64,000 nucleotides of DNA, taken from NCBI GenBank assembly GCA_022225965.2, contig JAKJXP020000101.1, forward strand, positions 106,913 to 170,912, in the 5' to 3' direction. Made by a program: the position numbers and the translations under genes. This document shows positions 1-64,000 of the stretch, in pieces. The number at the start of each line of letters is the position of its first letter. Position 1 is the stretch's first letter. The notes below the pieces were generated by a model that saw nothing but the letters and a program-made list of their open reading frames with translations, made no database searches and had not been told where the DNA came from. This DNA comes from Diatrype stigma (Eukaryota > Ascomycota > Sordariomycetes > Xylariales > Diatrypaceae).

Positions 1-998
1 GTGCGTACGTATTGTACATACATACATATGCAGGTAGCAATTCTACACGTGGCTTCTCAGCTATCGCTTTGAGACAGGAGCCCGGACCCCTGACGTACGC
101 AACCTCACGATGCTTGCGGCTTGATTCGGTCTTACTACAGGCATATATGTACGTAGGTACTAAATACGGCATACACACACGTGCCACATGCTCCGTATGA
201 TGCAGGCATACATATATCTGATCTGGTATTAACCAGTAATTCTTCCACGCCTTTCGATGTTATTCCATAACTGAAGCATACGAACCTACCTATCTACCAG
301 TTACCAAGGTAACTATGTACACCCGACACTGTGAACACATAACTACATGCGTAGTAACTACCTACTTAGTGTACCTTACCCCTTAACTACCGTAATTACC
401 CAGTTCGGGGTTCTGGCTGTTCCGTCGTCGTCATTGCCGTCGATCCCCAGCTTTTGATGGCTGTCAATCTGAAATCCCGCGGCGCCGCGGATGGCACCGT
501 GCCACCACGTGATGCTCCGTTATGTAAAATTGCGTGCAATAGTTAGTTATTACTAGATGGGGCCCTGCACCGGCGCCGATCTGGGGAAATTGGGCAGTTC
601 GAGTTGGGGTAGGATTGATTATGATGCAGTTACCTATGTACAATAACTTACAAACTAACCAATTCCCAAACGAACTATTCGTAACTAACCCGACGACCCC
701 ATTCGTGCCGTTTACCTGTTCACGATACCTGTGTACGTACTCGGCGCCGATCCCAGTTTGCTGAACAACCCCGCAAACACCGGGCTGCTTGTGCATCGTC
801 GTGCCCCTTGCATACATCCGTATGATAGCATAGCATAGCATAAGCGCTTCAGCCGGCCAGCCAGCCTCGCGATGATGGGGGCATCCTCCAACAAGGCGTT
901 CGGCAAAGCAACGACGGGGACCGAGGTAGCCGCATTGTTCAAGGAGCAGATTCAGGACAGAAATAGTACGCGTGTGAATTGTAGTCATTATCATTATC
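1..998. other. Intergenic flank, no gene seen
   Basis: I see no conserved coding sequence here. The DNA is rich in GTA/TAC and TACC/GGTA tracts, and the open frames are short and low in coding character. The right end is the presumed promoter of the broken dehydrogenase that follows. Confidence 0.6.
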
Positions 999-2125
999 AT
1001 GTCTTCGTCAGCCCAAGACCCATCTATGTATATCAAGCCACCATCGAAGCCCGGGCGGCTGTCTATCAGCGGGTCGATGTCTTTATATACACATCAAGAC
1101 CGGCTGACTAGACGGGGTGCGACTAACTGACTACTGTAGTTCTGATAACCGGCGTAAGCCCCGACTCGATCGGCGAGGCGACCGCTCTTGCCATCGCCAA
1201 CGGCAACCCCGGGCTCCTGATCTTAGCATCGCGGACGGGCTCGAAGCTGCAAGAAGTGGCGCGGAAGGTCAGAGAGAGGCGTCCCGACGTGACGGTGCAC
1301 ACGGTAGTCGTGGATCTCGCCTCCCAGAGCTCGGGGTCAGCCTTTCCAGAAAGCAGTGGTCTCCCGATCGCGTCGAGCTGACTTTCGCCTCCAACCATCT
1401 CGGCCCATTCCTGCTCACCAGCTTACTCGTTCCTACTCTAGTGGAGGCGGCTCGGCACAGCCAACCAGGGACGACTCGTATCGTCAATGTATCGAGTTCC
1501 GGCCACTTTGTATCGTCGTTCCGTTTCAGTGACTACAACTTTGAGGGCAAGTCCTTGTCTCCTGACGAGCAGCCACGGCAAAACCTGCCGAACCATGTCT
1601 ATGAGAAGAACGATGGTTTCCCAGGCGTGATCGCCTACGGCTCCAGTAAGACGGCGAACATCTTATTTAGCGTTGCATTGAACGATCAATTGGGTTCAAG
1701 GGGCATCAAGAGCTTCGCAGTGGATCCAGGGGGTAAGCAATTGTATACCCCTTTCTGGCACACGGCCGATTGACAGGTTGCCACATCTCAGACATCAAGA
1801 CCAATCTGGTTAGAGAGATTGGCCCTGGATTCCTTGGGGCAATTGAGGCCACTCCCGCTACTGCCTTCAAGTCGCCTGACCAAGGCTGCGCGACCTCGTT
1901 GGTTGCGGCGCTGGACCCAAACCTATCGATGGGTAGGAAACTCTGCGGGGTAACTTCTCAGAGAAGTAGAGCTGGCTGACGATCGCAGCAGATACGGAAG
2001 TCATATACTTGGCAGACTGCCGGAAATCACGGCCGGCCAGATATGCATCAGACAAATTGAAGGCCGCGAGGTTGTGGGCGTTGAGTGAAGATCTGACAAA
2101 CCTTGGTGATAGACATAAGCTGTAA
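999..2125 (+). pseudogene. Broken short-chain dehydrogenase/reductase
   Basis: Rossmann-fold NAD(P)-dependent SDR of the retinol-dehydrogenase/WWOX-like type. Proposed exons are 999-1027, 1140-1732, 1777-1932 and 1989-2125, all with GT-AG introns. The cofactor motif TGVSPDSIG, the VVDLASQSS strand, SNHLGPFLLT, the catalytic YGSSK and the C-terminal YLADC segment are all visible. Between DLASQSS (about 1325) and SPDRVELTF (about 1365) the reading frame changes, and roughly 25-35 residues that normally carry the structural NNAG motif are absent. Exon 2 therefore reads into a stop (TGA at about 1379) in its first frame. This looks like an internal deletion with frameshift. The first exon is the weakest part of the model. 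Downstream BMT2 is transcribed towards it. Confidence 0.7.
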
Positions 2126-2285
2126 CCCAGTTGGACAACAGCTTGCAACGCTTGACGGGCGTGACTGTAAATTTTTCCGTCCGTATATTGATTCGACACG
2201 ATTCAATAGTTTGATTTGATTTGCGCGGCTTGAATCCCACGGGATCGGCGTATACAGACAATGTAACTTCAACACCGTGTCGACG

Positions 2286-3164
2286 TCAGCCTGCTTTACC
2301 ACCGAGCACGATTGAGAAGTTATTTCTGGTTGGGCCGGGGCGGATTTCAACTTTCTTGAACGCCCGAGGTTCTACTGCTGGCTTGTCTTGCTTGGTCCAT
2401 AGATAATAGACTAGCTTCTGCGTGAGCTTGGCCCTTGCCTTTTCAAAGCCTATCGCGTTCATGATAGCTTCGAGGTGGTTCTCATCCATATAGCGTGAGT
2501 TGGTGACACATGGCGCTGGCAAGACCAAGAACAAGCTGGGGAAGACTCGTTGCAGCTCAGCTGATGGGTAGGCGGCACGCTCTTTTAGGAAATGCAGTGT
2601 TCGGAGGAGCATACTACCTCTGCCAGTGGCATCAGGCACGAAATTTAGAACAAGCGAGAGACTGATAATATCGAACCGGCCTGAATCACTGTCCGGCAGG
2701 GGCCGCTTCATGAAGTCCTGCTGCAGAATGCCATCACTCTGGCTGTTCAAGTCGATCCTTTCCATATCGAAGAGCCCACTCCGAGAGCATTCATTGGTAA
2801 CACTTAAGGCTCCAACCTCCAACATGCGCAGCCGATCGCCCCCCGAGGCGTCAAAATGCGAGGTGGATGGTTTAAGCCATTCCATTAAGACCCGAGAGCT
2901 GTCTCCCCCACGGTCATTCCGCTGACCTTGAAGACTGGCTTGCTGGTACTTTTCGATGCCCCCCAGAGCGGCAATCTCGGAATCTACAGCAGCGGCGGTA
3001 ACGGTATCTCCTTTCGACAGAGCCTGGGCTTTCTTCTTCTCCAAGACGTGATGAGAATTGATCAACGCTTTTGTAGCCTTCCGCGATATCGACCTTGGTT
3101 TTTGCACAGTGGGCGGTCGTCCCTGAGCCAGACTTTTAATAAGGCGCTTCTTCTTGATGGCCAT
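2286..3164 (-). CDS. bmt2: 25S rRNA adenine-N1 methyltransferase Bmt2
   Basis: Single-exon gene of 292 residues, starting with ATG at 3164. The basic N-terminus (MAIKKKRLIKSL) leads into a conserved helical region and a Rossmann-like SAM-binding fold. That fold contains LRMLEVGALS (the motif I glycine is in LEVG) and, further on, FDIISLSLVLNFVPD, followed by a GSMLLRTLHFL helix. The C-terminus NNFSIVL is typical of the family. In yeast Bmt2 makes m1A2142 of 25S rRNA in the nucleolus. I assign it from the overall order of these motifs; no search was run. It lies 450 bp head-to-head with ribosomal protein uL23, so the two large-subunit genes may share a promoter. Family length (about 290-340) fits. 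Confidence 0.88.
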   Translation of the reverse strand: MAIKKKRLIKSLAQGRPPTVQKPRSISRKATKALINSHHVLEKKKAQALSKGDTVTAAAVDSEIAALGGIEKYQQASLQGQRNDRGGDSSRVLMEWLKPSTSHFDASGGDRLRMLEVGALSVTNECSRSGLFDMERIDLNSQSDGILQQDFMKRPLPDSDSGRFDIISLSLVLNFVPDATGRGSMLLRTLHFLKERAAYPSAELQRVFPSLFLVLPAPCVTNSRYMDENHLEAIMNAIGFEKARAKLTQKLVYYLWTKQDKPAVEPRAFKKVEIRPGPTRNNFSIVLGGKAG

Positions 3165-3614
3165 GATTCAGTATTGAATAGTCGAGAGTGTTCCAGTATT
3201 TTAGTATTATAGTATTGGCATGCCTGGTAACTCGGAAAGTATTATAAGTCGATCTGAGGATGTGTGCAATGTTAAAGAGACTGGAGAATTATGAATGTTC
3301 AATGTGGTATGGATTCTAGTACCTAGTGGGAGTAGGGAACTGGCACTGTACCAGATGCCATCTCGCCTGAAGTGGTCCATGCATACCTATAGAATGGAAC
3401 ATCTATCCACCGAGATGCAAAAAGCCCTAAGCCCCATTTGGTTAGCGCCCGCACTACCCTAAGCGAGTCGAATCGTCCACCAAAACTTTTACACGGAGAT
3501 TTTTTTATCACGATAATTCAATTCCTCGACAGCAACATCGACTTTCCGTCCGCCAAACTCGCCCAACGCCCAATCCGAACGTCCAACCGCCGACGACAAC
3601 ACCCATCCGACGAA
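3165..3614. promoter_or_regulatory. Divergent promoter region BMT2 / uL23
   Basis: 450-bp intergenic region between two outward-facing genes of the large ribosomal subunit. It holds AT-rich stretches near BMT2 and a pyrimidine/CA-rich leader before uL23. No specific factor site is claimed; the promoter role is inferred from gene orientation. Confidence 0.5.
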
Positions 3615-4466
3615 ATGGCACCCAAGGCTACCAAAGGTACATGAGACTCGGTTCTCCCGTTCCATTCTGCCGCAATACTGCAAGGCAACGATCATGGCTC
3701 CCGCGAAGAGATCTGCTCGCCCCAGAGCAACTTTGGACGATGGATGAAATGCATCAAGCTGCAGCAGATTTTGCGAGTTCTGATTCAGAGCGATTGCTGA
3801 TGCGTATTTTCTGAACATAGGCGGCTCTAAGCCCAAGGGCCTCAAGCAGGCGAATGCTGCTGCTAAGGCTGTCCTCAAGGGCGTAAGTTTCTCCTCTCTT
3901 CCTACTGCGGTTACCCGCTGGCCTTATTGCCCACCTCCTGCCTTGTCTCCGGACAACCTTCCCCATGCTCCGCGAACATACCTGCTCACAACCCACCAGG
4001 ACAAGGCCCACGCCAAGCGCAAGGTCAGGACCTCGACCAGCTTCCACCGCCCCAAGACCCTCCAGCTGTCGCGCTCGCCCAAGTACCTGCGCAAGTCCAT
4101 CCCCCACGTGCCCCGCCTGGACGAGCACAAGATCATCATCCACCCTCTGAACACGGAGAGCGCGATGAAGAAGATCGAGGAGAACAACACCCTGGTCTTC
4201 CTGGTCGACATCAAGGCGAACAAGGCCCAGATCAAGCAGTCCCTCAAGAAGCTCTACCAGATCGACGTTGTCAAGATCAACACCCTGATCCGGTGAGTAA
4301 AACCCCTGGGAAGGAACCGAGACTCTGGTTCGCGTGCGCCTAGATAGCGACCGACTTACTAATATTTACTGTGCGAAGGCCCGATGGTACCAAGAAGGCG
4401 TACGCCCGCCTGACGCCCGACGTTGATGCGCTGGACATTGCCGCCACCAAGCTTTCTCTCGTCTAA
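3615..4466 (+). CDS. 60S ribosomal protein uL23 (L25)
   Basis: Four exons: 3615-3636, 3821-3882, 4000-4292 and 4379-4466, all introns GT-AG, giving 154 residues. The basic N-terminal tail ([17 protein letters not shown], the nuclear import and rRNA-binding extension of eukaryotic L25) is followed by the uL23 core. The core includes [29 protein letters not shown] and [18 protein letters not shown], and ends [17 protein letters not shown]. uL23 sits at the polypeptide exit tunnel and docks SRP and nascent-chain factors. Two introns near the start codon plus a late intron is common for fungal ribosomal protein genes. The 184-nt first intron was checked for a box C/D snoRNA; no convincing C box was found. 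Transcription converges with TIM8. Confidence 0.96.
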
Positions 4467-5004
4467 GTAATAAAAGAAGGGGAGGGGGATGTGGTTATGG
4501 TGGTTTACTCGGCAGTTTGGCTGCTCGTAGATGTACGCGCATGCGCATCGGAATCGAGCCGGACGGATGTTGCATTGAGTACGGCGTTATTTAGGGACAG
4601 GCTTCTTCATGAGATCAATGGGAAAATAAAGACTTGACGTTTGCCGCCCTTCCGGAACTTGTTGCTCACGGCGTGTCTATACGGCGCTTCCTGCGTTCCC
4701 CGATATATTCCCTCGCAGTGGTGATGATCTCGGTGATAATTATGACAATACCATAAGCCCTCCGGCCCGCTATGCTGGGGTTACGTAGGTTAGGCCTCGC
4801 CTCGCCGCTCCTCGCATTTGGCATATCTTCGTTCGTAATACGGTTCCTGCTGCAAATACAGCTATGTAGGTACTGCAACGTCTGTAATATCGTACAACTC
4901 GTACAGCTTCTCCTCGCCGTCGCCCTCGTCCTCGCCCCCTATAACGTATATGCTTCCAACCTGAGGGGCAAGAAACCCCCTCCCTTCTCCCTCAAGTCTT
5001 AATT
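4467..5004. other. Convergent intergenic region uL23 / TIM8
   Basis: Holds the 3' flanks of two convergent genes. AATAAA-like AT motifs lie near 4470 and 4625. No coding sequence seen. Confidence 0.5.
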
Positions 5005-5377
5005 CTAGCCCCGCATGTTCTGCAGCTGCTTCATCGTCAGGGAGCTGACGTCCAGGAACCGGTCGGCGCAGTTCGCCATGCAGCCCTCCTCGGTCCGGTC
5101 CAGCTTGCCGCCCTTGATCGCGCCCGTGATGCACTTGTTGAAGCACATGTCCGTCAAGGAGTGCACGACTGGCAGCAAAAGCACAAAGGTTAGTATAGCG
5201 TTTTTTATTTTTTTGCAAGCGATGTTGCCGTCTTGACAGATAGGTAGGTAGCTAGGTATACGCACTGTTTTGCACGCGGGCCTTCTGATTCTCGTTGGCG
5301 AGGAACTGGCGCAGCTCCCCCTTGTCCTTCTCGTTGAGCTGCTGCAGGTCGAAGTCGTTGAGCGAGGAGGCCTCCAT
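5005..5377 (-). CDS. tim8: Mitochondrial import chaperone Tim8
   Basis: Two exons, 5377-5266 and 5168-5005, with a 97-nt GT-AG intron, encode 91 residues. The N-terminal helix ([20 protein letters not shown]) precedes the twin CX3C signature: CFNKC, then CMANC after a 17-residue loop ([21 protein letters not shown]). The C-terminal helix [15 protein letters not shown] follows. Small Tim proteins form hexamers in the intermembrane space that carry hydrophobic precursors; Tim8 pairs with Tim13, which is encoded in the same window at 52794-53173. The cysteines form the two intramolecular disulfides of the helix-loop-helix fold. There is no presequence, as expected for import by the Mia40 route. 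Confidence 0.93.
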
Positions 5378-6250
5378 TTTGTATTTTGTATTTTATTTTT
5401 CTTTCGTTTCTGGCTTGTCGATGGGTAGGTACAGTATGGTATTATAGTGTCGTTGGTGGCGATGATGATGTCGCTCGCTTGCGCTTATTGTCTGGAACCC
5501 GCCCGAGGTATAAATTTCGAGAAGTTCGCTGCTTATCTTATCAATCCCCATCTCTCACCTGCACTCACCTTTGATGCGTGGGTCCGTGCGCGCTTACATA
5601 GTCGATGAGTCTGACCTGAATACTTTGACCACTGGCTGGTTATCTCCTGACCGACTGAACGGCTTCAGGAATACCTAGTCAAATCTGACTAATTAACCGG
5701 TCAGATCGATGTCAGTATTGAAAATTGGTAGGATTTTTTGCATTACTATTTTGCAACTTCCCTCGGAAGTTTGCGTCATCATAAAGGGGCTACGAAGGTC
5801 ACTATGACGAAAATAAAGGGGAAGGGGGAGGGGAGCGGTTGTTCAACGACTTCACTTGTTTATATGTCTAGTGACCAACATAACTACCACTTGCAGCATG
5901 CATTAATTCATATAGAGTAGGAGAAGAGGAGGAGGAGGAGGAATACCTGTGATATGCGGTCATCGCCAGGAAAGGACATAATTCTTTTACTATTTACTCG
6001 CTATGGGTTCACCCATAAGGAACCAATTGACTCCAGCTCCTAAAGCCATGCATGTATGGTCTATAGAACCACAAGTCACACTTGGGGTATCTCGTCATAA
6101 CGTATGGAATGACTTGCTCTTTGTTATATTTGACTTCCTTTGCTCCTCCCTCCTCTGCTTTCGTTGGCCCTTGCTCGTGTAAATATAAATATCCGAACCT
6201 ATAACAACCAGCCAACCACTTGATACCCGCTCACCAGCCAGCCACTATAC
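5378..6250. other. Intergenic: TIM8 promoter and dehydrogenase 3' flank
   Basis: 873 bp without a convincing gene. The part next to 5377 is the presumed TIM8 promoter. A purine run of GAG/GAGGAG units lies at about 5920-5942. Open frames here (5738-5920, 6009-6215) show no family resemblance. Confidence 0.5.
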
Positions 6251-7948
6251 CTATACGTACTTGTACGGGTTCATGATGCCATTGGGATCGTACAGCTGCT
6301 TGAGCTGGCGCATGAGGCCGATCTTGGTGGCGGTCTGGCTGTAGCCGATGTAGTTCTTCTTGGCGAGGCCGAGGCCGTGCTCGGCGCTGATGCTACCCTG
6401 CACGCCGGCGATCCACTCGTACACGAAGGGCTCGAGGCACCGCTCGACCGCCTTGTCGTACCGGCGCACGGCGACGTTGAGGTGCAGGTTGGAGTCGCCC
6501 ATGTGGCCGTAGCCCAGGACGTCGACGACGGGGAACGACTCGTCGTCGATGGACGCGCCCGCCAGGCCCGCGTCGCGCAGCCGCTGCCGCGTGTCGTCCA
6601 CCAACCGGTACAGGTCGCGCAGCGGCAGCGACACGTCGTACTTGTAGACGCCGCCGGCGTGGTTGGACACCTCGGGGATGCCCTCGCGCTGGGCCCAGAG
6701 GGCGCGCAGCTGGGTCTCGTCCTGGGCCAGCACGCCGTCGGCCACGACCTCCTTCTCGAGCACGTGCTCGAGGAACTGGCCGAGCTTCTCGGCGTCGTGG
6801 TCGGCGTTGGACCCGCTCGTCTCGATCAGGCAGTAGAAGGGGTAAGGGCCGCTGTCGAGGGGCCGCTTGGCCTCGGGCCGCACCGCGTGCAGCAGCTCCT
6901 GGGAGGGCGAGTCCATCATCTCGAAGGCCGACAGGATCTCGCCCAGCTGGGCCTTGGCCTCGCGGAAGGCCACCAGCAGCTTGTCGTACGAGTCGACGCC
7001 CAGGAAGGCCACGTTGACGGCCTTGGGCCGCTGCGGGCAGTGGATCGACACCGCCGTGATCATGCCGATGGTGCCCTCGCCGCCGATGAAGAGCTGCTTC
7101 AGGTCGTAGCCCGTGTTGTCCTTGCGCAGCCGGCTGAGGTCGTTGAGGATGGTGCCATCGGGCAGGACGGCCTCGATGCCCAGCACGCTGCCGTGCAGGC
7201 TCCCGTAGCGCAGCAGCCGGAGGCCCCCGGCGTTGGTCGCCACGTTGCCGCCCACGTGGCAGGAGCCCTTGGCGCCGAGGTCGAGCGGGAAGATGTAGCC
7301 CTTCTCGGCGAGGAACTGGTCGGCGACCTCGAGCACGACGCCGGCGTCGACGACCAGGACGCCGCTGACGTCGTCGAAGAAGCGCACCTGGTTCATGCGG
7401 CTCGTCGACACGACGATCTCGTCGAAGACGGGCACGGACCCGCCGACGAGCCCCGTGTTCCCGCCCTGCGGCACGACCGCGAGCTTGCGGTCGTTGCAGT
7501 ACTTGAGGATCTTGCTGACCTCCTCGGTCGACCCCGGCTTGAGCACCAGCTTACAGTGGCCCCGGTACTTGCGCATCCAGTCGCCGTTGTAGGGCTCGAC
7601 GTCGTCGGCCGCGAGCTCCTGCGTGACGCCGTCGAGCACGGCCGACCCCCCGCCGCCGAGCAGCTCCTTGAAGTAGGCGACGTCCTCGGCCGTGATCTCG
7701 GCGAACTTGGGATCTCGCTTGATCTCCGGGTAGCTGTCGGTCGTGAACTTCGTCGCCGCGGGCCCCGCCCTCCGGGCCTGCGTGGTGCGGATGCGCCTCG
7801 CCGGCGTGCTCGACAGGCAGCGCACGGTGCCCGTGGACGGCGTCGGGTTAGAGATAGGTGTCGTGGCGGCGGTGGCGGCGGCGGGTCGGAGCAGTTTCGG
7901 CGCTGAGGCGGCCCGGATGGCCGGTGCCAACCTGGATCGGCATGCCAT
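6251..7948 (-). CDS. Mitochondrial D-2-hydroxyglutarate / D-lactate dehydrogenase (FAD)
   Basis: Intronless, 565 residues from ATG at 7948. The frame is open further upstream, but MACRSRLAP begins a clean Arg/Ala-rich mitochondrial presequence. The VAO-type FAD domain shows [13 protein letters not shown] (PP-loop), [17 protein letters not shown] and GGEGTIGM. The C-terminal FAD-oxidase domain holds [14 protein letters not shown], the metal-binding His region, and ISAEHGLG. The order and length match yeast Dld2/Aip2 and animal D2HGDH, which oxidise D-2-hydroxyglutarate (some members D-lactate) in the mitochondrial matrix. Substrate cannot be settled from sequence alone. High GC produces long antisense open frames across the gene, which are shadows. 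Confidence 0.92.
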
Positions 7949-9014
7949 GGTTTGGTGGTGCGACGGAACAAGGAGATGGCAACGCAACGGTATGCAACGC
8001 AATGCCGGTTTCTGGGTCTATCGCTCCTCGGACAAGACAAAGCAAGAGCGAAGGAAGGCTTTTCCACGGTTTGAGGGAGGAAAGTTGAACGGTCCCTTTG
8101 CTTTGCTTTGCTTTGCTTTGCTTTCCTTTACCCCTCCAAATTCAACTCTTTAGCTGGTCTCGATAACTTAAAGCCCGTCCAGTCGCAAGGAAAGATTTGA
8201 AATTCCCGTCGTCGCGCGGCGGTTCGGGCCTTGGGCGTCCAATCACAGGCACCAATTGGTATCCACCTGTACTTGCTATAGCGCCCCGCTCCGCATGGAA
8301 TTAGGTTCCCGAGGTCTTTGAGGTCAAGGGGCAGGTGCAGGTGGTAGGTAGGTACGGTATTGAACATAGGAACGGCTTAACGGCTTCAATGCGACAGCTT
8401 TTGTTCAATATGGCGGTATGTAGGTATTTGTCATATTCGCCCTCCAGTTGGCAGTCATTTCTTTCTGAGTTGGTATCCTCTCATCACACAGCATATCACT
8501 GGTCTTCGTACTTGGGCAGTCTTCCCTCTGGTGCGGTTCTGCTGTTCTGCTGTTCTGCGGTTCTACACTCGCGATATTACTTCATACATATGGGTTATTA
8601 GTAGTTGTTTAGTAGTGCTTCGGCCACAAAAGATTACCGATTAATTATGTACCTATTCGGGTAGTGTCGGGTCCCAAATCCCGGCGCATGGTTCGAGGCT
8701 TTCTCTTACCCACAACTGGAATTGTGCACTGGTGCTATACGCTAATAGTAGCTGAGAGAAATTCCGGTCACCAGGCAGTGCAGCCAGGCAAGCATTTAAC
8801 GCTGCATTACCTACGAATACAACCTTGGAACCTTGGAAGCCTGTGGAATTACCCAAATCCTGACTAGTAGGTGTCCTATGCATGCTGTAGTGGTGACCAG
8901 TTTTTGACGCATTACAAAAGTAGGCAAACCCTCTTGTTCTCCGGAGTCCCCCCGAAGCTCTCTATATCTCCGCTAATATGTTCGAAAAGCACACAAGCAT
9001 ATCGATTTGTAACA
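7949..9014. other. Intergenic: dehydrogenase promoter to tRNA gene
   Basis: About 1.1 kb with no recognisable coding sequence. It contains a (CTTTG)n pentanucleotide run at 8097-8125 close to the dehydrogenase promoter. A TAGGTAGGTA tract lies near 8345, and CTGTT repeats near 8540. Confidence 0.5.
8097..8125. repeat. (CTTTG)n microsatellite
   Basis: About five perfect pentamer units, CTTTG, in the upstream region of the D-2-hydroxyglutarate dehydrogenase gene. Confidence 0.9.
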
Positions 9015-9031
9015 GCCGGTTTGGCCGAGTG

Positions 9032-9088
9032 GTGAGCTACCTTTCTGACTTTCTTTTAACTGACCAGTGTTACTAACAACCTTCATAG
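9032..9088 (+). other. Spliceosome-like intron inside tRNA D-loop
   Basis: 57 nt with GTGAGC at the 5' end, a perfect TACTAAC branch-site motif at 9071-9077 and CATAG at the 3' end, with 12 nt from the branch adenosine to the AG. Removing exactly this segment restores the D-loop GAGTGGTTAA. It has no obvious bulge-helix-bulge pairing across its ends, which the tRNA splicing endonuclease would need. The form matches the protein-gene introns in this window. Confidence 0.75.
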
Positions 9089-9108
9089 GTTAAGGCGATG
9101 GTTTTAAG

Positions 9109-9127
9109 TAACTACAAGTTGCAAAAA
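9109..9127 (+). other. Canonical tRNA intron (position 37/38)
   Basis: 19 nt between G37 (9108) and position 38 (9128), just 3' of anticodon TAA. Intron bases GTTG can pair with the anticodon, as usual for introns removed by the tRNA splicing endonuclease. Confidence 0.8.
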
Positions 9128-9175
9128 CACCATTATCGAGAGATGCGCAGGTTCGAACCCTGCAGCCGGCATATA

Positions 9176-9180
9176 TTTTT
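9176..9180 (+). terminator. RNA polymerase III terminator
   Basis: Run of five T residues 5 nt after the tRNA discriminator base, the usual Pol III stop. A further TTTTT-containing stretch follows within 20 nt. Confidence 0.75.
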
Positions 9181-10570
9181 GAATATTTTTATCTTGATTT
9201 TGCTTTGTTTTTATATTCTGTCTTTTCTTTTCTCTCCCTTTCTTTCCTTCGTGGTTGATCCCGTTGTTCGTAATTGCAAGGCCATGTGTCATAAGTTATC
9301 TTTTCTCAGAAGGAGTATACCAGGGTAGGCATTCTTCGCGATCTGGTATGAATCCTAGCAGCATCTACGTCGTAGTCGTACCTGTCTGTAAGTCCCGGGG
9401 ACTGGCGTCCATTATTAGACAGGCCGTGCAGCTGCCGTGGTATGCTATGAGCCTCTCCCAGAGGAGCTTCTACCAGAGGCTGGGGCATACTTAGGTAACT
9501 ACTCACCTACCTTCTTACTTACATCAATGCTGCATGCACATGGCGCTGAACATGTATGCGTAGGCGCCCGGTCCAAAGCCAGGCTCACACATGACAGCAC
9601 TAAATCTTGGTTAAATCTTGGCGCAGATGGGGAAACCATTCGAGTTTGCACTTGGGGGGTTGAAAGGGGAGTGGGGGTGGAGGGGGAGAAGGGGGGGTTA
9701 ATGCTTCGGTGGCAGACATACTCTCTGGCGACTCGCTTTACAGCGGCTCGAGGGGCAACTGGCTAAGAAAGGTTAATCCAACCTCCCACTCATTGCGAAT
9801 GTTACACGCTGAGGTTACAGACGGTTCGGATTGACCTGTTGCGCTGCTCTGAGGGAGGTTTGCCGGCTGCATGACTTGGATTCATTGCTCCTTATTACGT
9901 GGCCGCAACTGGCGTCCTGCCAGAGATACCAGAAGTGTATATACCCAGGTGCCTAGGTAGGATACAGATGTAGTCACGTGGTGGGGGAGAACTCCAAAGT
10001 AACCACGGAACCGTTTGATGAAGTGAGTGTCTATATGATGCTAGAGGCTTGCTATACTTCGGCTTCCCGGGGTACCCAAGTCATGGAGGGTACTGGTTAG
10101 CCAGAGACAAATGGGGATCGATTTGGTATCAAGTAGATTCATCAATTAGACACGCGAGATGTACACCTCTACCAGCTATATATATGTCTCTTGTCAAGTC
10201 CGTCCACCCTCTTTACTTCATCTTATTAATCGCTTAGGGAATCGATATGTTGCAGGCCCTAGTGAGGTATTATGTACGAGGTTGATATGTTCCGAAGATG
10301 AAAGGTGTGTACGTGAACTGGTGTGAAGCTCTGATGGCTGGGCCTCCTGGAAGGTATCTTTTTTCTTTCGACACCTTCGCTGAGTTCCCGAGGTGATTAG
10401 AAAATTACGTTAAAGCATCCGCTGGTATAAACAATCCGTCATTCATGCCTGTTAAACCGTCGTTCGCTGAGACCCCCATGGGAAAAGTATGCCGGTCCCC
10501 GCCGAGCTGTTTGCGTTTGGAAGAGAATAGACCGCGTCTAAAGATGTGTTGGTGGTTTTGGTGGTATTGG
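9181..10570. other. Intergenic, with a G-rich cluster
   Basis: No gene seen. At 9654-9697 five G runs of 4-7 bases in 44 nt (GGGGGG, GGGG, GGGGG, GGGGG, GGGGGGG) could form a G-quadruplex on the + strand. The right end is the 3' flank of the membrane protein gene. Confidence 0.5.
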
Positions 10571-11137
10571 TTAGGAGAACTGCGATCGATCTTTCTCCTT
10601 GAGACCACCAATGTTGTCCATATCGATCGAGTAGAACCCGTTACTATTTTCTTTCTCGTACGCTGGGAGCTGCTCCTCCTTGACAGGTTCGAGACCGACT
10701 GTTGCATCACCAACACGAACGACAAGAACGCGCCCACTCTGCCGGCGGCCGTTTTCGTCATGCTCATCGGGGAAGGTGATATGGATTTCGGGAATGTTGT
10801 TCGGCGAATGGGGGGGTGAGTTCGGGTCGGCTAACATGGGGCGGCCATTCACAACGACGATACTTTGACGGCCATCCGCTGTCTGGATGGTAAGGGTGTT
10901 GCGACCGTCGCCTTGTTTTATATCGCTATACTGGGGTAGTGCCTCCTCGGGTGTTGTCTGTCGATGTCTCATCCGTCGTAGCACTATAAGTATGGCGATG
11001 AGTACGAGGCCGAAGAAGGCCACGCCAAGCAAGGCGATCATGAGGTTCATCACCGTGCCGGAGCCATCATTATCGTCCGAGTCGCGGCGGCCGAGAACGG
11101 CCTTGGTGGGGGTAATGAAATCGGGAAGAGGAGACAT
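10571..11137 (-). CDS. Single-pass membrane protein, unknown function
   Basis: 188 residues from ATG at 11137; the open frame extends 7 codons upstream only through a GTG. A short extracytosolic N-terminus (MSPLPDFITPTKAVLGRR) precedes one strong transmembrane helix at about residues 30-54 (LMIALLGVAFFGLVLIAILI). Arg-rich RRMRHRQ follows, so the long C-terminus is probably cytosolic. That tail holds two proline-tyrosine segments, EEALPQYSD and EEQLPAYEKE. These resemble the PY-type motifs that recruit Rsp5-family ubiquitin ligases or adaptors, though neither is a strict PPxY. I do not recognise a named family. No signal peptide is evident, so the helix may act as the signal anchor. Upstream CT/GA-rich DNA at 11400-11600 could be a long 5' leader. 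Confidence 0.7.
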   Translation of the reverse strand: MSPLPDFITPTKAVLGRRDSDDNDGSGTVMNLMIALLGVAFFGLVLIAILIVLRRMRHRQTTPEEALPQYSDIKQGDGRNTLTIQTADGRQSIVVVNGRPMLADPNSPPHSPNNIPEIHITFPDEHDENGRRQSGRVLVVRVGDATVGLEPVKEEQLPAYEKENSNGFYSIDMDNIGGLKEKDRSQFS

Positions 11138-14100
11138 GATGATGTGGGTGTTGATCACACTGTTTAGCGCTACCTAGTAGTTATCCTGCTCGAAGGGAAA
11201 AGGCTGTAATCGACGGCTGAGCTGCATGGAAAAAGAAAGGCAGAGGTTAGCTTTAGTTGATCGTTATTGACCGGGGTGGCGGGTGGCTTCGAGACATCGG
11301 CATCAAAGGGATGAGGGATGGACAAGGCCGACTCACAGAAGGGGGGATCTCGGCCTAGCAAGATATTATTGTAATCGGCTGTCGGTTTAGTCAAGACAAA
11401 AAGACTGGACAGTGACAGCTGAAAGAATGAAGCTGAAACTAATGTAATGAATGACAATGCTAAGGGGATTAAGGGAGGGACAGCAGAGTGTAAGGAGTGA
11501 GTGAGCGCCCTGACTAGACCGACGACGATGACAGCGACGATGAAGGATCGTGGAGGGAGGGAAAGCCGGAAAGGAGAAGGAAAGGTCGAGATCAAATGTA
11601 AGGAAACTTCGGTAGAGATCAACCCCCGTGTGGGTCCCCACCTGGGCACTTACTTACCCAGCTTCGACGATCCACAGCACGATCCGATGGGCCAATGGCA
11701 GTAGAGCAAGCGTGAGGGATCGCAGGGATCCCAGGTAGGAATCCTTACCACTACGCAGTCTCCACTGCTATCATGGGGCTATCATAGGTCCCGCTAGCCA
11801 AACAAAGCACTGACCACCTCTTGCTGTAGCAGGGAATCACCAGGCACAGCGCTCTGATTCGCTGGTGCTTTGGACAGGCCCTGCACTCAAGTAAACGAAA
11901 CCACAAAACCCGCAAAACCACGCTCCTGTGGGGGGTGTTTAAGCGGCTGGCAATTTTAGTGATCGGCCAATAGACAGATGCCATCGTCGATTTAGGTGGG
12001 CAGAACTGACCAGAACGGTTAACATGCATGACGAACTTGGATGAACCACAGGCGACAGGGCTGCAGCAGGGGAAGGTGGACGTCGAATTCCAGGTTCGGC
12101 TGGAAGCTCTCAGTCGGCCAGTCAAGGAAATGTACATAACCACCAAGACCGCAACCAGAGCTACATATGCTGATGTGTCTGCCGCTGTCCGGCGCCCTGT
12201 CGCTGCCTGTAGAAGCACATTGTGATCCGAGCTTGCCAGATCCGAAAAGGGTTGCATGCGCCGATGAGGGCGTTGGGCGTCCGGATGTCCTGGCGTCTAC
12301 TAACTATCCAGACTATATAGCCTGCCACCCATTGAGTAAGCTGTCAGGCTGTCAGTCAGACTTCGACGTTCGAGAAGCTCTGTCTTGGTATACGTATACG
12401 AAGGTAAGCAATCAACAAAATTGGGGGCAGAAGTCGTTGTTTGGACCCAATCGAGGGAAGAAAAGGGCTCGTCACCGTGAGCGACTGGCGACGACAGCAT
12501 ACTGAGTACCGAGATGCATGAAATATTTGCGGCAAGAGCGAGAACTTCGCACGCCTTCGTATCACATCACACGAGAGACGCCAGAACAGTATTGTCTGGT
12601 ACGGGGCCTGTCCCCTTTGCACGGAGCTCTTTCGAAGCGCCATGATGTGTTCCCATGCTGCCATGGTATGAGCCCGTTGTCAAAGAAACTTCTTGGAGAC
12701 GGAATCTGGGCATGGGTTTGGGTATGTATGAGATGGTCGAAGGCAGCATCATCTATTTATACGGAATGATGCGGCGAGCACATGATTATGTGATCTAGCT
12801 AATTTTGTAGGGCTCCCCTTCCCCGAGAGCTTATTTTAACACCCGACTGTATTGCTATGGGTTCATCAAAAGGCTGATGGGCACTCCTGCCAATAAACAG
12901 AGCGGCAACCCAACCTCTCCGTCAACTGCACTGGCGCTGACCTTTAGTAGGCTCCTTCCTGGCTGTCATCCGAGACATAGCGGGATCTGACAGCTGAAGC
13001 ATTGTGCTGGTGAACGGCATCCGCTGTAGAGTCGCACATCCGAAGTCCCGGTCTCATAGGAATGGCCACGGACACTAGGTTACAGGAAAGAGTCCGTCCG
13101 TCATCTCGATGTTTCCTATTAGCTTCGATCCAGTTTGATCAAGCTGAGCCCCCACGCTCATGCGCATCACGGGAGGCAATTTCCTCACTTCTCGACACAG
13201 GGCGCACGGCGGACCGCCTGCTTAGGACGATGTGTTGCCCTTCAGTCACACATTCTTATGCGAGTGAGCGACTGTCGCCTTGGCCTTGAGCATAAAATGG
13301 GAGTATGGATCGAATGCGAACATAAGCAAGGCATCGAAGCAATTCGCCCCCTAGCTGGGCATGTTTCCGCGCTTATGCGTCCTTCTTGCATATTCAGCAT
13401 AAGCAATGTTATTGAAGGGCTACTCATGAGTGACAAAGGGCAATATGAGCTTGAGTACACTGGCTGGCTACCTATACCTCGCGTCAACTCAAACCTAGGG
13501 GTTTGAAATGAACCTCTTATCAGTCACTTCATCTTGGCGGTCGTCATTTATTGATCGCTTAAAGTCGAATTAGGTTCAAGTAGTGCAGGATCAAGCCAGA
13601 CTTGTTTTGACTGCTGTTTTGATATAGGCACTAGCGCTTGGTATTCTCATCTCGCCGACACTTGAGACATATCATTCCACTAGTGCCAACGCAGTGTGTC
13701 TAGTCTCAGATTCTCTTGCAAGATCTTACTTGGTGAGTCTAGTCTACCGGCGAGTATTGACAATGAGAGTACTGTGGATCTGGGGATTTGTGTCATGGAG
13801 TCATAACATAGTTGGAAACGAAACAAACCAACCCAACCCAACAGGGTTGTTGTGGGAAACGGGATTACCAACCAACGATTTTGACGGTCGAGGCGAGCCT
13901 TTGCTGCTGTGCGACAAGAATGGGCGCCTGGTTGAAGCCAGTACCATAACCTCGGGGCATTGCGGTATGACTGGTGAGAGATGAGCATAACCTGATGTGA
14001 GACCCCGCGATGCTCGGCAAGGGGATGTTGGTACTGGAAACATGACGGGAAAAGCCGACATTGGTCTGCATTCCCAAGGATGATTACTGCGTTCCTGTAA

Positions 14101-16148
14101 CAGCATCATGATAAAGAAACCGACATTCTTGTTTCGCACTGCATCCCATCTATCCCTTGCCTTCCTAGATCCATCTCTGGTAAATGGGACCTGCGAGTGT
14201 CTAAAAGAAGACACTAGGTATACGTAGGACCGTCGTAGGTATCCCGAGCCCACCTAATCGTGGTCAAGTCTTAGAGTTCACAATGGAAACCCCAAACTCC
14301 GTGGCCAGAAGCGATCGTGCTGTATTCTCAACGAGGAAAGTGTCTGTAGATAGCTATGCTTCAGTCACTATCTTCGAGGATACTTGTATACTATACATGT
14401 CTTAGTGAGGCATCTCACGATAGGTGATCTGTCCATAGGCTCGAATATGAACTTAGTTATACGCTTGTAGACGAGTGGTGACGCACCCCGAGGACCGGGG
14501 TTTAGAAACAATACTGCGTGGCGCCATATCTATTCACAATTTCCAGCCCAGCTAAAGCAAGACCAGTGAGGACTAGGTTCGGCATGATCAAGGGGTTTGT
14601 AGATTAGCAGGTCGATGGGCATGTATTATGGCAGAGCCACATGAGTGATCTGCCTTGTACACCCGTCCCTCTGTACCACGACTTCGTATGTCACATACTT
14701 CATGGTAGCGTATGTGTCTACCTAACTCATCAATTTTGTAGATACTAGATCAAGTAGTAATACTGTTGGACTCGCCCTTCCTTCTAGCCTCCGCGGTTCC
14801 TACAATCTACCCCTTGGCAAAACCATCGATAGTTGTCTATCACGCCTTTACAAGAAGGAACAGATAAGGCAACTAGAATTTCAACGGACGGTTTCGACGA
14901 GTTGCCTAATGACGAGATCCTTATCTTCGCGGAAACCCAGCCTTCTTTCTTTCTTGATGTCATATTAAGCCATACTAGTTCGAACATATCCCTACCTGTC
15001 TATACCCCTCTTGCTGTGTTCTATAAGCCAGTTATATACACCTTTCTCGTATGCATAGCATTTCAGCCCCCACCAAGCATGCGCCGTCGCAATCAGTCGA
15101 AGAACAAGAAATAAGTGCAAAGACGAGACCGCCGGCATTATTCTATATTCGCCGCACATAGATCAAACCTACTTGTTCGTCACTGGTTGTATAGGAGGAG
15201 CAGACAAGTAGCATTGGTACCAAGACACACCCAGCTTTCATCTATTCCGTATATACCTCAACGATCGACCCCATTTAGTGAAGCCCTTGGTGAGTAACTT
15301 CCACGTCATTGGAACCGTTTCAAACCAAGTACTATGAAGCGTTGTACATCCCGTTAGTTTGCGCCATGTTGATGCATAAGTTCAAACCCCCTTTCCCCAG
15401 GAGGAACGAGCAGGCTGAGAGTGTTGCCTAGTCGCCTAGGCTCAGGTTTTTGCCTCTGATATCCAAGTCGCCACCCTTCATGCTAGCCTTACTTCTTCTT
15501 GACCCGTCCTAGCAAGTTCCCAGGCGCTCCCATTCTCCATTCTCCATTCTGGCAAGAATCGATCGTTGACCCAGGCGTATAGATACAGGTTCTTGGGGGC
15601 TCTTAACGGTTCATGACATACCGCTGCATCGCCGTCGAAATAGTACAACGACCGGTCATTGAGCAGCTATAGCCTATCAGTAGACTGCCCAGACTGCTGG
15701 ACTTGGAGGTAAAAGAAGCTTGCGAAAGCAACAACGAAAAAAGAAGCAAAAAAGAAGAAGCGCTACTGCAAGCAACGGTCAAGGGTTGACCGGCATTGGC
15801 TGCGCCTGCGTCGCCTGTCCATTTTTAAGCTTCCAAGGTTCTAATCTTAACAACCCGGACGCTAGCTTAGTGTATCGGGACCCATTTATACCCCATTTCC
15901 ACAGCTACGCTACGTCAAACCCCGGAGATAGACGGGCGAGTTCCTCTGGCCAGTCCCGTCGCATTCTCCTCCTCCCACAACTCCATTAGCGTTACCGCAT
16001 CTACATACATATTTTAGGTGGTATGTAAAGAGATCCCGTCACTCCATTTTTATTTTAGGACAGCGACCCGCGCCCGCGCATTTCGTTCTTATATTGTTTC
16101 CCGTGGGACGATCTCGGCGCTGCATCGTTCCCATCATCACCACGACAC

Positions 16149-16184
16149 TGCACCTGCACCTGCACCTGCACCTGCGCCTGCGCC
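16149..16184. repeat. (CCTGCA)n microsatellite
   Basis: Four near-perfect CCTGCA hexamers followed by two CCTGCG variants, in the tract upstream of the PUF gene. Confidence 0.85.
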
Positions 16185-17351
16185 CACCTACTGCTAGCCG
16201 GGTCAACTGGTGGGAAGGGTCTTGGTGTACGAAGTACATACAGGCTAAGCGCAGCGTGCTTCAGAGTTGCTAGACTGCCTGCTGCCTGACTGCAGGTGGG
16301 ATAGGAATTAGACCCCGAGGAAACGACAGAAGAAACGACGAGCGAGCGAGTGAGTGAGTGAGTGTTCTGACTGTTCTGACTGTTCTGCTCTGTTCTGTTG
16401 GTGGTAGCACATGCCTATCCCATTCCTTTCCCATTCCAATACAGGCCAACTAGCGATATTCGAGATCCACCTCGAGGACGACTTATCACAAGTATCACAA
16501 GTACCACGAGTACCACGAGTACACCTACCTCACCTCCAAGGTTCCAAGTTGTTGTTATACCGCAGCACACGTCGAGCAGGAATCTGGCTATAGGGCACTG
16601 CAACCAATCAGCAAATAGCGTAACTATCTGCTTTCGACCTGCAAACGGCCTGTCAGCCAACCAGCTCAGGCACCTCTCGGCAAACAAGCAGGCAAGCAGA
16701 CAGGCAACGCTAGCAGGCAAGCAAGCAAGGCTATCAGCCAGACCAAGATTGAAGGGGACAGGGTTGCAACACGACCATCCAGCCCAGCTCTTTGAGACAA
16801 GCTCCGACTGCACCATTGCTCGGGCTTCTCTAAAAGTACCAGTATATACTACCTGCGTACCTTATGTACGTACCTACCACCTACCACCTACCACCTACCT
16901 ACGCCAGCCGCCGCACTTGAATACAGCATCGACAGATTCGAATCGCGTGCCTTACCTACTTGACACATACTCATACTGCATGCAAGTAGGTAGCTTAACT
17001 CTAAAAGCAACCTCTCTGAGCCTGCAGTCGAGACCCCCCCGTCCCTCCCCCCTTGACGCAGGAATTCCTGTTACCTGAATACACCACAGGTTGTACTAAG
17101 TCTGGTACTAGCCCAGCCTGCTACAAGCTACTTCAACTAACTTCAGCTAGGCACTCTGGTGACCAGGTACCACACTTCGTACAGTACATACAGGTATAGC
17201 TACCATACAGGCAGAGCTACCACGTACTAGGGACTCCCCAGGTGCTGCTGTGGGATTATATTCGGAAACGCCCTCCCCTGTCTAGAAAACTGGTCCATTG
17301 AAACTTTAGGGGACCCAGGGCTGCCAGGGATCCAGGGGACCTCCAGTCGCT

Positions 17352-17386
17352 ACCGCACTACCGCACTACCGCACTACCGCGCTACC
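17352..17386. repeat. (ACCGCACT)n short tandem repeat
   Basis: About four 8-bp units ACCGCACT, the last with one change, upstream of the PUF gene. Confidence 0.8.
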
Positions 17387-18660
17387 GTGTGAAAGGGCCA
17401 ACCTTCAGTTCCCATTCTGAATCCAACATATAGCGCCTGACCTGATTACCTCATTTCATCCCGCAACCTTACCTCTGGACATAACACAGCGAAACAACCA
17501 ACCTGCACCTGCACCTGTCGAAGTCAGGACCTGGAACGGCTTGGGAGTCCATCGCTCTCTACCTCGTCCTCCTCCTTTCTCTTTTCTTTCTTTCCCCGTG
17601 TTGGAAGGAATGCTCGTGAATGTGAAAAGTCCAACAGCGGCGTCTAATTCTCGGAACCGGAGCCCAAATATTCTCGATCTTTTTTTTATAAATTAACTTG
17701 TCGTTGCATGTCGCAGCCATCGTCAAAACATACTTATACCCGCACATACTGATACGGTACATACCTACATTTTATACTATCAACCTCCAGGAACTCTCCG
17801 GAGAGTCGTTATCGTAACCAGAGCACACTTTTCGCGCCCTGTTTTCTAATAGTATCTTTTCCCAACCATTCAGGAGCGCCCTCGATTTCTACGCCGAGTT
17901 CTTGCGCCATAGTCATATGCACACACTGCATTATTTACCTACCTCAGCCCTGTCCTCGCCTGCTTACCTGCCTACTTCCTAACCGATCTGTTCAACATCG
18001 CCTCGCCGTGACCCCCCCTCCGTCCTCTCCTAACGGTTCTTTCAGATCGACCGTGTCCTTCCCTATCGCTACCGAGTGCACACGACGAATGACGGCCGGT
18101 CAAACCGCACTGTTCGACAGCACTGCCCCGTAGTATCGCTACATCGTCACGCGCAGGGCTTCCTGTGAATCTACTTTCCGGCTGTGTCACCGCTCGTTCA
18201 TTGGAACGTCCGAATGCACAGCAATAGGACAGGACATACAAGTTTTTGGGTAAGACGCACATCCAACATTGCATATCCCACTCCAACATCGCCCTGTTCC
18301 TCTCTACCAGGTCCCGTTCGAAAGGCTTTAGATGCCCGACGTCCTCCATCAGGCTTAAGAAGCGGAAGCTAACACCACTTCTTCCCGCCTCATCGCAGCT
18401 TATAACCGTGAACTAGTGTCGCATATCTTCCTCGTATATACAACAGTGTATTATCTATTCTTCTGACGCATCGCGTACCTCGTTCCACCTACGTCGTCTC
18501 GGGTATATCTCCAACTGCCATATCTTGCAACGACGGCCCCATATCTGCCGTTCCCGACGATTATCCTTCAAGTTCTTGGGCGGGACTCTGGCGCAAAGTC
18601 GCTGGTTTCAACATCCTCATATAACCTAATAATACTGGACCGTTCCCGAGGGGACTCGCT

Positions 18661-21600
18661 ATGACGATGGCTGTAAGTAAATATATACATATACACTTGG
18701 GCACGCCATGTGCGCCAGGCTGTATTGGATAGTGGTTGCGGGCGTACGACATCTCGCTTGTCTTTGCTTTATGGCAAAATGGCATCCGAGTCGTGCATAT
18801 GCTGGCTTTACTTGGTCGGGCCTCGAACTTGAATTTGTACGCATCTGACTGACTTCTGCTTCATTCTCAGGGTCGTGCGAACGGGTTTCCAAGCTTTGGC
18901 ATGCCGGGCTCCTCTGCAGATAAAAACACGCAGCCTATTGGTTCAGCATTCAGCAATCCTCGATGGCAGCCCAGCGATATATGGGGTAGCAAGATTATTG
19001 GGGGCTCGCTAAGCACCAGCAGAGATGCAACAGGTTCTAGAGGTTTGTTGGATCAATAAATACGCACAAATATACGCAGTCTGTGGTGGCTAACTCACAT
19101 TGTAGGGTCTGATGAGACATCGCCTACTGGGCCTTCCGGCTCTGCCCAGCTCAACCCGTCATCTGAAGCTGTGCCATGGGGTTCTCAAGGTGTAATATGG
19201 AACTCATCCACTCCCTCTTCCCACAAGCAGTCGGCTTCTGGTAATGTCTCGCCGACGCGGCTCAGAGATATGCACGACATGGGGAACACCTCCCAGTTCT
19301 TCTCACGCTCATCTTTGGGGCAAAACGGATCAACCTACGCGAGTAGGCAGAAGCCAGCAGGAAACATCGATGCGACGACCCAGTCCACTAAATACCCGAC
19401 GTTCGACTCGATAGCCGATACCGCGGAGGCGCCAGGACTCTATGCAGCGCTCGGTGCTTCTAGCCTCTATAGACGTAACTCGAGTGATTCGACATATGCA
19501 GCTTTTGCCGCCCACGCCCACGCCCAAGCCCAAGCCCAAACCCAAAGACATGGCAGCCTTGCTCGTCAGTCGGAGGCGGAATCGAACATTACTTCGTCCC
19601 ATTTCGGGGATTATCATTTAAAAGCTAACACTGCAGGCCATAGCACATTCCATAACCACCGCCCCTCTGTTCCTAACCACTCGATCTCGTTTCCAACAGA
19701 AACAACCGCCCGGTCTCGGATGCCCGCCTTTGGAACTGACGTTTCTGATAACAAATTCAGTGATGCTCTTCAACAACTTAGCTTGGAAGACAATCCTGCA
19801 CCACCTATGAATGGTTATGGCGCCAATGGGGCTCCCAATCCAGCCAGCCAGCCATTTCAACTCAACCCTGGTTCATCTTCTTGGTCACATGAACCATTGA
19901 ACAATGCAAGGGGATATGGATTACAGGACAATTTTGTAGATCCGACACTAGCGCCTTTCTACCATCCAAAGAAGGCTTCGGGAGGAGGCTCACCCGCAGG
20001 AAACGCATTCCGGTCAAATGTTCACAATCCAAGGGCGTTTGGGAACACGCCGAACCCGCGAGCTGAGCCATGGAACAAGCCCAACACGCGGGACCCGAGG
20101 GTGCTTCACGATTTCGACCGCCAAGCGCACAACTCGCCCCAGTATCTGCCTCCGCAGCCACCACCATACTACGCTTCGCAATACTACAACCCAGAGTTGT
20201 CTCAGTACCCTAACCCCTACGAGCAGTTCGGTCAGAGCCCTCACTTCCGACCCGGCGTGCAGATGTATCCTTATATCTCTGCCCCTATACATGTTCCAAT
20301 CCGGCCCAGCAAGGATCAGGACCCCGGCAAAGGCGTTCGGAGCTTGTTGCTCGAAGAATTTCGGAGCAACGGCAAGACAAAACGCTATGAGTTGAAGGTA
20401 TGGCTGGGATATCTACATCTACAAAGACCCAGATCCCGCAACTAACTAGCGCCAGGATATCTACGACCACATCGTTGAATTCAGTGGTGACCAGCACGGT
20501 TCTCGATTCATACAGGAAAAGCTGGTAACAGCGAACAGCGACGAGAAGGAACAAGTATTCCGGGAGGTCGAGCCGAATGCGCTCCAGTTGATGAAAGATG
20601 TCTTCGGCAACTACGTCATCCAGAAATTCTTCGAGCATGGCAATCAGGTCCAAAAGAAGATACTTGCGAACATGATGAAGGGAAAGGTAGCCGAGTTGTC
20701 AACTCAGATGTACGCGTGCCGCGTGGTCCAGAAGGTAAAGACGCCGAACCCTCAGCTGCCAATAGAGGTCACGATAGCTGACCATATAACAGGCTATAGA
20801 ACACGTGCTTGTCGAACAACAGGCCGAGATTGTGGAAGAACTGAAACAAAAGATGATGCAGGTCGTGAAAGACTCGAACGGGAACCACGTCGTACAGTTG
20901 GTCGTTCAACATTTCCCTAAACAGGTCATCCCCACTATCATGAACGACTTTCGTGGCCAAGTCGACCAGCTCGCAGCTCACAATTACGGCTGTCGTGTGA
21001 TCCAGCGAATTTTCGAACACGGCACTGACGCTGAAAAGCGCGAATTGATGGCTGAGATTCATACGCACGGCAATTTCCTGATTACAGACCAGTTTGGAAA
21101 TTACGTTGCGCAGCACATCATCGAATTCGGCGAGCCGGAAGATCGCTCCAAACTGATCGAAATGGTCATTCAAAACGTTGTCGCCCTATCAAAGCACAAG
21201 TTCGCGTCAAATGTCGTCGAGAAATGCATCCAGTTCGGCACACCGGATCAGCGAAAGAGGATACAAGCTCAAGTTTGCGCGGTGAATAGTGACGGGACGA
21301 GTCCACTTCCGCTGATAATCAAGGACCAGTTCGGGAACTATGTGATTCGTAAGTCCATTATCGCCAAAAATGAATCTAGCCGGCCAAAGCTAACATGCTT
21401 ACAGAGCGATTGCTGAATTACCTCGATGGGCCTGAACGGGAAGCCTTCAGTAAAGAGGTGAACGATCAATGCCTTCAACTCAAGAAATGGAGCGGCGGCG
21501 GCACCAAACAAATTGCATCCATTGATCGAATCCTTGGCGATGCCTCACAGCCCAGGTTGACCAACGGAACGAGCACCAGGCCTACAGTGACTACCACGAC

Positions 21601-21805
21601 GCCCTCGTCGCCCGGTGGTTCAGGTTTACAGGGTGATACCACCTCTACTGGACCGACCCCATCTCTTACCACGGAGCAAAGTAGCCCTCAAAGCATAAGT
21701 CCGCCGAGTACGGATGCCGATAACGTTGACGGTTCTGTTACTGAGAAGGCTGAGCCTTCTGTTCACGACCAAGCCAACCCCATCGCGCAAGTCAACGATG
21801 CATAG
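18661..21805 (+). CDS. Pumilio-family (PUF3-type) RNA-binding protein
   Basis: Six exons: 18661-18672, 18871-19042, 19106-20397, 20456-20734, 20793-21348 and 21405-21805, giving 903 residues. The first exon has only four codons (MTMA). A long Ser/Asn/Pro-rich, probably disordered N-terminus leads to RSLLLEEF, the usual opening of the PUF domain. Eight PUF repeats follow, with RNA-contact helices such as [62 protein letters not shown] and GNYVIQRLL. The order matches yeast Puf3, which binds 3' UTRs of nuclear mRNAs for mitochondrial proteins and steers their decay or translation. A Thr/Ser/Pro-rich tail closes the protein. Assignment to PUF3 rather than PUF4/5 rests on the [19 protein letters not shown] region; targets are not known from sequence. 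Confidence 0.93.
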
Positions 21806-23037
21806 GGCTCATCGTTTGCTATATTATCGCACAGCGTGTTGATTTCTTAATTTCTCAATGTCTCGGCAAGTACCTGGTCTGCAGGCCGTGTGCTCGTGAG
21901 CGTCACGGAGGGTTATGGATACATTACTGTCGTCACGAGCGACTCGACACAGGGTTACATGGTCTGTTTTGCGCATGAAGGACTGATTTCGATTCTCACA
22001 TGTCGTTTCATCACTCACTATCATCTACCTACCACCTACACGGCCGCTTAATGAGAACGGGGTTGGGATTTCTTTCCTGATTTTCCGGATGGTGTACAAA
22101 CGGGCATGGTCGGGTACACAGAGGCAGGACATAGGCGTATGAGGTCACCGGCAAGATATACAGCGGTTGCATTTTTTTGCTATCCATCGGGGAACATATT
22201 TTTACCGGAAACTGTCGATTTGAACAAAAGCGCAAAAGGCTGGGTGGGGAAACAGGGAACGGACATTATAACTACTTCAGCAAGCGGAAATATGGTGTTT
22301 GTATTTATAACTACCGGGTTGTTCAGCGCGGATAGAAAGCCACCACCGAAAGAAAGACAGGATCAACCACACATACATCGGCGCGGCGCGTTGCGAGGTT
22401 TTGTAGAAACGGAAAAACAGAACAAGTTGTCGGCCTCTTCTTTAGTCTTTAGAATCCGGCGCATAAACCAACCTTCAGGTAGACAAACAAAAGGATGACT
22501 ACTTATCTATCCTCGCGGCAATAATCACAGTTTCAATGTCGAGTACACGAATCAATATATTTCAGGCTATCGTGGATATTCATACGGCGGTTGCCTTGCA
22601 GCCTTGCACTGGTTCTACGGTTTCGTGGGGGGGGAGGTGGAGGGGTTGTCATCTATCCTACTCAATCATAGTCGATCTATATATACGTGTGCGTGCCTTT
22701 GTTTTGTGTTCTACAGAACGAGAAAGTACCAAGAAGACCTCTGCGGTTGCCTTTGAAGGTGGTATGTAAAATAGCTATAAAAAGGGGATGATATGATGTC
22801 AAGAGATGACAACCTCGTTTGTTCTATTTCTCCCGGCACCGGCTGCTTTTTCGACTCGATCGGGCAGGACAGGGCAGGCTGGCAGGCAGGTAAGCAGGCG
22901 TTCGGGAAACTCCGCATTCGGTTCGGCCCCGATTTGACGAGGCTGCCTGGCTACCACCTACTGAGGACCTTTATACTAGGTATAATGTAAGCAGGCGTCT
23001 ACTTTAGCAAGACGGATAGGTCGTAGTACTAGAGAGA

Positions 23038-23038
<1 letters not shown>
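21806..23038. other. Intergenic, no gene seen
   Basis: 3' flank of the PUF gene and gene-free DNA. Open frames at 22106-22498 and 22536-22769 lack any recognisable feature. GGCAGGCAGG repeats lie near 22870-22895. Confidence 0.5.
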
Positions 23039-24302
<1,264 letters not shown>

Positions 24303-24346
24303 GGGGGGGGGGGGGGGGGGGGGGTTAATAGTATGGGACNNNNNNN

Positions 24347-24407
<61 letters not shown>

Positions 24408-24422
24408 ATAATAGTATGGGAC
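24303..24422. other. Second assembly gap with duplicated flank
   Basis: G run 24303-24324, then TTAATAGTATGGGAC (24325-24339), seven N, a 61-base C run (24347-24407), then ATAATAGTATGGGAC (24408-24422). The two 15-base segments differ only in the first base, so the contig ends probably overlap and the C run is artificial. Confidence 0.8.
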
Positions 24423-24766
24423 ATGCTCAGGGCTAATCAAACCCCTTTTCCTCAGACAGCTATCCTCCTATACACAGTATTGACAAACACCAAACACCGC
24501 GCATGAATACTGAACATGACCATGGATACAAGTTTTGTTACCAACCTACGCAGATCCCCACATGCGAGTAGTGCTAGCCAGAGGTATCGGTGACGCTCGC
24601 CCGCTCGTTCGCCCTGATATCACCGCAGCTATAACAAACATGCACATCTCATCTGTCCTTTCCCCGCGTTCCCGCCTGTTACCTTTCGCGGTGGTAGCTA
24701 GTTAGCTAGCGACAGTAGCAGCATTATTGATTATTGGTTATTAAAAAGGACGCCGTTGTTGTTGGA
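24423..24766. other. Intergenic, 3' flank of PP2C gene
   Basis: 344 bp with no coding sequence recognised. TAGCTAGTTAGCTAGC near 24695 is a small palindromic run. Confidence 0.5.
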
Positions 24767-26452
24767 TCATCGGAAGAACACAACCTGCACCGTGATATCG
24801 TCCCGGATGTCCCGCGAGTTCGGGTACCGGAACGTCAGCGCCCCGCGGACCATCTCGTCGTCGGCCCCGCCCAGCCCGTTCCGTATCAGGTGCACCGCCG
24901 CGTTCGGGTCCTGGACCGTCGCCTTGCTTTCCTCGTACTGGCAGCTCCGCTTCCAGCCTAGGATCGTGGGTCCGAAATCTGGCGACGATGGTGGTGATGA
25001 TGATGATGATCCCTGCCCCTTCTGCGAATCGATCCACCGACCCACCAGATCGACAGCCTGCGCGCTCGTCATCATATCCCACAGCCCATCCGTGGCGAGG
25101 ATCAGGAACGCACCCGCATCGTCGGAGGCGGGGGAGACGCGGACGGTGGTGACGGCCGGCTCGGCCGTCAGGTAGGGCCCGTCCTTGTAGTCGCGGTAGC
25201 GGGCGGTCGACGGCAGGCTGAGGCCGTTCCAGCGCTGGCGCAGCGTGCGCTTAAGGGCGGCCGGCCACTTCCACATGCCGTCGCCGAACGTCCGCGACGG
25301 CTGCATCCCCCACACGCGCCCGCCCGCCACCATGTTCGGCTCGTCCGGGAACTGCGCCTGCAGCCGCGCTACCTCGTCCGGGTTCGCGCCCGTGTGGTCG
25401 GTCGTGAGGTCTGTCGCCTGCCAATTGCTGTTGCTGCTATCGTTACTGTTATTGTTGTCGGTAGAGGAAGAGGGAGAGGAAGAGGAGGAGATGGCGGCCT
25501 TGCGCTCGCCGAGCACCGCGCGACAGTCGCCCGTCGACGCCACCCGGAGCGTGCGGGTGGCCGGGTCGAACAGCGCGAGCAGCGCGCACGCGCCGGCGTA
25601 CGCCGCCTCGAGCCGGCGCGCCTTCTCGGGGAACGACAGGTCGTCGCGCTCGATGGTCGCGGCGGCCGTCTGGACGACCGAGTCGTCGAGCGCCGTGAAG
25701 GCCGTCTTGAGCGCGTCGTGGATCGCCTTTTCTTCGGATACGCCTTCTGCACCGTCGCCATTACCGCCGCCGCTACCAACAGCTTTCGCCAGGGCGCGCC
25801 GCACGGACGGCACGAGCTCGCGCGTGAGCAGGTCCGACATCTGCCAGCCGCAGTGGCCGTCGAACACGGCCCATGCCATCCAATCGTCGCTGCCGCTGCC
25901 GCTGCTACTCGCAAGCGGGCTGGCGAAGCGGCCGTGCAGGTACCGGTCCTCGCACGGGCTGTTCGAGCCCAGCTGTGCGCCGTCGTACCGGCTCACGGCG
26001 GATCCGGACTTCTCCTCCCCGACGGCGGGCCGACATGACCAAGCGCCCTCGTTCAGCTGCCGCGTGACGTCCTCCGAGGTAGGGGGCGACGCGTAGGCGA
26101 TCTGATCCGATAGGCCGAGCTGGTTCAGGTCTGGAATCGCGGTTGTGGTTGTGGCGGCGGCGGCGGCGGCGGTGGTGGTGCCTGGGAGGTGGTGGTGCTG
26201 GTCGCGTGACCTATCAGAGGAGCTGTAGTAGAGGCCGACGGCTAGTCCCGCGGCACCGGCCGCTAGAGGGGCGGCTAGGGCTCGAACCGACCATGATGAT
26301 GATGCTTTGCCGGTCTCGCTGCTGCTGCTGCTGTAGAAGCGGGCTGGAACTGGAGCTCGTTGAGCCGGACTGTAGAGACGCGTTGCCGCCGCCGCCGTCC
26401 CTACGTTGACGTGACGAGGTCTCTGCTGGAGAAATCGTCTGGACAACATCAT
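24767..26452 (-). CDS. Mitochondrial PP2C-type protein phosphatase (PDH phosphatase-like)
   Basis: Intronless, 561 residues from the first of two adjacent ATGs (26452). The Arg/Ala-rich start (MMLSRRFLQQRPRHV, later ARFYSSSSS) is a mitochondrial presequence, and a hydrophobic segment follows (APLAAGAAGLAVGLYY). The PP2C core shows the metal and phosphate ligands: CEDRY, VFDGHCGWQMSD, STGDCRAVLG, ATDGLWD and DDITVQVVFF. Length and the long lid insertions resemble yeast Ptc5, which dephosphorylates the pyruvate dehydrogenase E1-alpha subunit and activates the complex. Low-complexity Ser/Asn stretches (SSSSPSSSTDNNNSND) interrupt the catalytic domain and are probably surface loops. It is head-to-head with the enoyl-CoA isomerase gene, 933 bp apart. 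The exact substrate is inferred. Confidence 0.88.
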   Translation of the reverse strand: MMLSRRFLQQRPRHVNVGTAAAATRLYSPAQRAPVPARFYSSSSSETGKASSSWSVRALAAPLAAGAAGLAVGLYYSSSDRSRDQHHHLPGTTTAAAAAATTTTAIPDLNQLGLSDQIAYASPPTSEDVTRQLNEGAWSCRPAVGEEKSGSAVSRYDGAQLGSNSPCEDRYLHGRFASPLASSSGSGSDDWMAWAVFDGHCGWQMSDLLTRELVPSVRRALAKAVGSGGGNGDGAEGVSEEKAIHDALKTAFTALDDSVVQTAAATIERDDLSFPEKARRLEAAYAGACALLALFDPATRTLRVASTGDCRAVLGERKAAISSSSSPSSSTDNNNSNDSSNSNWQATDLTTDHTGANPDEVARLQAQFPDEPNMVAGGRVWGMQPSRTFGDGMWKWPAALKRTLRQRWNGLSLPSTARYRDYKDGPYLTAEPAVTTVRVSPASDDAGAFLILATDGLWDMMTSAQAVDLVGRWIDSQKGQGSSSSSPPSSPDFGPTILGWKRSCQYEESKATVQDPNAAVHLIRNGLGGADDEMVRGALTFRYPNSRDIRDDITVQVVFFR

Positions 26453-27385
26453 TGCCGAGATGTGTAATGACGAAGCCAAGCAGGTGCCGAATGATAGATA
26501 CAGCAAGCCGTCCAAGTCGTCGCAAGGGGTTTATTTTAATTCGGGGTTGGTACACGAATGTTGTGTCTGGTCCGGCTACACACGTCCCTGCCTCCCGGGT
26601 GGTATGTATCTAAGTAGTATCTATGTAGGGCTGGTAGGGTAGGCTTGAGAGGAAGGATCAACAGACCTGGTTGTTGATTGTTGTTGTTGACAATTACCAA
26701 GAACGAAATTCAAACGGTGAACGAAAGAAAATCGAATGACGTCTCCGTAGCATCCATAGCACCTAGTTCGTAACTCGTAATAACATCATGCAGGCTCTGA
26801 GACCATATTCCTGTATCCTGTGTTCTGTATCCTGTATAGTGAGTGGTACTTTAGCAGTGTCTCGGTATGTTCAGGTTGTTCGAGCACCGGGTCGAGCTGA
26901 GGAAGCCAAGCGAAGTACCTCATCATCCCGATGAGGAAAGGTAGGTAGTATGTATGTATGTACCTATTAACTAAGAGCTCTTAACTACTAGGTAACTACT
27001 AAGTAGCAGCCTAGCTTGCCTAGGCAGTTGGAATCAACGTGGGGTTCGCGGGGGTGCCCTACAGCTAGCCTAACGTATCATGTTAGACAGTTAGATACCG
27101 TTAGAGACCGCAAGCTTTACCTATTTGAAATGCCCGTTGGAAACAGAACCTCGGCTTGGATCCAACTGTTGGACATGAACATTGGTATAAAAGGGGGACA
27201 TCATCTAATCTTCTAATTTACATGCCATGCAAAACCAGCGGCGGTATCTTCCCCCATATGATTCCGGAGAATTAAAGTCATATCTATCTATATATGCCGC
27301 GTGTATGAACATTGGCCGAACATTGGATCGGATTCGGGAATAGACACGCACGCACGCACACACACACACATAGACAACCCCGACA
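26453..27385. promoter_or_regulatory. Divergent promoter region PP2C / enoyl-CoA isomerase
   Basis: 933 bp without coding sequence. Contains TAGGTA/TATGTATG tracts at 26938-26965 and a (CACG)n/(CA)n run at 27343-27371 just before the isomerase start. The promoter role is inferred from orientation. Confidence 0.5.
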
Positions 27386-28368
27386 ATGGCGGACGTGATC
27401 AAGGTCGCCTACTCCGGGCGCATCGCCACCATCACCATCGACAACGACAGGAAGCTCAACGCGCTCAACCAAGACGGGTACTACGCCCTCTCGCGGGCCA
27501 TGCGCGAGGTCGCCCAGCGCGACGACGTCTACATCACCATCCTGACGGGCAAGGGGCGGTACTTCTCGGCGTGAGTGTCATTCATGTGTGCCTTACCTAA
27601 GGCCCGGCCGGGCATTCACTAGGCCTCTAACTTAATCGTTTACTGACTTGGCCCTCGACCTGCCCCCACCACAGCGGCGCCGACGTCTCCTTAGGAAACA
27701 GCGGCGGCCCCGCCAGCCGCCCGACACCCGGCTCGGCCGCCGCCGCCGCCCTGCCGCCCATCACGGACCTGTACCGGGAGTGGCTGCGGTCGTTCGTGGC
27801 GAGCAACCTGGACCTGACGCGGGCGTTCTACGCGCACCCGAAGGTGCTGGTGGCGGCGCTGAACGGGCCGGCGGTCGGCCTCTCGGCCGCCGTGACGGCC
27901 TTCGCCGACTTCGTGTACGCGACCCCGCGCGCCTTCCTGCTACTCCCGTTCGCGTCCCTGGGCCTTGTGGCCGAGGGCGGCGCGTCGCGCGCCCTCGTCC
28001 AGCGCCTCGGCGTCTCGCTCGCCAACGAGGCCCTGCTCATGAGCCGCCGCATCCCTTGCGAGGACCTCGTGCGCGTCGGCTACGTCAACAAGGTGTTCGA
28101 CCCCAAACCGGAGCCGGGCGCGAGCGCGGCGGAGACTAGCGATCGGTTCCTGGACCTGGTTCGCCGCGAGGTCGACGACCGGCTCGGCCCGCACCTGATC
28201 GGAGACAGCCTGACGGGCATCAAGGCGCTGCTGCGCCGGCCCGAGATCGAGGTGCTGGAGCGCCAGAACGTCGCCGAGGTGTTTGCCGGGCTCGACCGCT
28301 TCCTCTCGGGCGTGCCGCAGGAGGAGTTTCGCAAGATCGCCACGGGGCAGAAGAGGCATAAGTTGTGA
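27386..28368 (+). CDS. Peroxisomal enoyl-CoA isomerase (crotonase family)
   Basis: Two exons, 27386-27570 and 27675-28368, encode 292 residues. The crotonase fold is clear: ITIDNDRKLNALN near the N-terminus, FSAGADVS and ALNGPAVGLSAAV (the oxyanion-hole loops), and FASLGLVAEGGASRAL with the acidic residue expected in isomerases. The C-terminus is HKL, a variant peroxisomal PTS1 signal comparable to the HRL of yeast Eci1. The best match is therefore delta3,delta2-enoyl-CoA isomerase, which moves double bonds so that unsaturated fatty acids can enter beta-oxidation. A dienoyl-CoA isomerase is possible. The gene converges closely on COG1 (122 bp between stop codons). Confidence 0.9.
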
Positions 28369-28490
28369 TGAAATATGTGTACATACACCGAAGCGAATGT
28401 ATGAATGAATGAATTGATTTGGGGCAAGGCATTACCAATCTTGTCATTATTACTTATACTGTATATAGCTACGGCTGGGTACCCAGTCAA

Positions 28491-30920
28491 TCATGCGAGA
28501 AGCCCGAATAGCAAGCTTGTCCTCTTCCAGTACTCCTGAGACGACTTCGTGATCCTCGTCCGGGCATCTTCCCCTAAGCCCGTCCTAGTAAATATATCTT
28601 CGGCAAATTTCGTGAGGGCGCCATCGTCAGAGGTCGCATCGGCCCTGAGACAGTGCTGCAGGAGATGTGCATCATAAAGCCACTGAATCAGCAGGTCTGG
28701 ACTGCTCTGCTGGGGTTCTGCATCTGGGTCTGCCTCGTCCTCGCTCTTGTTCCCGTTGCCGTCAGAGCCTTCTTCTCCCTTGCCATCCTTATCGCCTTCT
28801 CCCAACGCTTCGTTATCGTCAGGAGATTTGGCCTTGTTGCCAGCATTTTCTTCCCCACCGCTGGACGCGGACGCGGACTCTAATTCCTTGCGCCATGCGA
28901 GGACAAGGCGGTTGCTGAAAGTTTGTTTCAGGATAGCCACAGCAGCCGGGGTCCAAAGATCCAACCCGGCGTCTCCCATAGACATGACAAGGTTCCGCAG
29001 TAACAAAAACGTGCCCGGTGAAGGATGCGCAGGCAGAGCTGGTTCGCCCTCCCACAAACCCCTGCCAACAACCCGTCTCCTCGCCAGGACCGTCGAACTA
29101 TAGTCTTCGATGGGTGAATCAGACACGTGGTCTGCTAAGCTCTGCTGCAGCGATGCCACTTCACCGATGCCGAAGGTCTTGAGATCATCTAACTTAGGCA
29201 GGCGGCTGCGAACGTCTCTCAGGACCCGTAAAATATACATGGCAATGTGGCCTCGATTGGTGCTGTCCTGTTGTCCTTGCCATAAAGTAGCAATCTGCTC
29301 CTCCAGGTCCCCGAATGCTTTCCTCAAGCCGTCATGGAGTCGTTTGTGCAAGAGCTGCGGATCATCCTCGCTCAGCAACTGTTGCCGGGTGTCGATCACG
29401 TCTTCGTCTTCGATCTCCTCCACGTCGTTGTCCCAGCGCTGGCGTTTGAGCTGCTCGACAAGATCACCGACCTCATCGATCAACTGGTACCACGACTGAT
29501 AGCATGTGACGGCCCGAGATACAGCGTCGTTCCTACCGTATAGGCGAGATATGACTTCGTGGGCGACATGGTTGGCGCCATTGGAAACATCCATATCTAG
29601 CATCTCTTCGCCCCAAAGACTGCTATGCCGCTCGGTCAGGCCTACTTGCCACGATTCAAGGGTCGCTGCCACCTCCGAACCCACGAGCCTCAGCTTGGCG
29701 ACTTTCGTATCCAAGACGGCTATGAGGCGGTTGTTAACCGCTTCGCGCAACCCGCTAAGCATAGTGGATGGGTCGAGGCCTCGGGGTTTTCCGCCATCCC
29801 TTATCCAATACTCGAGCACACTAGTCCGAAGGTTCACAATGGCTTTGAACTCGGACATATGCTCGAGAGTCTTACCAAGGCCAGAAAGCAAGGTCTTGCA
29901 GCCGTTCTCGGCCCACGAAGTGAGCATCTCCCTCGCCTGGGCACCCTCTATGTCATCGTGTCGTATGAAAGGGGTGAAGTACTGGATCTCTTCGCCGCAC
30001 CATTTCTCGTACAGGTCCAGCCGCAGGCCTTCGAGTGCTCTCAGGGATTCATCTGCCAGCAATGGCTCCCTCTTCAACGATGCCAATGCCTCGGAGAGCT
30101 TGTGGGGTACGAGCGCCTGTACATCTAGAAGCGTCTTTGTATAGAGAAGCAGCCCCTGCAGGACGTTGGCCGGGCCCTTCTCCCTCTCGTTCTCTTCCGA
30201 TTCGAACTCAAGCAGCACAGCTTCCCTCCTGACGCTGAGGAAATGGCGTAGAACATCCCTAGCCCCGGAGCTAGACGCCAGACTGTAAGCGCACAGTACT
30301 TTGAGTATATCGGTCTGCTTCGCCGAATCTCCGGGCTTTTCTAGAATCTTCTCGACGGCCCTGAGCAGCCTCCTCCGCAGGCTCCCGAGGCTCTTCTTCG
30401 CCGTCTCGATTTCCTCTCGGGCCTCTTCGTCCACGCAGGGGTTGGCCGAACCGAAGCTGGAGACGAGCAGCCGGCTCAGGATGAGGGTCTTCGCGGCCAG
30501 CACCAACCGGTCCCCTTTGCCCTCGAGACCGCCGCCCTTCAGCAGCCTGGCGACGGCGAGCCTACAGGCCTCGAGCAGCCGCAGCCTCGCAGCCTGCCCG
30601 GCCTCCGTGTCGACAGCGCGCCGTCGGCGGAAGGCGCCCAGCCCCGCGACCTTGGACCCGATGGCTGCCCGCCCGCACAGGCCCCCCATGTCGCCCAGGA
30701 TGTCCTGGGCATCGCGCATATCCCGGCGCATCTGGACGATGGTGTCGGCAGTGCCGAGCAGGTCGCGGTAGTTGTTGCCGACCTGGGTGCGCAGGCGCGC
30801 GGACTTCTCGTCGATCTGGACATGGAGGGACTTGTGCACGGCTCGGATCTGGGGCAGGGTGTAGGAGGTGAATATCTGGCTCGAGTCGGTAAGATTCGAG
30901 GTGTCCGGGGTGTTGGCCAT
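28491..30920 (-). CDS. cog1: Conserved oligomeric Golgi complex subunit 1
   Basis: Intronless, 809 residues, ATG at 30920. The N-terminus (IFTSYTLPQIRAVHKSLHVQIDEKSARLR, then VGNNYRDLLGTADTIVQM) is the conserved Cog1/Vps51-type coiled-coil region. The rest is helical, as in tethering-complex rods. An acidic Gly/Asp/Glu insertion (about residues 690-730, GEGDKDGKGEEGSDG) precedes the C-terminal helices that end SSQEYWKRTSLLFGLLA. COG tethers intra-Golgi retrograde vesicles; subunit 1 bridges the two lobes. Reading as one exon through 2.4 kb supports the model. Confidence 0.92.
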   Translation of the reverse strand: MANTPDTSNLTDSSQIFTSYTLPQIRAVHKSLHVQIDEKSARLRTQVGNNYRDLLGTADTIVQMRRDMRDAQDILGDMGGLCGRAAIGSKVAGLGAFRRRRAVDTEAGQAARLRLLEACRLAVARLLKGGGLEGKGDRLVLAAKTLILSRLLVSSFGSANPCVDEEAREEIETAKKSLGSLRRRLLRAVEKILEKPGDSAKQTDILKVLCAYSLASSSGARDVLRHFLSVRREAVLLEFESEENEREKGPANVLQGLLLYTKTLLDVQALVPHKLSEALASLKREPLLADESLRALEGLRLDLYEKWCGEEIQYFTPFIRHDDIEGAQAREMLTSWAENGCKTLLSGLGKTLEHMSEFKAIVNLRTSVLEYWIRDGGKPRGLDPSTMLSGLREAVNNRLIAVLDTKVAKLRLVGSEVAATLESWQVGLTERHSSLWGEEMLDMDVSNGANHVAHEVISRLYGRNDAVSRAVTCYQSWYQLIDEVGDLVEQLKRQRWDNDVEEIEDEDVIDTRQQLLSEDDPQLLHKRLHDGLRKAFGDLEEQIATLWQGQQDSTNRGHIAMYILRVLRDVRSRLPKLDDLKTFGIGEVASLQQSLADHVSDSPIEDYSSTVLARRRVVGRGLWEGEPALPAHPSPGTFLLLRNLVMSMGDAGLDLWTPAAVAILKQTFSNRLVLAWRKELESASASSGGEENAGNKAKSPDDNEALGEGDKDGKGEEGSDGNGNKSEDEADPDAEPQQSSPDLLIQWLYDAHLLQHCLRADATSDDGALTKFAEDIFTRTGLGEDARTRITKSSQEYWKRTSLLFGLLA

Positions 30921-33104
30921 CTTCGGTTCTCGAAAAAGGTCTTAGCTGGATGACGACGTCCAATCTGGTGGTTGTCCGTGACGCATTGGGCGCTAAGCTC
31001 GGTACGGGCCAGTTCTACTCAACGGTTCCTGTGTTCTGGAATGCCATGAGCTGTGTGTGATGAGGTAATTATGCTGTGTTTACTGCTGTATCGTTTGCTC
31101 TTGGATTAGGCTGAAATGATGATGATGATGAGGGGAGAATGTTAGCAGCACCTGCATCTGATCATCTGTTCTAGCCACCTGCAGTTTGGGTTGCGACAGC
31201 CCGAATACGTACTTAGGTAAGTATGTATGTATGTACTGTACGTATGTACTACATGTATGTATGTAGGTAGCATCAGTGAGGTAGCATAGCGTGGTAAGCC
31301 CAACCAGCCTACACTAACTCCTTAATTAACGCAATTTCATTGGTGGGGAGAGCTATCAGGGATTCAGGGACCTGATCAGGGACCTCTCAGGGACTTAATC
31401 AGGGATCCCGACTGTGCCCCCGGCTGCTTCCTTGCAGATCGCAGGTATGGAGACGTTAGGTAATATTGTATATGTATATCTTGTACAACGTATTCACGGC
31501 AACGCCTTCTTCAAGAACGCGAGACTGCGTAGTAGAAAAGTGCAGCTAAACTCCTTTCAACCGGCACTGGGAATCACAGATCAGCTTCTGCCACCTTCCG
31601 ACACGAGAAGTGGGAGAAGTGGGAGATCGAATGCCAATCAAGATACGGGTCGACCATTGGAGCAGACCTACCTACAGTAGCAGAGTAGGTAACTATGTAT
31701 GTAGGTGAGTGGGTGACACGAACGAAGACTCCTCCAAGTCGACGAAGCAGCTGGGCTGGGTGTAAGACGGAGCTGGATGAAGCCGCGTTGATGAGAAATC
31801 CACCTACCGATGCATAGTCGGAGTCTGAAAGACGGAACCATGATCGACACATGCAGGAAGCCGGGACCATGGCTAGCATTGTTATTGACAATTAACTAAT
31901 ACGTATCCGTATCCCCACTGATCCGATCGAGCAGAGGGCGCCACATGCAACTACCGGCGACCAACAACGGCATGGTGGAGGAAGAGGCTACCTAGAGCTA
32001 GCGAAGTCGACCACCGAGACAGACTTGACAGGTGAAGTGCAAGGGCCAGCGCCAAAGAAGCCGTCATCCATCACCCGTCATTCTTCAGCCATCATCCATC
32101 AGCCAAGAATCCATCTACATATGCAGGAACTGCTAACTATGTAGAAGCATTGTCGTGTTACAACAACGTACTACCCAAAGCAACCAGACGGTGTTGGCGA
32201 TGGGGTTCCGCCAACCTGCATTGGGAATTTGCATGGGGGAGAGGAGCATTCTGGAGACCTGGCAGGCAGGAGACCAACCATGCCTAGTACCATCCGGTCC
32301 ATTCCTCCCCACGAGTCGTCGTGGTCGGTAGCCTACCTACCTATGTAGGTATTCGGTTATTGTATTCAGTTATTACTGGAGCACAGGTACACTACCTGGT
32401 ATTATACATGGTGAGTTACATGTAGTAGGTAAGTTGTTGGTTGTGTACTTCGTAGTCTTCCACCAGACCGGTCACACATTGTGACATCGTCGGGCTGTGG
32501 CGGCCCCCTACCACGACTATATGCCACTACTACAGTACTATATACTACCTCGCTAGATATGTAGTGGTGATAGCATGTCCAAGTACTTCAATGTAGCGTC
32601 TCGGCCGACAAGCACAACCTCGGGACACTTCTCGAAACTATGGAACTAGACTTACATAGTAGCAACCACCCAACCAACCGGCCCAACTTCATGACAAGAA
32701 CACTTATCCGGCCGTCCCACTGCCGCATCAGCGCACCAGTACTATTAAGTAGGTAGCTACCGACCAAGCACCCATGCAGCCATGCCACCCGAGCACCACC
32801 CCTCATTGTCCTCAGCTTTGGATCGCCCTGGCGCCCTGGCGATGATTTGACATCGTCCACAAGACTGGGCCGTGTCTAACTACCTTACCTTATTTTATCT
32901 GGGCGGCCGGGGGTGTAGCGGCGTGCGCTTGTTATTTAGATAGAGGCTAAGGCCCCTAGTACTCGTCATTTATATTAGTAAAACATCCCTTTTCTCTTAC
33001 TTCACTACTACAGTACTTGTTTAATCACTTATAAGGAGACTTCCAAGTTCGCAGCTCATACGTTACGTTACGTACACGACCAGAAGACTTGGTACAGGTT
33101 TGCC
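30921..33104. other. Intergenic COG1 / LaeA-like methyltransferase
   Basis: 2.2 kb between divergent genes. No gene seen. Notable are TATGTATGTATG/TAGGTA tracts at 31215-31270, repeated CAGGGA units at 31355-31405 and CATCCATCA units near 32065-32100. The right end is the methyltransferase promoter. Confidence 0.5.
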
Positions 33105-34860
33105 ATGGTCGGATCCTCCGGGTCCTCCGGGTCCTCCGCATCCCATCCGGATCAAGGTCAGGGTCAGGGTCAGGGTCAGGGTCAGCAGCAGCAGCAGCAG
33201 CAGCAGCAGCCTCCGCCGCCGCCGCCGCCAGAGCAGGAATCCACCCCGACTGCGACATGGCCTGCCAACGCCGCCGTGCTCACAGCGAGCGATCCTCAGG
33301 TGAGATGAGAGAAAGAAAGAAAGACACGTCGCTTTTCCGCTCGTCCGTCGATCGATTGATTGTCGATCATCACTTAGGACACAACCCCCCCTTTGCAAAA
33401 TACACATGACTACTAGACCAAGAGCCTAACTTATTATTTTCAATCTTTTTGCGCCTCCCCGTAATAGGAACCGGATAGTGACGAAGAGGACAATGATGAG
33501 GACATTGATGATGATGATATTAATGATGATGCCGACTCGGCACTCGGCCACGATACGTACATACTGTCCCCAAATTCCTGCAATTTCATCCTCGCTCCCC
33601 GGGTGTCTCTGCTCAGCTCGCCTCCCCGTCTAACGCCCTACGCAGTGCGAGCACGACGGCCTCCCTGTCGGCCAGCATCATGGACTACCGCACGGTGCAC
33701 GGGCGGACGTTCCACAGCGAGAAGCACGCGACGCGGTACTGGGGGCCGAACGACGACCGGCAGAACGACGCCATGGACATCAACCACCACGTGCTGACGC
33801 TGCTGCTGGACGGGAAGCTGCACCTGGCCCCCCTGCGGCCGGACATCCAGAAGGTGCTGGACGTCGGCACGGGCACGGGCATCTGGGCCATCGACTTCGC
33901 CGACGAGTACCCGGCCTGCCAGGTGCTGGGCACGGACCTGTCGCCCATCCAGCCCTACTGGGTGCCGCCCAACTGCAAGTTCGAGATCGACGACGCCGAG
34001 CTGACCTGGACCTGGCCCGCCGAGACCTTCGACTTCGTCCACGCCCGCTACCTCGTCGGTGCCATATCCGACTGGGCCCGCCTCTTCCGCCAGGCCTACG
34101 CCGCCCTCAAGCCCGGCGGCTGGATCGAGACCTGGGAGCCCGACGCCGCCTTCAAGAGCGACGACGGCAGCGTGCCCGACGACAGCCACCTGGTGCGGTG
34201 GACCACCATGAACCACGAGGGTGGCAGGAGGTTGGGGAAGCCCTTCACCGTCGTGTCAGACGACCTGCAGGTGAAGAGTTTGCAGGAGGCAGGGTTTACG
34301 GATATCACCGTTAAGAACCTGAAGGTGAGCACCTTTTTTGGGGAGAGGGGATTCTCCTCTCTCTCTCCCGGGTGAACCCGGATTCTCGCCCCCTTTCCCC
34401 TTCCTTTTGTTTGCCGGTATTGATGGATGATTGACTCCGCTATAGGTCCCGGTAGGCCCTTGGCCGGCGGATCCGAAGTTCAGCGAGGTTGGCCAATACT
34501 CGCAATTCGCCATCGAGCAGGATCTCGAAGGTACGTTCTAATACGGGCTACAGCTGCTTTGCTTTGCTCATAGCCCTAGTCAGCCTATAGCTAGCAAGCC
34601 TGTGCTTGACTTGACATTAACACCTGGAGAACCCACCCAGCTGCTTCGCCGCCCCCCCCCTCCAACAAGCTATCCGCCCGTGCTAATCCTTTGCTGCGTT
34701 CGTCTTCCTAGGGACCATTATGTTCATGTGGGAGCTGGTAATGCAGAAGCCAATGGACGAGATGCGCATCTTCGCCATGAACATCCGCAAGGAGATACGG
34801 TCTCGAGTGATCCACGCCTATATCCCCGCACGTCTCGTATATGCCCGGAAACCACTATGA
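33105..34860 (+). CDS. LaeA-like SAM-dependent methyltransferase
   Basis: Five exons: 33105-33299, 33468-33556, 33646-34324, 34446-34530 and 34712-34860, giving 398 residues. The N-terminal 100 residues are low complexity: Gly-Ser units, (GQ)n, poly-Gln, poly-Pro, then an acidic stretch (SDEEDNDEDIDDDD). The conserved part starts SIMDYRTVHGRTFHSE. It shows SAM motif I LDVGTGTGIWAIDFA, motif II VLGTDLSPIQP, WTWPAETFDFVHARYLVG and YAALKPGGWIE. This is the Methyltransf_23 family that includes LaeA, the velvet-complex regulator of secondary metabolism and development; many paralogues act elsewhere, so role and substrate stay open. No biosynthetic cluster surrounds it. Confidence 0.88.
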
Positions 34861-35337
34861 CATCTGGCGCACGACGACCATCGGCATCCAGATATGTTTT
34901 GGTGCGGTTGTGCTATCGAGAGTGTTTTCATGCTCACTCATGGGTGGTTGGGTAGAACCATGGGTGGGTTTGGTGTAGGCGTTTTTTGGCTAAAGGCGCA
35001 TACACTCAATACCGAGTCTTTCATTCTCTCATATATGGCATTTCCTCCCTCAGGCTTCATTCATGTATATACTCTGAGATCATCATATTCTTATAATCAT
35101 ATAGTCATCCTGGGGACTTAGATTTCCATAGAGTCTGGCATGATAAAATAACGAGTGTTCTGACTACAACATGTTCAAACATGTTCAACTCTACATAATG
35201 GGTGGCGCAGTCTTTAGCATCGCTGTGATAGGGGCGTTCCTACCATAATACCATATATCTACCGTATAGGCTAGGTAGAATTCTCAAGCAAGCGAGCACC
35301 CCCCCGCCCCCCTTTCCAAGAAAACCCCCGCCCGCAC
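34861..35337. other. Convergent intergenic region
   Basis: 477 bp of 3' flanks between the methyltransferase and the DUF1349 gene. AT-rich around 35020-35160. No gene seen. Confidence 0.5.
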
Positions 35338-36451
35338 TCAAGCCGCCCACTCAACCGTGAACTCCTCGAACCTCACCTCCAGCGGCGCCGTCGCCTTCTT
35401 CTCCGGGCGCGCAGCGAGGGGACTGACATCGAGGACCCACTCGTTGTCGCCATCCTCCTCGTCAGCAAAGATCCAGCAGATCTCCCGAAGCGGGATCCTA
35501 GTCTCGGCCCCACTGCCGCCGCGCACGATCTGGTACACCCAGACGCTCTTGCCGTTCTCGTCCCCCTCGCGCGCGATCTCGATTGTGACGCTGCGCTTCG
35601 CGACATCGCTGGGGCCGTCGCCGGCGCCCAGCGGCGACACGCTCCAGTCGGCGAACCGGTCCGTCGATACCGTGCTCAGCTGCGGCGCGCCCTGTTTTCT
35701 CAAAGGTTTCCGCGTCCCGGAGTCAGTCGGTCGGTCCGGGGATGGTTCAATCGGAAGACTGTAGTACGGCCGCGAAATGAGGGGGAATATAGAAGAGAGA
35801 GTATGCTCACTCACCTGGTACAGCTCGACGCCCGTCTTGATCCACTGCGCCGGGGGCTCGGCCGGGTCGTACGGCGGCGGGGCCGACGACGACCGGCGGC
35901 GCGGCACGAGGAGGAGCCCGCCTTGGTCGTAGCGCTCGTGCCAGTCGGCCCACTTGTAAGTTCCGGCGCGAAGTCAGCGATGTGGTTTCTCTCCCCTGCT
36001 AAGTTACCTAACTAAGTACCTAAAGTACGTAGTCGACCCCAACCAACCCCAGAGAGACCTTGGAACTTACAAAGGTCACGCGCGCTGAGCGGAACTTGGA
36101 CAGCAGTCCGGTGGAGGTCCGGCGAATGGGCGCTTTTTGTTGCCCATTCACGTTAGCTGGCCATAGTATAGCTAGGCTTTGGATGGGGGGTGGGTGGGTG
36201 GAGGGCGAGTCTTGATATGAGCGGGATCAATATGTGGGTGGTGGGGGATAAAGGGGTAGAAAAAGGAAAGGGAATGGTCAAGTAAGTATCAACGCGAAGC
36301 GAACAAAGAGAGAAGGGGGATGTGTCCGCTCAGAGAGTTCGCTCCTGGGGACTGACTGACCATTGAAGATATTGGTAGACGGCGGCTTCTTCCATATATC
36401 AGTAGCCGGCTGTGCCTGGATTGTAAAGGGGGTGCTGTCTGCGCCGCTCAT
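35338..36451 (-). CDS. DUF1349-family protein
   Basis: Four exons, 36451-36361, 36156-36071, 35952-35815 and 35691-35338, encode 222 residues in unbroken phase. Exon 1 (ATDIWKKPPSTNIFN) is separated by a 204-nt intron from FRSARVTF. WADWHERYDQGGLLLV, WIKTGVELYQ, DRFADWSVSPL and a long beta-strand region (VWVYQIV, IPLREICWIF) follow. These motifs are typical of the DUF1349 family, which has a concanavalin-like jelly-roll fold. The biochemical role is unknown. The intron donor GTCAGT of intron 1 is not ideal, but the conserved N-terminal motif supports it. Without exon 1 there is no in-frame ATG upstream of the second exon. Confidence 0.82.
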
Positions 36452-37798
36452 GGCGGTAGATGAAGATATGGAGGGTGCGGGTTACAGGTATGGTATAGTG
36501 TTATTCGTTCGAGGCTCCTGCGTTGTCTCTCCTATCTGTGTTCAAGTGTTACAACCAGCGTGTTTTTACTCTGTTCGACAGTACTTTCTTTCACGAGCAG
36601 CTTCAGTCTTTATATCACCGTCTACAAAGCCATGATCTGTACTCCAGGACAAGTTGACTAATACCCGCTCGATTACACGGCCCGGACTCCCGGTTGTTAC
36701 GTATTAGCTATGTGACGGGAGTATGCCTGTATGAGCTGAGTGAGATACGATAGCTGCTGCAGCAGCTGCATGTCCGCATTGCACGAGAGGTTGATGTCAG
36801 CTCCCTACCTAAACAGCGTAGTCTTGGAGCACGACACACTGCCTAATGCAGCTATAGTATAACTAGAGCACACTGCATACCCGTCGTTTACCCGGCTACG
36901 ACACTGTGGGAGATCGTTTTGAGGCTGAGCCCCGGTCTTGGAACCCTATGATTCGTAGATGCTTGCTGCAGGCGCTCATGGTATTTCCCCGGTCCGCAGG
37001 GTGCAGGTCCTAAGACTCCTCACGTGGACTTTTACGGAGCAGCAGGTGTTTCCAATCGGGATACTATAGTAGTTAAGTAGTTAGTCCTGAATACCCCTGG
37101 TGTCAGGACTATGTGTAACGTAAGATGATGACCTCGGATATGAGATGTGTCAAAAGCTCGCGCTTCACCACGTCTTGGATGGATGTTATATACACTGTCT
37201 GCGTAGTTGATTGGGGCTACCTATGCAATTGTGACTTGATTTGTATATGCATTCGTTGACGCGGGGGTGGTTCTTTGGTCATACGATGACAGACATGACT
37301 TCCTCTCCTGTACGACATCATCAGCGGTAGGATAGTTAATAGTTTTACGTAACAACCAAACTACCACTATGAGTACAGTAAACCGGTTGACAAGAAGAAA
37401 CAACCCCTATCGTACCATGAGATCGAATCACTGTGAGCTGCCCGATTGAAACCAGGGATATATTGTAAACCTGAGTAGTGAGGTTTGTCAACCATCACTT
37501 AGCCCACAGTTGGCTGCATTTCTTTCGTAGGTTTGCCTATACGTAGTAGTTTTTCATATATAGAGTTAGGGATACGCCCTCTTGCCAGTTTTATCTAATA
37601 AGTATTACTTCAAGTTTGACCAACGCCTTATGAATGCGTGATCAATGCGTTTTTAATCCCCGAATCCATGAGAAGCCATAATTTTACTGTTTTGATTAGC
37701 CCAAGCCAAGCCTCTCCCCGGTTTTGTTTTCCGTTCCCCAACGCCTTTCGTATAAGACTATCCAAGGAAATAAACCACAGTAAATCACGATATATCAA
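36452..37798. other. Intergenic, no gene seen
   Basis: 1.35 kb between the DUF1349 gene (its promoter on the left) and the 3' end of the PQ-loop gene. GC falls below that of coding DNA. I see no conserved open frame. Confidence 0.5.
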
Positions 37799-39027
37799 TC
37801 AGGTCCTGAAGGAGTCGGAGCGCTCCAGCAAAGGTTGCTGATCCCACCTGGACTCGTCGATGCTGCCCTGTTCATCGTTACCCCCGCCGCTTTCCGCGTC
37901 CGCGTCCTCCTCCTCCGCAGCCTCATTCTGGCTGTAGATGAAGAACTGGGCAAAGATACCCAGATCGAGAAACAGGGTACCCAAGCTTCCGGCCAGCCAC
38001 GACAGGTTGACCAGGATGTACCTGCCGTATATCCTGCCCGCCTCGCCGGGCTGGCACCGGGAGCCGGGGCCCGCGCCGCAGTGCGGGTCGTACGCGAAGA
38101 TGGACAGGACGTAGGTCAGGTTGCCCAGGCAGGCGAAGAGGAAGAAGAGCATCGAGACGCCGTCGGTGGACTTGCGCCGCCAGTTCAGCAGCAGCTGGGG
38201 CAGCCGCGACCCGAGGTACAGGACGGCGCAGAACCAGCCGAAGATCTGGCCCCAGAGGCTGAAGGCAGGGAGACCTCCCTCCGCATCCTCCGGGGGCGCC
38301 GCGCCGCTGCCGTCACCGCCGTCCGCGTACCGCCGGCTGAGGTACCAACCTACTACGCCGGCAGCGCACACCATGAGCACCGCGACCGAGTTCCAGAAGG
38401 CGGCCTGCAGTCGCGTTGGCTGCGGGGGAGGGGTCGCGGGCGGCGCGGACAGCATGGGCGCGGCGGGGTTCAGGTGGGACCAGTCGCTGCCTCTCCTTTC
38501 CCGCTGCTCGAAGTGGCGGTCCAGCAAGGCGGTCCGCTCGTTCGCGTTCGCCGCCTCGACCTCGTCGGCGTGGTTCGCCTTGCGGGGCGGCGGCGGCGTT
38601 TGCTGCTTTGTCGGCTCGTCCTTCAGCGTGAAGCCCTTGTAGTAGAAGCACTGCGCCAGCAGGACGAGGTCGGCGATGGTGTAGTAGACGGCCAGGATGA
38701 TCATGGTGGGCAGGACATCCTGGAGCACGGCCCCGAGGATGTTGAAGACGTCGCCGGCGAGCCAGATGATGATGAAGTGCAGCGAGAGCCCGTCGGCGGA
38801 ACCGCGGCGGAAGTTCTCGATGATCTGGGGGGAGAAGACTACGACCCAGGCGGCGATCGATATGGAACTGCGAAAGAGGAACGGGATGCTGTTAGTGTTT
38901 TTCTTTTCTCCCAAAATTGCCACGATACGAAGGCAGTTCCTTCGCGCTCGCAAGTCCACTGCGCTTACCCGCAAATGCCTGATATGGCTTCGACATCGAG
39001 GTTTAGGGGACCAGTGGGAGGCGCCAT
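37799..39027 (-). CDS. PQ-loop vacuolar membrane transporter
   Basis: Two exons, 39027-38969 and 38867-37799, encode 375 residues with about seven membrane segments. Exon 1 gives MAPPTGPLNLDVEAISGICG. Two PQ-loop motifs are present: WVVVFSPQIIENFRRGSADG near residue 30 and LGSRLPQLLLNWRRKSTDG near residue 240. A hydrophilic loop with acidic and Pro-rich stretches (ANERTALLDRHF) lies between the halves. The C-terminus is acidic (EEEDADAES) and ends with an LL-type segment (QQPLLERSD), which may aid vacuolar sorting. The layout matches Ypq1/Rtc2 and PQLC2, which export cationic amino acids from the vacuole or lysosome. Substrate is inferred from the family. Confidence 0.9.
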
Positions 39028-40349
39028 CGCGAGGGAAGGTCCTGGGTCGACGATAATTGTAAGAAACCTCAACTAGGACTATAGGTAGAGGAATTGATGC
39101 TCGGAATCAGGTGTTTCGCTAGCAATTGATTACCGTAAATGTCACGTCCAAAGCGAAACTCCCTGCCATATGAATAAAACTTGCGGCAAGCTCAGTCATA
39201 CTCGCCAAAACCGCACTACGGACAATCCAAGACGACGGATCATGAGACTTGAGTCACAGTGTCGGGAAAGATTTTCTAGCCAGGCTTGCCAAGGCAGGCC
39301 AGTTGGTGGTAGGTATGTAGGTATGTATGTATGTATGTACGAAGTACTACCTACGTCAGGTATATTGGGTGCCATTATTAGCGCATTGGCTGCTAAATTT
39401 GTAAATTCCCCGTCAGTTAAGGGTAACTTCACCTATGACGTTACCCAAGCCATGTATGGGCAAAGCCCCCGTGGGGAAGTGGGAATGGAAGTGCCCAGGT
39501 GGGAAGTCGATGTCGGCAGGTCGGCTCTTGTCAAGGACCTGCCCCGACCTGCACCGAGCGGCAGTTGGCCGCTGTATCACTCTATCACTCCCCTTGGTAA
39601 CTTACTTACCCCTTGGCGGTGTTGAGTGTTTCGTAAGGGGGTGCGCAATGCTGTCTGTCTGATATATGGTTGTGACAGCCTGCAGCGCAAATAGGCAATT
39701 CGATCAAACCAGAAAGTCGAGCAGAACAGATAAATAATACTCATGCTGGTCGAATGTCGAATCTCAGTAGTGGATCTGATCAAGTGCGCAATCCTGACAA
39801 AGATCCGTCCGAATGGTCCGGGACAGCTGGAACGCTGGGTTGAGATAACCGGGACCTAGAACTTGGTTGCCATATGGTATGAACGGGCAAACCGAAAGAA
39901 CTATATGAGCGACGAACACAGAATACATCTTAGTAATATATAAGCAGGCTAACTTACCTACCTACCTACTTGCCTATATGTAGGTATGCATGTGTATGCG
40001 TAGTCCTTTGTAAGGAGATCGGTGTAGCTGATAATAAGCATAAGCATCCAGTCAACCCCGCTGGTTTATAATCAATATCGCCATTATCCCCGAGGCAAGT
40101 CGGCTAAGTAGCCCCACCGACCCCGTATCTTATACTTCGCATTTCTCTTGCGACCCAGCGATTATATATCAGACATCATCATCATCATCATCGTCATTAC
40201 TATAGACCTGTAAAAAATCCCCTGCTATATACTCCTATTCAACCTCAGTTAGGTACCTGGCCAACTATTAGTCAAGTGCACAGCAGAACAACGTCTAGTT
40301 CCATAGACGAAGAGGGGCAACAGAAGGCGAGAGCGAGAGCGAGCGAGCA
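39028..40349. promoter_or_regulatory. Divergent intergenic region PQ-loop / NADH pyrophosphatase
   Basis: 1.3 kb without a supported gene. Contains TATGTAGGTATGTATG at 39310-39342, CTACCTACC tracts at 39955-39970, (ATC)n at 40172-40192 and a GAGAGCGAGC run just before the NADH pyrophosphatase start. Regulatory role inferred only from orientation. Confidence 0.45.
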
Positions 40350-41786
40350 ATGAGCGCGCCGATCCCGGACCTGCCGGTCCTAGCCGAGGACGACTCGATG
40401 CTGTCGCGGCGGTTCGGCCGCGAGGTGGCCAACTACTTCAGCGGCTCGCCGCTGAACCGGGTGTCGTTCCTGCGCACCGACTACGGCTTCCTGGCGAGCG
40501 CCTTCGCCCACGCCTCGGCGTCCTTCCTGCTGGTGGACCAGAACCTGTCGCCGCTGGCCCGGGACCCCGCCAACCTGGCCTGGGTCGGCACCGACGACGT
40601 CGCGCCCCTGACCGGGCCCGCGCCCTTCGCCCGCTCCGAGAAGGAGCAGGTCGCCGCCTACAACTCCGAGGTCGCCCGCCCGCTGATCCTCTTCCTCGGC
40701 CTCGACGGCACCGGCGACACCAGCAAGACCGGCACCGGCGCCGGCGGCTTCGAGTACCGCGGCTACAAGGGCAGCCCCTTCTTCGCCGTCGATGTCACCC
40801 CCAAGGGCTCACTAGCCGACGCTGCCAACTCCGTGGTGGAGCGCGCCAAGGCCAAGGGCTTCACCTTCCTGCCGGGCGCTCGCCACGTGAATCTCAATGC
40901 GCCTGAAGGTATGATATGATACAACCTGCAACAAGCCTTCTCGCATCCCCTTCCCTCTCCCCGCCCCTTCTTCTTTATCAACTTTTTTCTTTTGCTGTAA
41001 CCCTCTTGTCGATATAAATGGTATCATCACTCACCGTGGTACACGATGGGAAACAAATATATAGCGGCCATCTACGCGCAAGCCCGCGCGCTACTCGACT
41101 GGAACGCGCGCAACCCCTACTGCGGGGCCTGCAGCCACGCGACGATGTCGGTGAACGCGGGGACGAAGCGGGTGTGCCCGCCGACGGACTGGGCGGGCGT
41201 CACAGTGGTCGGGGACGGGAGCAGCGAGCCGAAGGCCGAGCCCCGGGCGCGGCCGGACTGCCCGACGCGGCACGGGGTGTCGAACCTGAGCTTCCCGCGG
41301 ACGGACCCGACGGTGATCATGGCGATCGTGTCGGCGGACGGGGCGCGGCTGCTGCTGGGGCGGCAGCGGCGGTTCCCGCCCGGCTGGTACTCGACGCTGG
41401 CGGGGTTCCTGGAGCCCGGCGAGTCGATCGAGGAGGCGGTGCGGCGCGAGACCTGGGAGGAGAGCGGCGTGGCCGTCGGCCGCGTCGTCCTGCACAGCTC
41501 CCAGCCCTGGCCGTACCCGGCCAACCTGATGATCGGCGCCGTGGGGCAGGCCCTGCCGGGCGGCGAGACCATCGACCTCGGCCACGACCAGGAGCTCGAG
41601 GCCGCCCGCTGGTTCCCCCTCGACGAGGTCCGCGAAGCCCTGCTCACCGGCGTGAGCGGGCTCGGCGAGCCCGCCCCTGCCGGCTACAAGGAGGGCGGCC
41701 TGCGGCTGCCTCCGCAGACGGCCATCGCTAACCGCCTGATCGATGCTGTCTGTAGCGGGTATCTGTCCGCCGTGCCGAAGATATAA
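40350..41786 (+). CDS. NADH pyrophosphatase (Nudix, Npy1/NUDT12-like)
   Basis: Two exons, 40350-40908 and 41065-41786, give 426 residues. The N-terminal NUDIX-like domain (SFLLVDQNLSPLARD) is followed by a Zn-ribbon type segment (NPYCGACSHAT with further cysteines in RVCPP and RPDCP). The Nudix box GFLEPGESIEEAVRRETWEESG fits GX5EX7REUXEEXGU, and SQPWPYP is the diagnostic downstream signature of NADH pyrophosphatases. The enzyme splits NADH (and NAD-capped RNA in relatives) into NMNH and AMP. Yeast Npy1 is peroxisomal; here the C-terminus VPKI is not a standard PTS1, so location is uncertain. Confidence 0.93.
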
Positions 41787-44031
41787 ACCGTTTCAGTGTG
41801 GCTAGGGCGGGCGCTGGCATTGATGGCTTTGGAGGGAGGGTGCGTTGCATCGGGTGGTGTTCAATGACTAGAGAGCATATGTGTCTTGGTGGCATGAATT
41901 GAATAGACGTATTTACTATTGGGGCACATGCAAGTATAAAAACTAGAAGTACATCAGTCAAGTGAAGTAGTCAGGTGAGTCCCTAGGGGTTGGCTGGCTA
42001 GTACCGTGGATGTGAGAAATGCTGTCAATTTGTAACTTGTCTGTCTACCTTGGTCATCAGCTTCAACGGGCACGCACCTGACAACAAGCAAACCACAGCC
42101 ATGTCTGCAACAAGTACAGCTTGTTTTCCCCAAACGAAAGCGGTGGGAGTACATTTGAGTCTAGTTGTGTTGAATGTACTAGAGCAGATCTGAAAATTGA
42201 CAAGTTTAATCATCGGTTATTCGATCCATAATTTGGCCAGTCACGAAAGTCCGGTGACTCTTCAAGACCATATTTGGTGAATGGTGCAGCTGAACTCCCC
42301 TCCGAGGGCTGCAGTGCTCGTTGGGTCATACAGACTTCCAGTCATGTACGGTGGTACTCAAGTCATATTCCAGAAAGGCATGTTTGCAGAGCCGGCACCA
42401 TGAGTGTTTTTATAAAGATTATAAGCAACGCCTTCCTTACCTCTTCTCCAACAGTTCTCTCCATATCCAGCGTTTGGACGGGCAATGCAGTGCTACCCAG
42501 ATTTGGGATACCACAGCTCAATCAAAGGCACACAGAGGAGACGAATCACCATTGTCATTGATCATGACGGACCCGGGACAGCCCTTGCTAATGAAACGGG
42601 GGGATGGGATCGGCGTGGGTGGACTCATAGGCATCATTACCGCCGCTCTCATAGTGTCTGTCCTCGTCGTCCGATGGCTTGTAGCTAGCTGGTATCTTTA
42701 CCATTAGCAGAGTTAGCTAATATTGAAATCCACTTTCATCTAGACGTGAGCAACATGTCAACCGCAAGACATGAACATATGCCTAAAGTATACCTAGGTA
42801 GGTACTCCCATGGATTTGATCCCACCAGGTATGGGCTCAGCCACGTGAAAATACCCTTGTTTGATATTCGATGAATCGATGTTAGGAAACCGGCCGTGCT
42901 TGCGACACCTAAATCAAGCTTGACTCAAAGGTGATATGAGTGCTGCTAATAAGGTAGGAGTGGTCTGACAGCTGGGCCAACACGCAGGTATGGCATGGGT
43001 AAGTTGGCAGGTAAATAAGGGGGTGCAAGTTCGCATCATTACGGAGTATTCCTAGGTGAAGAATAGAGAGCTGCTGCACTAGCCACAGCCACACAATTGA
43101 CCCCACCTTATACCAAGCCGCAGCTCCATCTCCCAGCCAGCCAAGCCCAGCGAGGTCCAGCCAACCAAAACCCTGGGACAGCGGCACTAGCCACCGCCCC
43201 ACCCACCCGTCAATCACATAAATTTTCGCATTTCTCTGGCGACTCTTGCGAAGCTTTCTCTTCTTCTTCTTTTTTTTCCTCATCATCAGTATGGGTTAAA
43301 TACTACATCGTCAAATGTTTATATTTAATACCTAACGAATGGAGGCTCCGCTACGGCGGCTTGCTGAGGGTTATTCGAAAGATCTAATTTTCTTTGCGAT
43401 GGGTTTCCTTCCGTTCCCGGCCTCCTTCATCGAACTTGAGTGCACCCTTCCCAATACAGCCGCCGACGCCAGCTTCTCCAGGTTCGCGACTGTGGGGTGT
43501 TTCTCACATTTCTTCACTCCCTTGGGGTGATTTTGCTTGCGCGCCATTGCCCGCGCCATTGGCCCTGTCTCGTCTTTGTTCGAGAGAGGGCGAGAGTAGG
43601 TAGAGAGCTTCGGATGCTTCTGCTAGAACAATGCATTCCATGCTGCCATCTCAATCGTAGACCTAGGACTTCGTAAAGGGCGACAGCCGGTAGTTTGCAT
43701 ATCTTGAGACAATACGAGTTTCAAATGCCACCCCGCTGGTATGCTGGACACCCAAGTAGATATGGAAGAAAGCGGAGATTACTGCAAATTTTTGTTCCAA
43801 TTGTGCACTACTGAAAATCCGATCTTGGGACGCACGCAAGAGGAGTTTACGTCTACAATGTTGATGGCATTGTCACCTGGGCACCATGTAAAAATCGAGC
43901 ATTATTCATCTGTTTCTGGAGGTTCGCATTGAATGCTATCTGTTATCTGGGAACATTCCTCACGTTCCAATTGCCAGCACCAATATGACTACATCCTCCA
44001 GGGATTTCGTATTTCCATACGCATATCCAGC
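41787..44031. other. Convergent intergenic region with a possible small membrane ORF
   Basis: 2.2 kb between the 3' ends of the NADH pyrophosphatase and uL1 genes. Apart from the small open frame at 42564-42707 (separate entry) I see no gene. A CT/T-rich run lies at 43258-43282. Confidence 0.5.
42564..42707 (+). CDS. Possible 47-residue membrane peptide
   Basis: Short frame from ATG at 42564 in otherwise gene-free DNA. MTDPGQPLLMKRGDGIGVGG is followed by one strong hydrophobic helix (LIGIITAALIVSVLVVRWLV) and a short aromatic tail (WYLYH). The juxtaposition of a soluble start and a well-formed helix with a positive residue near its end looks protein-like, and the frame is open upstream to 42321. 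It may be the last exon of a longer gene. No family recognised; could equally be chance. Confidence 0.25.
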   Translation: MTDPGQPLLMKRGDGIGVGGLIGIITAALIVSVLVVRWLVASWYLYH

Positions 44032-44903
44032 TTAGTACAGGCGCTTGGGGGGAGACATGGAAGCCTTGATGGTCAAGCTTCCGACGTTCTGCCAGCCCTT
44101 CTTCAGCAGGGAGACGAGGTAGTTGATGGCCAACATGATGTTGCCAATCAGCTCCTCAACGTCCATGCCGACGTTTCCGACGGCGACACCCATGCAGAGC
44201 ACCTTCTTCAGCTGGAACTTGATGGTGGACTTGACCTCGTTGAGCTTGCCAGTGAGATCATCAGCGTGCGAGACCGGGGTAGGGAACTTGCCGGCTAGAT
44301 ATAGAAGTTAGCAAATTGCTTCAAAGGGAGTTCATGGAAGGTTCAGCCGGAGGAGGCTCTTGTCTTACCCTTGGACAGACCAGGACCCAAGAGACGAGGA
44401 ATCTGCTTGATCAGAGTCTCGGAAGCGACGAAAGCGTCGTACTTGCGAGCGAGCTTCTTGATCAGCTTCTTGTTCTTGTTGAGCTTCTTCAGGTCGTCGG
44501 AGGACATGGCATCGACGCCACCGTGCTTGGCACGATCGATATCGTGCTGGTCACCGAGGATGCAGACGCTCATGTTGGGGCGAGGGATCGAAGGCAGACG
44601 GATGGTGCCCGAGAAACGCTTGTCACGCTGGGGATCATAGTTCTTGAGGCCGATCTGACTGTATCGTAGTTAGAAAGGCTTGCGCTCTACCGGGCAGGAG
44701 TCCGAGGGCGTTCTTACAGCTCGACGGTCTCGAGGAAGTTTCGCTTCTTGGTCTCCGTAGAGTACTCAAGGAGCTCAGTGACGTTGGAACGCACTCCGGC
44801 TGTGTGGCGGGGTAGACAGGTCAGTATTTCGATCCACAAGCGAGAGAATTGGAAGCTGGGCGGGTGGTAGGCTTGACAACATACCGACTGTGATTTTCGA
44901 CAT
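44032..44903 (-). CDS. 60S ribosomal protein uL1 (L10a)
   Basis: Four exons, 44903-44885, 44799-44718, 44658-44369 and 44294-44032, encode 217 residues. Exon 1 has only six full codons (MSKITV). The uL1 fold is seen in [77 protein letters not shown] and [33 protein letters not shown]. uL1 forms the mobile L1 stalk that guides deacylated tRNA out of the E site. The introns are 56-85 nt and have standard GT-AG ends. Confidence 0.96.
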
Positions 44904-45664
44904 GTTGACAGTCTTCCAATAGAATCAATCTAATGGTGAGGATTATTGCGTTCGTCGAGGTTGAAGGAGGGAAAGAGTGGAAGTTCGCCCGGTTCTCTGG
45001 GAGGAGCGGATTTTTGTGCGGGATGAGATTTCGTCTCGGAGTTCAAATTTTGTGGATGCAAACTTACCTAAGTTGCCTAACTAGGCGAACTAAACCTTGT
45101 CCAAAATATGGCCGGGGGGCTACTTCCTAGTGGTAAGGTAGGTACCTAGAGGCAAGCCTGGAAAGCCGCATACCTAGCCACACAGCCACACAGCCACACG
45201 AGCCCATCTTTGCTATACTGTGTACGGATGCCCCTCTGCCATTTTTAGTTACAGCTTCAGGTCGATACAGTAGCATCAACTTGTCCTATCTGTCTATAAC
45301 ATGCATCGTCTTACTCCTGAATCAGCAGAAGGGAATTTATCAAACGAGCAGCCAAAATTTGAATCTCGTCTCAGTTATTAGCTACCTAGGTAGTTATCTT
45401 AATCGCCGAAACGGTGATGAGGTAATTGCCTTCCTGAGATGCTGGTTCTACATATAATACCTAGGTATAACTATGCCTCCCTCCCACACCCTATTCAGGT
45501 TCACAGGATGGATCAACAAACGACCTTATCATAAACTCGGATGCACTCATCGAAAGCCACTGTACCACTAGCACACTAAGAGCTGAATGCAATTATATGT
45601 AAGTAGCTGCCTACGTAGGTAACTAGCATCTTTGATGGAATTGTCTAAACAGGTAGGAATTCAT
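44904..45664. other. Intergenic: uL1 promoter and Egh16-like 3' flank
   Basis: 761 bp with no gene seen. TAGGTAGGTACCTAGAGG at 45133-45152 and CACAGCCACACAGCCACACAG at about 45180-45198 are short repeats. Confidence 0.5.
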
Positions 45665-46913
45665 CTACCTCCCTCCCCGTAGAAGCGATCCGGCGCTTCG
45701 CCTGTTCCGCATGCTCCTCTTGTTGTTGCCCCTGTTTCTCCCACCTCGGTTCCGGCCGTTGCCATTGCCGTTGCCATTGCCGTTACCGTTGTTGTTGTTT
45801 CCGGTATTGGCATTGTTATTGCCGTTGTTGTTGTTGCCGTTGCCGTTGTTGCCGTTGTTGTTGCCATTGTTGTTGTTATTGCCGTTGTTGCCGTTGTTGT
45901 TATCATTGCCGGTCCCATCCGCGATAGCATCCTCGTCAAGCCCGTCGGTCGACGCGTCGGCCGCCTGGATGCTGTCGACGACCGAGGTGCCCTGCTCCTT
46001 GAGGCTGGCGGAGGCGATGCCGTCGACGGCGGCGGGCAGGTCCGCCTTGTTCTGTTGCACCTGCGCCTGGATGCCCTCCAGCGTCTGCGCGGTCGCGATG
46101 TTCGCCGGCGTGTTGTCGCTCGGCGTCGTATCCGTCTGCTGCACAGCGAAGCAACCCCCGAACGACTGCGCGTTGCGGCACCGCACGGTGCAGACGTCGC
46201 CGGTCGAGGCTGTGTTTCGGTCCATGTCAGTATGAGATCAGGCTTCGGAGTAGGAATGGTCTCACCTCCAATGCATGCCATGTCTTTGGGCATGGCCACG
46301 GTGAGCTTGATGTTCCCGTTGTTGTCCGGATCGCTCTCCTGAACGTCCAGCTTGGTCTGGCCCGTGGCGCCGTTCACGTTGCCGGCGAGGTCCATGTCGC
46401 ACGTGTAGGGGCCGGCGCCGGTCTCGTTGACCTGGCGCATTATGACCTTGACGGTGCCACCGGCCTGAGACTGCGTCACCTGGTTGTCCGCCAGCGCGTT
46501 CTCCGTGTTCTCGCCGATGTCGATGTTGCCGCCCGCCAGCGTCCGCCCGCATTCGTTCACGACATTGCTCGTGATCTCCGTGTCGGAGATGAAGTTGGCG
46601 TCGCCGTCGTCATTGGGGTCGACTAATTACAGATGCATTAGTTAATGGGCTCCTTGTTTAGTTGGGGAAAGGAAGAAAAGAAGAAGAAAGCTCGTAGCTA
46701 TGTAGCTCGGAGATAGATCGATCTTCTTGATCATCCAGAGATTTGTGGGTGATCGACTTAGGATCGCCCTCAGATCACAGATCACCAGAACGCACCTTGC
46801 AGACCCAGACTTGCCGGCGATCCCCTGTTTCCCTGCGCTTTGAGGAGCACACCCTGCCCTTGGGCCAGCGCCAATATGGCGGAGGCAATCACCGTTTGCT
46901 TAAATGAAACCAT
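45665..46913 (-). CDS. Secreted Egh16-like (GAS/MAS) protein
   Basis: Three exons, 46913-46796, 46622-46266 and 46209-45665, encode 339 residues. A signal peptide (MVSFKQTVIASAILALAQGQG) opens the protein. The Egh16 core includes DPNDDGDANFISDTEI, the cysteines of NECGRTLAG, TCDMDLAGN and MACIGG, and TVRCRNAQSFGGCFAVQQ. Relatives are secreted proteins expressed during appressorium or host-surface growth in Blumeria, Magnaporthe and insect pathogens, and some are surface-matrix proteins; their molecular action is not established. Residues from about 245 on form an Asn/Gly-rich tail (NGNNGNNNNNGNN...) ending in a basic segment (RNRGGRNRGNNKR), encoded by trinucleotide-like repeats. Dibasic sites there could be cleaved by Kex2. 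Confidence 0.85.
45720..45912. repeat. GTT/GCC trinucleotide-rich coding repeat
   Basis: Imperfect GTTGTT/GTTGCC units which, on the minus strand, encode the Asn/Gly tail of the Egh16-like protein. Likely length-variable between strains. Confidence 0.8.
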
Positions 46914-49292
46914 GACTTCGAACCGGGAAGAGAGAAGAATATAATAGAGGTACGATAAGTAAAAGGGGAACGAGAGATGTGACGAAAGGAGGGAGATAGA
47001 CAGAAATCCACAATCAAAGATGAATAATATAATTACAAAGTAAACTCATATATTGATACTCTCGAGAAACGAAGCAGACCAGCTAGCATGGGGAAAGAAA
47101 AGAAGGAGGAACAAGAACGAAGTCGGCAAGCCAAGCTCGTCGCAGGCCGCCGTCTTATATACCTCCATATATCGTGATACTTTTACATGCAGGCACCTCA
47201 GACCTGGTAGTCTAGTTGCAGGCGGCTCTCAGAGGAGAATCCACCACCCCCATCCATCACGAACGAGCTCGCAGCCAATCTCCGATAGGCAATCGTTCCA
47301 CTTGCCGCTGAATTGAGGCTGCGTTGCGTGTGAGTGGGCTCTCTTGGCTCTCCTTGGCACGCTTTCTCTCCCTTCTCTGTCTGCCCAACTGTCTGGACTC
47401 TTGTCTGCGCAGGGTGGGGCCGCCTCCTTGAAACGGCGCGCTCGTCGGGGGTCGGGGTCGGGGGGTGTTCAGGGGTTGCCACTGTGGGCGCAGTGGGCGT
47501 TGAAACGCACGGGAGTAGCACGATTCCTCACGAAAGCTGCTTACGAGGTTTATGGGGAATACCTAGCTGGCGCGCGCAGTGGTGCAGCAGGGAGTGAAAC
47601 CATCACGACATGTTCTTCGCCCGCAGACAGAACACCTACATCGGTACATAGACTACCTAGACCAAGCCCCCTCCGCCTCCGGCATTTACTATTATAAAGT
47701 TATGTAGGTATGTAGGTGGGCACGTAGTTAGGCCACCCCCAGACAGGGGCTCCTTCGAAAACAAACTATTGATGTGTCAAAAGACGTGCAGCGATCCCTA
47801 ACTATGGCGATCCCCGTACATCATCACCGTCTCCACTCGCGAGGGAGCCGCGCTTGACCATATCGAGATTTCTTAGATTTCGAATCGATGCATTCGAGAA
47901 TCCTCGTTATGAACGCTCTGTCTGTCTGTTTATCTTCCCCGTTTCCCTCCCCTCCCCTCCCCTCTTCCTCGCGCCTGCAATCCATGGGTATCTTGAGTAT
48001 ATCTCCGGCTCGGTTTCATTCACGGGGCTACATCTTGTATTTTATTGATCTCAACTTGCTTCTTCGGGGATTTAAGACTCGTACGCACGTAGGCTCTTCT
48101 AAACGCTAATGCCACCTTCTCCATCCTGGGTTGCCGGCAGAGAAAAGCTTCTTTCCCCTCTAGGCCCACGGGTAATTTCATCTGGACCAAATCCTCGCTG
48201 TATGAGGAGCTGTCTAGTTAGGGTATTGGCCACTACCTTCATAGAGATAGAGGCTATTGCAATTCGTCCTAGCTCGTAGTAACCCCTGGAAATTCTCTAC
48301 GATCGCTCCAGTTACTAGTCAAAGCTTATGCCTGAGGAATATATGCCTTCTTGAAGTTAGTGCTACGTAGTAGCTGAACCTGGCCGTCGCTCTGCTCTAA
48401 TTATCTGTCGCTCTGGACCCATACAAGGAGAGTTATCGTAACAAATTAGTACGCTTACGGTGACTACGCCCGCCCGGAAACGATCTCACCCGTGAAAGAG
48501 TACGTATGCAATGCCACAGGTAGCTGATGTTTCCCCATCTGATATCTCATACTAGTATAGCCTTTTCTCTTGAAACAGAATCAATCAAAGATCGTGCCCT
48601 GTCTTTTCATCTGAAGTTCCCAATCACCTGGTTCTTTCTGAGCTGTGTTAATCTTATGGTTATTTCGTGCCTATATTTTGCCCTCATTATACGGGGCGTT
48701 CCTTAAGCCGTAAGTAAACAAACATTCGGGTTTGTTTAACTCCTTATTCAAAAGTTGTTTCTTATCGAGACCTGTCTTGCTGTTTCGCGGGCAGAGAAGC
48801 CTGTCCCATTAAACATAAAAGCAAGGCGATGGGCTGGCGCTGGTAAAGGTGAACAAAAGGGGGAGGGGAAGGGAGAGTATGAAGAGATCACTGAGATACC
48901 TGGCTGGTTCTTGGAAAGCTTGAACGTCAATTTGCGAGCTCTTAAGGAAACTCGCATCAGCTATAGATCCGAAACCTGTATATGAAAGAACGCTGGGTAG
49001 AATTCACAGTGGTACTGGGATAAGTTATCGAATTGTAATGCTTTTTGATTCATTGAGCATAGTATGGACATGTCGTCAAAAGGGGTATCTATCATTTCGT
49101 AAGAAAGACCGCCAACCATGCTGCGTCCTGCCGAGATTTATGATCCACGACATAACCACCACCTACGTTCTATATTTATACACAACAGGGGATGACGGAA
49201 CAAGATACGACTTGAAGCCATAACCGACCTGGCCATTATAGCCAGCATCGCCCTCTCTACCCCATCCCACCCCCATTCCCCTTGAACTTCCC
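46914..49292. other. Intergenic, 2.4 kb, no gene seen
   Basis: Includes the promoter of the Egh16-like gene on the left and the 3' flank of the NFKBIL1-like gene on the right. Open frames at 47198-47521, 47344-47697 and 48755-48985 have no recognisable content. CCCTCCCCTCCCCTCCCCTC lies near 47945-47965. Confidence 0.5.
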
Positions 49293-50630
49293 TCACGCCT
49301 CTTTCTTAGCCCGCATGTCTGACCACAGCTTATCGACGGCCTGGAAGACAGCCGTGACGTCCCGCAGGAGGCCGTCGTCCACTCGGCCCCCGAGCCGTTG
49401 CTGGACCTTATCGGGATGCCACCGGACGCGCTCGTCCTTGAGCCGTGCCACCGCCGTCGTCACCGAGTTATCAGTTTCCCCGGCGGCATCTTCTTGGGCT
49501 TCGACCAGCCCGCGCACGAAGAACTCCCGCACCGCGTCCGTCTTGTTGCCATCCTCGCCGTCGCGCACGTCAGCGCGGCGCCCGCTCTCCACCGGCCACG
49601 CCATGTCCGTGTCGTTCTCGAGCGGGTGGCGGCCGTTGTCGTAATCGTCATTATCATCGTTGGTGTTGGTCTTGTCGTTATTGTTGCTGTTATTCTCCCA
49701 CGCAGCCCACGCCGCCACATAGGCCTCCCACCTCTCGCGCCACCCCTTCCGGCGGCGCCTCTCCTCGCCGCGGCGCAGGCTCTCCTCCATCTCGCGCGTG
49801 AGCCGGCGGGCCTCGGTCTCCCGCGCCGCGCGCTGCTGCTTCCGCGCCTCGCGCCGCGCCCGCTCCTCCAGCAGGCCCTCGTGCGTCTTCTCCCACATCC
49901 GCTGCCGCACGTACGCCGCGTACTCCTCCTCGTCCATCTGCTCGAGTTCTCCCGCCGGGGCTTCGCCGCTACCGCCGCTGCCGCGCGAGTACACGTGCAT
50001 CGGCTGCCCGTACACCCCCTCCCAGTACGCCGCGCCCTCGTCGTCCGCCATCGCGTCGAATAGCGACGCGCGGAACGCGGCGTCTGGCGATAGGGGCGCT
50101 GGGTCGTACGGGTTTGGCGGGGTCGGGGAGCGCGTGGGCGTGCGGTGCCGGTGGTGGCGGCGCCGCTTGTGTCGGTGGTGGTGGTGGTGACGAGAACTGT
50201 CGTCTTTATCGTCGGCAGGGCGGGCTTGTTGGTCATCATATCCATGGTCGTCGTGATGTCTACGATGTCTGCGATGCCGGCGCTGGGTGGACGAAGAGTC
50301 GTGTTCCTGATTACCATCGCCGCCATCATCTGCTAGGTTAGGATCCCGACCCTCGTTCCGGTCGCGGTCCTTATTGCGGTGGCGGGATGAACGGTGTGAG
50401 CTGGAGTTTTTGGATTTAAAACGGAACTTCGAGGTCTTCCTCGGTTGCGGCTGCTGCTCGGGTGGGCGCTCCATAACCCCATTTCGATCTGCATCGTAAT
50501 GGAGCGACGGCTCTCGTGGAGGAGCTGTCGGTTCAAGGGTTTCAGATCTTTCCTCAGTGATGGGCGGTCGCTCTGGGTTTATCGAGGAGAGGATATGTCG
50601 CCGCTTTGGCGACGGCGGTGCCGTTGTCAT
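49293..50630 (-). CDS. NFKBIL1-like protein with J-domain-like C-terminus
   Basis: Intronless, 445 residues from ATG at 50630. The N-terminal half is very charged and His/Arg/Asp-rich (RRHRRHRRHHDDHGYDDQQ, HHHHHRHKRRRHHRHR), typical of nuclear RNA-associated proteins. The middle has FDAMADDEGAAYWEGVYG and a long Arg/Glu coiled-coil (ERARREARKQQRAARETEARR). The C-terminus VARLKDERVRWHPDKVQQRLGG resembles a partial J-domain around an HPD-like tripeptide, ending FQAVDKLWSDMR. This architecture matches fungal proteins named NF-kappa-B inhibitor-like 1. Function in fungi is unknown; chaperone or splicing links are guesses. It is divergent from the NSRP1-like gene. Confidence 0.72.
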   Translation of the reverse strand: MTTAPPSPKRRHILSSINPERPPITEERSETLEPTAPPREPSLHYDADRNGVMERPPEQQPQPRKTSKFRFKSKNSSSHRSSRHRNKDRDRNEGRDPNLADDGGDGNQEHDSSSTQRRHRRHRRHHDDHGYDDQQARPADDKDDSSRHHHHHRHKRRRHHRHRTPTRSPTPPNPYDPAPLSPDAAFRASLFDAMADDEGAAYWEGVYGQPMHVYSRGSGGSGEAPAGELEQMDEEEYAAYVRQRMWEKTHEGLLEERARREARKQQRAARETEARRLTREMEESLRRGEERRRRKGWRERWEAYVAAWAAWENNSNNNDKTNTNDDNDDYDNGRHPLENDTDMAWPVESGRRADVRDGEDGNKTDAVREFFVRGLVEAQEDAAGETDNSVTTAVARLKDERVRWHPDKVQQRLGGRVDDGLLRDVTAVFQAVDKLWSDMRAKKEA

Positions 50631-51129
50631 CGTCGCATTATTCTGTTGTATGTGTGTATCGTAGGGTTGTTTTCCCTGAGTGCCTCGTCTGGTGTTGCTT
50701 CATCGGTAGCCGTAAATGGAGATACGTAATGACGTGAGTCGAACTTCGAAGTGACCGGCACTGGGTACCTAAAAAAAGTCCTAGGCTACTAGGTAGCCTA
50801 AAGATTGGCATATGATGGAAGACCTAGGCTACATACATACATATACATAGTGGACACACGTAGCTAGGTAGTGGTGGCTGGTGCTTCCGGAATATACATA
50901 CATACATACATATATGTCGGCAGTTACCTACCTTCCTGGGACGTCGAAGCAAACGCCACTTTCCGATACTTACCTAACCATTGAACATAATCATCGCCTT
51001 GATACGTCAATAAGAAGCAGCTGAAGGTTTCAACCTCGCGGAGATTTTGGATGGCGCGATGATCTGTTAGCAATACTTTATCAATCTATTCTGTTAATAC
51101 ACCCTCCCTCATAATTTTACTGCATCGCA
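50631..51129. promoter_or_regulatory. Divergent promoter region NFKBIL1-like / NSRP1-like
   Basis: 499 bp between two outward genes whose products both look nuclear and RNA-related. ACATACATAC and TACCTACC tracts lie at 50831-50935. No defined site claimed. Confidence 0.5.
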
Positions 51130-52407
51130 ATGAGCAAACCAGGGCTGTCGTTTGGTCTCAACTTGACCAAGAAGCCTGGAGCTTCTAAGGGGTCTGCACC
51201 GCCAAAACGAAAACCAATGTTTGGGCAGGATGATGACGGTTCAGACGACGATACGAAGGGGGAGGACACCAATGGCGCGCAGGAAATTTCAGAACTAGAC
51301 GACTTCCCCACACAGTCGAGCGATTCCGGGCGCAAAAAGCCAGCACCCAAAACATCCAAGAACGGCCCGCCCTCACAGCCGCCGAGCAAGTCCAAGAAGG
51401 CCCAGCAGCAGCCCATCAGCGTGTACGGAGACCTATCGAGCGCGCTCGAGTCCAAGCGGCACCGGCAGGCGGCGGAGGAGCTGGACCCGTCGATTTACGA
51501 CTACGACGCGGTGTACGACTCGCTGAAGCCGCAGGAGCAGGAGAAAGACAAGGCAGCGGCGGCGGCGGACGCGGAACGGCGACCCAAGTACATGAAGAGC
51601 CTGATGGAATCGGCGGCGGTGCGGCGGCGCGACGCGCTGATCGCCGAGGAGAAGAAGATCGCGCGCGAGCGCGCCGAGGAGGGCGACGAGTACGCCGATA
51701 AGGAGAAGTTCGTTACTGAGGCGTATAAGAAGCAGCAGGAGGAGAACCGGCGTATCGAGGAGGAGGAGCGCCGGCGCGAGGAGCAAGAGGCCGCCAAGAA
51801 CAAGGGCGGCGGCATGACGGCCTTCTACAAGGACCTCCTGGAGCGCGGCGACCAGCGGCACGCCGAGGTCCTCAAGGCGGCCGAGGAGCGCTCGAAGCTC
51901 GGCCCGGAACAAAGGCAAAAACAGGAGGAAGAGGAACAGGCGCAGCAGGAAGAGAACAAGGCCAAGACAGCGACGGACAAGGCGAGGGAGATCAATGCCA
52001 AGGGCGGCCATATCGCCATCAACGAGGACGGCGAGGTCGTCGACAAGCGCGAGCTGCTGAAGGGCGGGCTCAACGTGGCCGCCAAGAAGAAGGCGGACCC
52101 TCGGGAGGACGAGCGCAGGAGAGAGGCGGCGGCGGAGCGGCGAGACAGCGAAGCCCGGTCCGGGCGCGGGCTCGTCGGCGCGGGCGGCGGCAAGCAGGCC
52201 ATGCGCGAGCGGCAGTCGCGCATGATGGAGGCGCAGCTGCAGCAGGCGCTCAAGCGGACGCTGGAGCAGGAGGCCGAGGAGCAGGCCAAAGTCGAGCACG
52301 CCGCCAAGAGCCGGAAGACCGGCGCGGACATCTCGAGCGCCAAAGAGCGTTACCTGGCGCGGAAGCGGGCGGCCGAGGAGGAGAAGGAGAAGAACAACAA
52401 GAAATAG
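51130..52407 (+). CDS. Nuclear speckle splicing regulator 1-like protein (DUF2040)
   Basis: Intronless, 425 residues. Start MSKPGLSFGLNLTKKPG is typical of the family. An acidic and Ser-rich region leads to the conserved DUF2040/NSRP1 block: SIYDYDAVYDSLK, RRPKYMKSLMESAAVRRRD, EEGDEYADKEKFVTEAYKKQ and GGGMTAFYKDLLERGDQRH. The remaining half is a highly charged Glu/Arg/Lys coiled coil with a KRTLEQEAEEQ segment and a basic C-terminus (AEEEKEKNNKK). Animal NSRP1 is a nuclear-speckle protein that modulates alternative splicing; the fungal role is inferred from homology. The GC-rich antisense frames over it are shadows. Confidence 0.87.
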   Translation: MSKPGLSFGLNLTKKPGASKGSAPPKRKPMFGQDDDGSDDDTKGEDTNGAQEISELDDFPTQSSDSGRKKPAPKTSKNGPPSQPPSKSKKAQQQPISVYGDLSSALESKRHRQAAEELDPSIYDYDAVYDSLKPQEQEKDKAAAAADAERRPKYMKSLMESAAVRRRDALIAEEKKIARERAEEGDEYADKEKFVTEAYKKQQEENRRIEEEERRREEQEAAKNKGGGMTAFYKDLLERGDQRHAEVLKAAEERSKLGPEQRQKQEEEEQAQQEENKAKTATDKAREINAKGGHIAINEDGEVVDKRELLKGGLNVAAKKKADPREDERRREAAAERRDSEARSGRGLVGAGGGKQAMRERQSRMMEAQLQQALKRTLEQEAEEQAKVEHAAKSRKTGADISSAKERYLARKRAAEEEKEKNNKK

Positions 52408-52793
52408 AACGGGGAAGAAAGCAGAGAGAAAGAAAGGGGACTTGCGACGTGCTCGTGAGTAGAAATAGATACCCATTGCTGCTTTCGTTGAATGCGACCT
52501 CCGGTAGAGGCTGCTCAAATAAATATATATACAAGTTGTACGTACACTCCATCCTTATGCCGTTCCGTTTCCATGTCCCCGTCCCCTCTTTGACTCGTTC
52601 GTGTAGGTCTATGTATGTGTAGACCGTCGTCGCGTACTGCTATCCTACTTGTGTGTCCCCATTCCCGAATTGTGTTATACAATGAGAATACTCCCACCTA
52701 TATAGGTAGGTATATCTATCCATATGCGGGCAGATATTCCCTCCTTTGGCGCTTCAGCCTGACCGACTGCCTCGTTCAGGATGCGAAGGAATC
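52408..52793. other. Convergent intergenic region
   Basis: 386 bp of 3' flanks of the NSRP1-like and TIM13 genes. TATATAGGTAGGTATATC lies near 52700. No gene seen. Confidence 0.5.
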
Positions 52794-53173
52794 TTATTGT
52801 TCCCGCTGTAACCGGCTGATGTAGGTTGTGCTGACCTGGTTCCATGCCGCCATGTACTTCTCCATGCACTGCGAGAAGCAGGTCTGCTCGCCGCTCGACA
52901 GGGATGCGTTCGGCTTGGGGACGCATTTTTGGAAGCAATGCTCGTTGATTTTCTATTGTGCGATTCCGCAAGCCCCGGTCAGCTCGGCTCTGTATTTGCG
53001 CCACGATATTCCGATGGTCATATGCTAAGGAAATCGAAGGCTGCCGCTACGGGGCAGAGAAAGATCGCCCAAGGGGAAGGATATCCTACCTCAATTAACT
53101 GCCGCGCATTGTTCATTGCATATTGCGTCTGAACTTGCTTCATCACCTCGCTCTTGACGGATTCGGAGTCCAT
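52794..53173 (-). CDS. tim13: Mitochondrial import chaperone Tim13
   Basis: Two exons, 53173-53090 and 52952-52794, with a 137-nt intron, encode 80 residues. The N-terminal helix [20 protein letters not shown] is followed by [22 protein letters not shown] and the second pair [16 protein letters not shown]. The twin CX3C motif with an 18-residue spacing and [11 protein letters not shown] are Tim13 hallmarks. Tim13 assembles with Tim8 into a 70-kDa hexamer in the intermembrane space that escorts Tim23-type and beta-barrel precursors. Its partner gene TIM8 lies at 5005-5377. The ATG at 53173 is chosen because upstream in-frame codons have no ATG. Confidence 0.93.
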
Positions 53174-53789
53174 GTTCGCGGTTGTGCCTTTATGTGTGGA
53201 AGTTACTGGGGGAGAAGTAAGCGACAAGAAGGTAGGGATTCGTAGGTAAAACGAATGTGACGTTGATATTTCAATGAATATTTTTGTGATTCAAACTGAG
53301 ACGTCGAACTATAAAACTTGAAGCCTTCGTCATTTATCCATAGTGCGTATGTCAAGCTGCAAGCAAGCCAAAGCCAAAGCTATTTGCCTGAAAAGCAGGG
53401 ATTCGTTATCGTTCCTAGCTACCCCACATGTGCCGGATAAGAGCTGTGGCTGATGACGCTAATCACGGACATTGGGACTTGCTCTACCGACCGCTGGGTA
53501 GGGGTTGTATGTAGTCTAGTTAGGTATTACCGTATTAGGTACTAGCCTATCTAGGTGTGGTTAGTTGCCACTGGTTGCCCTGCGCAACAAGCGTTGTCAC
53601 TAGTGGAAACAACCCTCAACTGCCCCAGCTACCTGCAAAGTGAGTTGGTATTTCTACTCCCACCGACACAGCCTATTTCTGTCCAGTGCCTCCAATCGGT
53701 AGTAAACTTTTACTTAGCAAAACATCAGAGAGAGCATCTAACGAGGGGCGTTGAGTTGTTTTCAGTTTCAAGGATTCTTCATTATCACG
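53174..53789. promoter_or_regulatory. Divergent promoter region TIM13 / Aurora kinase
   Basis: 616 bp between outward-facing genes. AAGCCAAAGCCAAAGC near 53365 and TAGGTA tracts near 53520-53550 stand out. No specific binding site claimed. Confidence 0.45.
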
Positions 53790-55213
53790 ATGGCTGCACG
53801 CACATTGGAGGCTCGTTTCGAGCGTATGTCCGTTAATGATGAGAACGATCCTGGCGATGGCACCAAGCACTACCAGAAATCGAAGGTATACACAGATCCG
53901 ATCTCCATCCGACAAGGACACCGCAGCTAGCTCTTCACTTCTTCCTTGACGACATATGCTTACTCCATGTTCAGGTCGCCGCCACAACATCATCACAACT
54001 AGGAGCCGGCTCCAGTCGCCCTAATCTCTACAAGGTTGCTCTGCAAGCACAGAGCACAAACACCGTCACAGCAGCAGTTACACTCCCATCGCAAGCAGCA
54101 CAGCGGAAAGGATCACAACCCTCATCACCAACCCGGAAACCACTCCCAACCGCGGCGGCGGCAGCGGCGGCGGCATCATCATCAGCAACAGCATCGAGGG
54201 CATCCGACGAGGTGGTCCACGTGGAGCGGAAGTCGGCGACGCTGATCGAGCAGCCCTCGCTGCCGAAGCAGTTCCACCTGGGCATGTTCGAGATCGGGCG
54301 GCCGCTGGGCAAGGGCAAGTTCGGGCGGGTGTACCTGGCGCGGGAGCGGACGAACGGGTTCATCTGCGCGCTCAAGGTGCTGCACAAGAACGAGCTGCAG
54401 CAGGGGCGGGTGGAGCGGCAGGTGCGGCGGGAGATTGAGATCCAGAGCAACCTGCGGCACCCGAACATCCTGCAGCTGTACGGGCACTTCCACGACAGCA
54501 AGCGGGTCTTCCTCATCATCGAGTTCGCCGGCAAGGGCGAGCTGTACAAGCACCTGCGGCGGGAGAACCGGTTCCCCGAGTGGAAGGCGTCGCAGTACAT
54601 CGCGCAGATGGCCAGCGCGCTGCGGTACCTGCACCGCAAGCACGTCATCCACCGCGACATCAAGCCCGAGAACATACTCGTCGGCATCCACGGCGAGATC
54701 AAGCTGTCCGACTTCGGCTGGAGCGTCCACGCCCCCAACAGCCGCCGCCAGACCATGTGCGGCACCCTCGACTACCTGCCGCCCGAGATGATCAAGCCCG
54801 GCTCCGCCGATAACACCTACAACGAGAAGGTCGACCTCTGGAGTCTCGGCGTGCTGACGTACGAGTTCCTCGTCGGCGAGGCCCCCTTCGAGGACACCCC
54901 CGTCATGACGCACCGCCGCATTGCCAGGGCCGACATGACCATCCCCTCGTTCGTCAGCCCCGAGGCGCGCGACCTGATCAAGAGAGTGAGTTCTGCCCTT
55001 TCTCTTCTGTTCGATTCCCATCTCCCTACCTGCCCATCGACGCTGCATTGTTGTGGCCTTTGAAGACTAGAAATGCTGACAGTATCTGATCAATAGCTCC
55101 TCGTCCTGGACCCCGAGAAGCGGATACCCCTGGAACAAGTCCAGACGCATCCCTGGATCCTCAAGCACTGCGTCAAGGGGGAGCGGGCGGCCAACCGGGA
55201 GAAGTCGAAGTAA
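53790..55213 (+). CDS. Aurora/Ipl1-type serine/threonine kinase
   Basis: Three exons, 53790-53885, 53975-54985 and 55097-55213, encode 407 residues. The N-terminal 110 residues are Ala/Ser/Thr-rich and probably disordered ([17 protein letters not shown]). The kinase domain begins [18 protein letters not shown] with the Gly-loop. It continues with the ATP lysine in [16 protein letters not shown], the DFG motif in [12 protein letters not shown], an activation loop [16 protein letters not shown] and [14 protein letters not shown]. The [19 protein letters not shown] start and the DFGWSVHAP tract are characteristic of Aurora kinases. As in yeast Ipl1 it should be the catalytic subunit of the chromosomal passenger complex and correct kinetochore-microtubule attachments. 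Filamentous fungi usually have one Aurora kinase. Confidence 0.95.
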
Positions 55214-55679
55214 TGTACGATTGGTTCGGCCTGTATTTTGTGACGAGCTACATGGAAATTGTGCTTTCATTCGTTGTGGGGTTTATGGGCAGGCGTTTTT
55301 TGATGGTTTCGGACGGCATGGGGTTTATTCGAGTCATGGAGTTTTTTGGTTAATGCATAGTTAAGGGCATACAAGAGAGCCGGTCCTTCCATAGCGAGCA
55401 TCAATACAACCAAGTGTTATTCTTTCAGGGACAAGAAAGCGTGCAACTTGGAACATGGAATTCGAGTTGCAATGGCTGTTTAATGACTCCTAACTCCATC
55501 CATCCATCCACCCCACCCGCCGCTTTGCTCTCATGCCCTTGGAGAGATTAGTAGTAGTACATTGGTTACCCTGCTTGGGTTGTTTTTGATCGTCGTGTTA
55601 TCTCATCATTTAGATATTTCATCCTCCCCTCCTTCCCTCTCGAAGGCGCTTCTCTCCCTCCCTCAAATTCTTCCGCCCG
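55214..55679. other. Convergent intergenic region
   Basis: 466 bp between the 3' ends of the Aurora and ATP23 genes. ATCCATCCATCCA near 55497 is a short repeat. No gene seen. Confidence 0.5.
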
Positions 55680-56681
55680 TCATCTGTAGATGTCGTCGAA
55701 CGGCCGCGTATCGGAAAAGCAGGAGTCCCACACCTGGTTGACGACCTTGACGGCCTGCACGTCGTCCTTGCACCGCGGCCGCGCCATGACGGACTCGACG
55801 GCCCGCTGGCGCACGCACTCCTGGAACTGCTGCGCCAGCTTCCAGTTGCCGCGCGCGAACTCCCGCGTCCACCGGCACTCGCCACTCAGCATCGAGGCCC
55901 TGATCTGTGGTTCCCGGCGCATATTGTGTCAGCCCAAGCCCAACCGACTATTATTTCACTTTTCCATCTATCCCACCCTTCCTCCATGGCCTGGAAAAGG
56001 GGAGAAAGAAAGGAAAAACCAAAAATAAGACAAAATAAAACTCACCTCCGTGCACGCGGCGTGCTTCAGGTCCCTATCGCCGACCCAGTCGACCTTCCAC
56101 CGCAGGGCGTCCCAGGCGTGGATCATCTCGTGGGAGAGGGTGTCCTCGAGGTGGCTGCGGTCGCGGATCTCGTTGGAGCAGATGAGGATGCCGTGGGCGG
56201 GGGAGAAGCCGCCGCTCTGGCGGTGGACGGCGCCGTCCTCGGTCAGGCGGGCGGGGCAGCGGCGGCAGACGACGTTGTCGGCGTCGAGCTCGCCGCCCAG
56301 GTCGCGGATCTTCTGGCGCATGAACACGACGGTCGGCGAGTGCCGGAACAGCCAGTCCCGCCACGCCTCGCACCGCTCCCGGTCCCGCACCTCGTGCACC
56401 CGGTACCGCTGCTCCCGGTAGTGGAACGTCCCCTCGTCCGTGATCTGCCCCGTGATGATCTTGAAGTAGTTCACCCACCACGCCGCCTCCGGGTTGAAGC
56501 CCGTGCGCGCCGGGTCGTTGCGCACGATCGAGGGAAGGCGCACGGGAGCGGGTGATGTTGACGATGGGGGTGCGGCGGTCTCGGTGGACGTGGGCGTGGG
56601 CGTGGGTGCGGATGTGGATGTGGATGTAGATGGTGCGCTTGCCGCGGGGGCCGTCGTTGCCGTGGCGGAGGAGTCGGCCAT
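55680..56681 (-). CDS. atp23: Mitochondrial inner-membrane metalloprotease Atp23
   Basis: Two exons, 56681-56046 and 55904-55680, encode 286 residues. A Ser/Thr/Pro/Ala-rich N-terminus (about 45 residues) precedes the conserved domain. The zinc-protease signature HEMIH lies in [17 protein letters not shown]. Upstream are VVCRRCP and [16 protein letters not shown], and downstream cysteines in HAACTEIRAS, ECRWTRE and QECVRQR. Atp23 resides in the intermembrane space, processes the Atp6 precursor and helps assemble the ATP synthase FO part; it also degrades Ups lipid-transfer proteins. Several conserved cysteines form disulfides through Mia40, the route also used by Tim8 and Tim13. It is divergent from the glutamate 5-kinase gene. 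Confidence 0.94.
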
Positions 56682-57389
56682 CTTGTGGTTGGGTGCTGGG
56701 CGAGGTATCCCGAGGTGGTTATGATGTCGTGTCCGTGTCCGTGTCCGTGTTCTTCAGTATAACCGCTACCGTCTTGACTGCTTCGCAGGAAGGAATACTG
56801 ATCCAACAATCCGAATTGTTTAAAGATAAAGACTGGCGGCTGATATCTGAAGATGGAGATGCTGATGGAGATGCTGATGGAGATGCTGATAGAAGACTCA
56901 GTGACGAACGTGGTCAATGCTCAAATCGTTTGGGTAAGGAGCGGACGGCGGAAGATAAAAAGGTGGATCCCGTACGAAGTATTTGGACCCCCAGACCCCC
57001 AGACCCCCTGGACTCCGAAGCCGGTTCGCGTCCAATTGGAAATGCTGCCGCTGCCGCCTCCCGCTCCATCGCATCCCTTCATGCTCAGTGGAATGTTCAG
57101 TGGAGAACAAGGCGATTCGACAAAAGCAAAGAACGTGCCCTGACGATGACAAGTTCGGTGGAAACTGCGGGTGACGCATCGCATTGTAAGCATGCCCGTC
57201 TGCTTTTACGTATTTACTTGTTCGCTGATTTGCTCTGTTGCTTTTACTTTCCCTTAGTCTCACTATTAAGTCTCACAGTTCACTCGCTGCGGGACGTGGT
57301 TCATGACTTATTCGACGAGCGTCGGATTATACCAAGTTAAGCAGTAGTCGAGTCACATGGTAGCTAATGTTGCTCCTCGATCCGCAGAC
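56682..57389. promoter_or_regulatory. Divergent promoter region ATP23 / glutamate 5-kinase
   Basis: 708 bp. Contains GTCCGT hexamer units at about 56728-56750 and three perfect 12-bp GATGGAGATGCT copies at 56852-56887. A run of CCCCCAGACCCCCAGACCCC lies near 56990. No gene is supported, although a frame stays open at 56630-57340. Confidence 0.45.
56852..56890. repeat. 12-bp tandem repeat (GATGGAGATGCT)3
   Basis: Three perfect copies plus GAT of a fourth, in the ATP23/glutamate 5-kinase intergenic region. Confidence 0.95.
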
Positions 57390-59139
57390 ATGAAAGGCCC
57401 AAAGCCCTTGATTGTCGTTATCAAACTAGGTCCGTCCGTCCATCTGCCCTTCGCTCTCCCTCTCCGCCTCAAGGTGTGATGATCACGAGTGTAGCGTTGT
57501 GCATCTAACGTATATACGGTATTTGCAGGAACGAGCTCTATCGTCGATGAGAAGACTCATGAGCCCGTGTTGTCCAACCTTACTCTCATCGTCGAGACGG
57601 CGGTGAAGCTACGGAAAGATGGACACAAGGTCATCATCGTGTCCTCCGGCGCCATCGGCGTGGGCCTTCGCCGTATGGATGTTGAGAAGAGGCCAAAGCA
57701 CCTCTCTAAGCTGCAAGCCCTCGCGGCTATAGGCCAGTGCCGGCTTGTCAGCCTATGGGATAGCTTATTCGCCCATCTTCGTCAACCTATCGCTCAGATT
57801 CTTCTGACGCGGAATGACATCGCGGATGTAAGTTCACTTAGTGCGGAGTAGAAAAGACTCCATGGCCGTCCCAGAGATACCTGACCTGCTATATAGCGTT
57901 CGAGATACATCAACGCCCGGAACACCCTAGCGGAGCTTCTAGAGATGGGCGTCATTCCCATCGTCAATGAAAATGACACCTTAGCTGTCGCCGAAATAAA
58001 GTTTGGCGACAACGACACACTTTCGGCCATCACGGCCGCTATGGTTCATGCGGACTTCCTGTTCCTCATGACCGATGTTGACTGCCTGTACGACAAGAAC
58101 CCCAGGACAAATCCCGATGCTCAACCCATCGAAGTGGTCGAAGATATCGGCGCACTCCAAGCAGACGGTAGACTCCCTTCCATATCCAGATGTCCTTCCC
58201 CCATAAAGCTGATTTTACCTAGTCTCTAGTGCCGGGTCTTCTTTGGGGACGGGGGGTATGAGCACGAAGATCGTTGCCGCCCAGCTGGCGACCGCCGCGG
58301 GCGTAACGACCGTCATCACACGGTCATCCAACCCCGGCAACGTCCTGAAGATCGTGCGGTACCTGCAGGCGAAGAAAGCCGTCTCGACAGCGGCAATTCC
58401 CACGCCCACAGCCACCTCTGCCGCCCTGGAAACACCGCCTTCCCTCCCAGGGGGTGGGGGAACAGACGGAGCAGCCGAAGACCCCCACCACTCGCTGTCC
58501 CGCTCGACAGCTTCGCTAGTTCTCAATGAAGATGGCGATCTCGCTACCGCCACCGCCGCCGCCGCCGCTCCTCCGGCGAAGCACCCTCTGCCGCAGCCGC
58601 CGTTGCACACGCGGTTCCTGCCGCAGGAACAGCCCATCCGGGACCGGTACTTCTGGCTGCTGCACGGCCTCGCGCCGCGGGGCACGCTGTACATCGACCA
58701 GGGGGCGCACGCGGCGCTGGCGGAGAAGGCGGGCCTGCTGGCCGTGGGCGTACTCGACGTCGAGGGCCACTTCGCGCAGCACGAGGCCGTGCGGCTCGTC
58801 GTCGTAGAGAGGAGGAAGCAGGGCAGTTCTGCCGCTGGACCCGACGACGATAACAGTTCCCCCTGGGAGGGCGTCCCCCAGGAGGTCGGTCGCGCCCTAG
58901 TCAACTTCGCCGCCCCCGAGATCGCCCGCATCAAGGGCCAGCGCAGCTCCCAGATCGGCGCCCTGCTCGGCTACGCCGATACCGAATACGTCGCCGATCG
59001 CGAGAACATTACCTTGTTCCGCGGCGGTGGCGGAGGAGCGGGAGGGCACGGTAGCAGTAGGGAGAGTAGGCCGGTCTCGCCGTCGCTCGCAGTAGAGAGC
59101 GGTGGCGTGGCGGGGTACGAAGTTGGGTCGAGAGGGTAG
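57390..59139 (+). CDS. pro1: Glutamate 5-kinase with PUA domain
   Basis: Four exons, 57390-57429, 57529-57827, 57897-58167 and 58223-59139, encode 508 residues. The amino-acid kinase fold shows [73 protein letters not shown] and [17 protein letters not shown]. The PUA domain follows ([52 protein letters not shown]). The enzyme makes glutamyl-5-phosphate, the first and feedback-regulated step of proline synthesis. Between kinase core and PUA a roughly 90-residue low-complexity insert (Ala, Pro, Gly, Ser) is present, and a Gly/Ser-rich tail follows the PUA domain. The last acceptor at 58222 was chosen because it keeps phase and gives the family motif. Confidence 0.94.
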
Positions 59140-59717
59140 TAGTGTGTGGGTGTGCGATGTGACGACTCGACTGACGGTATGTGGCGCTAGACGACGGGCG
59201 CGCGGAATAGACCGGGGCTTACTTTAGAGAGATGTTATGCTTGGGGCTAGGCGTTGTTGGTAAGGGATGAGCAAGGAAAAGAGAAAATGGCGCGAAAAAG
59301 AAAAATAGGGGGTGGACGGGGGTCCCTTACGAAGGAGATCCTGTCGTTTGCATGTTTACAATCTACAGTTTTCTTAGATAGAGCTCGGGCTCACGCATAA
59401 TGTGTATGCTCATATATAGACTGTAGCTACACGTCAACGTCAAGCACTTTCGGCATCTACCATGTTTACGAGATCTGCAGACTAAGGAAGTCACTTAAGA
59501 GAGGATGAAGGTCCGGTCTAGTACTTTGCTTTGGAGGCGCTGTGTAGTAGCAGTATCCAAGAGTTGTTTCTACAATGGGTATAGATACCGAACTTCTACA
59601 CAAACGCCGCAAATGCCCTCCCTTCCTCGCCCGTAGATTCGATGCCCTTTTTGTGTTTTTCCTTCCCTCGACGAACGCCCGAACTCCAGTAAAGTAAGTA
59701 AGACATGCTCCGAAGAT
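59140..59717. other. Convergent intergenic region
   Basis: 578 bp between the 3' ends of the glutamate 5-kinase and NIP7 genes. No gene recognised. Confidence 0.5.
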
Positions 59718-60636
59718 TCACTGGCCCGCAAAGAGGGTATCTTCATCTCGGAGATACTCGCCTGAGAACAAGAACTGAGAGTCAGCATTGCATACCATAC
59801 ATAGCGAGGATATTGCCTCGAGGAAAGTACGGTGGAGGAGGGACTCTCTATGTGAATAGAGCATGCGATCTCGGAAAATGACTTACCGCAATCCGATTGC
59901 CGGAAACAGACGATACCCGTAGGATCTAGTCTCCGCGCCTCGGCCGTACTCCGCCTGGTACACGTCAGTATTTTCATTCCGATCCGCAACAGTGCCAGTC
60001 ACTCTTTAGATTGCCATCCTTGAATTGAAAGTGGTGATGGACAACTGATCATGAAAAGGCAAGCAAGGTCTGAACGGATACGTACTATACACACAAGTTA
60101 GCACCTAGAACAGAAGACGTAGGAGACGGGAAAGGAAAAGGGGAGGTAGGAGGGGAGGCGCTTGGAGAGTAATGGCATACCGCTGTGACGCCGAAGCCGA
60201 GCGGCTTGTCGTCCATGCTGAGGATGACGACGCCCTGGTGCTCGGGGGTGTCCTCGGTGAAGCGGCCGACGTGGGCCTTGACGACGTTGCCGCCGTACAG
60301 GAGGGGCATCTCGCCGTTGGCGCGGATCCAGATCTTGTAGCGGGCGTGCTCGGCCAGGATGGGCAGGGCGGTGACGTGCAGGCGGAACTTGCCCGAGTGT
60401 GTGAACTTGCCGAGGCAGACGCCCAGCGAGCCCAGGCTGTCGCGCGCGATCGACGTCGCCAGGTTCGCGATCGACAGCAGCACGTAGTACACCCGGTCCT
60501 TGTGCAGCCGGAACACGTACCGGTCCGCGTCCGGGGAGTCGTCCAGCGGCGCGATCAGGTTCTTCAGGCTCGACCCCGTGTAGTTGGCCAGCTTGTCGAA
60601 GAGCGTCTTCGTCTCGGTCTCGGTTAACGGCCGCAT
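59718..60636 (-). CDS. nip7: 60S ribosome biogenesis factor Nip7 (phase conflict at first intron)
   Basis: Exon 1 (60636-60181) encodes the first 152 residues: MRPLTETETKTLFDKLANY, RYVFRLHKDRVYYV, LGVCLGKFTHSGKFRLHVTAL, then the PUA-type IWIRANGEMPLLYGGNVVKAHVGR and DKPLGFGVTA. Exons 2 (59954-59887, RSTAEARRLDPTGIVCFRQSDC) and 3 (59761-59718, GEYLRDEDTLFAGQ) complete it, for about 188 residues in all. Nip7 binds pre-60S particles and is needed for 27S pre-rRNA processing. The splice ends GCG|GTATGC and ACCAG|GCGG are strong, but joining them leaves one extra base, so exon 2 would be read in the wrong frame. An added G at the exon 1 end, an assembly error, or an unseen micro-exon could explain it. 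The first intron (226 nt) is longer than its neighbours. Confidence 0.87.
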
Positions 60637-61167
60637 TTTTTGGTGTATTGGGGGATTTCGAGGGGGACAGAGGGGAGACGGGTGAGAATTCGGATATCTT
60701 TAACTCGATAAGTCGGAGGGATATAGAAGAGGCTATGAGTCTGTCCCTGCTTCGTCCTCCTTGGCTGTCTTGATTATTCAATTATCAATTACCAATGGTG
60801 TTGATTCTACGCAGCAAGACACTGAAATGGGTATGAAATGCGCCGGCTTGTCGAAGTTCCAGTCAAGGTTGAATCTCGAGCTGCGGGATGAAAAATAAAG
60901 TGGAGAGGACCCTGCAGCTTGCCGTAAGTGGACAAGCGGGGTGCTTCTATCGTTATCGATTGCAGGGGTCCCATATAAATTTTGTTTGTACTTGGAGCTT
61001 GGCCAAGCATCAATTGACAGGCAAAAGTAGCTTCGTGACATTCATCCAATACATATTCATCCAATACATATCACCTCAGTCTTGTCTAATTCTCGAGGAA
61101 ATATCCAATCTGAGGTTGGATTTGAAAAGGAAATAAAAGAGTTTCAGCGGAACTCATCTCTCCCGTC
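60637..61167. promoter_or_regulatory. Divergent promoter region NIP7 / NOC3
   Basis: 531 bp between two head-to-head genes for 60S subunit assembly. A perfect 15-bp tandem duplication ATTCATCCAATACAT (61040-61054 and 61055-61069) places two CCAAT boxes about 110 bp upstream of NOC3. ACCAATGG also occurs at about 60791. Shared regulation is inferred, not shown. Confidence 0.55.
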
Positions 61168-63399
61168 ATGGCTATGAGACCAACCAAGAAAAGGAGGATC
61201 ACTCCGCCACAGTCCGACGATGACGACCACTCGTCTCGGCGGTCCGAGGTCAAGGTCCAGAAGGCCTTCTTCAAGTCAGCCGCCGGCTGGGATCTAGAGC
61301 AGGACTATGAGACGAAAGCGCGGAAGGGGAAGAACAGCAAGAAAGAAAAGGAGAGGGAGATGGAGAGATCAAGCAACCGTCTTCCCATCAGGCTTCCCGA
61401 CGGGCGCTTGCAGCACGTGCCAGCCGTCGCGACTAATGTAGACGCTTTGGAGAGCGACGAGGACTGGTTAGAGGGCGACGGAGATGAGCCCGACGAGGAA
61501 GAGCAGACCCAAGAGAGGGCGGCTGCCCCTCCAAGGCCGGAAATCCCCGAATCCCAACAGATTCTGGAGGCGAAGGAGGAGCTGGCCAAGCTGGCTTCGT
61601 CTCTGAACGAGAACCCAGAGGAGAACGTCGGCGCCTTCAAAGCCATAGGCAAGATCGGACAGTCGAGGATCCCGGCAATACAGAAGCTCACCCTGGCCAC
61701 CCAGCTGGCCGTCTACAAGGACGTCATCCCGGGCTACCGGATACGGCCTATATCGGAAGACGGGCCGGCGGAGAAGCTTTCCAAGGAGGTCAGGAAACTG
61801 CGGACGTACGAGCAGTCGCTCGTCTCCAGCTACCAGGCCTACGTGCGGGATCTCACCCGGCACGCCAAGAGCGGCGGCAAACAGCAGCAGCGGGAGGCGG
61901 AGGAGACAAATGGAGGAGGCAGCCGCGCCAACAACAGAGGTCCGAGCGTGGCCAGCATCGCCATCACGTGCGCCTGCACGCTGCTGACGTCGGTGCCGCA
62001 CTTCAACTTCCGCAGCGACCTGATCAAGATCCTGGTGGGCAAGCTGAGCACGCGGCGGGTGGACGACGACTTCCGCAAGTGCCTGGGCGCGCTCGAGACG
62101 CTGTTCCGCGAGGACGAGGAGGGGCGGCCGGCCATGGAGGCCGTGTCGCTGCTGGCCAAGATGATGCGCGCGCGCGAGTACCAGCAGATCGACGAGAGCG
62201 TCGTGAACCTGTTCCTGCACCTGCGGCTGCTGTCCGAGTTCTCCGGCAAGGGGTCGACGGACGCGGTCGAGCAGTCGGCCGAGGACGCCGCCGCCGCCCG
62301 CGAGGCCCGCAAGAAGAAGCACCGCGAGTTCCGCAACAAGCGCGAGCGCAAGAGCGCCAAGGAGCAGAAGGCCCTGCAGCGCGACCTGGCGCAGGCCGAC
62401 GCCATCGTCGGCCACGAGGAGCGCGACCGCCTGCAGTCCGAGACGCTCAAGCTCGTCTTCGCCACGTACTTCCGCATCCTGAAGCTGCGGCACCCCCCGC
62501 TCATGGGCGCCGTGCTCGAGGGGCTCGCCCGCTACGCCCACCTCATCAACCAGGACTTCTTCGGCGACCTGCTCGAGGCCCTCAAGGACCTGATCCGCCA
62601 CAGCGACGAGGACGCGAACGGCGAGGGGGCAGATGGAGAGGAAGCTGGCGAGGCTGTTGTTGAAGAGGACGATGACGACGACGACATGCCCGTCCGCAAC
62701 ACCACCCGCGAAGCCCTCCTCTGCACCGTCACGGCCTTCGCCCTGCTCGCCGGCCAGGACGCCCACAACGCGCGGTCGGACCTGCACCTCGACCTCTCCT
62801 TCTTCACGACGCACCTCTGGCAAACGCTGCTCCCGCTCTCCCTGAACCCGGACCTCGAGCTCGGCGCCAAGTCGCTGCACCTTCCCGATCCGAACTCCAA
62901 AACCCCTCATCCTCCTCCTCCTACCACATCAACGAACAAGATCAACCTGCAAACCACAACGGTCCTCCTCGTCCGCTCGCTCACGGCCGTGCTCCTGCCG
63001 CCCTGGAACATCCGCTCGGTGCCGCCGCTGCGGCTGGCGGCCTTCGCCAAGCAGCTGATGACGCTGTCGCTGCAGGTGCCGGAGCGGTCGGCGCAGGCGG
63101 CGCTGGCGCTGCTGGGCGACGTGGTGCGCACGCACGGCCGCAAGGTCGCCGCGCTGTGGAACACCGAGGAGCGCCGCGGCGACGGCGTCTACAACCCCGT
63201 CCTGGGCACCGGCGGCGGCAGCGGCCTGGGCGCCAGGGGCGGCGCCACCGTCGAGGCCAGCAACCCCTTCGCCGCTACCGTCTGGGAGGGCGAGCTGCTC
63301 CGCCGCCACTACTGCCCCCGCGTGCGCGAGGGCGTCCGGCTCGTCGAGAAGGGCGTCATGGCTGCTGCGGCGGGGAGTGGTGGTGGGGGGAGGAGATAA
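61168..63399 (+). CDS. noc3: Nucleolar complex protein 3 (Noc3)
   Basis: Intronless, 743 residues. The start MAMRPTKKRRITPP is basic (nuclear localisation), followed by an acidic stretch (ESDEDWLEGDGDEPDEEE). The Noc3 N-terminal domain follows with VGAFKAIGKIGQSRIPAIQKLTLATQLAVYKDVIPGYRIRP, TYEQSLVSSYQAYVRDL and SIAITCACTLLTSVPHFNFRSDLIKILVGKLS. The CBF/MAK21-type domain includes LVFATYFRILKLRHPPLMGAVLEGLARYAHLINQDFFGDLLEAL, then DLSFFTTHLWQTLLPLSLNPDLE and the C-terminal FAATVWEGELLRRHYCPRVREGV. Noc3 pairs with Noc2 to move pre-60S particles from nucleolus to nucleoplasm; yeast Noc3 also acts in replication initiation. It is head-to-head with NIP7. Confidence 0.95.
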   Translation: MAMRPTKKRRITPPQSDDDDHSSRRSEVKVQKAFFKSAAGWDLEQDYETKARKGKNSKKEKEREMERSSNRLPIRLPDGRLQHVPAVATNVDALESDEDWLEGDGDEPDEEEQTQERAAAPPRPEIPESQQILEAKEELAKLASSLNENPEENVGAFKAIGKIGQSRIPAIQKLTLATQLAVYKDVIPGYRIRPISEDGPAEKLSKEVRKLRTYEQSLVSSYQAYVRDLTRHAKSGGKQQQREAEETNGGGSRANNRGPSVASIAITCACTLLTSVPHFNFRSDLIKILVGKLSTRRVDDDFRKCLGALETLFREDEEGRPAMEAVSLLAKMMRAREYQQIDESVVNLFLHLRLLSEFSGKGSTDAVEQSAEDAAAAREARKKKHREFRNKRERKSAKEQKALQRDLAQADAIVGHEERDRLQSETLKLVFATYFRILKLRHPPLMGAVLEGLARYAHLINQDFFGDLLEALKDLIRHSDEDANGEGADGEEAGEAVVEEDDDDDDMPVRNTTREALLCTVTAFALLAGQDAHNARSDLHLDLSFFTTHLWQTLLPLSLNPDLELGAKSLHLPDPNSKTPHPPPPTTSTNKINLQTTTVLLVRSLTAVLLPPWNIRSVPPLRLAAFAKQLMTLSLQVPERSAQAALALLGDVVRTHGRKVAALWNTEERRGDGVYNPVLGTGGGSGLGARGGATVEASNPFAATVWEGELLRRHYCPRVREGVRLVEKGVMAAAAGSGGGGRR

Positions 63400-63969
63400 A
63401 AAGATTCCATAAGTCCGTATGTACCTAGAAATAGATACCCATTTAATTACTTACTCACTCAAAGACGAGCGGTAATGATGATGACGATGATGATGTTGGC
63501 CGGATGATAATCGCTATCGCGTTGTACCTACCTAGAACTTATGAGCAGCTACCTTCTATTATCATTATTATTGCGCCGAACGAGCCTTGATTGTTTCCCC
63601 GTGGCGACAGCACGATGTCGTGTCGTTAGGGTATCAATGTCCCTTGTGACGTGTGACGAGGACTGCCTGTCATCCATTGGTTCAGCCCTACCTGGTCACT
63701 CGATAGGCGATGTTCATGTACACTAATTTCATCAATTCCGATTGCATGATATCTACGATGACCCCTTTACAAGCACTATAGCTATTGTGGTTCATCATCA
63801 GTATTATGTATACTGCCAGTTTTCCTCGCCAGATTCCGACTCGTAGGACCCCTGCACAGTTGATGAGTAGGCGACAAGAGCCAAGCTATGCACGTTGATC
63901 ATAACTCAACGTAATGTCCCCCTTTCTCTTTCGTTTCTTTTTTCTCGAGGTTTCTTTTTTTCGTGTTTT

Positions 63970-64000
<31 letters not shown>
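63400..64000. other. NOC3 3' flank, ends in poly-T
   Basis: 601 bp without a gene. (GATGAT) units lie at 63474-63495, and the last 33 bases or so (from about 63967) are T. The T run reaches the window edge, so its true length is unknown. Confidence 0.5.

Follow-up and report, generated by a model that had tools for sequence, protein, structure and literature searches.

Can a tRNA gene carry, inside its D-loop, an intron of the kind found in protein genes and still supply a working tRNA? The question is raised by positions 9015-9171 (+) of a 64,000-nt stretch of the Diatrype stigma genome, referred to below as the window. The locus is a class II tRNA-Leu(UAA) gene, from which two stretches have to be taken out, one of 57 nt in the D-loop and one of 19 nt at position 37/38, to give an 81-nt tRNA (Table 1). 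In the spliced molecule 23 of 23 standard cloverleaf pairs are formed, the conserved bases that were checked (T8, A14, G18 G19, A21, T33, G37 and TTCGAAC) are present, the anticodon is TAA, the discriminator is A73 and the variable region is 13 nt long; the D-loop labels G18 and G19 follow the Sprinzl numbering.

A search of the window alone with the Rfam tRNA model matched 9015-9171 over the complete model (1-71 of 71; score 36.5 bits, cut-off 29). A covariance model for leucine tRNAs, made with four spliced sequences from the D. stigma genome that include the spliced tRNA-Leu(UAA), matched 9015-9170, also over its full length (1-80 of 80; 66.1 bits), and its alignment places one long insert in the D-loop and another in the anticodon loop. 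When the tRNA is aligned with Leu-CAG, Leu-CAA and Leu-AAG of the same genome, 91 of 92 cells are paired and 16 of the 23 pairs show changes on both sides; the mature tRNA-Leu(UAA) therefore falls among the leucine tRNAs of class II. The initial annotation had proposed a tRNA-Leu(UAA) with two introns at these coordinates, and the sequence, both models and the cloverleaf pairs agree with it.

Table 1 Features of the tRNA-Leu(UAA) locus of Diatrype stigma (positions in the window)
Feature	Position	Strand	Basis or remark
Exon 1: acceptor 5' strand, D-stem 5' strand, D-loop through G18	9015..9031	+	model and pairing
A box TGGCCGAGTGGT	9022..9033	+	intact; first GT of the intron replaces the displaced bases
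57-nt GT-AG spliceosomal-type intron, D-loop, G18/G19	9032..9088	+	GTGAGC, TACTAAC, TAG
Branch motif TACTAAC	9071..9077	+	branch A, then 12 bases
Exon 2: remaining D-loop, D-stem 3' strand, anticodon stem 5' strand, TAA, G37	9089..9108	+	
Canonical tRNA intron, 19 nt, position 37/38	9109..9127	+	
Exon 3: anticodon stem 3' strand, variable arm, T arm, acceptor 3' strand, A73	9128..9171	+	
B box GGTTCGAACC	9150..9159	+	128 nt start-to-start from the A box
Two T5 runs (9176-9180, 9186-9190), Pol III terminator-like	9176..9190	+	just 3' of the gene

The D-loop insert starts with GTGAGC, contains TACTAAC and ends with CATAG. Four registers, from 9031-9087 to 9034-9090, yield an identical spliced RNA, and GT-AG ends are found in 9032-9088 only. 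For introns in fungal U3 genes a survey gives as rules a GTRWGT donor, an RCTRAY branch, a branch-to-acceptor distance of 6-36 nt and a YAG acceptor (PMC5832005). The branch ACTAAC, the distance of 12 nt and the TAG acceptor of the D-loop insert all fit these rules, while the donor departs from GTRWGT in one base, the last, with the GT...AG ends retained; in the survey itself GTRWGT was present in 88 of 136 donors, nearly all the others having one mismatch (PMC5832005).

Chance resemblance to splice signals was rejected. The probability of finding the signals at one of the four registers, taken as the product of their frequencies in the window times four, is 3.4e-6, or 7.9e-8 when the full TACTAAC is demanded. 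Out of 127,886 57-mers on the two strands of the window a single one carries all three signals, namely the D-loop insert, and shuffling of the insert's letters gave 2 passes in 2,000,000. With signals that chance would produce at about 3e-6, and with the tRNA restored by removal, the proposal of a spliceosomal-type insert at this exact junction stands, and the insert is best read as a true spliceosomal intron, which the spliceosome would remove. It had also been described as exactly like the introns of nearby protein genes. A rule-based scan of the window, a rough test, gave 21 candidate protein-gene intron rows (two introns appearing in two frames each), and several of them are similarly signalled; to that rough extent the likeness holds. 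A repeated, introner-like intron family was rejected as the source, a DNA search of the genome with the 157-nt locus having returned the locus itself only.

Other tRNAs with a spliceosomal intron in the D-loop were sought in the genome with the pattern CTAAC...AGGTTAWNGC, which gave 8 matches against 10 in the reversed control. Three of the seven matches beyond tRNA-Leu(UAA) (L112-L114) fit neither tRNA model, and the remaining four (on C1, C18, C98 and C146) are similar strings that, judged from the strings alone, perhaps represent a repeat.

An intron in the D-arm need not be spliceosomal, and one alternative is that both introns are cut by the tRNA splicing endonuclease, as apparently occurs in a red alga, with the GT-AG signals owed to coincidence or ancestry. 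There is precedent for the site: D-arm tRNA introns are reported for Cyanidioschyzon merolae, with the tRNA endonuclease as the presumed enzyme, and for the nucleomorph of Guillardia theta, with an unknown mechanism (PMC4090602, PMC3978253, PMC9602550). In a crude scan for a bulge-helix-bulge, which allowed both orientations and bulges of 2-4 nt and serves as a lead only, three of the four registers of the D-loop insert reached three of the four central pairs, which speaks for the endonuclease, and none of the four reached the full 4-bp central helix, which speaks against it. For the 37/38 intron, by comparison, a 4-bp helix TTTT/AAAA with the anticodon loop is possible, although the example given by the scan has no inner helix flanking it. 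The remark in the initial annotation that no bulge-helix-bulge spans the ends of the insert is borne out as far as this crude scan reaches. Position is the better argument, because the eukaryotic enzyme is described as finding its splice sites by their distance from the tRNA body and as not always needing the helix (PMC4090602), and the D-loop insert lies far from 37/38. The insert is probably not a tRNA-endonuclease intron, and cutting of both introns by this enzyme, which also has the chance match of about 3e-6 to spliceosomal signals against it, seems highly improbable.

The tRNA-Leu(UAA) gene shares with canonical eukaryotic tRNA genes an intron at 37/38, here of 19 nt, and differs from them in its D-loop site, its mRNA-type signals and the lack of a full bulge-helix-bulge core there in the crude scan. 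With the ectopic D- and T-arm introns of C. merolae and the G. theta nucleomorph it has in common the D-arm location, sometimes combined with an anticodon-loop intron. In C. merolae, however, removal seems to hinge on bulge-helix-bulge motifs and the tRNA endonuclease, whereas the insertions of G. theta are 3-24 nt long and of unknown mechanism, in contrast to the 57 nt with spliceosomal signals in D. stigma (both after PMC4090602).

The D. stigma genome may itself offer the closest parallel. The U6 gene on contig C103 (C103:111380-111550, minus strand) is the sole U6 among the matches listed (47 of 2374 candidates scored); it corresponds to positions 1-63 of Rfam U6 at 56.1 bits, and the genome-wide search aligned the same stretch full length at 53.5 bits. 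By eye, the gene appears interrupted after GGCCCCT by 55 nt that run GTAAGT...TATTAACC...TAG and are followed by GCACTAAGGATGACACGC, the exon boundaries being set against the U6 sequence; relative to that sequence the exon has apparently one extra base, and the fetched stretch stops short of the U6 3' end. The branch A of this insert is followed by 11 bases, and its branch motif, ATTAAC, is one base off RCTRAY. U6 of D. stigma thus appears to hold a 55-nt GT-AG intron. U6 is a Pol III gene, and tRNA-Leu(UAA) would then not be the only Pol III RNA of the genome that a spliceosomal intron interrupts, the one in U6 apparently being of near-equal length and layout.

Introns in fungal U6 genes are known, that of Schizosaccharomyces pombe among them (cited in PMC5832005). 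Like those of fungal U6 and U3, the D-loop intron is short, has GT-AG ends and a branch motif close to its acceptor, and lies in a small structured RNA; it differs in sitting in a tRNA gene that has internal promoter boxes and also an endonuclease-type intron. Apart from U3 and U6, the 2017 survey knows of no small structured RNAs that are frequently interrupted (PMC5832005). The introns reported from ascomycete rDNA and Rhodotorula U2 snRNA are likewise of mRNA type and lie in non-coding RNA genes, the difference being the class of RNA (PMC2586383). In the titles and the starts of abstracts of the open-licence literature no report of a spliceosomal intron in any tRNA was recognised; spliceosomal introns are known in non-coding RNA genes and, as far as searched, none has been described in a tRNA.

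The A box, the B box and the T-run terminator of a Pol III gene are all present at the tRNA-Leu(UAA) locus. As had been claimed, the A box survives the insertion; the GT at the start of the intron fills the displaced positions, so that the DNA still reads a whole box. Two properties may act in the other direction, an A-to-B spacing of 128 nt, which we counted against easy expression, and a T4 run inside the D-loop intron at 9054, which could weaken Pol III elongation.

Spliceosomal splicing is ordinarily coupled to Pol II, and one could suppose that the GT-AG intron belongs to a Pol II transcript running across the locus and that the tRNA is excised from the spliced Pol II RNA, with no use of Pol III. 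The intact A and B boxes, the former even reading over the intron junction, and the T5 runs close behind the gene argue against this, as does U6, a Pol III gene that in D. stigma also seems to bear an intron. We regard a Pol II origin of the tRNA as very unlikely.

Prediction of the precursor fold gave mixed indications. The donor GU and the acceptor AG are mostly paired (unpaired probabilities 0.03 and 0.13 for the donor, 0.13 and 0.01 for the acceptor), which in the model would count against easy splicing, and the branch motif is predicted to be largely open except for its first two bases (unpaired 0.32 and 0.51). The cloverleaf stems are still predicted to form in the precursor, with pair probabilities of 0.66-1.0 for the acceptor stem, 0.67 for the D-stem, 0.88-0.97 for the anticodon stem and 0.90-0.98 for the T stem.

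The remaining alternative is that a spliceosomal intron killed one copy of the gene, which is now a pseudogene, and that a different Leu-UAA gene decodes UUA. According to a 2014 review, when a eukaryotic tRNA gene has a short insertion in its D- or T-arm, it is mostly one copy out of many synonymous ones and is supposed to be a pseudogene, the nucleomorph and the red alga being exceptions (PMC4090602). On the other hand, the exons of tRNA-Leu(UAA) are undamaged (23/23 pairs) and the splicing signals of the D-loop intron are complete. Much turns on whether the nuclear genome holds a second Leu-UAA gene. None was found with five patterns and a weak BLAST-type search in the 49-Mb, 224-contig assembly, which is possibly incomplete, two matches on C137 being unread; the uniqueness rests on patterns, and several matches were judged from the matched string alone. 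Genes for Leu-CAG, Leu-CAA, Leu-AAG and Leu-UAG were found in the same assembly.

The spliced 18-nt D-arm has no exact match in the genome and 41 matches with up to three mismatches (29 in the reversed control), of which 30 were cut out as loci, a further 5 were retrieved and 6 were judged by the 18-nt string only; the five one-mismatch matches are Leu-CAG (three), Leu-CAA and Leu-UAG. A pattern joining D-stem, UAA anticodon and B box gave 4 matches with a gap of 20-50 nt (control 0) and none with a gap of 51-81 nt, and together the two ranges allow for a 37/38 intron of any length from 0 to about 59 nt. One of the 4 is tRNA-Leu(UAA); the other three are not recognised by the leucine model and were rejected as tRNAs. 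As a positive control the pattern was relaxed to accept any leucine anticodon and then gave 15 matches (control 6): tRNA-Leu(UAA), four other leucine genes (two CAG, one UAG, one CAA) and 10 others, three of these tested with the leucine model and seven judged by string. It missed two known genes, a Leu-CAG (L035) and a Leu-AAG (in L022), the introns of which are too long for the gap.

A looser pattern running from TTAAG to the B box stayed at chance level, with 30 matches against 32 in the control; all strings were read and 4 were fetched, and the leucine-like ones besides tRNA-Leu(UAA) are a relic without a D-arm (L098) and one on contig C159. A further Leu-UAA pattern gave 10 matches against 17 in the control, among them tRNA-Leu(UAA), one on C84 that had already been matched and the two unread ones on C137. 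The B-box pattern alone (624 matches against 457 in the control, the first 100 of them listed) was not used for counting. The BLAST-type DNA search with the spliced sequence returned only its own locus and is weak, since a single candidate passed and the other leucine genes were missed as well.

Three of these loci deserve mention on their own account. L098 (C42:125120-125320, positions 77-161 of the locus) is an AT-rich leucine-tRNA relic with its 3' half largely intact and its D-arm missing, probably a decayed leucine pseudogene, and its existence in this genome lends the pseudogene alternative some support. L095 and L096 (on C29 and C84) are mutually similar, AT-rich sequences that fit the Leu-UAA pattern and not the leucine model; they are perhaps copies of a repeat.

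ARAGORN predicted two other Leu-taa genes, both on C159. This contig is AT-rich (33.5% GC in L020) and its tRNAs, of many isotypes, lack introns; inspection by eye of two 3-kb loci from it revealed no recognisable mitochondrial protein gene. To judge from its composition and tRNAs, C159 looks mitochondrial, and its Leu-taa tRNAs would not serve the cytosol. Another locus of the contig, L018, has a long repetitive open frame (2-1417, table 4) with acidic repeats rich in Ser, Asp and Pro.

Attempts to find the tRNA-Leu(UAA) locus in relatives gave little: the first 19 nt of the gene had 5 matches in a contig collection, in bacterial-labelled records and none of them a tRNA by eye, and scans of viral contigs gave 0 matches.

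UUA codons are in use in the window: ten open frames together contain 14, half of which (7) lie in a COG1-like gene, the only one of the ten frames trimmed to verified coding ends. Its protein, encoded at 28491-30941, is confirmed by homologues, the nearest named ones being three records of Monosporascus (a genus of the Xylariales) at 71-73% identity, with three other records higher at 77-89%. Decoding of UUA requires a UAA anticodon. As no other nuclear gene with this anticodon was found, the tRNA-Leu(UAA) gene should be essential, and it is probably functional. Of the two possibilities that the initial annotation had left side by side, a functional gene and a killed copy, the uniqueness check that it called for favours the former, with the two unread C137 matches in mind and with splicing itself a matter of inference. 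That the gene is a dead copy appears rather unlikely.

The reading that we prefer, at a probability of roughly three in four, is that of a functional, probably essential, single-copy Pol III tRNA-Leu(UAA) gene, the D-loop intron of which is spliceosomal and the 37/38 intron of which is removed by the endonuclease. Pol III would transcribe the gene from the intact A and B boxes, the spliceosome would take the D-loop intron out of the precursor, as in U6 snRNA, and the tRNA splicing endonuclease and ligase would then remove the 19-nt intron, the order of the steps being our proposal. It seems likely that an essential single-copy tRNA here depends on two unrelated splicing machineries that act one after the other, first the spliceosome and then the tRNA endonuclease with its ligase.

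If this is true, tRNA-Leu(UAA) of D. stigma would be, as far as searched, the first known case of a spliceosome-dependent tRNA, and the decoding of every nuclear-encoded UUA codon would hang on spliceosomal processing of a Pol III transcript, in contradiction to the textbook view that the mRNA-splicing machinery is not needed for an essential tRNA. It would also mean that an internal Pol III promoter does not bar spliceosomal introns from entering a gene and staying there, the A box being kept by the intron's first bases, and it would provide a natural test of the spliceosome on a Pol III transcript other than U6.

Genes of this kind may be easily overlooked. With default settings ARAGORN missed tRNA-Leu(UAA) at 9015-9171 in the window, and with introns allowed it drew a Gln structure at the locus, which we rejected as spurious. 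In the whole-genome Rfam tRNA search the gene is absent among the 44 matches listed (63 of 1714 candidates scored), and a search that misses a known gene is unsuited to counting tRNAs; the same model applied to the window alone finds it. A discrepancy of another sort concerns L033 on C15, where ARAGORN reports Ile(tat) for a tRNA at 1494-1590 of the locus; the sequence reads as Leu-UAG and matches the leucine model at 68.9 bits.
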